Shown here: piece after piece, positions 1 to 51,867 of the stretch | Numbering within the stretch: the stretch's first letter is position 1 | Layout of the letters: the number at the start of each line of letters is the position of its first letter | Notes under the pieces: model-generated | What the model was told of the DNA's origin: nothing | The model's database searches: none | What the model saw: the letters and a program-made list of their open reading frames with translations, nothing else | Made by a program: the position numbers and the translations under genes | Source: a virus | DNA: 51,867 nucleotides | Virus record (IMG/VR): IMGVR_UViG_3300010148_000016 | Span: 1 to 51,867 of that record | Direction: 5' to 3' (one strand)

Positions 1-327
1 AAAATCTCCTCCTGTTCCTGGACCTGGACTATTACCTGAATTGATAATAATATTATCAATCATTAATTGAATCAACTCTTCTAAATTTGTAGCAGGTGTT
101 CCTATTAATTCTGATTGATTAATATTAGCAATATTAAATGATGATCCGCCACCATTTTCTATTAAAGTTTGAAGTAGTTGAAGTTCAGTACATAATGCTG
201 CAACAACATCACTAATAGTATCTCCTGTACATATATTTCCACATGGAATATCTGGTCCTTGCCAAACTACACAGTTAGATGATATAGGATCACAATTAGT
301 TGGATTATTTGAATTCGTTGGTATCAT
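1..327 (-). CDS. Cys-rich tail/virion protein, N-terminal part (truncated by window edge)
   Basis: This leftward reading frame starts at an ATG at 327 and stays open for 109 codons to the window edge, so the C-terminus is missing. The N-terminus reads MIPTNSNNPTNCDPISSNCV, followed by WQGPDIPCGNICTGDTISDV. The Cys-spaced WQGPDIPC..ICxGDxISDVV pattern is one I associate with tail fibre or other virion proteins of Bacteroidota phages, from memory only. A Gly/Pro/Ser-rich stretch (SGNSPGPGTGGD) at the truncated end suggests a linker to further domains. It lies 50 nt downstream of the large adhesin gene and has its own TTTGTATATT promoter-like motif 19 nt before the ATG. The tail-associated role is inferred from position and composition. 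Confidence 0.75.
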   Translation of the reverse strand, partial: MIPTNSNNPTNCDPISSNCVVWQGPDIPCGNICTGDTISDVVAALCTELQLLQTLIENGGGSSFNIANINQSELIGTPATNLEELIQLMIDNIIINSGNSPGPGTGGDF

Positions 328-346
328 ATCTTTATTCTACATTAAT

Positions 347-356
347 AATATACAAA
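347..356 (-). promoter_or_regulatory. Promoter-like decamer TTTGTATATT before the 1-327 gene
   Basis: The minus strand reads ATTTGTATATTATTAAT in the short gap between the adhesin stop and the next start codon. The same decamer is present upstream of five other transcription units in this window. The promoter role is inferred from recurrence and position. Confidence 0.5.
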
Positions 357-376
357 TTATTTTTTATTTTCCCTAT

Positions 377-3300
377 TTATAAAGCATCAAATGTAAACAC
401 ATGTCCAATTAAATCACAGGCACCTGTGCCATTACTAACTTCAAGTGTATATGATGTTCCTTGTACTAAAGCATTTATTTGTACTAAACCAGATACATTT
501 GGTAAAGTTACAACATTTGCACCAGTAGCATTATTATAAAGTCTTACTGTATAAGTTGCTCCACCTGTATGATTTAAATTTGTTACATAAATACTAGATA
601 AAGATCTTGGCCAAACGTTGGTATTAGGATGTGCATTAGGATTAACTGAAAGATTACCTGCACCCATTTTACTAGTCAGCTCATTCCATTGTCCACTTGC
701 ACTAAATGAACTTGCTGCAGTAGGATACCATGGAGTACCAGTTGTACGACACTTATCACTTAATGGTTCTAATTGCGTAAACTTTATTCTAGTACATTGA
801 GTAACTATATCAAATAGTACTACTTTATAAAATCCTGGATATAATGATATTGGATTTACTTCTGCATTTCCATTATAACCTTCATAATAAACATTAACAG
901 CATATTGACCAGAACCACCTATACCTGATGCTAATATCTGCCCATTGTTTACATTAATATTTCCTGCATTCCAACTTCCGCTATTTCCAGTTGGAATTGT
1001 AGGATCTGCATTACTTAATAATGCATCAAATCCACTACAATAAACACATGATCCATTTTCTAAATTTGCATTTGGATTGTAGTTATCAGCAGCTGGATCT
1101 GTACAACCTGATATACAACATGCTGAGTTACAAGCAGCTTCTGTTGTATATATACCACTATGTGTTTCTATACACTCACAATCTCCACAATTTATTGGTT
1201 TTTGTGCTGAAACTGTAATAGTATCACCATTTCCAGCAGCAGCAAGTGCAATTTCAATATCTTCATAATTTGCATTTACTAAACCTGGATTGTTAACTAA
1301 ACCTGATACAAAACTTGTTAAATCATTCCATGTATTGTTATTTGTAGTAGTCATTTCAAATAAAGTATTAAAACTACTATCTGATATATCAAATTTAACA
1401 ATTGCAAATTGTATACCTCCTGATAGATTATCTACACAATCAGCTGAGCCAAATGGACCATCAATTTGATAACCCCATGGTTGTCTTAAACTTAAAGGTA
1501 AACCATAAGAATCAGGATTTTTTGTCCAATCTCTTGCTGCAACAGTTAAATAAGGTGTAGCTCCTACTTGTGTATAAGCACCTTGTGCATTATATAAAGT
1601 TGAATTTGGTTGTGCTGCAATATTATATCCAGCCAAAGGAGGACTCATTACATCTATTGTAGGATTACCATAATTTGGTACACATTCCCATAATAATGCT
1701 CCACCTGGATTTCCAATAAATATTGAATAATTTTCTGAACACATGATTATTGTACTTCCTCCAACAGTCTTTATCCATTCTAAAACTATTGTATAATTGT
1801 CTGTTGGTAATCCTGTAATAAGATAACTTGTAGCACCACCAGGAATTAAATTAGTTTGAACAAGATTAGCTTGAGAATCATATACTAAAACATTTAAATT
1901 AGTACCTGTATTTACTGATACAGCAAAATTAACTAATACTGAACCGTTTGATGCATTAGAAGGTGTAGGATCTACATAATCAGTAAAAGTAGCATCATGA
2001 ATAGGTGTTGGTACACCTTGAGCATTTAAATCATCACAGTATAAACATGTAGAATCATCAATTTGAACATTAGGATCATAGTTTATTGCGTTTGGATCAG
2101 TACAACCATATGTTAATTGACTATCACAACAATCTTGAATACAGCTTGCATAATCATTATACTGTCCTGTTTGATCTTCAATACAATCACAATTACCATC
2201 ATTAGTACAATTACATAAAGACATAAAAGCTCTAAATGACCAAGCTCCTGGTTGACTTTGAGCAGTTATTATTTTAGCAGTATTCCAATCAGCGTTTGAT
2301 AAATCAGGATATGTAGTACCATTATAACCAGCATTAAATAGAGCATTTTGAACTATTGCCCATGAGTCACCACCAGTTTGTATAGTATATGATTGTGGTT
2401 GTATTACAGGTTGTGGATCATCAAAATCAACTGAAAGTTTTGTTATATAAGCTTGCGCTTCATTTATTAATGCAAAACAACTACCTCCTGCATTATTATC
2501 TATTTTAAAATAGAATCCATCTACAGGAACTACAGGCCAATAAATATTTGAAGATGTCCATTCTTGAGCTAAATTATCATTTAAATTAGGAGTAAGGCTA
2601 ATAACATTAGGTGATGCTAATGTTTTATTACTACAACTATTTGTTATATTTCCTGGTACACAAACAAATTTAGGTCCTATACTTGTATTACAGCATTCTG
2701 TTGGACTATTTTGACAATCTTGTATAGTTGGATAAATACCTGTACCATCTGTCATTTCAGTACAAGTACATGTTTGAGTTGTTCCAAGACAAGTACATGG
2801 ACCAGCAGCAGATGATGGTAAAATTCTTCTATATTGACATTCAGGATAAAGAAGATTCTGTAATGCAGGTTGACCTGGTCCAGTGTATAATGTACCTTGT
2901 GATGCTTGAAGAATAGTAGCTATATCTTGATATGTTAAACTATTAAATGAAGTTATAAAACTATTTGACCAATCAACATACTGTTGACCTTGAGCAAGTG
3001 TATCTTGAAGATAATTTAAAACATCATCCCAACTTTCTGTAATAAATGTTCTTTGTGTAGTACTATTTGCATCTGGAAGTAAACCAGCAGCTGTCCATGA
3101 AAGAGGCCAATCATCATGAGGACATGATGTACCAGCTATATCACTCATAGTAAAGAATATTCCGCCATTAAATTTTATTATATTACCATTTGCATCAACA
3201 CATTGTCCTGGTTGAGGTGCAACACCAGTTAATGAATGCACAATAGAATTTATTGGTAAATGTGTAAATCCATTTGCTGGATCAGTATAAAAGTTTAAAG

Positions 3301-5725
3301 CTTGAGATGAATTTGAAAATGTACCTATATTTGTATATCCATCACAACTATTAAATCCAGGACTTCCTGTTTGAATACATGAATAATTATATGTACAGGA
3401 ACCATCATCACAAGTAGCAGCAGAATTAAAATTGTTTGCATTTGGATCCATACATCCATCTACACATGCTGTACAACAGCTATCCCAACCTACATCATTT
3501 TGATACAAAGGAGATGATGGTGGATTACAATTACAATCTGCTGTTGCAGTAGGATCATAATTAGTTGCAGAAGAATCAGTACAACCAGAGAATAAACATG
3601 AATTATCACTATGTGTAGCAGAAGAATTATAATTACAAGCAGTAGCATCCATACAACCATAAATTCTTGATTGTGGTTGATCAATAAAGAAAGATGCAGC
3701 TTCTGTACATGGATTAGTAGCACTATCTGTAACAAAAACATTATATACACCTCCACATATACCTGTTATATTTTGTGTAGTTGCTGTATATCCACTTGGT
3801 CCAGTCCATTGGAATGTATATGGTGGCGTTCCTCCTGCTACTATAATATTTATAAAACCATCATTTTGACATACAGGAGGAGTGGCATTATTTTCTGTAG
3901 CATCACCTATACTTCCTGTTGTTATAGTAAAAGATTCACAAAACTTACATGATCCATCATCTACAGTTGCGTTTGGATTATAATTATCTGCATTAGGATC
4001 AGTACAACCTTTTAATAAATTACCAGAAGATGTTGTTTCAGCTGGTTCTTCACATGCTTGAAAAGGTGTTACATCACATGCAGTAAATTTACATTTATCT
4101 GTTATGGTCATAGAAACCTTTTGAGATTTACATCCACCTGTAGTAGTTAAACATGTACATAAATCTAATATGTGTCTTGTGTTAACTGATGCATTATTTA
4201 CACACCATCTTAAAAATCCATTTTCATTTGTTTCTCCAACAACGCCACCATTTATTGTTATTGGATGACAACTAATAGGATTACCATTTTGGTCTTTTAC
4301 AACAAATAGAAAACATTCTGAGTCATTACAATTTTCTAAATCTACAAATGCATCTAAATCATTTTGAAAAGTTTCAGCTTGAAATACTCCTTCAAATACA
4401 TTTGTTCCCCATCCATGTTGATCTAATGCACCATATCCTTGAGCAAAATATGGATTAGATGTTTGAATTGGTGTTAATGGTCCTAATGTATTAAATGGTG
4501 CTGTAGTTAATGTACCATCAGCTGGAGTTTTATCACCTGATGTAATAGCTCCTAATACATGTAATGGTAAAGGATGATGTGCTGGTCCAGGATTAGATGG
4601 TGCAGATGGATACATATAAAAATCAGATTTTCTATCTGCCATTCCAGCCATCCAAATATTTCTTGTTTGAATGAATTGTGTATGATCTGCTGCCCAACAA
4701 GGAGTTACAGTTCCTGATCCATCTGTAGCATTATTCCAAGTTGCTGGATCACCTTTACCATGATATGGTTGATGATGAGTGGTTGAAGTAGCTTCATCTA
4801 AAAATGTTACAACTAATAAGTTTTGTTTGCTTGCAATAGGAGGCATACCTATTGAAGTAACACCAGCAAAAACTCCACCACTAGTATCAGTTCCTCCGTT
4901 ACCTCCTTGAGCTACAGGTAATACTGATGCTGTTACATCAACACCTGCCGGTCCACCATTATGCATAATTACACCATTACTTTGAGCCCATTTTAATATA
5001 GCCCAAAATTTATTAGTATTATTTACAGACCATGGAAATACTGAATCTGCAGCACTATTACAATCGTTAGTACCAAAGTTTCTGTTAGGATTTGCATCAA
5101 CATTTACAGGTGTTCCTGTTACAGCACTGTTTGATGCACATGGAACACCATTTACATCTATAGTAGCATTACCACCACAACTTCCTGAATTTTGAAACAT
5201 ACCAGTCATTGATGATGTAGCCCAATCAAGCCATCTTTCTCCAAATACTGTTGTATGATAATCTTTTACACTTGCACTTATGCCGCCATTACATGAATCA
5301 GGATCTCCTGGTTGATTTGCTTCAGCTTTTACTACTTCAATCCAATCTTTAGCTGCATTATAAGCAGCTTGTACTTGTGTTAAACCTAATGATGTTGCAT
5401 CATAATAAAAATAAACTTCTATATCACCTTGTGCCATACCACAAGCTGCATCAACCCATCCAGGTCTATTAGCATCATCTTTAGCACCAGTTGCTGGAGG
5501 ATCATATTTTGTTACTACAGTTTTTATAGAATCATATTGTGTAACTTTAGAATCTTGAAAATCACAAAGGTATTTATCTTTTATATAAGAAGGAAGATTG
5601 GAACCACAACAAGTACCTACACCATATCTTTCATATCTATATTTTTTAAATATCTCATCAGCAAATCCACGTTCAGTCTGGATTTTTTGTATAGTAGTAT
5701 CTTTTTTATTACAATTTGATTCCAT
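377..5725 (-). CDS. Giant tail adhesin/fibre with SprB-like and Cys-rich GCxDP repeats
   Basis: This 1782-residue protein probably sits at the tail tip or fibre and binds the host surface. The N-terminal ~450 residues include a possible VWA-like segment (VYFYYDATSLG, about residues 104-114), which is tentative. From about residue 573 there are six copies of a roughly 20-residue motif of the form GCxDPxAxNYxPxAxxDDGSC, near residues 573, 689, 712, 755, 1207 and 1539. Around residues 600-690 a domain with GGTPPYTFQW and GGVYNVFVTDS matches the SprB repeat of flavobacterial gliding adhesins. The rest is rich in Cys, Asn and Thr, and no membrane anchor is visible. It follows directly after the 46-residue Cys-rich gene. 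Other possibilities are a baseplate or appendage protein. Virion surface location is inferred. Confidence 0.8.
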   Translation of the reverse strand: MESNCNKKDTTIQKIQTERGFADEIFKKYRYERYGVGTCCGSNLPSYIKDKYLCDFQDSKVTQYDSIKTVVTKYDPPATGAKDDANRPGWVDAACGMAQGDIEVYFYYDATSLGLTQVQAAYNAAKDWIEVVKAEANQPGDPDSCNGGISASVKDYHTTVFGERWLDWATSSMTGMFQNSGSCGGNATIDVNGVPCASNSAVTGTPVNVDANPNRNFGTNDCNSAADSVFPWSVNNTNKFWAILKWAQSNGVIMHNGGPAGVDVTASVLPVAQGGNGGTDTSGGVFAGVTSIGMPPIASKQNLLVVTFLDEATSTTHHQPYHGKGDPATWNNATDGSGTVTPCWAADHTQFIQTRNIWMAGMADRKSDFYMYPSAPSNPGPAHHPLPLHVLGAITSGDKTPADGTLTTAPFNTLGPLTPIQTSNPYFAQGYGALDQHGWGTNVFEGVFQAETFQNDLDAFVDLENCNDSECFLFVVKDQNGNPISCHPITINGGVVGETNENGFLRWCVNNASVNTRHILDLCTCLTTTGGCKSQKVSMTITDKCKFTACDVTPFQACEEPAETTSSGNLLKGCTDPNADNYNPNATVDDGSCKFCESFTITTGSIGDATENNATPPVCQNDGFINIIVAGGTPPYTFQWTGPSGYTATTQNITGICGGVYNVFVTDSATNPCTEAASFFIDQPQSRIYGCMDATACNYNSSATHSDNSCLFSGCTDSSATNYDPTATADCNCNPPSSPLYQNDVGWDSCCTACVDGCMDPNANNFNSAATCDDGSCTYNYSCIQTGSPGFNSCDGYTNIGTFSNSSQALNFYTDPANGFTHLPINSIVHSLTGVAPQPGQCVDANGNIIKFNGGIFFTMSDIAGTSCPHDDWPLSWTAAGLLPDANSTTQRTFITESWDDVLNYLQDTLAQGQQYVDWSNSFITSFNSLTYQDIATILQASQGTLYTGPGQPALQNLLYPECQYRRILPSSAAGPCTCLGTTQTCTCTEMTDGTGIYPTIQDCQNSPTECCNTSIGPKFVCVPGNITNSCSNKTLASPNVISLTPNLNDNLAQEWTSSNIYWPVVPVDGFYFKIDNNAGGSCFALINEAQAYITKLSVDFDDPQPVIQPQSYTIQTGGDSWAIVQNALFNAGYNGTTYPDLSNADWNTAKIITAQSQPGAWSFRAFMSLCNCTNDGNCDCIEDQTGQYNDYASCIQDCCDSQLTYGCTDPNAINYDPNVQIDDSTCLYCDDLNAQGVPTPIHDATFTDYVDPTPSNASNGSVLVNFAVSVNTGTNLNVLVYDSQANLVQTNLIPGGATSYLITGLPTDNYTIVLEWIKTVGGSTIIMCSENYSIFIGNPGGALLWECVPNYGNPTIDVMSPPLAGYNIAAQPNSTLYNAQGAYTQVGATPYLTVAARDWTKNPDSYGLPLSLRQPWGYQIDGPFGSADCVDNLSGGIQFAIVKFDISDSSFNTLFEMTTTNNNTWNDLTSFVSGLVNNPGLVNANYEDIEIALAAAGNGDTITVSAQKPINCGDCECIETHSGIYTTEAACNSACCISGCTDPAADNYNPNANLENGSCVYCSGFDALLSNADPTIPTGNSGSWNAGNINVNNGQILASGIGGSGQYAVNVYYEGYNGNAEVNPISLYPGFYKVVLFDIVTQCTRIKFTQLEPLSDKCRTTGTPWYPTAASSFSASGQWNELTSKMGAGNLSVNPNAHPNTNVWPRSLSSIYVTNLNHTGGATYTVRLYNNATGANVVTLPNVSGLVQINALVQGTSYTLEVSNGTGACDLIGHVFTFDAL
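3400..4010 (-). repeat. Cluster of Cys-rich GCxDPxAxNY repeats flanking a SprB-like domain
   Basis: Four of the six copies of the GCxDP/S..A.NY....A..D..C repeat lie here, two of them directly in tandem, and they surround the SprB-like segment. The other two copies are near 2045-2107 and 1048-1112. Each has Cys at both ends and an Asp/Asn-rich core resembling a calcium-binding, disulfide-bonded linker. The repeats are degenerate rather than identical at DNA level, which suggests old duplication. Confidence 0.8.
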
Positions 5726-5727
5726 CC

Positions 5728-5868
5728 TTATTTTTTAACTAATCCTGCTTCTAATGCTGCTTCATAAGCTTTTTCACAGGTTTTGCAAACAATTTTTCCA
5801 TCAGATGCAGTTGTTTGTTGACATCCGCATCCTATTGCTCGTTTACAATGTGTACAATTTGCTGCCAT
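5728..5868 (-). CDS. 46-residue zinc-ribbon-like mini-protein
   Basis: An ATG at 5868 opens a 46-codon frame ending at a TAA two bases before the adhesin start. The protein begins MAANCTHCKRAIGCGCQQT and continues with a second CKTC pair, so the Cys pattern is CxxC...CxC...CxxC. This is what a small zinc-binding or disulfide-rich knuckle looks like. It sits between the 181-residue structural gene and the adhesin in the same direction, and the tight spacing suggests translational coupling with the adhesin. Function is unknown; it could be a small virion component or assembly factor. Confidence 0.7.
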   Translation of the reverse strand: MAANCTHCKRAIGCGCQQTTASDGKIVCKTCEKAYEAALEAGLVKK

Positions 5869-5886
5869 ATTTATTTGGTTTATTGG

Positions 5887-6432
5887 TTAACATGTTGGAC
5901 AAGTTATTTTATCTAATTTCTTTTTTGCAAAATTAAATAACTCTAAGCCTGCCTGGGGATTAGCTGCATATTCTACTTTAGCTTTTGCAGCATCTATATA
6001 TACTTTTATATCACTTAATTGATCAAGTAATTTTTTTCTATCATATGATGGCTCACAAGGAGTTATATCAAGTAAACACATTTTATCATAGTATTGATTC
6101 ATTATGTTTGTGATTCTTAAATGATTATACTCTACATAAGCTTTGTCATGAGGACTAACTTGATACCTTATAATATATAATCCATCTGGTATAATAACTC
6201 TTGTATTATTACAGTTTTTTGTTTGTACATTTAATGCACAAGCATTAATTGTTAGATCAAATCCTTCTGTTACTTTAATAAGTGCAGGTCTATTAAATCC
6301 TGGAACTGTAACTAATAATTCAGGACAATCTATTTTTATATTTTTTGCATATGTACTAGTATCTTTAATACTGAGTACTTCAGGATTTGATACAGGTAAA
6401 ACTTCTAAGCTTAATATGTGTTTAGCTGCCAT
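5887..6432 (-). CDS. Conserved virion/tail structural protein (181 aa)
   Basis: I do not recognise a characterised family. The N-terminal 100 residues look beta-rich (LEVLPVSNPEVLSIKDTS, ELLVTVPGFNRPALIKV), followed by a helical C-terminus ending in CPTC. The style resembles small conserved structural proteins found upstream of tail fibres in phages of Bacteroidota. It lies between a terminator after the 393-residue gene and the Cys-rich mini-gene, and has its own promoter-like TTTGTATATT 40 nt before the ATG. It may attach the adhesin to the tail. The structural role is inferred from context. Confidence 0.7.
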   Translation of the reverse strand: MAAKHILSLEVLPVSNPEVLSIKDTSTYAKNIKIDCPELLVTVPGFNRPALIKVTEGFDLTINACALNVQTKNCNNTRVIIPDGLYIIRYQVSPHDKAYVEYNHLRITNIMNQYYDKMCLLDITPCEPSYDRKKLLDQLSDIKVYIDAAKAKVEYAANPQAGLELFNFAKKKLDKITCPTC

Positions 6433-6472
6433 AATTTTATTTTAGTCTTAAATACAAAGAGTATCTATTAAT

Positions 6473-6482
6473 AATATACAAA
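6473..6482 (-). promoter_or_regulatory. Promoter-like decamer TTTGTATATT before the 181-aa gene
   Basis: The minus strand reads TTTTGTATATTATTAATAG, nearly identical to the element at 347-356, including the downstream ATTAAT. It lies just beyond the hairpin terminator of the preceding gene, which is what a new transcription start would require. Confidence 0.55.
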
Positions 6483-6492
6483 ATTAATTAAT

Positions 6493-6533
6493 AAAAAGAA
6501 AAAAAAAAGAGCAGGAATATTTCACCTGCCCTT
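6493..6533 (-). terminator. Intrinsic terminator after the 393-aa structural gene
   Basis: On the minus strand the arms GGGCAGG and CCTGCTC (one G-T pair) enclose a 9-nt loop and are followed by a long U tract (10 T, then C, then more T). It lies 27 nt after the stop codon of the upstream gene. This is a textbook Rho-independent terminator. Confidence 0.9.
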
Positions 6534-6559
6534 TTTAATAAATACTAACTAAATATTAA

Positions 6560-7741
6560 TTATACAGCATACTCAGTGTATGTTACACCACTTGCAGCAG
6601 CTATAGAACCCATTAAGTGTTCCATTTTTGCAATATTTGGATGAGGATCTGCTCCACTTAAACAAGGAACAAATATTTTATATAAATATTGATCATTATC
6701 AAATACTCCAGTTGGATTGTTAAATCTAGGCACTGTATGTTGTATGTAATAAACTTTGTAGAATGCACTTCTATCAACTAAAGCAGCACCACATTTAAGT
6801 AATTCATCTCCGTGTTGAATTTCTCTAATTCTAGCAGAATCTTTATTACCTTGATTCCAACCACCATCTTGTCTGTATCTACCATCAAGAATAAGATATT
6901 CAATAACTTGTTCTCCTGTAGTTTCTTTCTTAACAGCAATTGCAAATGCTTCCTTTTCACCAAAGTTAGAAACAGCTACACCAGATACAGCAGCAGTCAT
7001 ACATGTGTTTGTACATGCATTACCATCATCATCTACTGGAGATGCAGAAACTCTTAATGGAGCAACTCCATAATGATCTCTTGTATCATAAGAACAGTTG
7101 TCAAAGAAAGTTGCAGTATAGTCAATAACTAACTTTAACTTGTTATTACCAGAACCACCAGCTACAGCTGAAGCAGTCATAAATGGATTTAATAAAGGAT
7201 CTTTATTAATTCTATCTACCCATGCAGTTACAACAGTTGCACCAGGAACATCAGTACCACTTGCACAACACTCTCTGTAATCTAAAACAGCATAAGAAAA
7301 TCTGTTTAAGAAACGTAATGCTTCATCACCTTTAATATCAAGTCTTAATTGATTTTGATCAGCTGTAGATCCATCACATTTGAAACATCCATCAGGAATT
7401 TCAATTTCAATGTATTCAGCAGCTGTAGTAACACAAGGTGCACTCCAAAGAGCTCTTACATAATTTTTTTTAATAACTTTTGTTTTGATTGACTCAGCAT
7501 AACCACCTCTTGCAGGGTTATTACCAAGTGTGTCTGTTTGGTTATAGTTACCAAGAACTAACATAAATTCAGCAGGTATAGCTGCTGCTGATGCAGATGT
7601 TGGGAAAACTACTGTTTGGTAGGTCCCAGCATTAACTAAACCAAGTTCTGCTGCGCCAAGGGCTGTAGTAGCTTGATCTTTCAGGTCTTCTATACCTGTA
7701 GCTAACATACCTTTAACGTAAGCATGATTAAAATACGCCAT
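6560..7741 (-). CDS. Major structural protein, probably tail or second abundant virion protein (393 aa)
   Basis: The protein begins MAYFNHAYVKGMLATGIEDL and is rich in Ala, Gly, Asp and Thr with no membrane segment. About ten Cys residues are scattered through the middle. It is isolated between its own leader (7742-7859) and a strong terminator, and it has one of the few good Shine-Dalgarno sequences in the window (AGGAGG, 10 nt before the ATG). This is the arrangement expected of a highly expressed virion component. Position after the capsid-connector genes and before tail genes suggests a tail tube or major tail-like protein, but no diagnostic motif is visible and the exact role is open. 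Confidence 0.75.
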   Translation of the reverse strand: MAYFNHAYVKGMLATGIEDLKDQATTALGAAELGLVNAGTYQTVVFPTSASAAAIPAEFMLVLGNYNQTDTLGNNPARGGYAESIKTKVIKKNYVRALWSAPCVTTAAEYIEIEIPDGCFKCDGSTADQNQLRLDIKGDEALRFLNRFSYAVLDYRECCASGTDVPGATVVTAWVDRINKDPLLNPFMTASAVAGGSGNNKLKLVIDYTATFFDNCSYDTRDHYGVAPLRVSASPVDDDGNACTNTCMTAAVSGVAVSNFGEKEAFAIAVKKETTGEQVIEYLILDGRYRQDGGWNQGNKDSARIREIQHGDELLKCGAALVDRSAFYKVYYIQHTVPRFNNPTGVFDNDQYLYKIFVPCLSGADPHPNIAKMEHLMGSIAAASGVTYTEYAV

Positions 7742-7750
7742 TTTTATAAT

Positions 7751-7773
7751 GCCTCCTACTTTACTCAGAGGGC
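7751..7773 (-). promoter_or_regulatory. Strong Shine-Dalgarno within a small hairpin before the 393-aa gene
   Basis: The minus strand reads GCCCTCTGAGTAAAGTAGGAGGC and then, 9 nt later, the ATG. The AGGAGG can pair as GAGGC with upstream GCC(C)TC, so the ribosome site could be partly masked. Perfect Shine-Dalgarno sequences are uncommon in this genome, so this marks an unusually strong or regulated start. Confidence 0.5.
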
Positions 7774-7859
7774 TTTTTTTATAACAAAAAGAATGGGTTT
7801 GTTAAATCCAAGATAAAAGTACCCAAACCTAAACTCTTATCCCTTCTATATTAATATAC

Positions 7860-7967
7860 TTAATATTTTTTCTTTTTACTAACTTTTTTCTTCTTTTTTG
7901 TGCTACCGCCTTTTTTATATACTGACTTAGCCATTACTTTTGCTGTTTTAGGTTTCTTTGCTTTCAT
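7860..7967 (-). CDS. 35-residue Lys-rich mini-protein
   Basis: An ATG at 7967, two bases after the stop of the connector gene, opens a frame reading MKAKKPKTAKVMAKSVYKKG, then GSTKKKKK and VSKKKKY before TAA. It has 17 Lys in 35 residues and no acidic residue, so it almost certainly binds nucleic acid or an acidic surface. Such tiny basic proteins occur among virion genes and may be packaged with DNA. The GGS between basic stretches loosely resembles the linker motif of the giant protein at 22613-30829. A chance frame in AT-rich DNA is possible, but the position and start spacing favour a real gene. Confidence 0.65.
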   Translation of the reverse strand: MKAKKPKTAKVMAKSVYKKGGSTKKKKKVSKKKKY

Positions 7968-7969
7968 AA

Positions 7970-8674
7970 TTAATTATTTTTTTCTGCTGATTGTGATCCT
8001 CTTATATAATTGTTTGCATCATTAATATCACCTGCAACAATTGTACAAGCTTCATCAATAATTAATTCAACTATATCATCTTTAAATTCAGGCTCTACAT
8101 CTGCTGCAGAGATTACATTTAAATATGGATCAGAACAACCTGCTATTTGTATATTTCTAGGTTTTCTATAAAAAGTTATTCTAGGATTTACAATATCAAA
8201 TTCTCTTTTGTATATCCTTATTGTATTATTTGCTAATGTGCAAAATGTTTCACCCCATTCAAAATCAGGTCTTTTTAAAGGATCACGCATTATTACATCA
8301 ACATTAGCTTCTTCAGCTAAATAAACTGTCATTGATCTAGGATCTTTTTTACAGCATTCTGTTGTTGCGTCTGTGTCAACCCTTTTAAATTCTAAATAAT
8401 TATTTGGAAAATTAGTTCCTAGAAGATAATCATCTTGTATTGAACCAGTTACAGGTTGCGTAGTAAGAAGGATCTGAAGATCATCAATACGTCTTTTAGA
8501 TGCTTCATCTCCTTCTCTATATGCATTTGTACCATGAAGTTGTTTTCTACACCATTCAATTTGAGCTTTATTAAAAGATTCAACAATTTGCCAACATTCT
8601 ATATTATCATAGTCATTACTTGCAAGCTTGTTAAGCCTTTGTCTAAATTTTATTTGTAGTGTAGTAATATTCAT
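7970..8674 (-). CDS. Head-tail connector/adaptor-like protein (234 aa)
   Basis: The protein starts MNITTLQIKFRQRLNKLASN and continues with a helical segment NDYDNIECWQIVESFNKAQIEWCRKQLHG (two overlapping parts of residues 20-48), then a mixed alpha/beta core. This helical start followed by a beta region resembles the adaptor or tail tubular A-type proteins that follow the capsid gene in podovirus-like structural cassettes. It starts 3 nt after the upstream 337-residue gene ends, indicating a shared transcript. The assignment as connector rests on gene order and general look, not on a recognised catalytic or binding motif. Confidence 0.65.
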   Translation of the reverse strand: MNITTLQIKFRQRLNKLASNDYDNIECWQIVESFNKAQIEWCRKQLHGTNAYREGDEASKRRIDDLQILLTTQPVTGSIQDDYLLGTNFPNNYLEFKRVDTDATTECCKKDPRSMTVYLAEEANVDVIMRDPLKRPDFEWGETFCTLANNTIRIYKREFDIVNPRITFYRKPRNIQIAGCSDPYLNVISAADVEPEFKDDIVELIIDEACTIVAGDINDANNYIRGSQSAEKNN

Positions 8675-8677
8675 TTT

Positions 8678-9691
8678 TTATGTAGCTAATACTAATTCAA
8701 CTTGTTTTTTAATATCCATTAACATTTCATCATTAACAGGATTCTTTAAAAATTCTACAACTCCAGGTCTAGTAGTAGCTATTTTACTACTTGTCTTTTT
8801 ATGATGTATATAACCATCAGATCTTGTAGTTAAAATATTTAAAGCTAAAGCATCTTTAACCATAGAGTTAATTCTTAAATCTTCCATATCCATTCTAGAT
8901 GCATCAATAAAGTTTTTAGCTGCTAAATTAACATCTGATTCTCTTCCATCTCCATTAATATAAGAATCTGCTTCTTCATATAATATATCTAATGGAGTTG
9001 ATTCAGTAAACTGAGAACTATTATAAGTAAACAATTTTATCATATGCATAAGTTTATTTTTATCTTCATCATATAAATCACTTAAAATACCAAGAGCTTT
9101 ATTTCTAATTTTAGCATCTTTAGTTCTTGTTCCTGCAGTTTCTTTTACTTTATCTAAATAAAATTTATATTTACCAATTCTTTTTGCAGTTTCTAAATTT
9201 GGAGCAACTAAAGAAAATCCACCTGCTTCAATAGCTAAAAGTTTTATTCTATCATATGGATCAACTTTAGGATCAATAAATACAGGATCATTACCTACTT
9301 TAATTGTTATTTTATTCCAAAAAGCTTTGTTATCAGGTCTAACTACTTGAACTTTACTCCAGAATTCTGGATCATTTTCACTAATAACATTAGCTGCTAA
9401 TTCTTTTTCTAATTCTACAACGTGCTTTCTTATTTGTTTTACTTTTGCAGCTTTTTCATCTGCTGGTAGTGTTTTTATTTCTGGTGCAAATTCATTAAGA
9501 CCAGTTACATATCTTAGTATTCCATTTCTTTCTAGACATATAATACTTTCACTATGAAAAGCTCCTTCATATAATGTCATATTATATTTTTCTAATCCCA
9601 TATTTTCTATATCAGGATTAAAAAATGGTCTAATAGCAATTGTGCTGTCTTTAACAGCGTTAGTTTTTTCTGTAATAGTTACATTTTCCAT
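8678..9691 (-). CDS. Conserved virion-associated protein after capsid gene (337 aa)
   Basis: I do not recognise this family. It begins MENVTITEKTNAVKDSTIAI, is predicted mainly helical and highly charged, and has no Cys cluster, membrane segment or nucleotide motif. A stretch near residues 80-100 (ADEKAAKVKQIRKHVVELEK) looks like a coiled coil. It lies between the major capsid gene and the connector-like gene on the minus strand, so a role in the head or neck is likely. It is separated from the capsid gene by a hairpin that would lower its expression relative to capsid. Confidence 0.7.
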   Translation of the reverse strand: MENVTITEKTNAVKDSTIAIRPFFNPDIENMGLEKYNMTLYEGAFHSESIICLERNGILRYVTGLNEFAPEIKTLPADEKAAKVKQIRKHVVELEKELAANVISENDPEFWSKVQVVRPDNKAFWNKITIKVGNDPVFIDPKVDPYDRIKLLAIEAGGFSLVAPNLETAKRIGKYKFYLDKVKETAGTRTKDAKIRNKALGILSDLYDEDKNKLMHMIKLFTYNSSQFTESTPLDILYEEADSYINGDGRESDVNLAAKNFIDASRMDMEDLRINSMVKDALALNILTTRSDGYIHHKKTSSKIATTRPGVVEFLKNPVNDEMLMDIKKQVELVLAT

Positions 9692-9732
9692 TTTAATAGT
9701 TTTAATCAGTTTTTAATTTTGGTTTAAAAGAA

Positions 9733-9760
9733 ATAGGGAGGAGCACTTGGCTCCCCCTCA
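9733..9760 (-). terminator. Hairpin terminator or attenuator after the major capsid gene
   Basis: The minus strand has GGGGGAGC, loop CAAGT, then GCTCCTCCC, followed by TATTTCTTTT. The stem is GC-rich in very AT-rich DNA. The T tract is interrupted, so it may be leaky, letting some transcription continue into the 337-residue gene. Confidence 0.75.
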
Positions 9761-9778
9761 TTTCATAATATATATTGA

Positions 9779-11404
9779 TTAGAATGATCCTCCAGTTACT
9801 GGGTTTCTCATAACAATCTTTAATACCTTAGTTGGGTCTTTTACCCAAACAGAAGGCATGGTTTGTGTCATCATTACACGATAACCATTGAAGTGTCCTG
9901 AAGAAGCAAATCCTTGAGTTCTTCCCATGTAGTCCATAGTACCATTTTGGTAGAACCACTTAAGAGCATTATCCCAAGAAAGCTTTAATAAGAAGATGTT
10001 GTCATTTCCTTCATCAGTTACATCAAAGATGATGAAGCTGTAAGAAGATAATGGACGACCATCTACTAATGGATTTTCAATGTCATTAGTATTTAAGTTA
10101 TCAAATGCTGGATTCAATACAAATTTAACATTAGCTAAGAAAGGAATGATAAAGCTAGTGTATGCATATCCATACCCTAAATCCATACCAGATCCAGTAA
10201 TAGCACCAATGTTATCTAAGTTTGTAACAGCACCTAAACCTGCTGAAGTTCCATTAGCTTCAACTCTAATAGCTTCATTTACTAATTGCATACCTCCAAT
10301 TCCAGTTTGAACAACTAATTGTCTCTTTGGATCTGGACCATCAAATTCTACTTTACCAGCATAGAAGTTATATAGTTCATTTTTGAACATATCTAAGCTA
10401 AATGCAGATTTGTTGTATACACGTTTGAAAGAGTTATCTAACTGCTTCCAAAGACCAACAGAAAGTCTGATGTCATCTGGACCGTCTTGTCTAACTCTAC
10501 CACCATGACCCCACATTAAATAACATTCAATGTCATTAGCAATTTTAGTAAGGTGTGCTGCTTCAAGAGACGTTAAGAACGTTCTAGAAAGAGAACAATT
10601 ATCAAATGCTTTTTTAATGTAATCTTTACCCATTGCTCCTGCAATTGACTCAATAGAATCTAAAGAAGGATCTAGGTTTTTGTCAAAGTTTCTCCAAATT
10701 TCAGTTACAGGTACAGTACCATCAGCATTCATACCACCTTTGATCATAAGATCAGCACGTGATGAAACTGAATAATGTACGTGTGCTTCAGCTCCTCCAA
10801 CAAAGTTGTAGAATTCTCTGAATCCTGCTCCTGTTTGAATATCAGAGAATCTTTCTCCGTATTCACCCCTTGCAGAACCTTTTCTGAAGAATTTAGTACC
10901 AGCAGCAAAGTATTTTGTTTCAATACCTGTGCCAGTAGCGTTATTAACTAAAGTACAAGTATAAACCCATCCATCTCCTACAGGGACAATGTCATCTGCA
11001 GTAATGTAAAGTTCAAGACCATTGTACTTATCATAAGTAATGATGTCCCCATGACCAAACTCTCTTTTAGAAAGTCTGATTTTGAAAGGTTCACCATCTT
11101 TCCCGTCTCCATCAGTTAATCCACTTATGCCCATTGACATAGGAAGAGACTGAGAAACAGGTGTTTGCCATTTGTACTCACCTCTAGCATTGTCCACCAT
11201 AATTGTGTTCTTACCACCAAACGATGCCATTTGATACAAAGGCATTTCTACCTTTTGCGTCATAGCCCACAGTTCCACTGGACCCATGTCCATTGGCTCT
11301 GCATCACCAAGCATTTGTGTTAAGTGATATGAATCAATATGAGAACTAGCCTGGTAAGACGTGTCTCTTAGAAAGAGACCATTGTTTAAAACCGGTGTTG
11401 CCAT
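9779..11404 (-). CDS. Major capsid protein (541 aa)
   Basis: This protein forms the head shell. It begins MATPVLNNGLFLRDTSYQAS, is Gly/Asn/Asp-rich with even composition and no membrane segment, and has the length and late-gene position (after portal and scaffold-like genes) of a HK97-fold major capsid protein. Codon choice is less AT-extreme than in the neighbours, with many C-ending codons, which fits high expression. A strong hairpin follows the stop codon. The HK97 fold is assumed from knowledge of tailed phages; I see no short diagnostic motif. The main alternative is another abundant structural protein, but no better capsid candidate exists in the cassette. Confidence 0.8.
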   Translation of the reverse strand: MATPVLNNGLFLRDTSYQASSHIDSYHLTQMLGDAEPMDMGPVELWAMTQKVEMPLYQMASFGGKNTIMVDNARGEYKWQTPVSQSLPMSMGISGLTDGDGKDGEPFKIRLSKREFGHGDIITYDKYNGLELYITADDIVPVGDGWVYTCTLVNNATGTGIETKYFAAGTKFFRKGSARGEYGERFSDIQTGAGFREFYNFVGGAEAHVHYSVSSRADLMIKGGMNADGTVPVTEIWRNFDKNLDPSLDSIESIAGAMGKDYIKKAFDNCSLSRTFLTSLEAAHLTKIANDIECYLMWGHGGRVRQDGPDDIRLSVGLWKQLDNSFKRVYNKSAFSLDMFKNELYNFYAGKVEFDGPDPKRQLVVQTGIGGMQLVNEAIRVEANGTSAGLGAVTNLDNIGAITGSGMDLGYGYAYTSFIIPFLANVKFVLNPAFDNLNTNDIENPLVDGRPLSSYSFIIFDVTDEGNDNIFLLKLSWDNALKWFYQNGTMDYMGRTQGFASSGHFNGYRVMMTQTMPSVWVKDPTKVLKIVMRNPVTGGSF

Positions 11405-11446
11405 TTTTTCACTTTTTAAAATTAATAATTATTGTTGTTGTCTATG

Positions 11447-12745
11447 TTAAAATCTTTTAAATATATTAGAACTTCTTGGAAGAGTACGTCTGTTAGAACT
11501 TGGCTTTTCATTTGAAGTTACTCCACCGCTAGAATGTTTTTTAGTTGACTGAGCAGTTTTTAATTTTCTAACTGTTTGTTCAACTGCTTTATTTGTTCCT
11601 TTAGACATAAGTTGATCTTTATATCCTTTTGGATCAGCTAAAAGCCATAATGCTTCTGTAACTAAATTATAGTTTGGTTCTACAAATTGATACTTTTCTA
11701 ATAAGTGACCTAATAAGTTTGTTTGTGAGCCATTAATAGATGGGTAAGCTGGATTAACTAATCCGTTATATAAAAGAGCTTGAGTCTTTTTATTAACTTT
11801 CATATCACCTACTTTACCATCTTTAAGTGTATCATACACATTGGCCATATAATTTTCTGATGCTTTTTGTTGTTGAGCTTTCATTTGTTCTTGTTGTTGT
11901 AATTTTCTTGCTACAACTTGCTCTTGCATTTTATCTAATTTTGGTTTAAACTTGCTTGCTTGTTTTTCAAGTTTACCAAGATCTTTCCAAATTTCTATTT
12001 CTTCTTGAATATCTTCTGCACTTCCATATCCTGTAGCTGTTAAATATTCTCTAACAATATGAGCTTGACCATCTTCATTATCTAATGAAAGTTCACGCAC
12101 TTGTTCTACTTGAGCTAATGCACCAAATAATCCTTTAAGATCTGTGCCACCGTCAGCTACATATTTTGCAGCAACTTGTAATTCTTGTGGTAAACTATTA
12201 AAAAATTGTTTTGGTGTTTCTTTTCTAACTTTATTAGCTCTATCATCCATATTAGCTTGGATAAGCTCTTTCCAATCTTTTGCAGTATAATCATCTAAAT
12301 TTTTATCATCATCAAAAGGAATAATTTGTTCATCTTCAATCATTTTTTTGAAGACATCAGTCATATCACTCATTCTCCTTCTACCTGATGTTGTAGATTT
12401 TTCATCTTCTTTTTCAGCTAAATCTAAACCTTCATTAAGTATTTCATCTACCTCATCTTTAGAAACTTTTTCTTCTGTAGTAGTTTCTTTTACTTCAGTC
12501 TTAACTTCTTCTTGTTTAGCTTCAACTTTAATTTCTTCTTTTGTATCTTCTTTTACTTCTTCAGCTTTAGGTTCTTCTTTACCATCTAAAAATGATAAAT
12601 CAACTTTTTCTGGTTTTGAAAATACATTAGGTTTTTTTGTTTCTGGAGTAACAACAGAATCTGCTCCTGGAGCACCGTTAAAGATCTCATCCAAGTTTAC
12701 ATCTACTTCTTTTACTGTTGTCGTTTCTTGCATTTTTTCTGACAT
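11447..12745 (-). CDS. Probable scaffolding/prohead protein (432 aa)
   Basis: The N-terminal 130 residues are extremely Glu/Lys/Thr/Val-rich and probably disordered. A helical, Gln-rich region follows (VARKLQQQEQMKAQQQKASE, about residues 276-295), and the C-terminus is basic and Ser/Arg-rich, ending in SSNIFKRF. An acidic disordered start, central coiled coil and basic C-terminus, encoded between portal and major capsid genes, are the classic properties of a scaffolding protein that shapes the procapsid. No protease motif is visible. A TTTGTATATT motif 42 nt upstream may drive this gene and the capsid gene. Confidence 0.7.
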   Translation of the reverse strand: MSEKMQETTTVKEVDVNLDEIFNGAPGADSVVTPETKKPNVFSKPEKVDLSFLDGKEEPKAEEVKEDTKEEIKVEAKQEEVKTEVKETTTEEKVSKDEVDEILNEGLDLAEKEDEKSTTSGRRRMSDMTDVFKKMIEDEQIIPFDDDKNLDDYTAKDWKELIQANMDDRANKVRKETPKQFFNSLPQELQVAAKYVADGGTDLKGLFGALAQVEQVRELSLDNEDGQAHIVREYLTATGYGSAEDIQEEIEIWKDLGKLEKQASKFKPKLDKMQEQVVARKLQQQEQMKAQQQKASENYMANVYDTLKDGKVGDMKVNKKTQALLYNGLVNPAYPSINGSQTNLLGHLLEKYQFVEPNYNLVTEALWLLADPKGYKDQLMSKGTNKAVEQTVRKLKTAQSTKKHSSGGVTSNEKPSSNRRTLPRSSNIFKRF

Positions 12746-12787
12746 AATTATATGGTTTTATTATTATTTACTGGTTATTACATATAT

Positions 12788-12797
12788 AATATACAAA
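12788..12797 (-). promoter_or_regulatory. Promoter-like decamer TTTGTATATT before the scaffold-capsid genes
   Basis: The minus strand reads CTTTTGTATATTATATATG in the 121-nt gap between portal and scaffold-like genes, which otherwise shows only A/T tracts. It shares the decamer with five other sites. A start here would allow high expression of scaffold and capsid independent of terminase and portal. Confidence 0.5.
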
Positions 12798-12866
12798 AGT
12801 TTTATACCATAAACCATTTAAATTTAAAAAAAAAGAAAGATTTTTTGTAGTATATAGCTAAGTATA

Positions 12867-15632
12867 CTATTTCTTATCTTTTTTAGATGGTTTGGTAGTT
12901 TTTTCTACATCATATTTGTTTTTATTTTCACGTGCAATTGCTAAATTCTTTTCAGCTATTTGTCTTTGAGTAGCAAGTTTTTCTCTTTCAATTTGTAATT
13001 TAGATTTTTCAAAAGTATTTTTTGTAGTTGCTTGCTCACGTTTGAAGTTCATTTGTTCTCTATACTCATCTCTTTTACGTATATCTTCCATTGCATCTTG
13101 GAAATCACTCTGTTGATTTTGATTTATATCTTGCATAGATCCATAACCAGCAGCTCTAATTTCTGCAACAGTAATATCTTTTTGTCTATCTTTATCATCT
13201 TGTTGTGCTTGGAACTGTCTTTGTGCTTCAGCTTCTTGTGCTGCAGCTTGTTGCTGTTGTTCAGCCATTTGTTGCTGTTGTTGCATTTGCTGCTGTTGTT
13301 GAGTTTGTTGTTTAGTCTCAGCATCTTTAAGCACATCTGTAACTTCTGCTATACTTGTTGCTTTAATAACATTACCAAGATCATATATAGATGCACCAGT
13401 AGTATTATTAGTTAAAGCCATTTGTTTTAATTGATCAAGTATTTGTCTATGATTTGTTTTTGTAGTACAAAATACATTAAAATCTCTAAGTAAAAGTTTA
13501 GTACCATTAATTTGAAAATTAACTTTTTCTGCCTCAGAAGTAATATAACTTAATCTAACAGAAGGATTAGTACTATGATAATATTGAGATAAATCAGTTC
13601 TCATTTGATGTACACGTGGCATTAAGTGATCAGAATGCTGTGTAAAATACATTTCTGTTTGAGAATATGATTGATTCATTGCTTGAGTAACACCTGTTGC
13701 TGTTTGTTGTGCAATTGGAGTTCCCATTCTTTGAGGATTAATACCTATTGATTCAAATGCTTGACCTTTAAAATGATTAGCTAATTGAATTCTTGACATC
13801 AATCTATTTGTTTGTTCTAAGTTTAATGTTTGATAATGATTAAAATTAGTAGCATTTTCTGTATTAGTAATAGAAGTATCTAATGGCATCATACCAAAAT
13901 CTTTCATTGCTACATAAGCTTTTGCTAAATTATTCTTACCCCAATCTTCACCCATTGAGTGTCGTGGTAAAGCATTTTGATCAAACATAATAACAGTACC
14001 TAATTCATCTACTAGTATATCTGCTATTTGATTATTAACCATATTATAACCTATTTGATATGGTTTCATTAAATCAACAAGTGATGTAGATCTTGTATTT
14101 CTATCAGAAAATACTCTTCCTTCTATTGGTAGTTTACATCCATATAAAGAATTATCACCTTTGAATTGATATTCTATTCTTCCTGGCTTTTGTTTATTAA
14201 TACCTAAATATATTGGAGATTCATCTGATGTATCATTTCTCCATGATGTAGGTCCATTAGGTCCAATTTTAATACCACCCCATACTTCATTAATCCAAAA
14301 ATAGTCAATATGCTCACCTTGAATTAAATTTTCTTTTGTTTTTTGTTTAAATAATTTAGTATTATATACAGGTTTATCTGTAACTTTATATGTTTCATCA
14401 ACTATTTCTTGCATTAAAGCACCATCTTCTGTAATTCTAGTTAAATGACCAACTTTTCTTTGTGTCTTCCAATAACATGTTGTAACACGCATCATGTTAT
14501 AATCACCCCATGTCATTATATCATCTCCTTCTGATAATATAGCTTGTACAACATCACCTCCATATTGACTGGCATTCATGTCACTATTACTAACTAATTT
14601 TCTATATGCTAAACCTGGTCTTTGTGTATTCCATTCATGAGATCTAGTAGCATCATAATAAGAACCATCATTTTGCATACCATTATCTAAATAAATTGCA
14701 TTAGCAGCTGGATAAATACGTTCTAATGATGTAAGTTGATCTTCAGTCATTAAATATCCATATACATCAATAACATCAGCTACACTCATCATATCACATT
14801 TACCTGCAAAATTAGAATCAGATATATATCTTGAGTCAGGAGATTTTTGATAAAATGTTAATGCTGGATTCCATAATTCTACATCATAGTCATCTTCCAT
14901 CATACGGAAATGCCAAAATTCTCTATCACAAATAAGCATATCTTTAAATGCTCTTTCTTCAAGTTCTTGCATTTTAAATCTTTCTTCATCAACATTTAAT
15001 TGATGATGTGCCCATTCTTCTATTAAACTTCTATAATCTTTAGAAAAGAAATCTTGTATTTCTGGTAATGTTTTTAATTTTTCTGGTGCAATATTTTGTT
15101 GAAACTCTTCTGATTCAGGATTAGCTCCTTGTTGAACCATTTTCATAATTAACTGATTTCTTGCATCAGTTAATAGTGATTCTTCTATTTGTATTCTTTT
15201 TTGTTCTAACATCTCATTATAAGACGTATCATCAACAGCTCTAAACTGAACTTTAGAATATCTTTTTGAAAACTCACCAACAAGAACATTAATTACATTA
15301 GGTATTATAGGATAAAATTTTAACTCTAATGCTGTTTGATCTTCTTTAGTTAATATATTAATAAGATCTGTATAGTCATTATCATCTTCAATAATATAAT
15401 CTGTTTTATCAATTATACCTTTTGCAAGTTTATAGTTTTTTAATATTTTTCTTGCATTATCTCTAAGATAATCAAGACCTCTTTTTTCTAACCAATCTAG
15501 ATTCCACGCAGCCCACTTATCATCTTTTTCTTTAGCAGGTAAAAATTGTAGTGGTTGTGTTAATGATACTGAAGCATGTCTTCCATCTGCTTTAGCACCA
15601 TTTTTTAGTTGCATTGCGCTTAATACTTTCAT
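12867..15632 (-). CDS. Portal protein (921 aa) with Gln-rich coiled-coil C-terminus
   Basis: The portal forms the dodecameric ring at the capsid vertex through which DNA is packaged and ejected. Its place directly after the terminase and before scaffold and capsid, its large size and its long mixed alpha/beta core (residues ~30-750) fit a portal. The first residues are MKVLSAMQLKNGAKADGRHA. The C-terminal ~150 residues contain long Gln runs (QQTQQQQQMQQQQQMAEQQQ) followed by charged helices (KRDEYREQMNFKREQATTKN), ending in a Lys-rich tail KPSKKDKK. This extension probably projects into the capsid as a barrel-like coiled coil. The call rests on gene order and size; no single diagnostic motif was used. 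Confidence 0.8.
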   Translation of the reverse strand: MKVLSAMQLKNGAKADGRHASVSLTQPLQFLPAKEKDDKWAAWNLDWLEKRGLDYLRDNARKILKNYKLAKGIIDKTDYIIEDDNDYTDLINILTKEDQTALELKFYPIIPNVINVLVGEFSKRYSKVQFRAVDDTSYNEMLEQKRIQIEESLLTDARNQLIMKMVQQGANPESEEFQQNIAPEKLKTLPEIQDFFSKDYRSLIEEWAHHQLNVDEERFKMQELEERAFKDMLICDREFWHFRMMEDDYDVELWNPALTFYQKSPDSRYISDSNFAGKCDMMSVADVIDVYGYLMTEDQLTSLERIYPAANAIYLDNGMQNDGSYYDATRSHEWNTQRPGLAYRKLVSNSDMNASQYGGDVVQAILSEGDDIMTWGDYNMMRVTTCYWKTQRKVGHLTRITEDGALMQEIVDETYKVTDKPVYNTKLFKQKTKENLIQGEHIDYFWINEVWGGIKIGPNGPTSWRNDTSDESPIYLGINKQKPGRIEYQFKGDNSLYGCKLPIEGRVFSDRNTRSTSLVDLMKPYQIGYNMVNNQIADILVDELGTVIMFDQNALPRHSMGEDWGKNNLAKAYVAMKDFGMMPLDTSITNTENATNFNHYQTLNLEQTNRLMSRIQLANHFKGQAFESIGINPQRMGTPIAQQTATGVTQAMNQSYSQTEMYFTQHSDHLMPRVHQMRTDLSQYYHSTNPSVRLSYITSEAEKVNFQINGTKLLLRDFNVFCTTKTNHRQILDQLKQMALTNNTTGASIYDLGNVIKATSIAEVTDVLKDAETKQQTQQQQQMQQQQQMAEQQQQAAAQEAEAQRQFQAQQDDKDRQKDITVAEIRAAGYGSMQDINQNQQSDFQDAMEDIRKRDEYREQMNFKREQATTKNTFEKSKLQIEREKLATQRQIAEKNLAIARENKNKYDVEKTTKPSKKDKK

Positions 15633-15635
15633 AAT

Positions 15636-15752
15636 TTAGTTTTCTTCATTTGAATTATAAACCACATCATCATAATCATATACATAAATATATTGAATAT
15701 GGGAATATGGAGAATCCCAATCTATTGTTGTTGTAGTTACCCAATCATACAT
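15636..15752 (-). CDS. 38-residue acidic mini-protein between terminase and portal
   Basis: The start codon overlaps the terminase stop (TAATG), and the stop lies three bases before the portal ATG. The product begins MYDWVTTTTIDWDSPYSHIQ and ends YNSNEEN; it is acidic and unusually rich in Tyr, Asp and Trp. Without it the terminase-portal gap would be the only noncoding gap of this size in the block. The TAATG coupling on one side and tight packing on the other are good evidence for translation. Function is unknown; a small packaging or portal accessory role is only a guess. Confidence 0.65.
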   Translation of the reverse strand: MYDWVTTTTIDWDSPYSHIQYIYVYDYDDVVYNSNEEN

Positions 15753-17941
15753 TACTTAATATTTTTAAAAGGATTTCTTCTTTTTTTAAGTATGTTATTA
15801 TTTTTTTTCCTTCCTATATTACTAAAAGGTCTCATAGATAATTTATACAAATTTTGTGAATTATCCAAAGATTCTAGTGATTTATCTCTCTCTTTACGTT
15901 TAACATACCCTCTATTTGCTTGTTGCATCTTTGCAAATGCTACTAATGCAGCAAATGATACAAGTCTATCTACGTTTAATCCTGGATAGTATTGTAACAT
16001 TTCTGTTATTAACATTTTATCTGGTATTCTTTCTACACCAAACTTTACATTTAATACCTCACCATTATCATCAAGTTCTTCATCTATTGATTCTCTTATA
16101 AATTCTATAGCATATGATATAAGATGACTTTTAAATAAAGTACCTGTATTTTTCCAACCATATTCTTGAAATACATTACTATTAGATCCAAGATCTTTAA
16201 GAAATACCATTTGTGATTTTGGTACTAAATATTTTTGTTTTCTTTTTGAAATCATATATTGAATAAATAATGATATATTATTTTCTACAATAGTCCATGC
16301 ATTATACCATTCAATAATTCTTTCTAGTTGTTCATGTGTTTTACTTATGTCATCATATCTACCACACCATGTTGCAACTATTTTATCTCCTTCTATAAAA
16401 GTTTCTAATCCTTCTGGTGTTTCTTTTGTTACTTCTACAGGATTTTTATATACAATAATACTACATAAAGAATCTGATGTAGTTGTTTTACCTTCTGACA
16501 CAGGGTCAATAGATGCGTAATAAGTTCCAAAATCTGGATTTTTTATAGGTCTTTCCCACACAGTAAGAACACCACCTTTATCTTCTCTTTTTTTATTTAC
16601 AGGAAATTCAGATATAGGTGCTCTATTTGATTTAATAGGTTTAATTCCTTTCTCATCTCTTTCTAATTCAATAAACTCATAAGAATATTCTTTACGTTCT
16701 ATTCTTTGTAACTGTTTAGTAAGAAAACTTTGAGGAAATATAGAAGCTTTTCTATATGCAAATGCTTCTCCAATGTTTGTAGGTTTTTGAGATATACGTA
16801 ATTGATACTGTTCAGGATCTAACTCATCTTTCCATTCTTGTCTTTCTGTTGAAATAGCTTTTAAAGATGCCTCAATTAAAGAGTTGCCATATTTATCTAT
16901 AAAAGGAGGCATAGACCATTGTTCTGGTATAAATAACCCAGCAATACCTATGGTACCTTTATCATCAATAAGATCTGTTTTTACACCTAAAATACCATTG
17001 GCTTCAGGTTGCATTATCATTTTCTTTAATGGTTCACATTGATCAAGATCACCCACTGAACCTGCAGCAATAAATTGTCCAGTTGTTATCATACCAGATG
17101 TCATAGCTGGTCTAATATACTCATATGTTTGATCCATCTTTGGTGCAATACCAGCCTCCTCATGAAAAAAGTAAGTACAAGGTCCACCTACACCTGTTGT
17201 TGCATTCTTTTCAAAAGATGCACCTTGTATTTTAGATCTAAGACCTCTTTGAGTTTTTCTGTTATTAACTCTTACTTCAATTTTTTGTTCCCATAAAAGA
17301 ACTTTATCTGGATTGTTTGGTCTATACCATGCAGTATGTTGATTAAGAAATGTTGCATATTCATCTAAAAATTTCCATGAACCTTTATCATTAATATAAT
17401 CTTTTAATGATGCACCTATTTTACATATTGATCCTTCTTCAAACCAATATTGATTAACAATTTTTGCCATATGAAAATAAGAAGAAGCAATCTGACGTTT
17501 TTTAAGAATAGCTACATGTTTATAATTAATTTCAGCCATAATTTCATATAAAGCCATATGATACTGAGCATCTCTTACTTTAGCAAATCCATATTTTTTT
17601 TCTTCTTTATCAAAAATAGGTAAAAAGTTTAACCACATATAATAGTCACGTGTAATATACCATGTATCATTTTTACTATGATATATTACACCTTCTCTAC
17701 ATTTATTTTTTTGGTCATTCCAGTATTGTATAAAATCTTTAGATCTAAATGGTTTATCACAATAAAAACCATTTTTATTAAAATTAACTGCTTGTTCATT
17801 AAATAATAATGCAGTTTTATCAAAATTATATTTACCTGGTTCTTTAAAAATAGAATCAATAAAAGATCTAAAATCCTCTATTGATTCAAATTTTGTTTCA
17901 GACCATTTATTGTCCTTGTATGTAGGTATAACCTTATACAT
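15752..17941 (-). CDS. terL: Terminase large subunit (DNA packaging ATPase-nuclease)
   Basis: TerL powers DNA translocation into the head and cuts the concatemer. The 729-residue protein starts at the ATG at 17941, which overlaps the GroES stop; a TTG just upstream is less likely. An adenine/Walker A-like segment reads ILKKRQIASSYFHMAK (about residues 145-160), a deviant P-loop as in many TerL proteins. Walker B and the catalytic Glu are CTYFFHEEAG (255-264). The C-terminal RNase H-like nuclease shows TYYASIDPVSEG with its first Asp near 479, and further acidic positions follow (VENN near 552). The length is slightly greater than usual, with a basic Asn/Lys-rich C-terminus. Portal and capsid genes follow as expected. 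Confidence 0.93.
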   Translation of the reverse strand: MYKVIPTYKDNKWSETKFESIEDFRSFIDSIFKEPGKYNFDKTALLFNEQAVNFNKNGFYCDKPFRSKDFIQYWNDQKNKCREGVIYHSKNDTWYITRDYYMWLNFLPIFDKEEKKYGFAKVRDAQYHMALYEIMAEINYKHVAILKKRQIASSYFHMAKIVNQYWFEEGSICKIGASLKDYINDKGSWKFLDEYATFLNQHTAWYRPNNPDKVLLWEQKIEVRVNNRKTQRGLRSKIQGASFEKNATTGVGGPCTYFFHEEAGIAPKMDQTYEYIRPAMTSGMITTGQFIAAGSVGDLDQCEPLKKMIMQPEANGILGVKTDLIDDKGTIGIAGLFIPEQWSMPPFIDKYGNSLIEASLKAISTERQEWKDELDPEQYQLRISQKPTNIGEAFAYRKASIFPQSFLTKQLQRIERKEYSYEFIELERDEKGIKPIKSNRAPISEFPVNKKREDKGGVLTVWERPIKNPDFGTYYASIDPVSEGKTTTSDSLCSIIVYKNPVEVTKETPEGLETFIEGDKIVATWCGRYDDISKTHEQLERIIEWYNAWTIVENNISLFIQYMISKRKQKYLVPKSQMVFLKDLGSNSNVFQEYGWKNTGTLFKSHLISYAIEFIRESIDEELDDNGEVLNVKFGVERIPDKMLITEMLQYYPGLNVDRLVSFAALVAFAKMQQANRGYVKRKERDKSLESLDNSQNLYKLSMRPFSNIGRKKNNNILKKRRNPFKNIK

Positions 17942-18209
17942 CAACTACTTTAGCAACAATATCTTGCTGATTAAATAATAAACATTCTTTACCTTCTGAT
18001 TCAATACTCATTGGAGTACCAAATTCACTTATTCTAACATTGTCTCCTTCTTTCATTGTTTTTACATCTTCACCAACTGACATTACTGTTCCTGTCATTG
18101 GATCTTCTTGTACTGAATCAGGAATATAAATTCCAGTGTTACCATAAGTTTCTTTTTTTTCATGTAACTTAATTAATACTTTGTTACCTAATGGAATAAT
18201 TTTTTGCAT
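17934..18209 (-). CDS. groES: GroES-like co-chaperonin (91 aa)
   Basis: The protein reads MQKIIPLGNKVLIKLHEKKE at the start and has a mobile loop-like stretch YGNTGIYIPDSVQEDP, then TGTVMSVGEDVKTMKEGDNV and a C-terminal beta strand DIVAKVVDV. These are the elements of a Cpn10 ring subunit, which caps the GroEL chamber. By analogy with T4 gp31, a phage co-chaperonin may adapt host GroEL to fold the major capsid protein. It overlaps the TerL start by 8 nt in the packaging operon, which supports a role in head assembly. No GroEL gene is present in the window, so host GroEL is the expected partner. Confidence 0.9.
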   Translation of the reverse strand: MQKIIPLGNKVLIKLHEKKETYGNTGIYIPDSVQEDPMTGTVMSVGEDVKTMKEGDNVRISEFGTPMSIESEGKECLLFNQQDIVAKVVDV

Positions 18210-18227
18210 TTTTTTTATTTTTGGTTA

Positions 18228-18746
18228 TTACATTTGATCATAAGCCAAGCCTTGTCCTCCACGTACTTGACTTTTTTGTTCATCTTTCATATCATTATAT
18301 GCCCCTTTAAATGATTGTCTTATTTGTTCAAATTTAGCAGCAGTATTTACTAATGATGTTAGGTTGCCATCTCTACCGTGTTCAATAGATGTAGTTTCCA
18401 TATATCTTGCTAATCTATCAAGCATTGTTTTAATTCCTTTATATGCTCTATATGTTGGTGTTTGATATAAATCTTCACAAAACCTAACAGCATTTCTAAT
18501 AGATTCATCTTCAGAAGATTCTTCTAAACCTATTTCATCTACAATTAATTCTTCTTTTTCATGTTCTGGCATATTAAAAAATGGATTCATATCTGGATCA
18601 GGACAAGTCATATAAAAAATATATAAATAAACTTGCATATAAGTATCTGGATATTTATCCATAATATTTTTTAATGTTTTTAAAGAATAACAATGTTCTG
18701 ATGGTATTACTTTACCGTTTTGTACATCAAATAATTTAGCTAACAT
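18228..18746 (-). CDS. Conserved unknown protein upstream of GroES-TerL (172 aa)
   Basis: I do not recognise a characterised family. I chose the ATG at 18746 rather than a GTG at 18767 because it leaves a neat 7-nt overlap with the preceding gene. The protein (MLAKLFDVQNGKVIPSEHCY) is mostly helical, has an acidic middle (ELIVDEIGLEESSEDESI) and a charged C-terminus. Lying one gene before TerL, it could be a small-terminase-like or packaging factor, but I see no helix-turn-helix to support this. The packaging association is inferred only from location. Confidence 0.7.
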   Translation of the reverse strand: MLAKLFDVQNGKVIPSEHCYSLKTLKNIMDKYPDTYMQVYLYIFYMTCPDPDMNPFFNMPEHEKEELIVDEIGLEESSEDESIRNAVRFCEDLYQTPTYRAYKGIKTMLDRLARYMETTSIEHGRDGNLTSLVNTAAKFEQIRQSFKGAYNDMKDEQKSQVRGGQGLAYDQM

Positions 18747-19573
18747 AATGGGTTGTCTTTTATCCACATTATTAGACTTCTTACTTCATCTTTTAAATAT
18801 GGTAGGTTATACATTTTTATTTCTTTTATAATAGGTTCTCCATTAGAATCATACTTATTTATTGGATAACCATTTTTATCATCTTTTTCTTTTTCAAAAG
18901 ATACATGTTGTATTGTTAATTTACCAGGTTTTAATTTTGGATTATGCTTAAGAATAATATACATATATAAACTTAATTGTATATTATAATGATTTAAATT
19001 ACAATCATCAAGATGAGTTAAAGGTTTAAACATTTTAGATGTTATACCTTCCCAGTTTACAAAACCTTTTTCTTTTATTTCTTTATTTGTTTTATAATCT
19101 GTAATGTTTACTTTTCCGTTAACTATTTCTACTAAATCTGCTTGACCACAAATACATGCAGATTTTAGATAAGCAAAATGTTCTGGATAAACACCAGGTT
19201 CTAATTTTTGATTAGGGGCTATTTTAACACCATTAGAATCAACTATTGGTTTTATAATAGGTATTTCTACACCTTCACGTTCTATAGTCTTAAAATCAAG
19301 CATATCTGATTCTCTCTGATTATGATACCAATTACCTAAATCAATAGCTCTTTGACTTTCTTTTTCCCAAATATTTATAACTTCTTTAGGTTTAAGACCA
19401 TACCATTTTGAACGTTTATTCTTACAAGATTTTTTTGCAACAGCTTCTTTATCAAACTTAGGTTTAAACTTAGCAATAAAAGAAGTAACACTTGTCCAGT
19501 TTATTTTATCTTTTTCTAAATTTTCATCTAAACTTTGATATATATGCCCATCTTCTTTAAAAACTACTGCCAT
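18740..19573 (-). CDS. PD-(D/E)XK nuclease, RecB/exonuclease-like (277 aa)
   Basis: The catalytic pattern is clear: a His in LGNWYHNQRE (H84), an Asp in CGQADLVEI (D146), the ITDYKTNKE core (D159 and K161), and a downstream Gln/Tyr motif NIQLSLYMY (Q199-Y203). This is the layout of Cas4/RecB-type exonucleases, which degrade DNA ends. Its presence among packaging genes rather than in the replication arm suggests processing of DNA at packaging or host DNA breakdown. A second, unrelated-looking member lies at 49422-50408. No iron-sulfur Cys cluster like that of Cas4 is obvious. Confidence 0.85.
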   Translation of the reverse strand: MAVVFKEDGHIYQSLDENLEKDKINWTSVTSFIAKFKPKFDKEAVAKKSCKNKRSKWYGLKPKEVINIWEKESQRAIDLGNWYHNQRESDMLDFKTIEREGVEIPIIKPIVDSNGVKIAPNQKLEPGVYPEHFAYLKSACICGQADLVEIVNGKVNITDYKTNKEIKEKGFVNWEGITSKMFKPLTHLDDCNLNHYNIQLSLYMYIILKHNPKLKPGKLTIQHVSFEKEKDDKNGYPINKYDSNGEPIIKEIKMYNLPYLKDEVRSLIMWIKDNPLC

Positions 19574-19575
19574 AA

Positions 19576-19896
19576 TTATTTCTTTTTACTCATTATTTCA
19601 TTTAATGCTTTTTCATCTTGATCTGACATTATAGCATCCCATTTACCACTTGGACATGAAGAAGATAATGCTCTTGTTTTAAAAGCAAGACTACATCCAC
19701 AATTTGCACAACAAGGTTGAGTACCTGAAGCAGCACAGTGACTACCTTTTATATCTAGATAATCACATTCTTTACATATGCTATATCTATCTCCTGCAAT
19801 AATTTCTACATAGTCTTTTTTCCAAATATTATTTTTAACACCTTCATATACTTGATCTAAATGTTTTATTGCTCCTAATAATTTACCTAGTTTCAT
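19576..19896 (-). CDS. Cys-rich putative zinc-binding protein (106 aa)
   Basis: A central segment carries eight closely spaced Cys: ICKECDYLDIKGSHCAASG followed by PCCANCGCSLAFKTR and SSCPSGKW. The pattern CxxC..C....CCxxCxC...C suggests two zinc sites or a zinc ribbon. The ends are helical and charged. Proteins of this type stand next to HU/IHF-like genes in related phage cassettes, as far as I remember. It overlaps the HU/IHF-like gene by 14 nt. A structural or DNA-binding role is likely, but the function is unknown. Confidence 0.75.
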   Translation of the reverse strand: MKLGKLLGAIKHLDQVYEGVKNNIWKKDYVEIIAGDRYSICKECDYLDIKGSHCAASGTQPCCANCGCSLAFKTRALSSSCPSGKWDAIMSDQDEKALNEIMSKKK

Positions 19897-20257
19897 TTTT
19901 CCAATTTTTTTTATTATCTATTTCTATATTTATACGGTCTAATGTTTTTTCCATTTTAATAAGTTTTTCTTTTACTGGTAAATGTTTACCATATCCAGAA
20001 TATGTAGTTTTTTCCATATTACCTAACATATCTTTATGTCTTTTTATAGATCTTTCTAATCTATTTTTTCTTATTATAAAAGTACCTAAATTTGGTAAAA
20101 GAACTCTAGTATTATTTAATTCTTCTAGTTCATGTCTTACTTTGTTATAAAAGAATCTAACAAATTCCTCTACCAAATTTTCATGTACTTCACATTCTTT
20201 TGCAATATCCTTATAAAATGTTTTATAAGTTTTAGGTTTTATGTTATTCTTCAACAC
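19883..20257 (-). CDS. HU/IHF-like DNA-binding protein (124 aa), non-ATG start
   Basis: The middle of the protein (VEEFVRFFYNKVRHELEELN then NTRVLLPNLGTFIIRKNRLE) matches the HU/IHF fold: two helices followed by the beta start LPNLGTFxxR that precedes the DNA-embracing arms. It is expected to bend DNA for packaging, genome condensation or regulation. No ATG is available near the N-terminus: the frame opens with GTG at 20257 immediately followed by TTG, both overlapping the end of the upstream gene. Translation is therefore probably coupled to that gene. The arms appear short and the C-terminus is basic, unlike canonical 90-residue HU. Confidence 0.8.
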   Translation of the reverse strand: MLKNNIKPKTYKTFYKDIAKECEVHENLVEEFVRFFYNKVRHELEELNNTRVLLPNLGTFIIRKNRLERSIKRHKDMLGNMEKTTYSGYGKHLPVKEKLIKMEKTLDRINIEIDNKKNWKNETR

Positions 20258-20597
20258 TAAGAATTTTAAAATCTAATAAAATAGTACCATCAACTTGCAA
20301 CTGAATATTTTCTGATAATAGGATTTTTTTATTGTCTTTTTTAATCAAGCCTTTACTTTTTGCTTTTTGAATAGCATTTCTGCATGATTGAGCACTTTTA
20401 AAAATTTGTTTTTCAGATATTACTTTACAAAATTTATTTAATTCTGTAGTTTTAAGTTTTGCTAATTCACATAAACAATCTAAATCAGCTTTACTTATTT
20501 GAATATCATTTAAAAAACAATAAGTAACTATTTGATATTTTATAATATCATCTTTAGAAACTCTAATCCTTTTATCTACTTTTTTTACGACAGCCAT
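20244..20597 (-). CDS. Small basic helical protein, winged-helix-like (117 aa)
   Basis: The sequence starts MAVVKKVDKRIRVSKDDIIK and is helical, with SAQSCRNAIQKAKSKGLIKK resembling a recognition helix and wing. A helix-turn-helix protein that binds DNA is a reasonable guess, but it is not proven by a motif. It overlaps the next gene (HU/IHF-like) by 14 nt and the preceding peptidoglycan enzyme by 13 nt, showing tight coupling. Conserved placement beside HU/IHF-like genes suggests a partner in genome condensation or late regulation. Confidence 0.65.
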   Translation of the reverse strand: MAVVKKVDKRIRVSKDDIIKYQIVTYCFLNDIQISKADLDCLCELAKLKTTELNKFCKVISEKQIFKSAQSCRNAIQKAKSKGLIKKDNKKILLSENIQLQVDGTILLDFKILSVEE

Positions 20598-21208
20598 GTT
20601 TTAACAATATCATTGCTGTTAAGTAAAGTATAAGTGAAACTGTTACTCCAAGTATCTCTTGCTTTTCTCATGACTTTCATGAAAAATCTCCAATCATCAT
20701 TGTCTGCAATAACCTGACAACCAGCAGACCACTTATCTACTTGTGTTGATTTTTTACCAGCATATTTAGTTGCTCTATGAATATTTATACCAAACAAACC
20801 TGTATCTAAGTTTTCTGTATTTAGATTATATACATCATCTCTGTTGTTATCTCTATATACAGTAACAGGTTTACATTGACCTAAAGCTTCATATCTACCT
20901 TGGTGTTTTCTAATTTTATGAGATCCTCTATACTGCCCTTCTTTTAGTATTGCAGTACCTTTTGATTTAACTATAGGAGCATCCATGTAATGTGATCCTG
21001 GATCAGTAGTACAATCAAATTCATAATATTTCCAAACTCCATTTTCTTTATAAGAAATAGTTATTGTATCATCAAATTTATTTGTAACTTTTCCAGCTGT
21101 TTCAGCATTTCTAATACCTACAATATTTACATTGAAATCTCCGTTTTCAAACCATTTATAACCTTTAGATTCTACAGATCTTTTAATATGTTCTCTACTA
21201 TACTTCAT
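20585..21208 (-). CDS. YkuD/L,D-transpeptidase-like peptidoglycan enzyme (207 aa)
   Basis: The signature is FGINIHRATKYAG followed by VDKWSAGCQVI: a catalytic His (H144) and a SAGC nucleophile (C164), matching the HG...SxGC arrangement of the YkuD family. In bacteria these enzymes cross-link or edit peptidoglycan; in a phage late operon the protein more likely acts on the cell wall during entry or lysis. There is no signal peptide, so release would need a holin or pore. It has an extra N-terminal domain of about 130 residues with beta structure. A hydrolase (carboxypeptidase-like) activity is as plausible as transpeptidation. Confidence 0.75.
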   Translation of the reverse strand: MKYSREHIKRSVESKGYKWFENGDFNVNIVGIRNAETAGKVTNKFDDTITISYKENGVWKYYEFDCTTDPGSHYMDAPIVKSKGTAILKEGQYRGSHKIRKHQGRYEALGQCKPVTVYRDNNRDDVYNLNTENLDTGLFGINIHRATKYAGKKSTQVDKWSAGCQVIADNDDWRFFMKVMRKARDTWSNSFTYTLLNSNDIVKTWLS

Positions 21209-21467
21209 CTGCCACCTTTTTTAAAGTTCTTTTTGCAGGTACTTCATCAGGTGTATCATTAGATTCTTCAGTACTAGCTCCCATTGCTTGTGCTAAAAAC
21301 ATTTGTGCTTGAACTCTTTCAGCTCTAGCTTTTTCTATGTCTCTTAGACATTCTTCATACTCTAATTGTGCTTTTAAATGCACAATGTTTTCTTTGTAGA
21401 AGATTGTTAACTCTTCTCTTTTAGCTGCCATTTGTTCTTCAGACAGCTCAACTTTTTCTTTTGCCAT
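21198..21467 (-). CDS. Small charged coiled-coil protein (89 aa)
   Basis: I start it at the ATG at 21467 (MAKEKVELSEEQMAAKREEL); a frame-consistent ATG at 21494 overlaps the promoter-like element and would give an unlikely leader. The product is a charged, helical coiled-coil protein with an Ala-rich stretch QMFLAQAMGASTEES. It is the first gene of the block that continues into the peptidoglycan enzyme, with which it overlaps by 11 nt. No membrane segment is visible, so it is not an obvious holin or spanin. Function is unknown. Confidence 0.65.
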   Translation of the reverse strand: MAKEKVELSEEQMAAKREELTIFYKENIVHLKAQLEYEECLRDIEKARAERVQAQMFLAQAMGASTEESNDTPDEVPAKRTLKKVADEV

Positions 21468-21498
21468 TTTTTTATTTTTATGGTTAATATACATTACA

Positions 21499-21508
21499 AA
21501 TATACAAA
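21499..21508 (-). promoter_or_regulatory. Promoter-like TTTGTATATT, also TATATTTG (-7 type), before 89-aa gene
   Basis: The minus strand reads TTTTTTTGTATATTTGTAATG in the gap after PhoH. It contains both the recurrent decamer and TATATTTG, which fits the Bacteroidota -7 consensus TAnnTTTG. No TTG is found 21 nt upstream. It would initiate the lysis-packaging transcript and supports the downstream ATG at 21467. Confidence 0.55.
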
Positions 21509-21574
21509 AAAATAAACAATAAAGGTTTACTTTTATAAATTTTTTTAAAAATTAAATAAAATAAGTTTAATTTA

Positions 21575-22240
21575 TTAGTGATAACCGTTTAAAAGATCAA
21601 GTAGTTCTTCTATTGCATCATGTCTATGTGAATCTTCTAATACAGTTTTAAATACATGTTTTGAATTTACTAGTTTTGACATATCATGATATGCTGAATA
21701 GTTCTTATCTTTTAAATCTATTTGATATGAATCACCACAAAAAATCATTTTAGAGTCTTTACCTAGTCTTCCAATAGCCATTGCTAATTGACTTCTAGTT
21801 AAGTTTTGGAACTCATCTACTATTACAATAGAGTTATCAAATGTACGGCCTCTAAAATGCGCCAGAGAGCATAATTCTATAGTTTCATCCTTTTCCATTT
21901 TATCTAAAAGTTGAGGTTTGTTATAAACCTTTCTCATATTAGATCTAATTGGTACTAGCCAAGGTTCCATTTTTTCACGTTCAGAACCAGGTAAAAACCC
22001 ATTATCTTCAGTAGAAACAGTAGGTCTTGTTATAATTATTTTATTGTATTGTCTTTTAAAAAATTGATCTAAAGCTATTTGTACTGCAAGTAATGTTTTA
22101 CCGCTACCAGCTCTACCTACAATAAAATTATAAGGTGTTTTTAAAATTTCTGCTTTTGCTTTTTTTTGCTCATCAGATAGTGAAATTGAAAATCTGATTG
22201 CTCCTTTTGGAGGAGTCTTTGCTTTATTTGCCGTTGGCAT
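21575..22240 (-). CDS. phoH: PhoH-like ATPase (221 aa)
   Basis: The Walker A sequence is IVGRAGSGKTLLAVQIALDQ (residues 41-60), and Walker B is SIVIVDEFQNLTRSQ. The order and spacing match the PhoH family, a P-loop ATPase related to superfamily 1 helicases and common in phages. In bacteria it is linked to phosphate starvation and RNA metabolism; in phages the role is unclear. The length is about right for the core domain without the PIN domain. It sits between the short UVR-like gene and the promoter of the next block, in an otherwise late operon. Confidence 0.92.
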   Translation of the reverse strand: MPTANKAKTPPKGAIRFSISLSDEQKKAKAEILKTPYNFIVGRAGSGKTLLAVQIALDQFFKRQYNKIIITRPTVSTEDNGFLPGSEREKMEPWLVPIRSNMRKVYNKPQLLDKMEKDETIELCSLAHFRGRTFDNSIVIVDEFQNLTRSQLAMAIGRLGKDSKMIFCGDSYQIDLKDKNYSAYHDMSKLVNSKHVFKTVLEDSHRHDAIEELLDLLNGYH

Positions 22241-22255
22241 ATTTAAAGTTTAAAA

Positions 22256-22543
22256 TTATTTATTTGTATTATACTTATCTCTAAGTTTAATACATTTTTC
22301 AAAATCATCTCTTTCAGCAAAATAATCTATAAGATTTTGTACATCATCCTTAGTAGGAGTATCTGTAATATCATGCATAAATATAAATGATTCTAATTTT
22401 TCTACATTAACAACATCTTCAAGTTTTTTCCCTCCTATAAGAAGGTAATACGAATTAGTAAATGCATGATATATGAACTTTTCTTCATTTTTTAATTGTT
22501 CCATTTCTGTCATTTTGCTATATTCTTCGTAACTAAAACTCAT
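22256..22543 (-). CDS. Small UVR-domain-like protein (95 aa)
   Basis: The C-terminal segment VQNLIDYFAERDDFEKCIKL resembles the UVR helical hairpin found in UvrB/UvrC and Clp adaptors, with an amphipathic coiled coil. The N-terminus (MSFSYEEYSKMTEMEQLKNE) is helical. It probably mediates protein contacts. It has its own Bacteroidota-type promoter just upstream and is followed 15 nt later by phoH, so the two are likely co-transcribed. The UVR comparison is based on pattern only. Confidence 0.65.
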   Translation of the reverse strand: MSFSYEEYSKMTEMEQLKNEEKFIYHAFTNSYYLLIGGKKLEDVVNVEKLESFIFMHDITDTPTKDDVQNLIDYFAERDDFEKCIKLRDKYNTNK

Positions 22544-22563
22544 CTTATTAATGTTTTTGGTTG

Positions 22564-22595
22564 CAAAGTTATAAACTTTTTTATATAACTTGCAA
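22564..22595 (-). promoter_or_regulatory. Bacteroidota-type promoter (TTG-N21-TAACTTTG) before the 95-aa/phoH genes
   Basis: On the minus strand a TTG at 22593-22595 is followed after exactly 21 nt by TAACTTTG at 22564-22571, matching the -33/-7 consensus TTTG...TAnnTTTG of Bacteroidota housekeeping sigma factors. The ATG follows 20 nt after the -7 box. The same spacing occurs at 38894-38925. Confidence 0.75.
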
Positions 22596-22612
22596 GTGAT
22601 TATAAAATTATT

Positions 22613-25600
22613 TTATTGGTTCCTTAATATTGATCTAAATTGTGATTGTGTAGGTCCTTTATAAAATGGATGTGGTTTAAATAATGGTAATTGTCCAATA
22701 CTTGGTCCTATAATATTATCATAGGATTTATTAAATTGTGGGTTTATACCTGTAAATGTTCTTAAATTAGGATTATTACCAACAGTATTAAACATTCCTA
22801 TATTTTCATTATATTTTAAATTAGGATATTTATTAAGTAATCCACTAGCAGTTGTTGGAACTATATTTCCACTTCCAAATACTTTTGCAGCATTAGGTAA
22901 TGTTTTATAACCTCTTAGTAAACTACTAGGTACTCCAGTTAACTCAAATGTTCCAAATGCAGTATTTGCTAAACCTGAAGTAATATCACCTTCTTGAAAA
23001 TTACTAATTGCATTAGGAAATGTATTTACTGCAGCATTAGTACCCCATCCTACATTAGCTAAATCTCCAAATGTTAAAGATCTGCCTGTAACAGGATTAA
23101 TAGAACTACCTCTAACTGTTGTTGATGGTACACTTCCTCTTGTACCTTTAATTACATTTTTTATTCTGCCTGGTATATTTTTTACTACATTTAAAGGTGT
23201 AGACATAACTGTATTATAACCTTTAAAAGGTAAAACTGTACTAGCTGCAATTTCTATTGGTGACCATGCATTAATTGGATTATAATTATAATCTTCTACA
23301 GCTCTTTCATATCCACCTGCACCTTGAAAAGCTGGTGCAGTTGAATATAACCACATCATATTAGGTGCTATACCTTTTTTCATCCGTTCTTCATGTTGTT
23401 TATATGCTTCTGTATATTCTGCAGCCCGTTGTCTTTCTCCAATAGTTCTATTATCTTGACTTATAAATGTTTGATTTGAACGATTATTATTTAGTTTTTG
23501 TATATCATTAAAATTAACTTGATTTGTAACTACTCTTGTATTATCTGGCGGAAGAGTATTAAGATTATTTATATAAGGATTATTTAAATTATTATTATTA
23601 AAATCAATATTAATATTTTCATAATTATAATCTTTATCAAAATCAAATCCTTCTGGTACATATGGTAAATTTTGATCATAACCTGAAACCATTGAATTAA
23701 TTCCGTCTTGAACAGATTTATTATAATTTATATATGCTCTTTCTTTTGATCCTTCTGGAAATTGTTCATTAATATATTTTAATAAGTCTCCTCTATTTTG
23801 AAATATATTACTATTTTCTTGAGTTCCATCATATTTTTTTATTTCTTCATCTAAAAATTGCATTACTTCTGTAAATTGAGGAGTAGCTACTTCTTCATAT
23901 GAATATGGATGATATGGTTTACCTTTATATGTAAACTCAAAATTATTTGCATCTTTATTTGTAAGATTAGAACGAAGATATGGATTTTGTGTATTTTGTG
24001 CTGCAGTTAAATTATCTCTAGTTTGACCATAATAATCACCAAAACTCATATTAGCAAATTGTGGAAATAAAAGATTAGCAGATTCTATATCACCATCTTT
24101 TAAATATCCTTGATACCTATTAAAATCATCCATTTTAACAAAATTCTCATAACCACCGTAAGGTTCATATAATCTTTTTTGTCTTTCTAATGCTAATGCT
24201 ATTTCACCAAAGCTTGGCGTTTCAGAGTTATACATTTGTGCTTTTGGTAATGAACCTCCATACTTAACACTCATTGGATCACCAATATCATCACCTATTT
24301 CATAATTTTGTGCTACAGTATTATTAATATCTATAATATCTTGATCATTAAAAAACTGAAACATTCTTTCAGTTGGTAAATTAGGATTAGGATTATTTTT
24401 AATGTATTGTTTATATTGTTCAAGTATTTCAGGAGTTAAAACATCTGTACCATAATTAAATCCTATAGTTTTATACATATCATATCTTAAAGCTTCTAAA
24501 TCTGCTTTTCTTTCATATACAGATTTATCATGAGAATTTGCATCATCAGAAACATTCATTTTACTTTGTATATAATTATAATCAGCATCATTTAAATTAA
24601 AATCTTTAATATACTTACTTGAACCCATTTGATGACCAAGCTCATGGGCTAATGTTGCTTCTAATTGTGATTTTAATTCAGCAGGAGTTCCTTCAAAACC
24701 CATATCTATATTTAAACCTTGAATTTGTCTTGGATCTAATACAACATCTCCTTGTCTTGATCCTGATGTATAAGCTCTACTGCCTGTTTCACCTCTCATT
24801 AATTTATTTCTAAGCTCTCTAAATGCTGGAACATCTAGGTGACCATATTGTGATTGTATTATAGCTTGAAATTGATCATCAGTAAATATATTTGGTTCAG
24901 CTTCATTTCTTATTTTTCTGCTGTCATAATTTAGATCTGCTTCTGTTCTTTCTTCACCTATTCTTGTATAATAAGGATTTGCAAAAAATACATCTTTATA
25001 ATTATAATCTATACCTGAATCTTTATACTGATCATTTAAAAAAGTTACTTTATCAAGAATTTTTTTAATTAAATTAGGATCATCATCATAAGCCTCATCT
25101 CTGTAAGAATTAGAATCTGCATCATACATTACTTTAGAATTAGCTAAAGCATCTTTTCTCATGTCTATAATTTCATCAACATTCTCATAACCTTGATTAA
25201 TTAATTTTTGTTTATATAAATCTCCACTTATAGCATTATCATAAAAATCTTTTTGTAATTGTACATCTTCCTTTTTAATTGGATTCATTATTGATTTATA
25301 TTGCTCTTGAAACTGTGCTTCTTGTGCTGGACTTTGAAGTTGAGGCCAATATATATCTCCTTGTTGTAATCTGTTTTTATATTCTTTTTTAGAAATGCCT
25401 TCCATTCCAGGCATATTTTTAATGTATTTGTACTGTTTTACCAAATCTTTATATGTCATATTTGATGTACGTACAAACTCTTGACTATCTTTATCCCATG
25501 TGTATCCTGTCGTTGTTTTACCATCAGTAAAAATCTCTGGTTTTAATTCTCTATACCAACTTGTATTATTTGGATCAGCAGCTAATGTACTAGAAAATGC

Positions 25601-28600
25601 CCCATCATCTAGAATTTCTGAATATGGAACATCTGTTGTAGTAAGATACCTAGCATCACCTAGCGCAGTTTCATATTCTGGATTTAAAATGTAACTACCA
25701 TCATCTTGTTTGGTATACATTTTTTGATATAATCCATGAAGAAATCTTTTTTTATTTTCTTTTTCTAAAGTTTCTTTATTCCACAATAGAGGATGAACCA
25801 TATCACCTTCATTATTTATATATGGATTATTAGCAAAGGTTATTTTTTCATCATCACTTAAAGCATTATAAGCATCTGAATCTTCAAACCCTTGTTCAAA
25901 CCATTGTGGATTATAAACACCTGTTCTAGTTTCTACATTACCATCTTTATTTTTATAATCAAATGTAAACTCTCCTTCTGGCACATTAAGAAATTCTGAT
26001 GGTATATATTTATATGTTTCAGCCAGATTAACTTCTGTACCTGGTTGAGCTTTAAAAAGTTCACCCCCATCTTTAAAACCACCAAATGGATTTGTACCAA
26101 TCATAGTATTATCTGCTGGAATTACAGTTTGATTTTGTAATTCTTGAATCATTTTTAAATTAGCTTCTTGTCTTTTTAATTCTTCTTCATTTATATTATT
26201 TATCCATGGTTGTAAATACATATTTAAATATCCTTCATTTCTAGCTAATGGTGAACCACCTTTTTCATCATTTCTAATATATTCTGCTAATGCTTTATCA
26301 ATATTATTAGTCATAATAGCATCAGCAAATTTTGGATATTTACTTAATTTACCAAGATTATATGTATAATCTGCAAGCATAAATTTAGTTCTAGCAGGTA
26401 AATTATCATATGCAGTTTCTCCATAATTAGCATCAATAAAAATTTTAGTTTTTCTTAATGCGTTATCTATATCTTCTTTTCTAAATAATTCAGCATCTTC
26501 TAATGATAATCCTGATTTATATGTATCAAAAATATCTGCTCCTTTTCTACCAAAACCTATTGTAGCTTCTGATTCATATGTACCATTTGAATTTTGATGA
26601 TAATATGGGTAAAACTTACCATCTTCATATACTTTATAATATGTTTTGCCATCAGGTTTTAATACTGCTGAATCTTTATTTTTTACATAATCCCAACTTG
26701 TTTCTTCTTCTTGTATAAAGTTTTCAAATTGTTCATATTCATCTTTAAAAGTAACTTCTGCATTTCCTTTTTGAGCTTTTTTTATAGTAAATGTTTGACC
26801 ACCTGTTTTATATTTTATATCATCAGGTGTATCATCTAAAGCATAACCTTCAGTTTGTCCACCATACTCTTTAAATGGATTATAAGATTTACGTTGTAAA
26901 TCAAATATAGTACCACTATAATTATCTAAATCATATGTATTACCTGTATTTATTAATTGTGGATTTTTTTGTAAGTTGCTATAATAACCTAATGTACCTT
27001 TTTGACTTTTTGTTAAACCATCCATAGCATTCCATCCTTGTATATTACTTATACTTGTAGCATTTGGTATTACAATTTTATTAAATCCTGAATTTTGTAA
27101 AAAGTTTAATGTTTCATTTTCAAATCTGTAATATGGTTTAGACCCTATTCTAGACATTGGAATTAAACTCTCTAAATTAAGATCAGAATTATCCATAATT
27201 CTTCTAGATGTTGGGTAAAGATTTTCACCAGTTTGAGCTAGTCTTGCTAATTCTTGTTGTTGTATATCTAAAGCATTATATTCATCAGCAAATTCATCTA
27301 GTCCAAATATTTCATTTTTTCTTTGTTGAATATTATTTATTTTATTATTTATATCATTTAAATTGCTAAAATATTTATCATTTCTTTTTTCAACTTGAGG
27401 TTTTATTTTTAATAATTCAGAACGATTTTTATTACTTAAAAAATCAAACATAGGATCTTTATTTATATCTGTCTGTAATTCTTTAAGTATAAATAACCCT
27501 GGGTTTTCAGCATCTACAAATCCTCTTACCCATCCCATAGCTAATGGATCTAATATATGTAATCCATCATGATGACTATCTAAATATGGTTTTTTTAATA
27601 AATTTGGCATAGAAACAGAATAATTTGTAGGTGTAATTCTAGTTCCTTTAAATTCTGTAAAGCCTCCTGGTAAGTAACTAAATTGTGAAGGTAAAAGATC
27701 TGGGTATCTATATAATCCAAAATCTGCTCCATCAGAACTTTCCATACCGGTCCATTTAGATCTAAAACCTTGTGTACCATCTATCATACGAGCATCTAAA
27801 TTATTTAATAGAGGTTGAAATGCATGATTTGTTACTGCTAAATCTGAAAAACTTTGTTCTTTTAGTTTAGATAAATCTATTTGGTTATTAGATATAAGGC
27901 TAGGATTATTTTTTAATGTGTTTTCAATAAACATTGCCTCACCTTTATTAAAATTCTTTAATAAAAATTTATCAAACTGCTTAACAGGTAAAAAAGGTTT
28001 TTTAGTAATCATATTATTAAAACCACTAAAAAAGTTATCTGCCAACCTTGTAACAATTTTACCTTTTTGTGCTTTTGCTAATGCTCCTCCTTCTTTTTTA
28101 TATAAACTTTCAAGTGGATCAAATAAAATTCCTTGCTCATCAAAATATTGACGTTTTTTAAATGGATCTAATAAATTAAATTCTTCTCTTGTTAGATTAC
28201 GTTCAAGAAGAGGCATGTTAGGATCTTCTACAAATGCTTTATAATCCCAGTCACTAAGTTCAAACTCACGTCCAAGGTAATCACTTATAAAACTTTTACG
28301 TGGCATACTACCATCTGTTTTTCTTCTATAAGTTTGAATTCTTGGAAATTTCATAAAAGTTCCTTCAAAAGGAGTATTTAGACTAAATTTTTCTGTTAGA
28401 AGTGGTGCTATTTGAGCATTTATATCAAGTACATTCTTTCCACGACCTGGAGTACTTATTCCTGCTATATTTTTTCTTATTGTATTACCTCCAGATGTAT
28501 TTGCAAATCCTTCATCACCTGATAAAATTAATGATGGACTATTGGTACGACCTAATAAAAAATTATGTTGATTAGCCATTTCACCACGTCCTCTAAAAGT

Positions 28601-30829
28601 AGCTAAATTTGTAATTGGATCAACATTCATTAAACCAGCATTTACAACATAATCAGCTACAGGAGTATTTATATCTATATATTGGTATGAAGGTTCTTGT
28701 ACATAACTTACATTTTCTCCATAAGGTTTAGTCTTAAAGCTAAAATTGTTAAATCTATTTTTAGGATTGCTAGTTAATCTTTGAAATGAAGTAGCACCTT
28801 GTAATGGAACACCGCTAGCATAAAATCCATATTTACCATATGACCTTAGATTTTTTTCAAACTCATTAGTAAAATTATCTCTAAGTTTGGTAGCATGTCT
28901 ATTATCCCAATCTATTTCTTGATTTCCAATTACAGGATTCCTTGCATTAAAAATAGGAATTCTAGGATCAGCAAATATCTCATTCATAAAAGAAGAAGGT
29001 TTTCCTTTTGTAAGTAACTCTATATAAAACTTAGGATTTATTTCTTTTAAGTCTACAGCCATGTTAGCTGCATCTATAGCAAAATTTTTATCAACATTAA
29101 ATTGTGAATAATTTTTTGCAAGATCAGCAAAATTACCTACAGGTTGAAAATCAGGTTGATTTATATTTGATATTACAGCCTTTTCATAATCTGTAAGATT
29201 TCCAAAATCAATTCCTTTTAAGTTTAGCTCATTAACTCCTATAAGTTGAGGATTAAAATCAAAAGTTTGATTTATTCCTCTAAGATCTAAATTAGGATTA
29301 TTAGTTCTAATTAATTTAAGTAAATCCGGTCTAATTTTTTTAGGTGTATATTTAAGAGCATTTATACCGTATTTTAATAAACCTGCTTTACCCCCTGGTT
29401 GAAGTTTAGGTAAAGATCCCCCGTACTTACTACCATCATCTGTTAAAGCATCATATGTATCTTTAAGTCCTGAATAAAGAGCTACTAACGAATTACTTTT
29501 TTTAAGTCTATCTAAATTCTGTTGATTTTTACTATATATAACGCCTTGATTTTGGTTTGAAGCAACAGATTGATTTATTAAATCTTGCCTTTGTTGAGCT
29601 GCATAATCAGCATCTGATATAATTTCTACTGGAGGTGCAGTTTGATTACTATATCCAGAAAATGTATCTGATGCATTTGGTGTAATACCATAATCTATAT
29701 CACCTCCATAATTTTTATTAGCTATTGCACCTGATCCATCATAAGTATCATATCCGTATAGTGCTCCGTAATTAACATCTGGTCTCTCAGATCCAGTACC
29801 AAAAAATCTATCTATAAATGTATCTCCAAAATTTGTTTGATAACCTGACCATTGATTACCACTAGCAACATTTACTTTCATATTAGTTTCATCAGCTAAT
29901 CTTTGACCAGCATCACTTTTTTTGCATACACCCATATAACATGTTATACCAGAAGCATCATCAAAAGTTTCATTAATTACTTCAGCAAATGTATCTGTAA
30001 GACCAGGTGTTTGATCATAACCAAAATGTTTTCTTTCTTGTTCACCATACATTATTGGTCCAACTTTACTTGTACCATGTTGCATTATAATAATATCACC
30101 AGTAGGGCTTAAGTTTTTTATATCTTGAAAATATTTATTTGTTGCATCAACAGGACTTATATATTGTTGTTCTTGTTCTTCTAGTTCTGCTAGTTTTATT
30201 TCATTTAATATATAGTTTAAATGATCTTTGCTTTCAAATAATGCGTCATCTAATAATTTAAATTCTCCTTTATTAACGTTATAGAAATGGTCTTGATCCG
30301 AATATGTTAATGGTGATAATGTTTTCATTAACTCCTCTTCTTCTTTTCCTAATCTTCTTAGTTTATTTTGTAATTCAATAATTTCTTTAGATTCTGGATC
30401 ATAGTCAGCTTCATTATAACCCTCTAAACCTTCTTTTCTTTTATATAAATCTAGCTCTAAGTCACCAAATTGTTTTCGTATCTCTTCTCTTTTTTTTCTT
30501 GTTTGTTTTAAATACGAATTTGCTTCATTTTCATCAGCAATAGTTTGATAAGTATCACTAAGAGCTACATTAGGTAATGGTCTTGCAATCCAATTACCAA
30601 CTCCATATCTCTCGTTTAACTCAGGAGTCATTCTTTCTAGGTCACTTGAAAAGTAACCTTCTGGATCTCTAGGATCATAATAAATTACTGCTTGATATTG
30701 CGGTTTACCACCAGGAACACCTCTGCTAGAAGTATAAGCTACATCTGGATTTAACATAAATGTTCCATCTTCTACTTCACCAACATAACCCTTTTGCGCT
30801 TTTGCTAATTTTTTGAGTTTTCTCGCCAT
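22613..30829 (-). CDS. Giant multidomain virion polyprotein with GGxLxKAQxG-spaced modules (2738 aa)
   Basis: The largest gene in the window. A motif of the form (Y)GGxLxKAQxG or KAQKG recurs at about residues 8-14, 469-479, 914-923, 1343-1355, 1588-1597 and 2190-2198, dividing the protein into modules of 245-600 residues. Module 1 has a clan CD-like pair: IIIMQHGTSK (H251) and ITCYMGVCKKSDAG (C302). Module 3 has VRGFVDAENPGLFILKELQT, like the EiQSD segment of phage polyvalent proteins. Module 4 resembles T4 lysozyme (ESEATIGFGRK). Module 5 carries a zinc metalloprotease HELGH (2062-2066). The last module is Asn-rich with hydrophobic stretches. It is probably an internal, ejected protein set; processing at the motifs is a hypothesis. 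Confidence 0.8.
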   Translation of the reverse strand: MARKLKKLAKAQKGYVGEVEDGTFMLNPDVAYTSSRGVPGGKPQYQAVIYYDPRDPEGYFSSDLERMTPELNERYGVGNWIARPLPNVALSDTYQTIADENEANSYLKQTRKKREEIRKQFGDLELDLYKRKEGLEGYNEADYDPESKEIIELQNKLRRLGKEEEELMKTLSPLTYSDQDHFYNVNKGEFKLLDDALFESKDHLNYILNEIKLAELEEQEQQYISPVDATNKYFQDIKNLSPTGDIIIMQHGTSKVGPIMYGEQERKHFGYDQTPGLTDTFAEVINETFDDASGITCYMGVCKKSDAGQRLADETNMKVNVASGNQWSGYQTNFGDTFIDRFFGTGSERPDVNYGALYGYDTYDGSGAIANKNYGGDIDYGITPNASDTFSGYSNQTAPPVEIISDADYAAQQRQDLINQSVASNQNQGVIYSKNQQNLDRLKKSNSLVALYSGLKDTYDALTDDGSKYGGSLPKLQPGGKAGLLKYGINALKYTPKKIRPDLLKLIRTNNPNLDLRGINQTFDFNPQLIGVNELNLKGIDFGNLTDYEKAVISNINQPDFQPVGNFADLAKNYSQFNVDKNFAIDAANMAVDLKEINPKFYIELLTKGKPSSFMNEIFADPRIPIFNARNPVIGNQEIDWDNRHATKLRDNFTNEFEKNLRSYGKYGFYASGVPLQGATSFQRLTSNPKNRFNNFSFKTKPYGENVSYVQEPSYQYIDINTPVADYVVNAGLMNVDPITNLATFRGRGEMANQHNFLLGRTNSPSLILSGDEGFANTSGGNTIRKNIAGISTPGRGKNVLDINAQIAPLLTEKFSLNTPFEGTFMKFPRIQTYRRKTDGSMPRKSFISDYLGREFELSDWDYKAFVEDPNMPLLERNLTREEFNLLDPFKKRQYFDEQGILFDPLESLYKKEGGALAKAQKGKIVTRLADNFFSGFNNMITKKPFLPVKQFDKFLLKNFNKGEAMFIENTLKNNPSLISNNQIDLSKLKEQSFSDLAVTNHAFQPLLNNLDARMIDGTQGFRSKWTGMESSDGADFGLYRYPDLLPSQFSYLPGGFTEFKGTRITPTNYSVSMPNLLKKPYLDSHHDGLHILDPLAMGWVRGFVDAENPGLFILKELQTDINKDPMFDFLSNKNRSELLKIKPQVEKRNDKYFSNLNDINNKINNIQQRKNEIFGLDEFADEYNALDIQQQELARLAQTGENLYPTSRRIMDNSDLNLESLIPMSRIGSKPYYRFENETLNFLQNSGFNKIVIPNATSISNIQGWNAMDGLTKSQKGTLGYYSNLQKNPQLINTGNTYDLDNYSGTIFDLQRKSYNPFKEYGGQTEGYALDDTPDDIKYKTGGQTFTIKKAQKGNAEVTFKDEYEQFENFIQEEETSWDYVKNKDSAVLKPDGKTYYKVYEDGKFYPYYHQNSNGTYESEATIGFGRKGADIFDTYKSGLSLEDAELFRKEDIDNALRKTKIFIDANYGETAYDNLPARTKFMLADYTYNLGKLSKYPKFADAIMTNNIDKALAEYIRNDEKGGSPLARNEGYLNMYLQPWINNINEEELKRQEANLKMIQELQNQTVIPADNTMIGTNPFGGFKDGGELFKAQPGTEVNLAETYKYIPSEFLNVPEGEFTFDYKNKDGNVETRTGVYNPQWFEQGFEDSDAYNALSDDEKITFANNPYINNEGDMVHPLLWNKETLEKENKKRFLHGLYQKMYTKQDDGSYILNPEYETALGDARYLTTTDVPYSEILDDGAFSSTLAADPNNTSWYRELKPEIFTDGKTTTGYTWDKDSQEFVRTSNMTYKDLVKQYKYIKNMPGMEGISKKEYKNRLQQGDIYWPQLQSPAQEAQFQEQYKSIMNPIKKEDVQLQKDFYDNAISGDLYKQKLINQGYENVDEIIDMRKDALANSKVMYDADSNSYRDEAYDDDPNLIKKILDKVTFLNDQYKDSGIDYNYKDVFFANPYYTRIGEERTEADLNYDSRKIRNEAEPNIFTDDQFQAIIQSQYGHLDVPAFRELRNKLMRGETGSRAYTSGSRQGDVVLDPRQIQGLNIDMGFEGTPAELKSQLEATLAHELGHQMGSSKYIKDFNLNDADYNYIQSKMNVSDDANSHDKSVYERKADLEALRYDMYKTIGFNYGTDVLTPEILEQYKQYIKNNPNPNLPTERMFQFFNDQDIIDINNTVAQNYEIGDDIGDPMSVKYGGSLPKAQMYNSETPSFGEIALALERQKRLYEPYGGYENFVKMDDFNRYQGYLKDGDIESANLLFPQFANMSFGDYYGQTRDNLTAAQNTQNPYLRSNLTNKDANNFEFTYKGKPYHPYSYEEVATPQFTEVMQFLDEEIKKYDGTQENSNIFQNRGDLLKYINEQFPEGSKERAYINYNKSVQDGINSMVSGYDQNLPYVPEGFDFDKDYNYENINIDFNNNNLNNPYINNLNTLPPDNTRVVTNQVNFNDIQKLNNNRSNQTFISQDNRTIGERQRAAEYTEAYKQHEERMKKGIAPNMMWLYSTAPAFQGAGGYERAVEDYNYNPINAWSPIEIAASTVLPFKGYNTVMSTPLNVVKNIPGRIKNVIKGTRGSVPSTTVRGSSINPVTGRSLTFGDLANVGWGTNAAVNTFPNAISNFQEGDITSGLANTAFGTFELTGVPSSLLRGYKTLPNAAKVFGSGNIVPTTASGLLNKYPNLKYNENIGMFNTVGNNPNLRTFTGINPQFNKSYDNIIGPSIGQLPLFKPHPFYKGPTQSQFRSILRNQ

Positions 30830-30848
30830 AATAAATATAGTATACTAC

Positions 30849-30858
30849 AATATACAAA
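30849..30858 (-). promoter_or_regulatory. Promoter-like decamer TTTGTATATT before the giant polyprotein gene
   Basis: The minus strand reads TTTTTGTATATTGTAGTATAC, ending 19 nt before the ATG of the giant gene. The spacing matches that of the sites at 347 and 38943. It faces away from the rightward arm, so leftward transcription of the late arm may begin here. Confidence 0.5.
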
Positions 30859-31047
30859 AATAAAAAAAATAATCCTAGCAAACCCCCTACACATTATGGC
30901 ACATCCAGTAATTACAAAAATTGTGTGCATGGCAATTTAGTTGGGTCCTACACTGCGGCTCCCCTACTTTCTCCTGGACCTTGTGTACCCCCGTTATGAA
31001 ATGAGGGAGCAAGGTTGTTACTAATTTCCTAAAAACAAATAGACAAA
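30859..31047 (+). promoter_or_regulatory. Structured, GC-richer divergent region and leader before the first rightward gene
   Basis: This 189-nt stretch separates the two arms and is much richer in G and C than its surroundings. Two mutually exclusive stems are possible: GGGT/ACAC (30943-30953, with a CCT bulge) with GTGTACCC (30983-30990), or GGTCC (30944-30948) with GGACC (30976-30980). GCACA (30900-30904) can pair with TGTGC further on. A 14-codon mini-frame starts at the ATG near 30896 (MAHPVITKIVCMAI). No TAnnTTTG promoter box is seen for the rightward gene. It could be a regulatory leader or part of a replication origin; neither is proven. Confidence 0.45.
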
Positions 31048-31464
31048 ATGGAAAAAACTATGACAGTTCAGAGAGAACTACACTTCAAATCAGTGGCTAA
31101 ATCAAAGAAAGCCGTAATCTTTTGTTCTAACCCAGTCAGCAAAGCAGACGTGGACAGAGTTAATAAACTCCGTGATAACAAGCTTAACGGCAAAGTTAAT
31201 CAAGGTGACACAACTATGCAGTTTGGTAAACTAAAAGCCAGAGGCTATAGTGCACTACCAAACTTTGGTGTTAACTACTTCGTACCAATGGACGTGAGTA
31301 AACACAAAGCGGCAGACTTGCCTAAAGTTGGTGACACCTTTACACTAGACGTTGTTGTTAAAGAACAAGAGGATGGCACACTAGTGGACGCTAGACCAGT
31401 AATTAATGTTAAGACAGGCAAGCCTGTTACTAACTGTTACTGGGCAAGCTTACCAAAGGCGTAA
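31048..31464 (+). CDS. Unknown early protein with GC-richer codons (138 aa)
   Basis: First gene of the rightward arm. The protein begins MEKTMTVQRELHFKSVAKSK and is basic at the N-terminus. The C-terminal half (KVGDTFTLDVVVKEQEDGTL) looks like the start of a small beta-barrel. An OB-fold or nucleic-acid-binding protein is possible, but I do not recognise the family. Its codons use G and C at third positions far more than its neighbours, which may reflect strong expression or recent acquisition. It is a single-gene unit with a structured leader and its own terminator, as expected for an abundant early product. Confidence 0.65.
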   Translation: MEKTMTVQRELHFKSVAKSKKAVIFCSNPVSKADVDRVNKLRDNKLNGKVNQGDTTMQFGKLKARGYSALPNFGVNYFVPMDVSKHKAADLPKVGDTFTLDVVVKEQEDGTLVDARPVINVKTGKPVTNCYWASLPKA

Positions 31465-31470
31465 GTAAGT

Positions 31471-31502
31471 AGAAAGTTAGCACGTGTGTGCTTTCTTTCT
31501 TG
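31471..31502 (+). terminator. Hairpin terminator after the first rightward gene
   Basis: GAAAG-TT-AGCAC, loop GTGT, then GTGCT-TT-CTTTC form a 10-bp stem with one symmetric TT/TT internal loop, followed by TTG. It starts 7 nt after the stop codon. The U tract is short and interrupted, so efficiency is uncertain. Confidence 0.6.
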
Positions 31503-31815
31503 TAAAGTAATCACTATCATGTATACTTACCTGTCATGACGGTGACATTTGCACATTTGTACACAAAAAAAAGTGTTGTGTGTGCAAAAAACTGTGTGAG
31601 ACATCTTATTTCCCATATTTCTCCACATATTCCCACCAGTGCAATATTATAGCACATAATAAATAACATAGCTATCATGAGAGTAGTAGTAGCACAAACT
31701 GTCTGCTATTACTCTTATGATGCTATCCTATACTATTTGTCTCTTCTCTCTCTATAGGATGAGCATATGTATAACCGCAGTATTAAAAATTAAAACCTTA
31801 ACACACAAAAGTATT
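31503..31815 (+). other. Noncoding region with a long imperfect hairpin (31668-31726)
   Basis: No gene is supported in this 313-nt gap. It contains GT/CA-rich stretches (GTGTTGTGTGTGC), a small inverted repeat TGTCATGACGGTGACA near 31534, and a long hairpin: ATAGCTATCATGAGAGTAGT... (31668-31694) pairs with TGCTATTACTCTTATGATGC.. (31704-31726) over roughly 23 bp with two small bulges and G-T pairs. The hairpin lies about 90 nt before the next ATG. Candidate roles are a processing site, an attenuator or an origin element. Confidence 0.55.
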
Positions 31816-32241
31816 ATGAGAAAAAAAGCAGAAGATGTAAGAGCACATCACAAGACATTACCTATAGCATTTGGATACTCTATCAAAGATATAGGACAAG
31901 AGTATGAAGAAGAGTATAGCTTACAAGAACATAAGAATGTATTTAACTTTGATGATCTTAAGTGGACATTAGTATATGTTACTCGTGAAGAAGATATGTA
32001 TCCGTTACAGCGTATTGCAAGAGCGTATGTTGATTTTGATAATGGATTTTATGTATCTATTATTAATGGTTTATACTCAATAGGAGATGTAGATCAGTAT
32101 GAAATAGCCATCATGGATAAAAATGGTGTTTGTTATGACACAACATTAACTGATGATGTAGTAGGTGGTCTTGATAAACAAGGCGTAGAAAAATGGTTAA
32201 GATCTGTATCGTTATTAGATTATGATGAAGTCCATGAATAA
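31816..32241 (+). CDS. Unknown early protein (141 aa)
   Basis: I use the ATG at 31816 (MRKKAEDVRAHHKTLPIAFG); an upstream in-frame start would run through the long hairpin region. The product is acidic and of mixed alpha/beta type, with a stretch YVDFDNGFYVSIINGLYSIG that looks like beta strands. No known motif is visible. It overlaps by 8 nt the 36-residue membrane mini-gene that follows, indicating coupled translation within an early operon of host-interaction-type small genes. Confidence 0.65.
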   Translation: MRKKAEDVRAHHKTLPIAFGYSIKDIGQEYEEEYSLQEHKNVFNFDDLKWTLVYVTREEDMYPLQRIARAYVDFDNGFYVSIINGLYSIGDVDQYEIAIMDKNGVCYDTTLTDDVVGGLDKQGVEKWLRSVSLLDYDEVHE

Positions 32242-32344
32242 GTTTATGCACCTTGTACATAAATTCAGAGCATATATAATACCTGCAATATGTATTATGT
32301 ATGTTCTGTTTATTATTGTACTAATGACAATTATATTTTTATGA
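32234..32344 (+). CDS. 36-residue single-pass membrane mini-protein
   Basis: The frame starts at an ATG overlapping the previous stop and ends with an ATGA overlap with the next gene. The product starts MNKFMHLVHKFRAYIIPAIC and continues as a purely hydrophobic stretch IMYVLFIIVLMTIIFL. It has a basic N-terminal segment and one transmembrane helix of about 20 residues. Overlaps on both sides strongly support translation. As an early gene it may act on the host membrane, for example superinfection exclusion or signalling, but this is speculative. A late holin role is less likely given the position. Confidence 0.65.
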   Translation: MNKFMHLVHKFRAYIIPAICIMYVLFIIVLMTIIFL

Positions 32345-32862
32345 AAAGAATAATAAATAATAAGAACTTATATAAAGGTAATGTTACTAACCTGTATGTA
32401 GATGATAATCAAATTATGTATTTAACTTCTATATATAACTCTTTTATAAGACAAGTATATCATACCAAAAAGTTTTATACAGATATAGAGTATAGTATTG
32501 GCAGCAGTTCATCAGTGAAATGGCTACAAGATAATTTTAAAAATAGTCATTTACCTGCTGATATTGATGTAATTTCTATTAATAATATAAAATTAGATAA
32601 TGCTGATGCCTCAGTAAGATTTACTGCATGGGGTTCAATAGATTATATGATTGATATTAAATCAATAAAAGGTGTATCATTTCAAAATAACTGGGAGATG
32701 ATAAATAACATTAAAACTTATAGATCCAAACTAAAAGGTATAAGAGAATATGTTAAGACTTATTTCCCAGTAATAGCATTTAAAATAACAAGTAATAAGT
32801 ATGATTCTGTTTCTAAAGAAAACGGATCAGTAATAATCCCAATTAAAGAATTAAATATATGA
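32341..32862 (+). CDS. Unknown early protein (173 aa)
   Basis: The ATG at 32341 overlaps the mini-gene stop as ATGA, which decides the start over the frame's earlier ATG at 32290. The protein (MKRIINNKNLYKGNVTNLYV) is Asn/Ile/Lys-rich with alternating beta-type segments, such as ASVRFTAWGSIDYMIDIKSI, and ends IIPIKELNI. No catalytic or binding motif is recognised. The following gene starts within its stop region (ATGA). It belongs to the small early-gene cluster at 31.8-33.7 kb. Confidence 0.65.
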   Translation: MKRIINNKNLYKGNVTNLYVDDNQIMYLTSIYNSFIRQVYHTKKFYTDIEYSIGSSSSVKWLQDNFKNSHLPADIDVISINNIKLDNADASVRFTAWGSIDYMIDIKSIKGVSFQNNWEMINNIKTYRSKLKGIREYVKTYFPVIAFKITSNKYDSVSKENGSVIIPIKELNI

Positions 32863-33185
32863 CAGAAGATTTTAAATTTATAGATGATGAGAACGTACCT
32901 CCATCTATAAAACCTATGACTGAGTTACATGATAAGTTAGTTAAAGGTTACATTAGTGATAAAGAGTTACAATTACCTAGGTTAATTAGCTCGTTAGAAA
33001 AAAGAATTTGTAAACAAGTTGAAGCTATGGTGGATATAGAAGGACAAGTTCAATTATCTAATAGTAAACTTATGAGTTGTCTACAACTTCTTAAAAAACT
33101 AATCTTTCACAAAGACATCAGTGATGAATTAAGTGATGAGATTATAGAGGAAGTTGAGAAAATTCATAAATACATACTTGTTTGA
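32859..33185 (+). CDS. Unknown acidic helical protein (108 aa)
   Basis: The protein MTEDFKFIDDENVPPSIKPM... is acidic and helical, with a central segment LPRLISSLEKRICKQVEAMV that looks like a coiled coil. It overlaps its neighbours by ATGA upstream and TGATG downstream, showing tight translational coupling. No motif points to a function. Possible roles include a partner or antitoxin-like regulator for the adjacent products, but nothing specific supports this. Confidence 0.6.
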   Translation: MTEDFKFIDDENVPPSIKPMTELHDKLVKGYISDKELQLPRLISSLEKRICKQVEAMVDIEGQVQLSNSKLMSCLQLLKKLIFHKDISDELSDEIIEEVEKIHKYILV

Positions 33186-33676
33186 TGGAAATTAATAATA
33201 AATTAATTTCAGAGTTACTCAGTCAGCATGTTATAAATAAAGATTTATCAGATGATGTTAAATCATTTATTACTAATAGCATGTTGGCCTGGAGTGACGC
33301 TCAAATAAATACATTTTTACATTTAAGCATTAAGAATCCTAAAGTACAATTATATAATCAATATGATTTTATTTTCTATAAACTTTATAAAGATTGGAGA
33401 ATAAAAGAATTAGGTGATCATGATGTATTATATGATAAAGGTTTATGTTATAAATATAATAATGAGTATTTATATTTGGGTCAGATAGTAGATACATCAA
33501 CTTATGGTGATTATAGTAAGTACGCATGCTCTTTTAAAGTAAAGTGTTTTAAAGTTGATTCAGATTTAAAAATGATTTCAACTGATAATACAATAGATTA
33601 CTTAGACATCATGCCAATATCTACTATAAAGTCTACCAAATTGATAAGTGTAATAGAATCTATAGAAAATAGATAG
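33185..33676 (+). CDS. Unknown early protein (163 aa)
   Basis: The start is the ATG at 33185 within TGATG; a TTG three bases earlier is possible. The product MEINNKLISELLSQHVINKD has a helical N-terminus and a Tyr-rich beta-type C-terminal half (YDKGLCYKYNNEYLYLGQIV). It is the last gene of the small early cluster before a short noncoding gap. No family is recognised. Confidence 0.6.
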   Translation: MEINNKLISELLSQHVINKDLSDDVKSFITNSMLAWSDAQINTFLHLSIKNPKVQLYNQYDFIFYKLYKDWRIKELGDHDVLYDKGLCYKYNNEYLYLGQIVDTSTYGDYSKYACSFKVKCFKVDSDLKMISTDNTIDYLDIMPISTIKSTKLISVIESIENR

Positions 33677-33740
33677 CTATAATACTACAATATATTTTAA
33701 AATTAGTGTGTCAAACTTAATTGCTATCTAGTTAATATTG

Positions 33741-33762
33741 ATATTTTTGTTAATAAAAATAT
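33741..33762 (+). other. A/T hairpin before the 86-aa gene
   Basis: ATATTTTT and AAAAATAT form a perfect 8-bp stem around GTTAAT, ending 7 nt before the ATG. It could affect ribosome access or terminate the upstream transcript weakly. Such AT stems occur by chance in this genome, so the role is uncertain. Confidence 0.35.
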
Positions 33763-33769
33763 TAATAAG

Positions 33770-34030
33770 ATGCTATTACAATTAAAGAACGGACACACTA
33801 TAGAAATATCTACAGAAGCATATCTTGATATGACTGATGAAGAATTGAGGGACCTTGAGTGTCTTAGTCCCTCACAATTAATGGAAATAAATAATCCTTG
33901 GTATAAACCATTCTCCAGTAAAACAACTAAAATAAAGAAAGAGGATCCAGAAGATCCACATGCACTATATAATGTTACTGATGAAGAAAAGTTAGATGAT
34001 TTTTATGACCATGAGAAAGAAGACATATAA
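33770..34030 (+). CDS. Unknown small acidic protein (86 aa)
   Basis: The sequence starts MLLQLKNGHTIEISTEAYLD and continues MTDEELRDLECLSPSQLMEI; the N-terminal half looks like a compact helical domain, and the C-terminus is disordered and acidic (DFYDHEKEDI). I have the impression that such NGHTIEIS..YLxMTDEEL proteins are common in phages of Bacteroidota, but I cannot assign a function. It stands alone between two noncoding gaps ahead of the possible ssDNA-binding protein. Confidence 0.65.
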   Translation: MLLQLKNGHTIEISTEAYLDMTDEELRDLECLSPSQLMEINNPWYKPFSSKTTKIKKEDPEDPHALYNVTDEEKLDDFYDHEKEDI

Positions 34031-34070
34031 TATTAATTAAGTTCATACTTACAAAAACCAATTAAACAAA

Positions 34071-34718
34071 ATGAATTTTAAAAAAAACCCAGTTGTTATT
34101 GTCAAAGATGACATGAACAACACTATTAGAGTATCTAAGAATAACGCAGAGTATGCACACATTAGATTACAACAAGAACGCACAATGATAAACAGCAACG
34201 GATGGTTAAACACAACTGTTGTTAGTACACTAATCCATGGTAAAACTGAAGCATTAATTGCATCAGGTATTAAGAGAATGAAAAAATTACCTGGTAATAT
34301 AGTTGTACAAGAATCTTTAGATGGTAAAGATAGAGATCTTAAATATGCTGGTAAGACTGGTATAGTATGCTGTATTGATGGTCAACCAATATACAGAGTA
34401 ACAAAGTATGATGCAACAGGAACTTTAGAAGATAATTTTATTGCACATAATAATGGTGATGCAATCAGACAAGCAAATGCTGAGAATGCTGCTACATTAG
34501 AAGACCTAGCTGCAGCTGCTGTTGTTACAGAAAATGAGGATGAGTCAGAAGAAACAACTGATGATAATCAAGTAGACTTAGAAGACGCTATTGCTGAAGT
34601 AGAAGCTGAAGCATTAGAAACTCCTGCTGATCCAGATGAAGATGAGCATGATGAGTTAACTGTTGAGGATACTGTTGAAGAAGAAGTTGAAGTACAGGAA
34701 AATGTATTCACATTATAA
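34071..34718 (+). CDS. Candidate ssDNA-binding protein with long acidic tail (215 aa)
   Basis: The N-terminal ~120 residues are basic and beta-rich (STLIHGKTEALIASGIKRMK, AGKTGIVCCIDGQPIYRVTK). The rest is a very acidic tail of about 90 residues ending VQENVFTL, with a Phe close to the terminus. A globular domain followed by an acidic tail ending in an aromatic is the arrangement of phage SSBs such as T7 gp2.5 and T4 gp32. The gene is monocistronic with a strong terminator, fitting an abundant product. I rate this as plausible, since another SSB-like protein is encoded at 42233-42910. Confidence 0.55.
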   Translation: MNFKKNPVVIVKDDMNNTIRVSKNNAEYAHIRLQQERTMINSNGWLNTTVVSTLIHGKTEALIASGIKRMKKLPGNIVVQESLDGKDRDLKYAGKTGIVCCIDGQPIYRVTKYDATGTLEDNFIAHNNGDAIRQANAENAATLEDLAAAAVVTENEDESEETTDDNQVDLEDAIAEVEAEALETPADPDEDEHDELTVEDTVEEEVEVQENVFTL

Positions 34719-34753
34719 GGACTAGCTAACCTATAATATAGCTACTACAGGTT

Positions 34754-34789
34754 AAGGGTAATCAGAAATGGTTACCCTTTTCCTTTTTT
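34754..34789 (+). terminator. Intrinsic terminator after the acidic-tail gene
   Basis: AAGGGTAA, loop TCAGAAATGG, TTACCCTT form a perfect 8-bp stem followed by TTCCTTTTTT. It lies 36 nt after the stop codon and before the next gene. This is a strong Rho-independent terminator. Confidence 0.9.
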
Positions 34790-34821
34790 ATATCTAGTAT
34801 TAATTAATTAAAATAATAAAA

Positions 34822-35316
34822 ATGGAAATAACAAGAGATCAGTTATCAAAACTGAACAAACAAAGATTAGAAAACAAATTAAAATACCTAGGTATACTTA
34901 GTGAATATCAAACATACAGTAAAGATCTTACACAACAAATAGTATACAGTCAGTTGTCACAAAGACAACACTTTCTTTTTAAAAGAGTGCTTCACGGTTT
35001 AAATGTCTACACATCAAATGAATTAGAAAAAATGCACTGGGATAAAAAGAGAAGAATAAAAAGAGTATGGAGACGTGCTCAATCAGTAATTAATACTTGG
35101 AAACAAGTAATATGTAATAAACAAGCTAATGAAGTATTTAAATTATTTCACCACAGTTCATTGGCTAAACATTTTATTAATGAAGATGTCAATAATGTTG
35201 ACCCAAAGTTTATTAATAGAATGACACTAAAAGATTTGGATATAACCTATGAAGATTTAGTTATCAAGTTTATGTCTGAAGGTTTGCTACCTAAAAACTA
35301 TTTATTAGCTAAGTAA
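34822..35316 (+). CDS. Unknown basic helical protein (164 aa)
   Basis: The protein MEITRDQLSKLNKQRLENKL is basic and helical, with a dense positive stretch MHWDKKRRIKRVWRRAQSVI (about residues 73-92) suited to nucleic-acid binding. The C-terminus (DPKFINRMTLKDLDITYEDL) is acidic. No catalytic motif is apparent. It begins a long co-directional operon and shares one base with the HNH gene that follows. A regulator or replication accessory is possible. Confidence 0.65.
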   Translation: MEITRDQLSKLNKQRLENKLKYLGILSEYQTYSKDLTQQIVYSQLSQRQHFLFKRVLHGLNVYTSNELEKMHWDKKRRIKRVWRRAQSVINTWKQVICNKQANEVFKLFHHSSLAKHFINEDVNNVDPKFINRMTLKDLDITYEDLVIKFMSEGLLPKNYLLAK

Positions 35317-35738
35317 TGCAAGCCAAAAAGAAACTGTGTGTAGGCTGTAAGTCTGAGCAGTACATCTGGAAGAATCAATCAGGTAACCGTTATTGTAAGC
35401 CATGTTGGCATAGAATAAAAGGTAAAGTAAACTCAATCAAACCTAAACCGGTGTTGAAAAAGAATACAAAACCAATAAAGAAAGTTTCTTCTAAGATGTC
35501 TGCTCAACTTACTATCTACAATAAGTTAAGAAGAACATTCTTAGAAAAGTATCCGCTCTGTCAGGCATCATTACCTGGTTGTAATTTACAATCAACTGAT
35601 GTACACCATATGAAAGGTCGTGGTAAATATTTAAATGACCCAACTACTTGGTTATCAGTATGTAGAACATGTCATAACTGGATAGAAGAGAATCCTACTG
35701 AGTCAGAGCAATTAGGATTTAGTAATAAAAAATCATAA
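35316..35738 (+). CDS. HNH endonuclease with N-terminal zinc ribbon (140 aa)
   Basis: Two CxxC pairs (CVGC at 8-11, CKPC at 27-30) form an N-terminal zinc ribbon. The C-terminal domain has C82 and C89, the catalytic region TDVHHMKGRG (His-His at 97-98), and CRTCHNW (C116-H120), the expected arrangement of an HNH nuclease with a structural zinc. It could be a recombination or packaging nuclease or a homing-type endonuclease; its place in a tight operon without an intron favours a regular phage function, in the manner of NinG-type proteins. Confidence 0.85.
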   Translation: MQAKKKLCVGCKSEQYIWKNQSGNRYCKPCWHRIKGKVNSIKPKPVLKKNTKPIKKVSSKMSAQLTIYNKLRRTFLEKYPLCQASLPGCNLQSTDVHHMKGRGKYLNDPTTWLSVCRTCHNWIEENPTESEQLGFSNKKS

Positions 35739-35743
35739 ATAAA

Positions 35744-35944
35744 ATGAATAAAGTTTTAGAGGTTTGTAAAAACCTGAAACATACTATAGATAGTATGGGA
35801 GATAAAGATGTAACAACAGGAGATAGTTCATTGCGTGGTAATAATCCATGGGATGGTATTAGACCTGCAAAAAAAATGTTACAAAATAAGTTGAATAAAT
35901 TAATGAAAAAAAATAATATAACAGATGAGCAGCTTACAACATGA
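35744..35944 (+). CDS. Unknown small protein (66 aa)
   Basis: The product MNKVLEVCKNLKHTIDSMGD is helical at both ends, with a Gly/Asn/Pro-containing turn in the middle (SSLRGNNPWDGIRPAKKMLQ) and a Lys-rich C-terminus. It follows the HNH gene by 5 nt and overlaps the next gene by 20 nt. No function can be assigned; the Trp-containing turn could contact a partner protein. Confidence 0.55.
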   Translation: MNKVLEVCKNLKHTIDSMGDKDVTTGDSSLRGNNPWDGIRPAKKMLQNKLNKLMKKNNITDEQLTT

Positions 35945-36146
35945 AATGGATAGAATATCAGAAGAAGTTATTCTTAGCCATAAAATATTACACCAGTTAA
36001 CTAGACCAGAACTAAACCTTAAAGATCATAAACCTTTAAAAGAATATGATACAGAAGAGATGTATAGTTTATTACATAAGTTAACTAAAACAGATTTAAT
36101 AACAGTAACTTTAAAATTTTGGTACAATGGACTTAGGACTAAGTGA
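35925..36146 (+). CDS. Unknown small protein (73 aa)
   Basis: The frame begins at an ATG inside the end of the preceding gene (MSSLQHEMDRISEEVILSHK); a second ATG at 35946 just after that gene's stop is an alternative start. The product is helical and mildly acidic at its centre. It overlaps the following gene by 20 nt. No known motif is visible. Confidence 0.5.
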   Translation: MSSLQHEMDRISEEVILSHKILHQLTRPELNLKDHKPLKEYDTEEMYSLLHKLTKTDLITVTLKFWYNGLRTK

Positions 36147-36357
36147 TGCAGCTAAAGAATTTACAGATATGGTATGGTATAAAGAAGAACTTAACAAAGA
36201 AATAGCAGAAGCTAGAGAGTATGTTAATGTAGATAAGTATACAGGTTTAGACTTTCATCAACTAATGAAGACTGATAAACAACATATCATTGAAGTATTA
36301 TCACATGCAATGGGAGCTTTAAGGTACTTAAAAGAGAAGGAAAATGGGAAGAGATGA
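36127..36357 (+). CDS. Unknown small helical protein before helicase (76 aa)
   Basis: The product MDLGLSDAAKEFTDMVWYKE is entirely helical and ends with a basic segment LRYLKEKENGKR. It overlaps the previous gene by 20 nt and the SF2 helicase by 14 nt. The helix content and coupling suggest that it could act with the helicase as an accessory, but there is no direct evidence. Confidence 0.55.
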   Translation: MDLGLSDAAKEFTDMVWYKEELNKEIAEAREYVNVDKYTGLDFHQLMKTDKQHIIEVLSHAMGALRYLKEKENGKR

Positions 36358-37447
36358 AGTACAAAGTAAAGCTTTAGATATTGTAAATCAACACCATAGA
36401 TGTGGCCTGGCTATATCTATGGGTGTTGGTAAAACACGTATAGCATTGCAACATATGATGGAGAACTTTAATCAATTTAGTTCTTATCTTGTTGTTGCAC
36501 CAAAGAAAACTATTATGGCTGCTTGGAGAGATGAGTGTGATAAAATGAATGCAACACATTTATTGGATCATATTAAGTTTACAACTTATTTGTCATTACA
36601 TAAGCAGAACCCTAATGAGTTTGATATAGTATACTTAGATGAATGTCATAGTCTCTTGTATAGTCATAAGGATTTTCTTGATAGATATGCTGGTAAAATA
36701 CTTGGACTAACCGGTACACCTCCAGTATATGGTGAGAAGGCTATGTTAGTTGATGAATTTTGTCCTATGGTATATAATTTTAAAGTTGATGATGCTACTA
36801 GTAGTAATATATTAAATGATTATAGAATTATAGTACATATGTTACCTCTTGATAATAGTAGAAACATACCTAAAAAGAAAAGAGATGGTGGTATGTGGTA
36901 TACATCAGAAGTAAAAGACTATGAGTATCATACTGGTAATGTTGATGACTCTCCAACTATGAGAGCTAAACAACTTGCATCTATAATGAGAATGAAAGCA
37001 CTGCAAACTTATGTGTCTAAAGAAAAATATACAAAACAACTTATGAGTATCATAAAAGATAAATGTATTATTTTTGCAAACACACAGAAGCAAGCAGATA
37101 AAATGTGTGAACATAGTTATCATTCAAAAAATAAAAACAGTGATGACAATTTAAAATTATTTAGTGATGGGACAATTGATAAGCTTTCTTGTGTACTTCA
37201 GCTTAGTGAAGGGGTTTCTATTCCTGGTTTACGTAGTGGTATCATTATGCATGCATATGGTAACGAAAGAAAGTCAGCACAAAGAATAGGTAGACTATTA
37301 AGACTTAATCCTGATGAGACAGCAATGTGTCATATCTTATGTTATAAGAACACTATTGATGAACAATGGGTTAAGAAAGCATTAGCAGATTTTTCTAAAG
37401 ATAAGATTAAATATTTTGAACCAACTAAACAACAATTAAATGGGTAA
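36344..37447 (+). CDS. Superfamily 2 DNA/RNA helicase (367 aa)
   Basis: Both RecA-like domains are present. Domain 1 has Walker A AISMGVGKTRIAL (P-loop at 25-31), motif Ia VVAPKKTIMAAW, the DECH box YLDECHSLL (99-102) and motif III GLTGTPP (122-127). Domain 2 has LSEGVSIPGLRSGI and motif VI SAQRIGRLLRL. At 367 residues it is a minimal SF2 helicase close to the UvsW/DEAD-like type without extra domains. It probably remodels branched DNA during replication or recombination. It overlaps both adjacent genes by a few bases. Confidence 0.9.
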   Translation: MGRDEVQSKALDIVNQHHRCGLAISMGVGKTRIALQHMMENFNQFSSYLVVAPKKTIMAAWRDECDKMNATHLLDHIKFTTYLSLHKQNPNEFDIVYLDECHSLLYSHKDFLDRYAGKILGLTGTPPVYGEKAMLVDEFCPMVYNFKVDDATSSNILNDYRIIVHMLPLDNSRNIPKKKRDGGMWYTSEVKDYEYHTGNVDDSPTMRAKQLASIMRMKALQTYVSKEKYTKQLMSIIKDKCIIFANTQKQADKMCEHSYHSKNKNSDDNLKLFSDGTIDKLSCVLQLSEGVSIPGLRSGIIMHAYGNERKSAQRIGRLLRLNPDETAMCHILCYKNTIDEQWVKKALADFSKDKIKYFEPTKQQLNG

Positions 37448-37676
37448 AATGAAAGAAGTATTCATGCAAATGCGTGAAGAACAATGGATGGGGTGTGAAA
37501 AAGAATATCTTAGACAGTATGCTGAAAAGCTAAGAGATAAAGATATTTATATGAACATGCCTTGTCCTAATTGTTATGATAAAAAACTATTATATAATTC
37601 TACTGCTGATATAAACTGTGCATCTTGTGCTCAAAAGTTTGTATTAGTGGACGCAAATACATTAAGATATGCCTAA
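37440..37676 (+). CDS. Small zinc-ribbon protein (78 aa)
   Basis: The C-terminal half has CPNCYDKKLLYNSTADINCA followed by SCAQKF, a CxxC...CxxC zinc ribbon. The N-terminus (MGKMKEVFMQMREEQWMGCE) is helical. It probably binds nucleic acid or a replication protein. It overlaps the helicase by 8 nt and the next gene by 8 nt, so it is made with the helicase and may be its accessory subunit. The partner is inferred. Confidence 0.7.
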   Translation: MGKMKEVFMQMREEQWMGCEKEYLRQYAEKLRDKDIYMNMPCPNCYDKKLLYNSTADINCASCAQKFVLVDANTLRYA

Positions 37677-37941
37677 TTGGACAACACATATAGATGACCT
37701 AGAATTTGAGTGTGTATATGACCCAGGTGAAAAACAAACTTGGGATCATCCTGGCGCAAGCTTGACTGTAGAAATACAAAAAGTATGGACTACACTTGAA
37801 GACAAAAATGGTAACCCTATTACAGTAAATGTAATGGATATATTAGATCAAGACATTGATTATGAATCAGCAATTGAAACCATCATAGAAGAAATAAAAA
37901 ATGATGAACCAGATCCTGATATGTATAGAGATGACTATTAA
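37669..37941 (+). CDS. Unknown acidic protein (90 aa)
   Basis: The protein begins MPNWTTHIDDLEFECVYDPG and contains a likely beta-hairpin core (HPGASLTVEIQKVWTTLEDK) and an acidic C-terminus (DEPDPDMYRDDY). No catalytic motif is visible. It overlaps the zinc-ribbon gene upstream and a possible 23-residue gene downstream, as part of the same operon. Confidence 0.6.
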   Translation: MPNWTTHIDDLEFECVYDPGEKQTWDHPGASLTVEIQKVWTTLEDKNGNPITVNVMDILDQDIDYESAIETIIEEIKNDEPDPDMYRDDY

Positions 37942-38002
37942 GATAATAATAAGTGATCCGGGTGATGAACAACCAGGAACACATATAATAATAAATACAT
38001 GA
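37931..38002 (+). CDS. Possible 23-residue mini-gene
   Basis: The frame starts at an ATG in the end of the previous gene and stops with a TGA overlapping the next ATG (ATGA). The peptide is MTIKIIISDPGDEQPGTHII followed by INT. Overlaps on both sides fill an otherwise unexplained 57-nt gap, but the length is too short to exclude chance. It could also serve only as a translational relay to the next gene. Confidence 0.4.
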   Translation: MTIKIIISDPGDEQPGTHIIINT

Positions 38003-38370
38003 AAGCATTATTTACAAGTATACTTACTAAGAAAGATGGAGAATGGAAACATGCATTATCTATTAAAGAAAATGAGTATAATGACTTAATGGATGAATTA
38101 CCAGAAGGTACAAAGGTTAATATAACTATTGAGGTTCAAGGTAAAGATGCAACATATTCACAGAAAAAAAGAATCCATGCCATGATTAGACAAATATCTA
38201 ATGACACTGGCATGGACTTTGATTCTTTAAAGTTAGAAGTTAAAGAAAGAGCTGGACTCAGTATTGATGGTAAATATAAATCATTTGCAGATTGTGATAC
38301 TGATGAATTGAATGGTGCTATACAGTCTTGTATTGCTATTGGTGACTTTGTAGGTTGTAATGTACGTTAA
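37999..38370 (+). CDS. NinB-like recombination accessory candidate (123 aa)
   Basis: The C-terminal two-thirds (ATYSQKKRIHAMIRQISNDT, then DFDSLKLEVKERAGL and ADCDTDELNGAIQSCIAIGD) have the helical layout of phage NinB proteins, which bind ssDNA and modulate recombination. The N-terminus forms a small beta sheet. The assignment rests on pattern similarity only and is moderate at best. It is the last gene before the convergent minus-strand gene, 15 nt away, with no visible terminator between. Confidence 0.4.
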   Translation: MKALFTSILTKKDGEWKHALSIKENEYNDLMDELPEGTKVNITIEVQGKDATYSQKKRIHAMIRQISNDTGMDFDSLKLEVKERAGLSIDGKYKSFADCDTDELNGAIQSCIAIGDFVGCNVR

Positions 38371-38385
38371 TCACTATCATGCACA

Positions 38386-38871
38386 TCATTTCTTCTTGCC
38401 CTTCTTTTTGCTTTTCTTAAGTGTTTCTTGTGAGTTTTTATTTGCTTCTATAACTCTTGCAGCAATATCTTCATCAGTTAATGGCATTGCAGTATCACCT
38501 TGACCTGTTAATGCTTCCATGAAAGTCTTTCTGTCATAAATTTTAGTTTTCTTCTGTAGCCCTGCTTGTGCATTAAACTCATTAGTGAGCATCATTAGTG
38601 TCCAAACAGCTACATCAAGATCACAGACTTTACTTTGGTCAAAGTCTTCACCTTTATAATCAGCTTTAAGATATTCTAAAGCTCTAGTTGCTTCAACTGG
38701 ATCAACACCATTAATAACATACTCTAATGTTTTTTGTATTGATCTACTAAATGCACCTGATATTTTTATATCTACAGTATCTTCATCCGGAACTGTTGCA
38801 AATACATCTTCTGGTAATTGTTCTGACAATTCTACCATTTCTTGTATTGCTTTTTTGTCTATTTCTTCCAT
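38386..38871 (-). CDS. Unknown protein, lone leftward gene in the rightward arm (161 aa)
   Basis: I start it at the ATG at 38871 (MEEIDKKAIQEMVELSEQLP), because the promoter boxes at 38894-38925 overlap any earlier start. The protein is acidic and helical, with a Lys-rich tail (LKKSKKKGKKK). No motif is recognised. It is the only minus-strand gene right of 31 kb and has its own Bacteroidota-type promoter divergent from the initiator gene. Such isolated genes are often regulators or late-acquired accessory genes, but nothing specific points to either. Confidence 0.7.
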   Translation of the reverse strand: MEEIDKKAIQEMVELSEQLPEDVFATVPDEDTVDIKISGAFSRSIQKTLEYVINGVDPVEATRALEYLKADYKGEDFDQSKVCDLDVAVWTLMMLTNEFNAQAGLQKKTKIYDRKTFMEALTGQGDTAMPLTDEDIAARVIEANKNSQETLKKSKKKGKKK

Positions 38872-38893
38872 TTTAATTAATGTTTTTATAGTA

Positions 38894-38925
38894 CAAAGAT
38901 ATGAAATATAATTAAATAAACACAA
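38894..38925 (-). promoter_or_regulatory. Bacteroidota-type promoter (TTG-N21-TATCTTTG) for the lone leftward gene
   Basis: The minus strand has TTG at 38923-38925, then exactly 21 nt, then TATCTTTG at 38894-38901, identical in spacing to the site at 22564-22595. The gene starts 23 nt later. This fits host sigma factor recognition and supports the ATG at 38871. Confidence 0.75.
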
Positions 38926-38942
38926 GGTTAACACGTTTTAAT

Positions 38943-38954
38943 TTTGTATATTTG
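38943..38954 (+). promoter_or_regulatory. Promoter-like TTTGTATATTTG before the DnaA-like gene
   Basis: The plus strand reads TTTTGTATATTTGTTAATC, containing the recurrent decamer and TATATTTG (TAnnTTTG). It ends 19-20 nt before the ATG at 38973, the same distance as at 347 and 30849. It is the only copy on the plus strand that I found. Confidence 0.6.
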
Positions 38955-38972
38955 TTAATCAAAAAACCAGAT

Positions 38973-39491
38973 ATGGAACCAAGTATTTTATCACCTGAAA
39001 TGGCCAAAGATGTGGCTAATTTCATTGAGAATTTTGAAAATAAACATAAGTATTCAGTTAACATAACTGTAGGCGGCTTAACAAGCTCTATAAACATAGT
39101 AGATAATCCTGAAAGAGTATCATTAAAAGACCTTTCTAATTTTGTTGTTATGTGTATGCATGAGTTTGATAAAAGTCTTATAGTATATAATAATCTATCT
39201 GATGTTAAGACAAGAAAGAGAGATGTTCTTATTTGGATACAGTTATTTTCTTATCTAGCATGGAAGTATGGATACAGTAAAAGTAATATTGCTAGATTCT
39301 TAAATAAAAATCATGCAACAGTCATACACAGTATAAAAACTATAGAAAATTTTAGAGATACCAATGATGTAGAATTTGTTGCCATTTATAAACATTTTGA
39401 AAACTATTTAAAAAATTATGTGGGAACTACTACAGGAAATATTGATAGACAAACTTACACCAAATCAGCTATTGCTTCTATATGCAATTGA
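38973..39491 (+). CDS. Replication initiator candidate with DnaA domain IV-like HTH (172 aa)
   Basis: Residues about 80-125 (RKRDVLIWIQLFSYLAWKYG, then KSNIARFLNKNHATVIHSIK) follow the DnaA domain IV pattern, in which the helix-turn-helix ends in a (R/K)xHxTVxH signature that binds DnaA boxes. The AAA+ ATPase domain of DnaA is absent; the N-terminal half is a small alpha/beta domain. The ATG at 38973 fits the promoter; an earlier TTG overlaps it. It precedes genes for a possible helicase loader and helicase, as expected for an origin-binding protein. It could alternatively act as a repressor. Confidence 0.75.
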   Translation: MEPSILSPEMAKDVANFIENFENKHKYSVNITVGGLTSSINIVDNPERVSLKDLSNFVVMCMHEFDKSLIVYNNLSDVKTRKRDVLIWIQLFSYLAWKYGYSKSNIARFLNKNHATVIHSIKTIENFRDTNDVEFVAIYKHFENYLKNYVGTTTGNIDRQTYTKSAIASICN

Positions 39492-40017
39492 AAATAGTAC
39501 TAGCATACAAACTATTAATCCTCATTTAGAAATAAAAGGATTAGTAGATAATAAGTATGTTGAGTATGAACCGGGTAAGAAAGTCACTATAACTAATAAA
39601 GGTAAGGACATTATAACTAAATATAATTCTTATTTTACCAAAGCTAAAAAGAAAACTAATATCCATATAATGGGTAAAGAATATGTAGATATGGTAGAAG
39701 AATATAGAGAGTTATTTCCTGCAGGTAAATTACCACACGGTAAACCTGCAAGAGTAAATGTAAAAACCTTGATAAATAATTTTAGATGGTTCTTTCAAAA
39801 CTATGATTACACATGGGATGAAGTTATTGCTGCTACTAAACGTTATGTTAATGAGTATGCACAAAAAGATTATCTGTATATGCAGACTAGTCAATACTTT
39901 ATATCCAAAGCTGATCAATCCAAAGTTAAGCAATCACAACTTGCTGATTATTGTGATATGATTAGAGATGGAGTAGAGGAAGAAGATAATAATCATTTTA
40001 GTGAAAACGTAGTATGA
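39418..40017 (+). CDS. Possible helicase loader/replisome organiser, winged-helix start (199 aa)
   Basis: The N-terminal 75 residues (MWELLQEILIDKLTPNQLLL) form a winged-helix-like region with a VTITNKGKDII wing, followed by a helical C-terminal region (YRELFPAGKLPHGKPARVNV...). It lies between the DnaA-like gene and the helicase, the usual site of a loader or organiser. Its start overlaps the initiator gene by 74 nt, unusually long for this genome; later starts would lose the conserved-looking N-terminal domain. The ATG of the helicase overlaps its stop (ATGA). Confidence 0.55.
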   Translation: MWELLQEILIDKLTPNQLLLLYAIENSTSIQTINPHLEIKGLVDNKYVEYEPGKKVTITNKGKDIITKYNSYFTKAKKKTNIHIMGKEYVDMVEEYRELFPAGKLPHGKPARVNVKTLINNFRWFFQNYDYTWDEVIAATKRYVNEYAQKDYLYMQTSQYFISKADQSKVKQSQLADYCDMIRDGVEEEDNNHFSENVV

Positions 40018-40970
40018 GTAAACAAGCATGGAAAGGACAACATAATGCTTTTGAAGAAGCACTTAGATATATGCTTGATAGACAATCAGGTAAAGAAAAA
40101 TCTATATATACACCATGGCCTAAGTTTAATGATGCTGTAACAGATGGATTAGAGTGGAATACTCTTACTGTTATTGGCGGTAGACCAGGGTCAGGTAAAA
40201 CTTTAATTAAGGATCAGATAGTTAGAGAATCATTTGTATTAAATCCTGCAGATGAATTCAGAGTATTAGAATTTCAGTTTGAAATGGTAGGTAGAACCTC
40301 AGCAATAAGAGAATTTAGTTCTATAACCGGTAAAACATACAAAGAGTTATGTAGTGCTGGATCAACATTAAGTTCAGATGTATTTAACAGATGTCATTTG
40401 TATGCAAAAGATAGAGTTAAGTTTCCTGTTGATATTGTATCTACACCTATGACTGTAAATCAAATGCGTGAGCAAGTTGATATGTATATGAATGAACATA
40501 AAGGTCAGAAAACTATTATAACATTGGATCATACTATACTAGTAAAGCGTGCACCATATCAAAACAATAGGTTAGATATGTTGTTTGAGTTAGGTGAATT
40601 CTTTACACAAGTAAAGCGTGAGTATCCGTGTTTATTTATAGCACTATCTCAACTTAACAGAAACATAGATAATCCAGATAGAGCAGTAGATGGTAAGTAT
40701 GGTAACTATATTCTTGAGTCAGATATATTTGGCTCAGATGCTATGTTACAACATGCTGATACTTTAATTGGTATTAACCGGCCTGCTAAACAAAAGATTA
40801 AATACTATGGTCCTGATAGATATATGATAAATGATGATAAAACATTAGTATTACATTTTCTTAAAGCAAGAAATGGTGATGCACGTATGTCATTCTTTAA
40901 AGCAGCGTTTGAAAGAATGGAAATATTAGAGATGGAAACACCACCTCAAGCTCCAAGAAGACAAGTTTAA
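40014..40970 (+). CDS. DnaB/RecA-type replicative helicase core (318 aa)
   Basis: Walker A is VIGGRPGSGKTLIKDQI (P-loop 55-63), Walker B is KTIITLDHTILVKR, and the segment CLFIALSQLNRNIDNPDRAV has the Q/N motif typical of DnaB family helicases. The N-terminal DnaB domain, which contacts primase, is missing, so the protein is a short RecA-like core compared with about 450 residues in bacteria. It probably unwinds DNA 5' to 3' as a hexamer. A separate primase gene lies at 43029-44003. The loader-like gene immediately upstream supports the role. Confidence 0.88.
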   Translation: MSKQAWKGQHNAFEEALRYMLDRQSGKEKSIYTPWPKFNDAVTDGLEWNTLTVIGGRPGSGKTLIKDQIVRESFVLNPADEFRVLEFQFEMVGRTSAIREFSSITGKTYKELCSAGSTLSSDVFNRCHLYAKDRVKFPVDIVSTPMTVNQMREQVDMYMNEHKGQKTIITLDHTILVKRAPYQNNRLDMLFELGEFFTQVKREYPCLFIALSQLNRNIDNPDRAVDGKYGNYILESDIFGSDAMLQHADTLIGINRPAKQKIKYYGPDRYMINDDKTLVLHFLKARNGDARMSFFKAAFERMEILEMETPPQAPRRQV

Positions 40971-40983
40971 TAAATAAAATAAT

Positions 40984-41520
40984 ATGACACCAGCTGAAAG
41001 AAAGAAAAAAGTAAAGGAGTTGTTTAATGAACATGAAGAGTATTTTACTTCTAATAATATTAAACATCCATTATACATTCCTAAGATGGCTTATAGGCCA
41101 CCTGGTAAGGATGAAAAGCATATATCTTTTTTCCCTAGTGAGTTACAAAAGGGAGAAGATATATATACAGAGTTTGTAAGTATTGATTATGACTCTGAAG
41201 ATCCAAAGAGAACATTATACTTCTTAAAGCATAATCCTCATTGGTCTGAAGAATATGAATTAGTTACATCAAAATCAGGACATGCTAGACATATCATTCC
41301 TATTGGTGAACTAAAAGTAATCAATGATATAAACTCAAGAACTAATGCGCAAGTAGCTAGCCTTGCAGATGCAGTAACTAAGTTAACTACACAGGATATT
41401 AACATTAATAATCCTGAAACAGAAAGAACTATGTTAGATGTAGCAAAAGGTATAGAAAAAGCGTTGATAGGTATTCAAAACCTATTGAGAAACATTAATA
41501 GAAATCAATTAAATCAATAA
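40984..41520 (+). CDS. Unknown protein between helicase and Sak4-like ATPase (178 aa)
   Basis: The protein MTPAERKKKVKELFNEHEEY has an N-terminal charged helix, a Tyr/Pro-rich middle (IPKMAYRPPGKDEKHISFFP) and a helical C-terminus (SRTNAQVASLADAVTKLTTQ). No catalytic or binding motif stands out. It begins 13 nt after the helicase and ends 2 nt before the ATPase, in the core replication cluster, so a replisome accessory role is likely but unproven. Confidence 0.65.
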   Translation: MTPAERKKKVKELFNEHEEYFTSNNIKHPLYIPKMAYRPPGKDEKHISFFPSELQKGEDIYTEFVSIDYDSEDPKRTLYFLKHNPHWSEEYELVTSKSGHARHIIPIGELKVINDINSRTNAQVASLADAVTKLTTQDININNPETERTMLDVAKGIEKALIGIQNLLRNINRNQLNQ

Positions 41521-41522
41521 AA

Positions 41523-42206
41523 ATGGCACAAAGCGTATTAATTATTGCTGACTCAGGGTCAGGTAAATCAACAAGTATGAGGAATCTTCCTGCAAAGGAG
41601 ACCTTTATAATTAACATTGCAAATAAACCTTTACCATTCAAAGGATGGAAGAAAGATTATACTAACATTAGTAAAGATAATCCTAAAGGTAATATGACTT
41701 CAGCTTCTTCAGCTGCTGGTATTATTAAAGCAATGAAACATGTTAATGATAACATGCCGCACATCAAAACATTAGTTGTAGATGATTGGCAGTATATGTC
41801 CAGCTTTGAATATTTTGATAGAGCTAATGAGAAAGGTTATGATAAGTTTACTCAAATTGCGGCTAACCTAGCACAAGTTGCTAAGATGCCTAAAGATATG
41901 AGAGAAGATCTAACTATCTTTTTCTTAACTCATTCAGAAGATAGCACTGATATAAATGGACACAGAAAAGTTAAAGCTAAAACAATTGGTAAAATGATTG
42001 ATAATACTTTAACATTAGAAGGATTATTTTCTATAGTTTTGTTTGGTCATGTAAAGAAAGATGATGACGGACAATTACATTATGGATTTGATACTGTAAA
42101 TAACGGGGAGAATACATGTAAATCTCCAATGGGAATGTTTGAAGATTCCTTTATAGATAATGATTTGCAATTAGTTAAAGACTGTATTGCAGAGTATGAG
42201 AACTAA
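41523..42206 (+). CDS. Sak4/RecA-like recombination ATPase (227 aa)
   Basis: Walker A sits at the very N-terminus (LIIADSGSGKSTSMRNLP, P-loop 9-17), and Walker B is IKTLVVDDWQYMSS (about 83-96). A sensor-like TIFFLTHSED follows. A single compact RecA-like core starting directly with the P-loop is characteristic of phage Sak4-type recombinases, which cooperate with an SSB to anneal ssDNA. The next gene encodes just such an SSB-like protein. An alternative is a general AAA-type NTPase in replication. Confidence 0.8.
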   Translation: MAQSVLIIADSGSGKSTSMRNLPAKETFIINIANKPLPFKGWKKDYTNISKDNPKGNMTSASSAAGIIKAMKHVNDNMPHIKTLVVDDWQYMSSFEYFDRANEKGYDKFTQIAANLAQVAKMPKDMREDLTIFFLTHSEDSTDINGHRKVKAKTIGKMIDNTLTLEGLFSIVLFGHVKKDDDGQLHYGFDTVNNGENTCKSPMGMFEDSFIDNDLQLVKDCIAEYEN

Positions 42207-42232
42207 GTTAATTAATTAAAAAAGTAAAAAAA

Positions 42233-42910
42233 ATGTTAAACACTAAAGACATGCAAGTAGGAGCCGGTAAAGTTAGACCTTTAATTGGCCCAGGTAACAA
42301 CGTAATTAAAATCAATTCAATTACATTTGATCAAACACCATATGATTCTGAAGCATACAATGTAATGCTACATGTAGAAACTAAGCCAGTTGGCGGAGAC
42401 TTTGAAGGATTCTTTAGAGATAAAGATAATGAGTCTGCAGGTAGATATGAAGGACAAATTGGTAGAGTTAGAATGACACCATATCCTTACAAGACTACAA
42501 CATTACCAAGTGGTAGAGAAATTGATAGAGATCAAGAAGTTCTCAAGTCTATGATATTCTTAAGTGAAGTAATGAATAAAAGAAATGAACTAGATGCAAT
42601 AGAAGCTAGTACAATTGAAGACTTTGTATCTTCTACTAGTAAATTATTTGCTGGTTCTTTCTTTAATGTATGTTTAGGATCACGTGAGTGGGAAAACAAA
42701 GAAGGATATATTAATAATGATTTATATCTTCCTAAGTTATCTAAGGACGGTGTACCTGCTGAAGAATTAGATAAAGCAAACTCAAGACTATTGACTTTTA
42801 ATGAGGCAACTCATGTAAGAAAAGTACAAAAGAAAGCTGAGTCAACTACATCTAATGCAAACTTTGAACCAGCTATGAATGGTTCTGCAGGATCTGACTT
42901 TGATTTATAG
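42233..42910 (+). CDS. SSB-like protein paired with Sak4-like ATPase (225 aa)
   Basis: The N-terminal ~170 residues look like an expanded beta-barrel (VIKINSITFDQTPYDSEAYN, FNVCLGSREWENKEGYINND). The C-terminus is a flexible Ser/Asn/Gly tail ending GSDFDL, an acidic tip with a Phe like that of bacterial SSB, which recruits partners. Placement right after a Sak4-type ATPase matches known phage recombinase-SSB pairs. I am fairly sure of ssDNA binding in general, but the fold is not confirmed. Confidence 0.65.
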   Translation: MLNTKDMQVGAGKVRPLIGPGNNVIKINSITFDQTPYDSEAYNVMLHVETKPVGGDFEGFFRDKDNESAGRYEGQIGRVRMTPYPYKTTTLPSGREIDRDQEVLKSMIFLSEVMNKRNELDAIEASTIEDFVSSTSKLFAGSFFNVCLGSREWENKEGYINNDLYLPKLSKDGVPAEELDKANSRLLTFNEATHVRKVQKKAESTTSNANFEPAMNGSAGSDFDL

Positions 42911-42927
42911 TATATAACAAAAGTAGC

Positions 42928-43008
42928 GGGTGCTGAATGGTGTAATTCCAGACGTGGTCATACCAGCTTAATTGAGGAGAAAATATTTTCAGACCAACCC
43001 TCAGCCCC
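42928..43008 (+). ncRNA. Candidate structured RNA (81 nt) before the primase gene
   Basis: GGG(T)GCTGA at 42928-42936 pairs with TCAGCCCC at 43001-43008, forming an 8-bp stem with one bulged T. Inside are a possible TGGT-CAT-ACCA hairpin (near 42955-42965) and a palindrome GAAAATATTTTC (42979-42990). The element is about half G+C in ~30% GC surroundings and lies 20 nt before the primase ATG. It could be a leader switch, an independent small RNA or a replication signal. No known Rfam type is recognised. Confidence 0.45.
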
Positions 43009-43028
43009 AAACTTTTAAATCTAATACT

Positions 43029-44003
43029 ATGTTTACTACAAAAGGATTTGCTGATAATAAAAATGATGTAAATAGTGCATGGGTATTTGAATACTACTTA
43101 ACATTACCTGAAAGGTTAGCCGGTCAGGATTTAAAAATTAAGTCTGTATTTAATCCTAATGAACGTACTCCTAGTATGTGTATCTATTTATGTCCATATA
43201 AAAATGAGTATAAGTTTAAAGATTTTTCTACAGGTAAACAAGGAAGTAAGGTTGACTTAGTACAAGAATTATTTGACCTGAATTATTCTAAGGCCCTCTT
43301 TAGAATAGTTGAAGACTATAACAAATGGGTAATGGATGGTGGTGTGTTTGACTCAGAAGAGTTTGTACCTGCTCCAAAGTTTAAATTAGATGCAACAATA
43401 ACAAGAGACTGGAATGATCAGGATGCAGAATTCTGGTTACAGTTTAATATAGGCGCTTCTATGCTAGCAAAGTATTTAGTTTTACCTTTAGATTATTTTA
43501 CTATGGTAAAAGATTCTGAATCAAGTATTGAAAAAATTAAAATACAAAAGCCAGGGATTTATGGATACTTTGATACTGCAGGTAAATGTTATAAGATATA
43601 TCAGCCTCACAGTAAAAAGAATAAGTTTACTAAAGTTCTTGAACATCTTCAAGGACTTGATCAGTTAACAGGTAAGAAAGATTATCTTGTAATAACTTCT
43701 TCACTAAAAGATGGTATGTGTATAAGCTCTTTTGATTTTAACTTAGAGTTTATTGCTCCTCATAGTGAGAATACAATAATCAAACCACATATAATCCATA
43801 ATCTTAAACAGAATTATAAAAAAGTATTATCTTTGTTTGATAATGATGAAGCAGGTCATACTGCAATGGAAACATACAAGCGTGTATATGATGTAGAAGG
43901 TATATATATTAAGTCTGAAAAAGATATATCAGATGCAGTTAAAAAGTATGGAGCCCAAGCAGTTAAGCCTAAATTGTTTAATTTAATAAAGTCAAGTATA
44001 TGA
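43029..44003 (+). CDS. DNA primase, TOPRIM type (324 aa)
   Basis: The N-terminal part has FNPNERTPSMCIYLC and YKFKDFSTGKQGSKVDLVQE, a DnaG/T7-like substrate-binding pattern but without a full zinc-finger Cys set. The TOPRIM core shows DYLVITSSLKDGMC (219-231) and the acidic motif LSLFDNDEAGH (D271, D273), then KSEKDISD. It synthesises RNA primers for the nearby helicase-driven fork. I use the ATG at 43029; a TTG at 42972 would extend through the structured RNA. Short size fits a stand-alone phage primase. Confidence 0.88.
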   Translation: MFTTKGFADNKNDVNSAWVFEYYLTLPERLAGQDLKIKSVFNPNERTPSMCIYLCPYKNEYKFKDFSTGKQGSKVDLVQELFDLNYSKALFRIVEDYNKWVMDGGVFDSEEFVPAPKFKLDATITRDWNDQDAEFWLQFNIGASMLAKYLVLPLDYFTMVKDSESSIEKIKIQKPGIYGYFDTAGKCYKIYQPHSKKNKFTKVLEHLQGLDQLTGKKDYLVITSSLKDGMCISSFDFNLEFIAPHSENTIIKPHIIHNLKQNYKKVLSLFDNDEAGHTAMETYKRVYDVEGIYIKSEKDISDAVKKYGAQAVKPKLFNLIKSSI

Positions 44004-44389
44004 AATGGTGGATACCAGGTAACGTACCAAGCTCAAAGAATAGCAGAAGATGGACAGGAAAATATTTTATAGCAAGTAAAACTGTTATGAAGTATAGAAT
44101 GGATACTAAAGCAGATTATATAAGAATTGCACCACAATTTAAATATGAAATTGCTAAGTATGAATTTCCTCTTACTGTAACATTTAAGTTTGTTAGAGGT
44201 ACCCGCCATAAGTTTGATTATATTAACCCGTGTCAAACTGTACAGGATGACATGGTTAAACATCATTGGATAGAAGATGATAATATGAATTTTATTATAC
44301 CAAAATTTGAACCATATGAATATGATAAAGAACATCCAGGTGTCTGGATTGAAATTGAAGAACATTTAAATAAATTAAAAGATGAGTAA
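44000..44389 (+). CDS. rusA: RusA-like Holliday junction resolvase (129 aa)
   Basis: The start MKWWIPGNVPSSKNSRRWTG contains the conserved PxSKNS/R-type beginning of RusA, and the C-terminal half has FDYINPCQTVQDDMVKHHWI with the paired Asp residues that bind magnesium. The length is typical. It resolves branched DNA arising in replication and recombination. Its ATG overlaps the primase stop (ATGA), and it overlaps the next gene by 8 nt. Confidence 0.88.
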   Translation: MKWWIPGNVPSSKNSRRWTGKYFIASKTVMKYRMDTKADYIRIAPQFKYEIAKYEFPLTVTFKFVRGTRHKFDYINPCQTVQDDMVKHHWIEDDNMNFIIPKFEPYEYDKEHPGVWIEIEEHLNKLKDE

Positions 44390-44696
44390 ACCTGAGTTCA
44401 CTTTAGAAGTGTATGATAAACTTATAGAAATGATGAGATCCTCCAACCCGGAGGATTTTTTTATGGGTGTAGAAATATATAAGCATCATGATAAGTCACA
44501 CATAATAGATATGCTAATGATAAAATCATTTGGCGGATCTAAAAGAGCAGACTTTATTGAAGCTATAGGTTTTGACACAATAAAATATAATAGATATATT
44601 ATGCTTGATGATTTAAAAAAAACTATTGATGAGTATATGTTAGAAACAGAATGTAAAATATTTAAAAGATTAGAAGATGAATACAACAGTTATTAA
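44382..44696 (+). CDS. Unknown small protein containing a terminator-like hairpin (104 aa)
   Basis: The product MSKPEFTLEVYDKLIEMMRS is helical and acidic at the start, with MIKSFGGSKRADFIEAIGFD in the middle. No known motif is visible. Its DNA contains a perfect stem and U tract at 44438-44462. It overlaps the RusA gene by 8 nt and the VWA gene by 20 nt, so it may pass translation from the replication genes to the VWA-MoxR pair. Confidence 0.65.
   Translation: MSKPEFTLEVYDKLIEMMRSSNPEDFFMGVEIYKHHDKSHIIDMLMIKSFGGSKRADFIEAIGFDTIKYNRYIMLDDLKKTIDEYMLETECKIFKRLEDEYNSY
44438..44462 (+). terminator. Terminator-like hairpin inside the 104-aa coding region
   Basis: ATCCTCC, loop AACCC, GGAGGAT form a perfect 7-bp stem followed directly by seven T. 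It lies inside a coding sequence (residues RSSNPEDFF) and just before an in-frame ATG at 44463. When ribosomes do not cover it, it could stop transcription and so attenuate the downstream VWA-MoxR genes. Confidence 0.55.
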
Positions 44697-45861
44697 TTTA
44701 CAAAAAGTAGTAGATAAAGTATCCAAGGCTTGTAAGACCCTTATGTTTAAAGAACCATTTTATGGTTTATTACTTATAGGTATGAACAAAAAGTACAGAG
44801 ATGATTTACCTACTGCTGGTGTTAGTAAGCTTGGCATGGGTGTACAACTAGCAATCAATCCTAAATTCTTTGATGGTCTTACAGAAATGCAACAAATAGG
44901 TTTGATGAAACATGAAATACTTCATGTAGGATTTGGTCACTTAATAACAAGAGATTCATATGCTGATCATAAACTATTTAATATTGCTGCAGATCTTGAG
45001 ATCAATCAATATATTGAAAGTAATATGTTACCTGAAGGTGGTTTAACACTAGATATGTTTCCTGAATTAAAATTAGATCTTAAAGCAGGTACAAAATATT
45101 ACTATGATAAATTGCAACAAGCTAAAGATGATGGATCATGTCCAACACTAGACAATTTATTAAATGAAATGAATGGAGCTAGTCAATATTGTCACTCTAC
45201 TTGGGATGAGTTTGATGAGTTATCAGAAGCTGATAAGAAGCTAGTACAAAAACAAATTGAACATCAACTCAAAGAAACTGCAGATCTAACAGAGAAAAGA
45301 CAAGGTCATGTACCCGGTGAGTTCTCTGAAATCATAAGAAGACTTAGAACAATTGAACCTCCTTCATTTAACTGGAAGGCATATCTAAGAAGATTTGTTG
45401 GTAATTCTAGTATAGTATATACAAAGAAGCTGAGACGTAAGTACAATAAAAGATACAGCGGTAACCCTGGTCTTAAAATTAAACACAAGAATCATATCTG
45501 TGTTGGTGTTGACACAAGCGGATCTGTATCTAATTCAGAATTACAAGAGTTCATGAGTGAGCTTACACATATGCACAAGACTGGTCATCAGATTACTGTA
45601 GTACAGTGTGATACACAGATCAATAGTGTAGAAGTATTTAATCCTAAAAAAGATTGGGATATAAAAGGTAGAGGAGGCACAAGCTTCCAACCTGTAATAG
45701 ATCATTACAATGAAAAAGGGCATTATACTGCTCTAATATATTTAACAGATGGTGAAGCTTATACTCCGGATAACTGTCCAAAGAATTCTCTTTGGGTACA
45801 CAGTTCTCGTTGTGAGATAAATGAAGAGTTACCAGGACTAAAAATTCAAATTAATAAATAA
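44677..45861 (+). CDS. VWA protein with N-terminal metallopeptidase-like HExxH domain (394 aa)
   Basis: The N-terminal domain has LMKHEILHVGFGHLI (HEILH at 79-83, H88), followed by NIAADLEINQYI, as in the DUF2201 putative metallopeptidase family. The C-terminal VWA domain has a MIDAS: VGVDTSGSVSNSE (DTSGS at 279-283), GGTSFQ (Thr 335) and LTDGE (Asp 358). The two domains occur together in proteins that pair with MoxR-type AAA+ ATPases, and the next gene is such an ATPase. The pair probably remodels or activates a target protein. Whether the HExxH site is catalytic is unknown. Confidence 0.88.
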   Translation: MNTTVINLQKVVDKVSKACKTLMFKEPFYGLLLIGMNKKYRDDLPTAGVSKLGMGVQLAINPKFFDGLTEMQQIGLMKHEILHVGFGHLITRDSYADHKLFNIAADLEINQYIESNMLPEGGLTLDMFPELKLDLKAGTKYYYDKLQQAKDDGSCPTLDNLLNEMNGASQYCHSTWDEFDELSEADKKLVQKQIEHQLKETADLTEKRQGHVPGEFSEIIRRLRTIEPPSFNWKAYLRRFVGNSSIVYTKKLRRKYNKRYSGNPGLKIKHKNHICVGVDTSGSVSNSELQEFMSELTHMHKTGHQITVVQCDTQINSVEVFNPKKDWDIKGRGGTSFQPVIDHYNEKGHYTALIYLTDGEAYTPDNCPKNSLWVHSSRCEINEELPGLKIQINK

Positions 45862-45869
45862 TAAAGAAA

Positions 45870-47135
45870 ATGGCACAAGTAAATTTAAACATTGATGAGT
45901 TAAAGGATTTTGTTAATCACGTAGTTAACAACAATAGATTCCTACAAAAACAAGGTAAGAAGCCCGTAGCAATTGAAGTTGTTGGTGAGTCCGGTATTGG
46001 TAAGACTACATCTATTATGGACATGGCAAGAGATCATAATCTAGATTTTGTTAAACTTAATCTTGCACAGATAGAAGAGCTAGGTGACCTTGTAGGTTTT
46101 CCTGTTAGACAATTTCAAATGTATAAAGAAAAGCAAGTACCTGTTAAAGGTGATGATGTAAACTATAGTAGAACAGGCGCTGCAGCTGATGATCTACTTA
46201 AGCTAGCAAATAAAACTACTACTAAAAAAGTTGGTCAGTGGGTTGATGAACTAGCTGTAGCAGAATATCTTAAGAGTGGATGGAAAATGACCGGTCAAAA
46301 CCGTATGTCATACTGTGCACCTGAGTGGATTGCAGGTAAGAAGAAAGGTGGTATCCTTCTTCTTGATGACTGGAACCGTGCAGATGTAAGATTCATTCAA
46401 GCTGTTATGGAATTGGTAGACCGTCAAACATATATTTCATGGACACTACCAGAAGATTGGCATATCATATTGACTGCAAATCCTGATAACGGTGACTATA
46501 TGGTTAACTCTGTTGACTCAGCACAGAAGACTCGTTACATTACTGCAAACTTAAAGTTTGATGTAGATGTGTGGGCAAGATGGGCAGAGGCAGAAGGTAT
46601 TGACTCAAGATGTATTAACTTCTTGTTGATGCATCCTGAACTTGTAACACAAGAAACCAATGCAAGATCTATCTCTACATTCTTTAATGCTATATCTAGC
46701 TTTGAAAAGTTTGATGAGAATCTACCACTAATCCAAATGATTGGTGAAGGTAGTGTAGGTGAAGAGTTTGCATCTATGTTTACAATCTTTATTAATAACA
46801 AACTAGACAAGCTAGTTACTCCTAAAGATTTATTGACTCATGACAATGAGCAATATATATTAGGTGAGCTGGGATCATGTGTTGGTAAAGATGATTCATA
46901 CCGTGCAGACATTGCGTCTACACTTGCAACAAGACTTGGTAACTACGCTGTTGTATACTCTAAAGAGAATACAGTTAACCAAAAAATTACTGATAGACTA
47001 CTAGCATTATGTACTAAAGAGTATTTCTCTAATGATCTTAAGTATTTAGTTGTTAGAACTATCTTTAATGGTAATAAGCAAAAGTTCAACAAGTTTATGA
47101 TGAACCCTGAAATAATTAAAATGACATTAAAGTAA
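45870..47135 (+). CDS. MoxR-type AAA+ ATPase (421 aa)
   Basis: Walker A is EVVGESGIGKTTSIMDM (P-loop 39-46), Walker B is GGILLLDDWNRAD (162-168), and sensor I is ILTANPDNGDYM (Asn 204), followed by KTRYI. These features and the partner VWA gene 8 nt upstream match MoxR/RavA-like ATPases that act as chaperones with VWA proteins. The target is unknown; within a replication operon it might be replisome or host protein complexes. Codons are less AT-extreme than in the neighbours, hinting at strong translation. The next gene starts inside its stop (TAATG). Confidence 0.9.
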   Translation: MAQVNLNIDELKDFVNHVVNNNRFLQKQGKKPVAIEVVGESGIGKTTSIMDMARDHNLDFVKLNLAQIEELGDLVGFPVRQFQMYKEKQVPVKGDDVNYSRTGAAADDLLKLANKTTTKKVGQWVDELAVAEYLKSGWKMTGQNRMSYCAPEWIAGKKKGGILLLDDWNRADVRFIQAVMELVDRQTYISWTLPEDWHIILTANPDNGDYMVNSVDSAQKTRYITANLKFDVDVWARWAEAEGIDSRCINFLLMHPELVTQETNARSISTFFNAISSFEKFDENLPLIQMIGEGSVGEEFASMFTIFINNKLDKLVTPKDLLTHDNEQYILGELGSCVGKDDSYRADIASTLATRLGNYAVVYSKENTVNQKITDRLLALCTKEYFSNDLKYLVVRTIFNGNKQKFNKFMMNPEIIKMTLK

Positions 47136-48208
47136 TGGCAAAAATTCATGAAGATGTAAGATCTATGAATAATATTGTTTCAAGTTTAGGTATTGCCTCT
47201 ACAGACATCAATGGGATGATCTGTAGTGGTGATGCCCTAAGCTATACAACAGTATTAGTTAGTGAAGATGAAACATCATATATAAAACATCAAGAAATAT
47301 TAGAAGGAGATAATGAATCTCCCATTATAAATTATAAAAACAAAAAAGCTTTTATTATTCCTGGCTCAAGCATAACTGCTGATAAATTAAAAATGGAATT
47401 AAAAGAGCATGATATTAAAATTACTAATGATATAGATCAAGCAGATGTATTTATTACTAATGTAATGTCATGTCAAACAGTTAATGATCATAATATACCA
47501 TTGCGTGCTATTATGTTTAATATTGAAAATGGTTATTCTATAACTGAGTTTGAACAAGGTGAAAGAAAATGTGATATTATTAATAATTGGATGACTGATG
47601 AAAGCATAGAACATGTAATATGGGATAATAGACGTTCTGAAGTTCTAGGTACTTATCTTGGTAGTTGTGAATATGATTCTCTTCCTTATAATACACATGT
47701 ATATACAGGGATGGCTTTAAAGATTTTGGATCGTATTGTTAATGATGGTTGTGAAACTATTACTGGAGACAGAGTTATGGATGAATCTCCTAATCAACAA
47801 ATACTAACTCAAAGCTTGCTTGATACATGTTTACAAATGTATGATGCGGGTGGTGATGATAGATCAATGTTAGAAAAGATTTTACCTACAATACGTACTG
47901 ATGTTAATCATCATTTATTATGGAGACTACATGGTACTATTCAAGAATATCATTTTAGTTCACGTAATAAAGATATAAAGTATTGGTTTAATAAATCACA
48001 ACATAGTTGGTATTCAAGAATGAATGCTGAAGATTTTGTAAAACAACATGATGAAGATGGTACACTTACTTCTGAGGGCTTCAAGTATATGGAGCCTATC
48101 ATAAGAAAAGCAATCCAAATTTATAACAGAGAGCTGTATGTATTTACAGTAAGAATTAAACCAGAGTATGAAAAAAAATATTTAAAAAAAATACACGTAC
48201 ACAGATGA
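47135..48208 (+). CDS. Unknown protein with BRCT-like segment, paralogue A (357 aa)
   Basis: Residues 70-109 (KKAFIIPGSSITADKLKMEL, then KEHDIKITNDIDQADVFITN) have the layout of a BRCT domain: strand, helix, strand, then an Asp-Val strand. The same layout occurs in the following protein, where I count 10 identities over 40 aligned positions without gaps. The C-terminal part is helical and charged, ending KIHVHR. The gene couples directly to MoxR (TAATG) and to paralogue B (ATGA), suggesting joint function, perhaps as MoxR-VWA clients or adaptors. The BRCT resemblance is tentative. Confidence 0.65.
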   Translation: MAKIHEDVRSMNNIVSSLGIASTDINGMICSGDALSYTTVLVSEDETSYIKHQEILEGDNESPIINYKNKKAFIIPGSSITADKLKMELKEHDIKITNDIDQADVFITNVMSCQTVNDHNIPLRAIMFNIENGYSITEFEQGERKCDIINNWMTDESIEHVIWDNRRSEVLGTYLGSCEYDSLPYNTHVYTGMALKILDRIVNDGCETITGDRVMDESPNQQILTQSLLDTCLQMYDAGGDDRSMLEKILPTIRTDVNHHLLWRLHGTIQEYHFSSRNKDIKYWFNKSQHSWYSRMNAEDFVKQHDEDGTLTSEGFKYMEPIIRKAIQIYNRELYVFTVRIKPEYEKKYLKKIHVHR

Positions 48209-49419
48209 AACTAATAAAAATACATAAACTATCATTTTCACTTGCTGATAATGATTATAAAATAGACAGTAGACACAATCATATCTCAGTATATTCTAAT
48301 GGTGATTATTTATTACATGGAGTAGATGAAAAAGTTAGTAGATATGGTGATCAAATGGTAGATGCTGTAATAAAAAATATAAAAGATGATGAGATAGATT
48401 CATTAGATAATATAAAATTTTTATATAGGTATCCAAACATTAGTTTATCTAGAGATAGAGTTGCGCTTTATTGTCAAGACAATGACTTAAAAGTAATTAG
48501 AAATAAACATAGTGCTGATGTAAGAATTATATCAAAAAAGTTTATAGAAAAACTAATAACTTATAGTTGGTCTGGTAATTATGCAGCTGTATCTAAATCT
48601 ATTGATATAGTTAAAAAATATCCTAATGCTTTTAATTCAAAAGAATGTCAATTAGAGTGTATAAATATGCTTGAAAAACTTCCTGAAGATGAAGTAATAG
48701 ATGTGAGTGCAATAACTCGTAGATATTATTATGCTGACAATTGGGAAAAAACTGTTGCTCCAATGTTAGATGATTTTAAAAGCTGTAAGAGTCATTCTAG
48801 TAATTGGACAATTTTAGCTGATAATATAGGTTTATATAATGAAATCATAAATGGTGCATTTAAATGGATGTTAGATGATAATTGTAATAAGATTATGTCT
48901 GCAGAATCTGTAGCATTAGATGATGAAAGTTTTATTCAAATCAAAAACATGTTAAAAAATGGTGTTGCTGATGATAAATCTGTTGCAATGAGTTTGATGG
49001 CTAATTGTGATATTGAAAAATCTAAAACTTATTTGGCTATGTTATTCTTTCACTTTGGTGAAAAAATGAAAGGAACTAAACCGTGGAATACAGTTAGTTT
49101 TAAATCATTAAGAAAGAGTTTTCAAAAGTATTATGATAACACTAATTATAACTATGGTAGTGCGCATAGGTATCAAAAACTTATAGAGATGTTAGTTGAT
49201 GATGATGCATTAACTTTACCTGCTATGCAACATTGTTTAGATTTATTATTTGAATCTGTTATAAAGCAATCTACTGGTCTAGCATCTTGTAATGCTTTTC
49301 AAATTGAAAGAAGTTCTATAAGACTTAGTGATGAATTTGCAGATAAAGTAAAAACAAAATCTTTATCACAAGTAATAAAAGAAGAGAACTGTATGTATAA
49401 TGATGATTTACCTTTTTAA
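48205..49419 (+). CDS. Unknown protein with BRCT-like segment and SSB-like tip, paralogue B (404 aa)
   Basis: Residues 71-110 (KFLYRYPNISLSRDRVALYC and then QDNDLKVIRNKHSADVRIIS) align with the BRCT-like segment of the preceding protein. The C-terminal 250 residues are helical. The extreme C-terminus is YNDDLPF, close to the DDDIPF/DDLPF tip with which bacterial SSB recruits repair proteins. The protein might therefore bind host SSB-interacting enzymes. It starts at an ATGA overlap and ends 2 nt before the RecB-like nuclease. The function is unknown. Confidence 0.65.
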   Translation: MKLIKIHKLSFSLADNDYKIDSRHNHISVYSNGDYLLHGVDEKVSRYGDQMVDAVIKNIKDDEIDSLDNIKFLYRYPNISLSRDRVALYCQDNDLKVIRNKHSADVRIISKKFIEKLITYSWSGNYAAVSKSIDIVKKYPNAFNSKECQLECINMLEKLPEDEVIDVSAITRRYYYADNWEKTVAPMLDDFKSCKSHSSNWTILADNIGLYNEIINGAFKWMLDDNCNKIMSAESVALDDESFIQIKNMLKNGVADDKSVAMSLMANCDIEKSKTYLAMLFFHFGEKMKGTKPWNTVSFKSLRKSFQKYYDNTNYNYGSAHRYQKLIEMLVDDDALTLPAMQHCLDLLFESVIKQSTGLASCNAFQIERSSIRLSDEFADKVKTKSLSQVIKEENCMYNDDLPF

Positions 49420-49421
49420 CT

Positions 49422-50408
49422 ATGACAGACAAAGAACAAATATTTAAAGACAAATATGATAGAGGAGAATTTAAGTTTTCATATTCAAGTATGAATAGAC
49501 TTAGGTTCTCCCCTAAGCTTTTCTACAAGGATTACATCCTTAAAGATAGAGAGGTTAGATTAGATAAGCACCTAATAGAAGGTAGACTACTGCATCTATT
49601 ATTATTGCAACCAGATAATTTTACAAATGATTTTGCATTGCTACCGGGTAAAATACCATCAGAAGCTGTGCGTAGAGTTCTTAATGAAGTTAAGGGACTT
49701 GCTGTAGGAGATCTAGAAGATTTAGAACCTGAGATTATAACTGCTTTAAAACATCAGAACTTATATCAGTCTATCAAAGATGACTCAAAGAGATTAGCAA
49801 AGATACTTACGGATGACAACAAAGAGTATTTTAAATTTCTACTTGTATCAGAAGGTAAAGACATCATTGATCAAGATATGTATGATAAGACTGCAGAACG
49901 TGTAGAGATTGTCAAATCAAAGAAAGATATAATGGGTTTACTTGATCCAGTTGTAACAGACTTTGAGTTAGATGAAACTGAAACGTTTGCAGAATCATAT
50001 CTAGAATGTGATTTAAGAGATCTTAAGTTTGGTCTTAAGGGTTATGTAGATAAATACATAATAGATCATAAGAAAAGGTCAATCACTATCATTGACATCA
50101 AGACGTCAGGCAAGTCCATTACTGATTTTGTAGACACTGTAGATTATTACAATTATTGGATGCAAGCTGCCATTTATACTATGTTAGTATTAAAAAATGT
50201 GCCAGATGGTATACAAGGTTATAAAATAAACTTTAACTTTATAGTAGTAGATACGTATAATCAAATATATAATTTTGAAGTAAGTAATCAAACTATGCAA
50301 AACTGGGGTAAAAATCTTATGTCAGTAATAAAAGCATGTGAGTTTCACTTAAATGAAATGAATTTTGATTTACCGTATGAGTTTATTAATAACAAAGTAA
50401 TACTATGA
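49422..50408 (+). CDS. RecB/Cas4-like PD-(D/E)XK exonuclease (328 aa)
   Basis: Motifs are in order: an N-terminal FSYSSMNRLRFSPKLFYKDY helix, EGRLLHLLLL (H58), GYVDKYI (D210), the core ITIIDIKTSGK (D225, K227), and MQAAIYTML (Q248-Y252). This is the layout of RecB-family exonucleases that resect DNA. With the Sak4-SSB pair it could form a recombination system. It is longer than the minus-strand nuclease at 18740-19573, and the two look like distant family members rather than recent copies. It overlaps the next gene by 4 nt. Confidence 0.88.
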   Translation: MTDKEQIFKDKYDRGEFKFSYSSMNRLRFSPKLFYKDYILKDREVRLDKHLIEGRLLHLLLLQPDNFTNDFALLPGKIPSEAVRRVLNEVKGLAVGDLEDLEPEIITALKHQNLYQSIKDDSKRLAKILTDDNKEYFKFLLVSEGKDIIDQDMYDKTAERVEIVKSKKDIMGLLDPVVTDFELDETETFAESYLECDLRDLKFGLKGYVDKYIIDHKKRSITIIDIKTSGKSITDFVDTVDYYNYWMQAAIYTMLVLKNVPDGIQGYKINFNFIVVDTYNQIYNFEVSNQTMQNWGKNLMSVIKACEFHLNEMNFDLPYEFINNKVIL

Positions 50409-50998
50409 TGTATAAAAAATATTTTCAAAAGAGCAAGATCTTCCTCTATCCTTTACTTAGTATAAAGAGAGGGGTTGATTTTGTTCCTGTTGAAACATTT
50501 TTAACCTGGGAAGATAATTATACTATTAAAAACAAAAAATTTATGTGTTTGTATGAGCAAAAAGAAACAGATGAATGGAAAGAGTTTGAGAATAAGTATT
50601 TATTATCTAATATATATTTTTATGACTATGTACCTTTGGCTAAAAATATTCACTTATACATATTTGATATGAGTGATATTGCCTCTTGCTATAATAAGAT
50701 TAGCCGTGGTAAATATTCAGAAGTTCTTGAGTCAACAAAAGAAATCATTATGAACTTTTTTGGTGAGAAAGGAGCTATTTCACAATACATAGAAGAATTT
50801 TTGTATCCAGAATATTATCATACACAATATGCAGAAGAACTAAATGTAAATGTATCACAATTAGAAGAAGTATATGAATTGTGTGATAAACCGGATTTAG
50901 AAAAAGAAAAGTTGGTCTACAAAAAACCTGACCCAAAAGCTATTTTTTCAAAAAAGTTTTTATCTTTGTATTCTAATTCAAAATATATTTTAACATGA
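50405..50998 (+). CDS. Unknown protein after RecB-like nuclease (197 aa)
   Basis: The protein (MMYKKYFQKSKIFLYPLLSI) has a hydrophobic patch near the N-terminus that is too short for a certain membrane helix, a Tyr/Phe-rich beta region (VPVETFLTWEDNYTI) and an acidic helical C-terminus (NVSQLEEVYELCDKPDLEKE). I have the impression that relatives occur in replication modules of Bacteroidota phages, but no function is known to me. ATGA-type overlaps link it to both neighbours. Confidence 0.65.
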   Translation: MMYKKYFQKSKIFLYPLLSIKRGVDFVPVETFLTWEDNYTIKNKKFMCLYEQKETDEWKEFENKYLLSNIYFYDYVPLAKNIHLYIFDMSDIASCYNKISRGKYSEVLESTKEIIMNFFGEKGAISQYIEEFLYPEYYHTQYAEELNVNVSQLEEVYELCDKPDLEKEKLVYKKPDPKAIFSKKFLSLYSNSKYILT

Positions 50999-51447
50999 GT
51001 AAAGAAAACAAAAAACCAACGTATGGACAAAACATGTTGTTAACAACATCTAATTGGGGACCATACAAAACATTTAAATTAATGCCTGTACTTGAGGATT
51101 GTCCTTATGTAGAGGTTATATTTGACCCAAGTAGTAAAATACTTGCTGTTATTTCTAAAATAAGCAAAAGTTCATATCATTTTGTTCCTAAAATTGATGA
51201 CAATGGTGATGAAGTACAAACCAAAATCAAACCTAGACCAAACGGTAAAAAGGTAAAAGAACAAAGAGTGATGATGGATACGCATGCTGAGTATTATATT
51301 GTAGAAGTTGATGAAATTAAAAGTTTTATCAAAGAATTTGCAATTAATGCTGATTCATATGACTTTAATACAATCATTGATAATGATGTAGAAGAAATGA
51401 AAAGAGCACTTTCCTCTGAGAAAGCCACAAACCTAAACCTTGTTTAG
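50995..51447 (+). CDS. Unknown protein, last gene before tandem terminators (150 aa)
   Basis: The product MSKENKKPTYGQNMLLTTSN has a beta-rich N-terminal half, a Lys/Arg-rich loop (TKIKPRPNGKKVKEQRVMMD) and a helical acidic C-terminus. It could bind nucleic acid through the loop, but no family is recognised. Its last codons and stop form one arm of a terminator hairpin, so the long rightward operon that began at 38.9 kb ends here. Confidence 0.65.
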   Translation: MSKENKKPTYGQNMLLTTSNWGPYKTFKLMPVLEDCPYVEVIFDPSSKILAVISKISKSSYHFVPKIDDNGDEVQTKIKPRPNGKKVKEQRVMMDTHAEYYIVEVDEIKSFIKEFAINADSYDFNTIIDNDVEEMKRALSSEKATNLNLV

Positions 51448-51498
51448 GAGTTTTCTTTATTAACCAATCCACAGAAAGGGACTCCGGTCCCTTTTTTT
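51432..51498 (+). terminator. Tandem intrinsic terminators at the end of the replication operon
   Basis: The first hairpin is CCTAAAC-CTT-GTTTAGG (51432-51448), overlapping the stop codon and followed by AGTTTTCTTT. The second is AAAGGGAC-TCCG-GTCCCTTT (51475-51494), followed by further T to 51498; its perfect 8-bp stem with a tetraloop is very strong. Together they should block nearly all read-through. Confidence 0.92.
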
Positions 51499-51517
51499 GG
51501 GTCTAATCTATTTATTT

Positions 51518-51706
51518 ATGGAATTATTAATTATTGGTATAGTATTTTTAGCTATAATAAGACTTGGTGCATATGCTTTAGATCATGGTAGACAAGTAGA
51601 AGAAATGAAAAAATTTAAAGAAAATTTAAAAAAATTTGATTTAGATAAAGAGCATAAAGCTGATATGGATGCACAAGATTCTAAATGGGGTAAGCATAAA
51701 ATATGA
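51518..51706 (+). CDS. Small membrane-anchored protein (62 aa)
   Basis: I start at the ATG at 51518 (MELLIIGIVFLAIIRLGAYA); an in-frame TTG at 51497 overlaps the terminator tail. Residues 2-20 form one hydrophobic helix, followed by a charged cytoplasmic or periplasmic tail (HGRQVEEMKKFKENLKKFDL). It overlaps the DNA polymerase start as ATGA. A membrane-tethering factor for the replisome is possible, but this is only an inference from the neighbour. Confidence 0.65.
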   Translation: MELLIIGIVFLAIIRLGAYALDHGRQVEEMKKFKENLKKFDLDKEHKADMDAQDSKWGKHKI

Positions 51707-51867
51707 AGAACCATTGGGTAATGGATTATGAAACACTCAGTAACTTCTTTTGTGGTGTATTTAAACATTATAAAAAAGAAGAGTACAAAGTATTTGTAAT
51801 TCATTCAAAAAGAGATGATAGAAAAGCATTTATAGAATTTCTTGAACAAAATAAAAATAATAGAGAA
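51703..51867 (+). CDS. DNA polymerase, N-terminal part of exonuclease domain (truncated by window edge)
   Basis: Fifty-five codons are visible, beginning MKNHWVMDYETLSNFFCGVF. The DYET near residue 8 matches exonuclease motif I (DxE) of proofreading DNA polymerases, and the following helix and strand (KEEYKVFVIHS) fit the start of a phage family A or B DNA polymerase. With the primase, helicase and initiator genes upstream, a replicative polymerase is expected here. The polymerase family cannot be decided from this fragment. Confidence 0.75.
   Translation, partial: MKNHWVMDYETLSNFFCGVFKHYKKEEYKVFVIHSKRDDRKAFIEFLEQNKNNRE

Follow-up and report, generated by a model that had tools for sequence, protein, structure and literature searches.

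What is the product of a phage gene that stays open over 2738 codons and is punctuated by six related short peptides, and what is the role of these peptides? The choice and loading of proteins ejected ahead of phage DNA are poorly understood beyond a few models, and most crassvirus cargo has escaped resolution by cryo-EM. A sequence-only reading of the 51.9-kb viral contig that carries the gene (the window, meaning the whole stretch of DNA analysed) had proposed an answer, namely a polyprotein of enzyme-like modules, ejected with the DNA and cut into at least six proteins. The open reading frame that it described is confirmed, and lies on the minus strand, on which that reading was silent; this is also the strand of the structural genes, with PhoH, endolysin, terminase and portal genes located downstream and the genes in the window's other half divergent. 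Two other genes were noted in the window, one for a DUF2201_N putative metallopeptidase and VWA-like protein among the plus-strand genes (44677–45861), and one for an HU-like DNA-binding protein on the minus strand (19883–20257), flanked by endolysin and exonuclease genes. The window virus is a phage of the crAss-like superclade, possessing all three of a crAss-like portal (phrog_6547, E 7.6e-96), terminase (phrog_6681, E 1.8e-64) and major capsid protein (phrog_11589, E 1.1e-27); among named phages, the portals closest to its own are those of Leptolyngbya phage Lbo-JY46 (32.5%) and Cellulophaga phage phi17:2 (26.0%), followed by those of gut crAss-like phages. Near-identical copies of the reading frame occur in full on two IMG/VR contigs and in part on a third, and further genome sequence came from a 114-kb contig (G002, also L002) whose virus is almost identical. 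The protein as a whole gave no tblastn match at E 1e-3 among 50,697 phage records, and nothing above cut-off with Pfam, PHROGs or NCBIfam. Its parts are listed in Table 1.

Table 1. Motif copies and modules of the 2738-residue protein, with their positions in the window.
Feature	Residues	Position	Strand	Basis or remark
Proposed motif-jointed cargo polyprotein, 2738 aa		22613..30829	-	open reading frame
Motif copy 1, N-terminal header LAKAQKG	8–14	30788..30808	-	without GG
Module 1	15–467	29429..30787	-	alignment of three homologues
MQHG and CYMGxC blocks of module 1	249–302	29924..30085	-	invariant in three homologues
Motif copy 2, KYGGSLPKLQPG	468–479	29393..29428	-	PSSM score 35.7 in the G002 copy
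Module 2	480–913	28091..29392	-	homologues in G046, L160, L161, L169; no family match
Motif copy 3, GGALAKAQKG	914–923	28061..28090	-	score 32.2 in the G002 copy
Module 3	924–1342	26804..28060	-	homologues in G046 (95.7%, the best conserved module there) and in L160, L161, L169 (48–50%)
Motif copy 4, GGQTFTIKKAQKG	1343–1355	26765..26803	-	longer spacing; missed by the PSSM at score 6.6; reads KQYQNG in G046
Module 4, T4-lysozyme/pesticin-like	1356–1587	26069..26764	-	Pesticin match sub-threshold; homologues at 60–82% identity
Motif copy 5, GGELFKAQPG	1588–1597	26039..26068	-	left edge of the module-5 indel
Module 5, HExxH metallopeptidase-like	1598–2188	24266..26038	-	HELGH at residue 2062 (24632..24646); no match in G046, L160, L161, L169 or L170
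Motif copy 6, KYGGSLPKAQ	2189–2198	24236..24265	-	no final G; right edge of the module-5 indel
Module 6	2199–2738	22616..24235	-	G046 homologue at 73% identity; only short partial matches in L160, L161, L169

The six KAQ-type motifs stand where they had been placed, at residues 8, 470, 914, 1343, 1588 and 2191, but the pattern given for them, GGxLxKAQxG, fits strictly in two of the six, the others being loose variants (copy 2, for example, reads GGSLPKLQPG from residue 470, with KLQ instead of KAQ, and copy 6 reads GGSLPKAQMY from residue 2191). A loose expression, GG.{1,8}K[AL]Q, was counted six times, corresponding to five distinct places with one counted twice, as against a mean of 0.057 in composition shuffles of the protein, none of which reached six in 5000 trials. 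Residues flanking the motif are hardly more linker-like in composition than the average (60.1% against 57.2% upstream, with no difference downstream), and module 1 and modules 3–4 could be modelled only poorly, with mean pLDDT values of 44.1 and 41.8, respectively. The notion that the modules are repeats of one another was rejected, no such relation being recognisable in the 15 pairwise hhalign comparisons (modules 4 and 6 came closest, at E 0.006).

Beyond the window, YGGxLPKAQxG is a signature of large proteins in one crAss-like phage clade. Searching the viral contig collection with a DNA pattern that encodes YGGx(L/F)PKAQxG returned 43 stretches on 42 contigs, in 42 of which the L-form motif lies in frame within an open reading frame of 249 to 2688 aa (some of these lengths being fragments that end at the edge of a stretch), and the 43rd (L046, record G035) reads SFPKAQDG in a 1270-aa frame. 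A further pattern matched 29 stretches, of which 15 had not come up with the first, and all of these 15 lie within open reading frames; the first, strict pattern gave none in 84,980 bacterial and archaeal genomes. The core LxKAQxG occurs 85 times in 43 records, 42 of which had been pre-selected for one motif copy, compared with no occurrence of the reversed pattern. The phrog_6547 portal is present in 35 of the 43 motif records; of the eight without it, two are shorter than 12 kb and six measure 43–107 kb, one of these six (G005) starting inside the capsid gene. One record of 245,646 bases (G038, IMGVR_UViG_3300030098_004828) holds two full portal genes, and is either two joined genomes or an unusual phage. 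Scanning 16 long contigs with an iterated score matrix, for which they had also been the training set, gave 54 sites at a score of at least 11, against one in the reversed proteins (score 20.6). From the 41 sites scoring at least 17, with weaker ones excluded, the informative columns are [KR]YGGxLPKAQxG, among which Q carries most information (4.27 bits, 39 of 41), the remaining counts being 40 for the first G, 37 for the last G, 36 each for A and L, 35 each for K and P, 33 for the second G, 30 for [KR] and 25 for Y. Conservation is restricted to the motif itself, the column directly before [KR] holding 1.1 bits and the other flanking columns displayed less than 0.8 bit. Codon choice within the motif is close to the genome background, except for K (AAA in 31 of 32) and L (TTA in 24 of 31); because the codons mostly follow genome usage, the constraint acts on the peptide, not on the DNA, and a conserved DNA-level recombination site was set aside.

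When the 83 motif proteins were reduced to 57 non-redundant ones, with 79 sites among them, comparison placed breaks of homology at the motif. With flanks of 300 residues, 17 pairs showed homology to both sides of the motif, 43 only upstream of it and 60 only downstream, counts which are non-independent, the contigs being related, and which include sites with short flanks. With flanks of 150 residues, those below 100 being dropped, the share of one-sided homology was 0.88 at the motif and 0.32–0.74 at eight shifted controls (0.33, 0.32, 0.64 and 0.74 for shifts of −260, −200, −120 and −80, and 0.65, 0.71, 0.61 and 0.50 for +80, +120, +200 and +260), where shifts of less than 150 keep the border within a flank. 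Whole modules come and go at the same points. Between flanks that are 97.3% and 98.3% identical to those of G017, L032 carries an extra module of 716 codons with the motif at both borders and a motif-coding direct repeat at each edge. Module by module, G046 is 73–96% identical to the window protein and is without module 5, its joint GGFKDGGQLAKAQMYNSE combining the left part of copy 5 with the right part of copy 6; since the more distant L160, L161 and L169 likewise have no module 5 between modules 4 and 6, it was more likely gained in the lineage of the window virus than lost several times. In G046 the polyprotein seems to be split, but the break coincides with a run of unknown bases (X residues) and may be an artefact of assembly; it was not counted as fission. 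In L160 and L169 module 1 is missing and the header (LPKAQ) joins module 2 directly, in L170 module 1 is placed after an internal YGGSLSKAQDG, and in L160 and L161 an additional motif-bounded module stands between modules 2 and 3. The extra module of L160 (residues 522–776) shows by eye a kinase-like loop, HLDMHSNNIMV, with an NCBIfam UbiB match at E 0.06 and no Pfam match. The proposal that the motif heads or bounds modules is thus borne out by the homology breaks, by module gain and loss, and by the direct joining of the N-terminal copy to module 2 in two relatives, and the motif is almost certainly a joint at which modules are exchanged as cassettes.

Such exchange could in principle account for the motif by itself, as a tolerated linker or recombination seam spread in frame between motif-coding repeats and having no role in binding or cleavage, and the module indels do end in motif-coding direct repeats. 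A neutral seam is nevertheless disfavoured because it would preserve DNA, not peptide, whereas the residues are kept across strongly diverged genomes with synonymous codons mostly varying as they do genome-wide. Moreover, only one strong copy is present in 39 of the 57 motif proteins, and N-terminal copies exist, so that a mere seam appears improbable.

The description of the modules as enzyme-like holds in part. It is favoured by the lysozyme-type match of module 4 (Pesticin, E 0.0065, below the Pfam cut-off) and by the HELGH sequence and the homologues of module 5, but the Pfam matches of both are sub-threshold; matches to polyvalent domains in the window protein are also sub-threshold only. 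Module 5 is homologous to the module preceding a motif in G017 and L032, and its L032 homologue matches phi17:2 gp042 (E 6e-6) and phi4:1 gp041 (E 3e-6), the latter annotated as structural from MS/MS. The two invariant blocks of module 1, MQHG and CYMGxC, we take to recall caspase-like (clan CD) cysteine peptidases, of which module 1 is possibly one. Module 3 has no tblastn match in plasmids. Family scans covered 40 of the 57 motif proteins (the other 17 being split, short, near-duplicate or omitted, and the window protein being scanned separately), and Pfam recognised LysM in five, YkuD in three, SLT in two, and ART-PolyVal, PG_binding_1 and DUF5872 in one each, in addition to three plant-type LysM models. 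Among the 25 of 27 PHROGs families listed, transglycosylase and endolysin families each occur in at most five of the 40, and an internal virion protein with an endolysin domain in one.

The location of the motif genes points to the virion. Fifteen relatives were mapped for orthologues of G002 proteins, the cargo block being defined as the interval between the p2806 homologue (muzzle position) and p1141/p5149 (C2 and vRNAP positions). All 15 have at least one motif gene scoring 17 or more inside this block, which in G007, G010 and G027 extends past the contig ends; strong copies outside it were found in G007 (88565–88912, 115 aa, score 30) and in G035 (57944, 197 aa, score 25). In phi-crAss001 the equivalent block encodes the cargo proteins gp45 and gp46, according to the available part of the structural report (PMC10172136), and in phi4:1 all six proteins of the block (gp038–gp043) are annotated as structural from MS/MS. 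Across 16 contigs no copy scoring at least 11 was found in the major capsid protein, portal, scaffold-like p432, muzzle or vRNAP rows, and the C2-position proteins have a single one, at 11.4. Because the proteins at the vRNAP and C2 positions are without a strong copy, the motif is not a universal cargo signal.

The cargo-block genes of the window virus itself encode short proteins of 513, 987 and 1111 aa that are nearly motif-free, a lone site of score 21 lying in the longest, and the motifs are concentrated in the separate 2738-aa gene outside the block. Because of this arrangement the virion location of the protein, and with it the earlier claim of ejection with the DNA, is one that we infer from the cargo-block location in relatives and from the phi4:1 homologues annotated as virion proteins from MS/MS. 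The position of the gene outside the block and upstream of the PhoH and endolysin genes would also suit a multienzyme that acts late inside the cell or in lysis, has borrowed the joint and is no virion protein. This appears highly unlikely, given a strand common to the structural genes, the concentration of the motif elsewhere in cargo-block genes, and the encoding of HExxH-module homologues in such genes. The motif proteins, that of the window included, are probably virion cargo.

The proposed search for the motif at the N-termini of stand-alone proteins was also successful, small examples of 92–128 aa being found with a looser expression in the related phages G007, G030 and G035; the G007 protein mentioned above is the strongest of them. 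N-terminal placement is mildly enriched, with 16 of 61 matches in the first 60 residues, which make up 18% of the sequence, against a background of five matches overall in reversed proteins, and some KYQ-type matches may be due to chance. The 2738-residue protein and those of L160 and L169 share a basic N-terminal header ending in KAQ, and several C1-position proteins have a conserved N-terminal domain followed by the motif or by MAxYG. The proteins encoded at 70619–73678 in G030 and 89985–93797 in G035 share an N-terminus of about 35–40 residues, LKIAGVxxExEFYxxY, which leads into the motif and may be a targeting segment; a C1-position protein of G030 gave no tblastn match in phages. The Lbo-JY46 protein XAI97384.1 (PP438436.1 77867–79321; L013 32868–34322, minus strand) begins MKIRIIGLPKAQIGM, and makes the header testable in a phage with a named host.

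Known systems resemble these proteins in part. The Cellulophaga phage phi4:1 and phi17:2 proteins (phi4:1 gp040 and gp041) are encoded in the same gene block as the motif genes, phi17:2 gp042 combines a phage lysozyme (Pfam E 9.1e-32) with two HExxH sequences, and phi17:2 gp041 matches the p1111 group by hhalign (E 6e-5, probability 65), but the parts of phi17:2 scanned are without the full motif, VPNFQAGG being the nearest. Cargo protein 1 (C1) of phi-crAss001 (gp45, PF25725, PDB 7qog) has the same position in the cargo block, and its cryo-EM map, in the available part of the report, has two assigned segments, 214–245 and 425–552, on the tail barrel and portal (PMC10172136), both adjoined by a motif-like element (YGGPL at 208 and FGGWL at 426). 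Five [YFEK]GGx[LIVW] elements are present in C1, a count reached in none of 5000 shuffles, the pattern having been picked after seeing the sequence. What C1 has in common with the motif is the YGGxL half; it is without the PKAQ half, and its Pfam matches include no enzymatic module. Membership of PF25725 or PF25712 was rejected, neither being above cut-off in the clade: PF25725 was above cut-off in 0 of 16 clade records (sub-threshold in G035, E 0.02), with phi-crAss001 detected as a positive control, and the p1111 group did not match gp45 significantly (hhalign E 0.045, probability 1.2). Nor did phi-crAss001 gp46 match the C2-position group (hhalign E 0.42), to which an 845-aa protein of Lbo-JY46 does correspond (E 5.7e-7). 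The 484-aa protein of the latter phage had no significant match to the p1111 group (E 0.039), so that its link rests on position and N-terminus.

Broadly, the 2738-residue protein falls into the class of polyvalent, probably injected proteins known from phages and conjugative elements, described in the available text of PMC5512222 as large and multidomain, often with metallopeptidase or ART domains, and thought to be packaged and injected. It has the several domains typical of the class in the form of six motif-bounded modules, two of them gained or lost independently. Unlike in polyvalent proteins, most modules here match no known domain, and the available part of that account mentions no recurring joint motif or linker. 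No account of the joint motif, or of cassette exchange at it, came up when motif-variant strings were searched in the open literature and the papers judged from their titles and the opening lines of their abstracts. The joint and the exchange at it thus appear to be new, whereas the protein class is already known.

The peptide itself may serve as a processing site or as a docking signal. In T4- and phiKZ-like phages, prohead proteases cut internal head proteins; similarly, the chain could enter the virion intact and then be severed at KAQ-x-G or close to it, with a phage or host protease freeing the effectors. The prominence of Q in the motif, a header at residue 8 that looks like a short propeptide, and modules acting as independent units all agree with cleavage, as do the peptidase-like appearance of modules 1 and 5 and the DUF2201 gene on the other side of the window. 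In the available parts of the sources, P1 DdrB is processed before packaging and polyvalent metallopeptidase domains are proposed to autoprocess (PMC5512222), and internal head proteins of the T4, phiKZ and SPN3US type are ejected proteins with N-terminal propeptides (PMC10052503). Unlike in those systems, no protease family was recognised here in the structural genes tested (not every gene was run against both libraries), and the capsid protein, portal and scaffold-like p432 have no strong copy of the motif, whereas SPN3US gp245 cuts the portal, and portal and capsid proteins of its relatives carry propeptides (PMC10052503, available part). Furthermore, L160 and L169 keep the motif without modules 1 and 5. 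The claim that the chain is cut into six proteins so far finds no support: no capsid protease was recognised in the tested structural genes, and capsid, portal and scaffold-like proteins have no strong copies. Invariant residues were also inspected in five clade-conserved structural proteins, of which only p337 is without an invariant H, S or C; this neither shows nor excludes a catalytic set, and since a protease is not excluded by it, our estimate for docking was slightly lowered and that for cleavage slightly raised. On balance cleavage is possible, if rather doubtful, and docking in place of cleavage comes close to an even call. Docking is favoured because the motif is concentrated in proteins at or beside the C1 position, several C1-position proteins having it, or MAxYG, after their conserved N-terminal domain; because two of the five [YFEK]GGx[LIVW] elements of phi-crAss001 C1 abut the tail-barrel and portal segments; and because no protease was recognised in the tested structural genes. 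Against docking, C1 has the YGGxL half in common with the motif and not PKAQ, its homology to the p1111 group is not significant, and proteins at the vRNAP position carry no strong copy.

The reading preferred here, to which we assign a probability of roughly 0.48, is that of virion ejection cargo in the form of a motif-jointed chain, each joint of which acts at the portal/tail axis as a peptide for docking or packaging. The product of the 2738-aa gene would be a virion cargo (ejection) protein with six largely independent modules in one chain, at least one presumably lysozyme-like and one HExxH-peptidase-like, joined by a short linear motif that has LPKAQxG as its core and, in most cases, [KR]YGG in front of it. 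Along the portal/tail axis a conserved partner in the virion would recognise the peptide as a tag for docking or packaging, so that any domain given the peptide could be loaded and ejected, and recombination at the joint would exchange modules. No virion proteomics of a motif-bearing phage was found in literature listings. As a tentative extension, the joint may be a portable delivery peptide in this clade, by which any domain that gains it is loaded into the virion and ejected; swapping of cassettes in frame at the joint would then build variable payloads of effectors, namely cell-wall enzymes, peptidases, ADP-ribosyltransferases and perhaps kinases.

A single short peptide marking cargo modules throughout a widespread clade predicts which uncharacterised proteins are cargo, shows where cargo proteins may be divided into testable domains, and can itself be tested as a packaging or cleavage signal. 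The natural gains and losses of modules show that the chain tolerates plug-and-play editing, and the swapping of whole modules at the joint suggests that the proteins which these phages carry into their hosts are assembled in the same plug-and-play manner.
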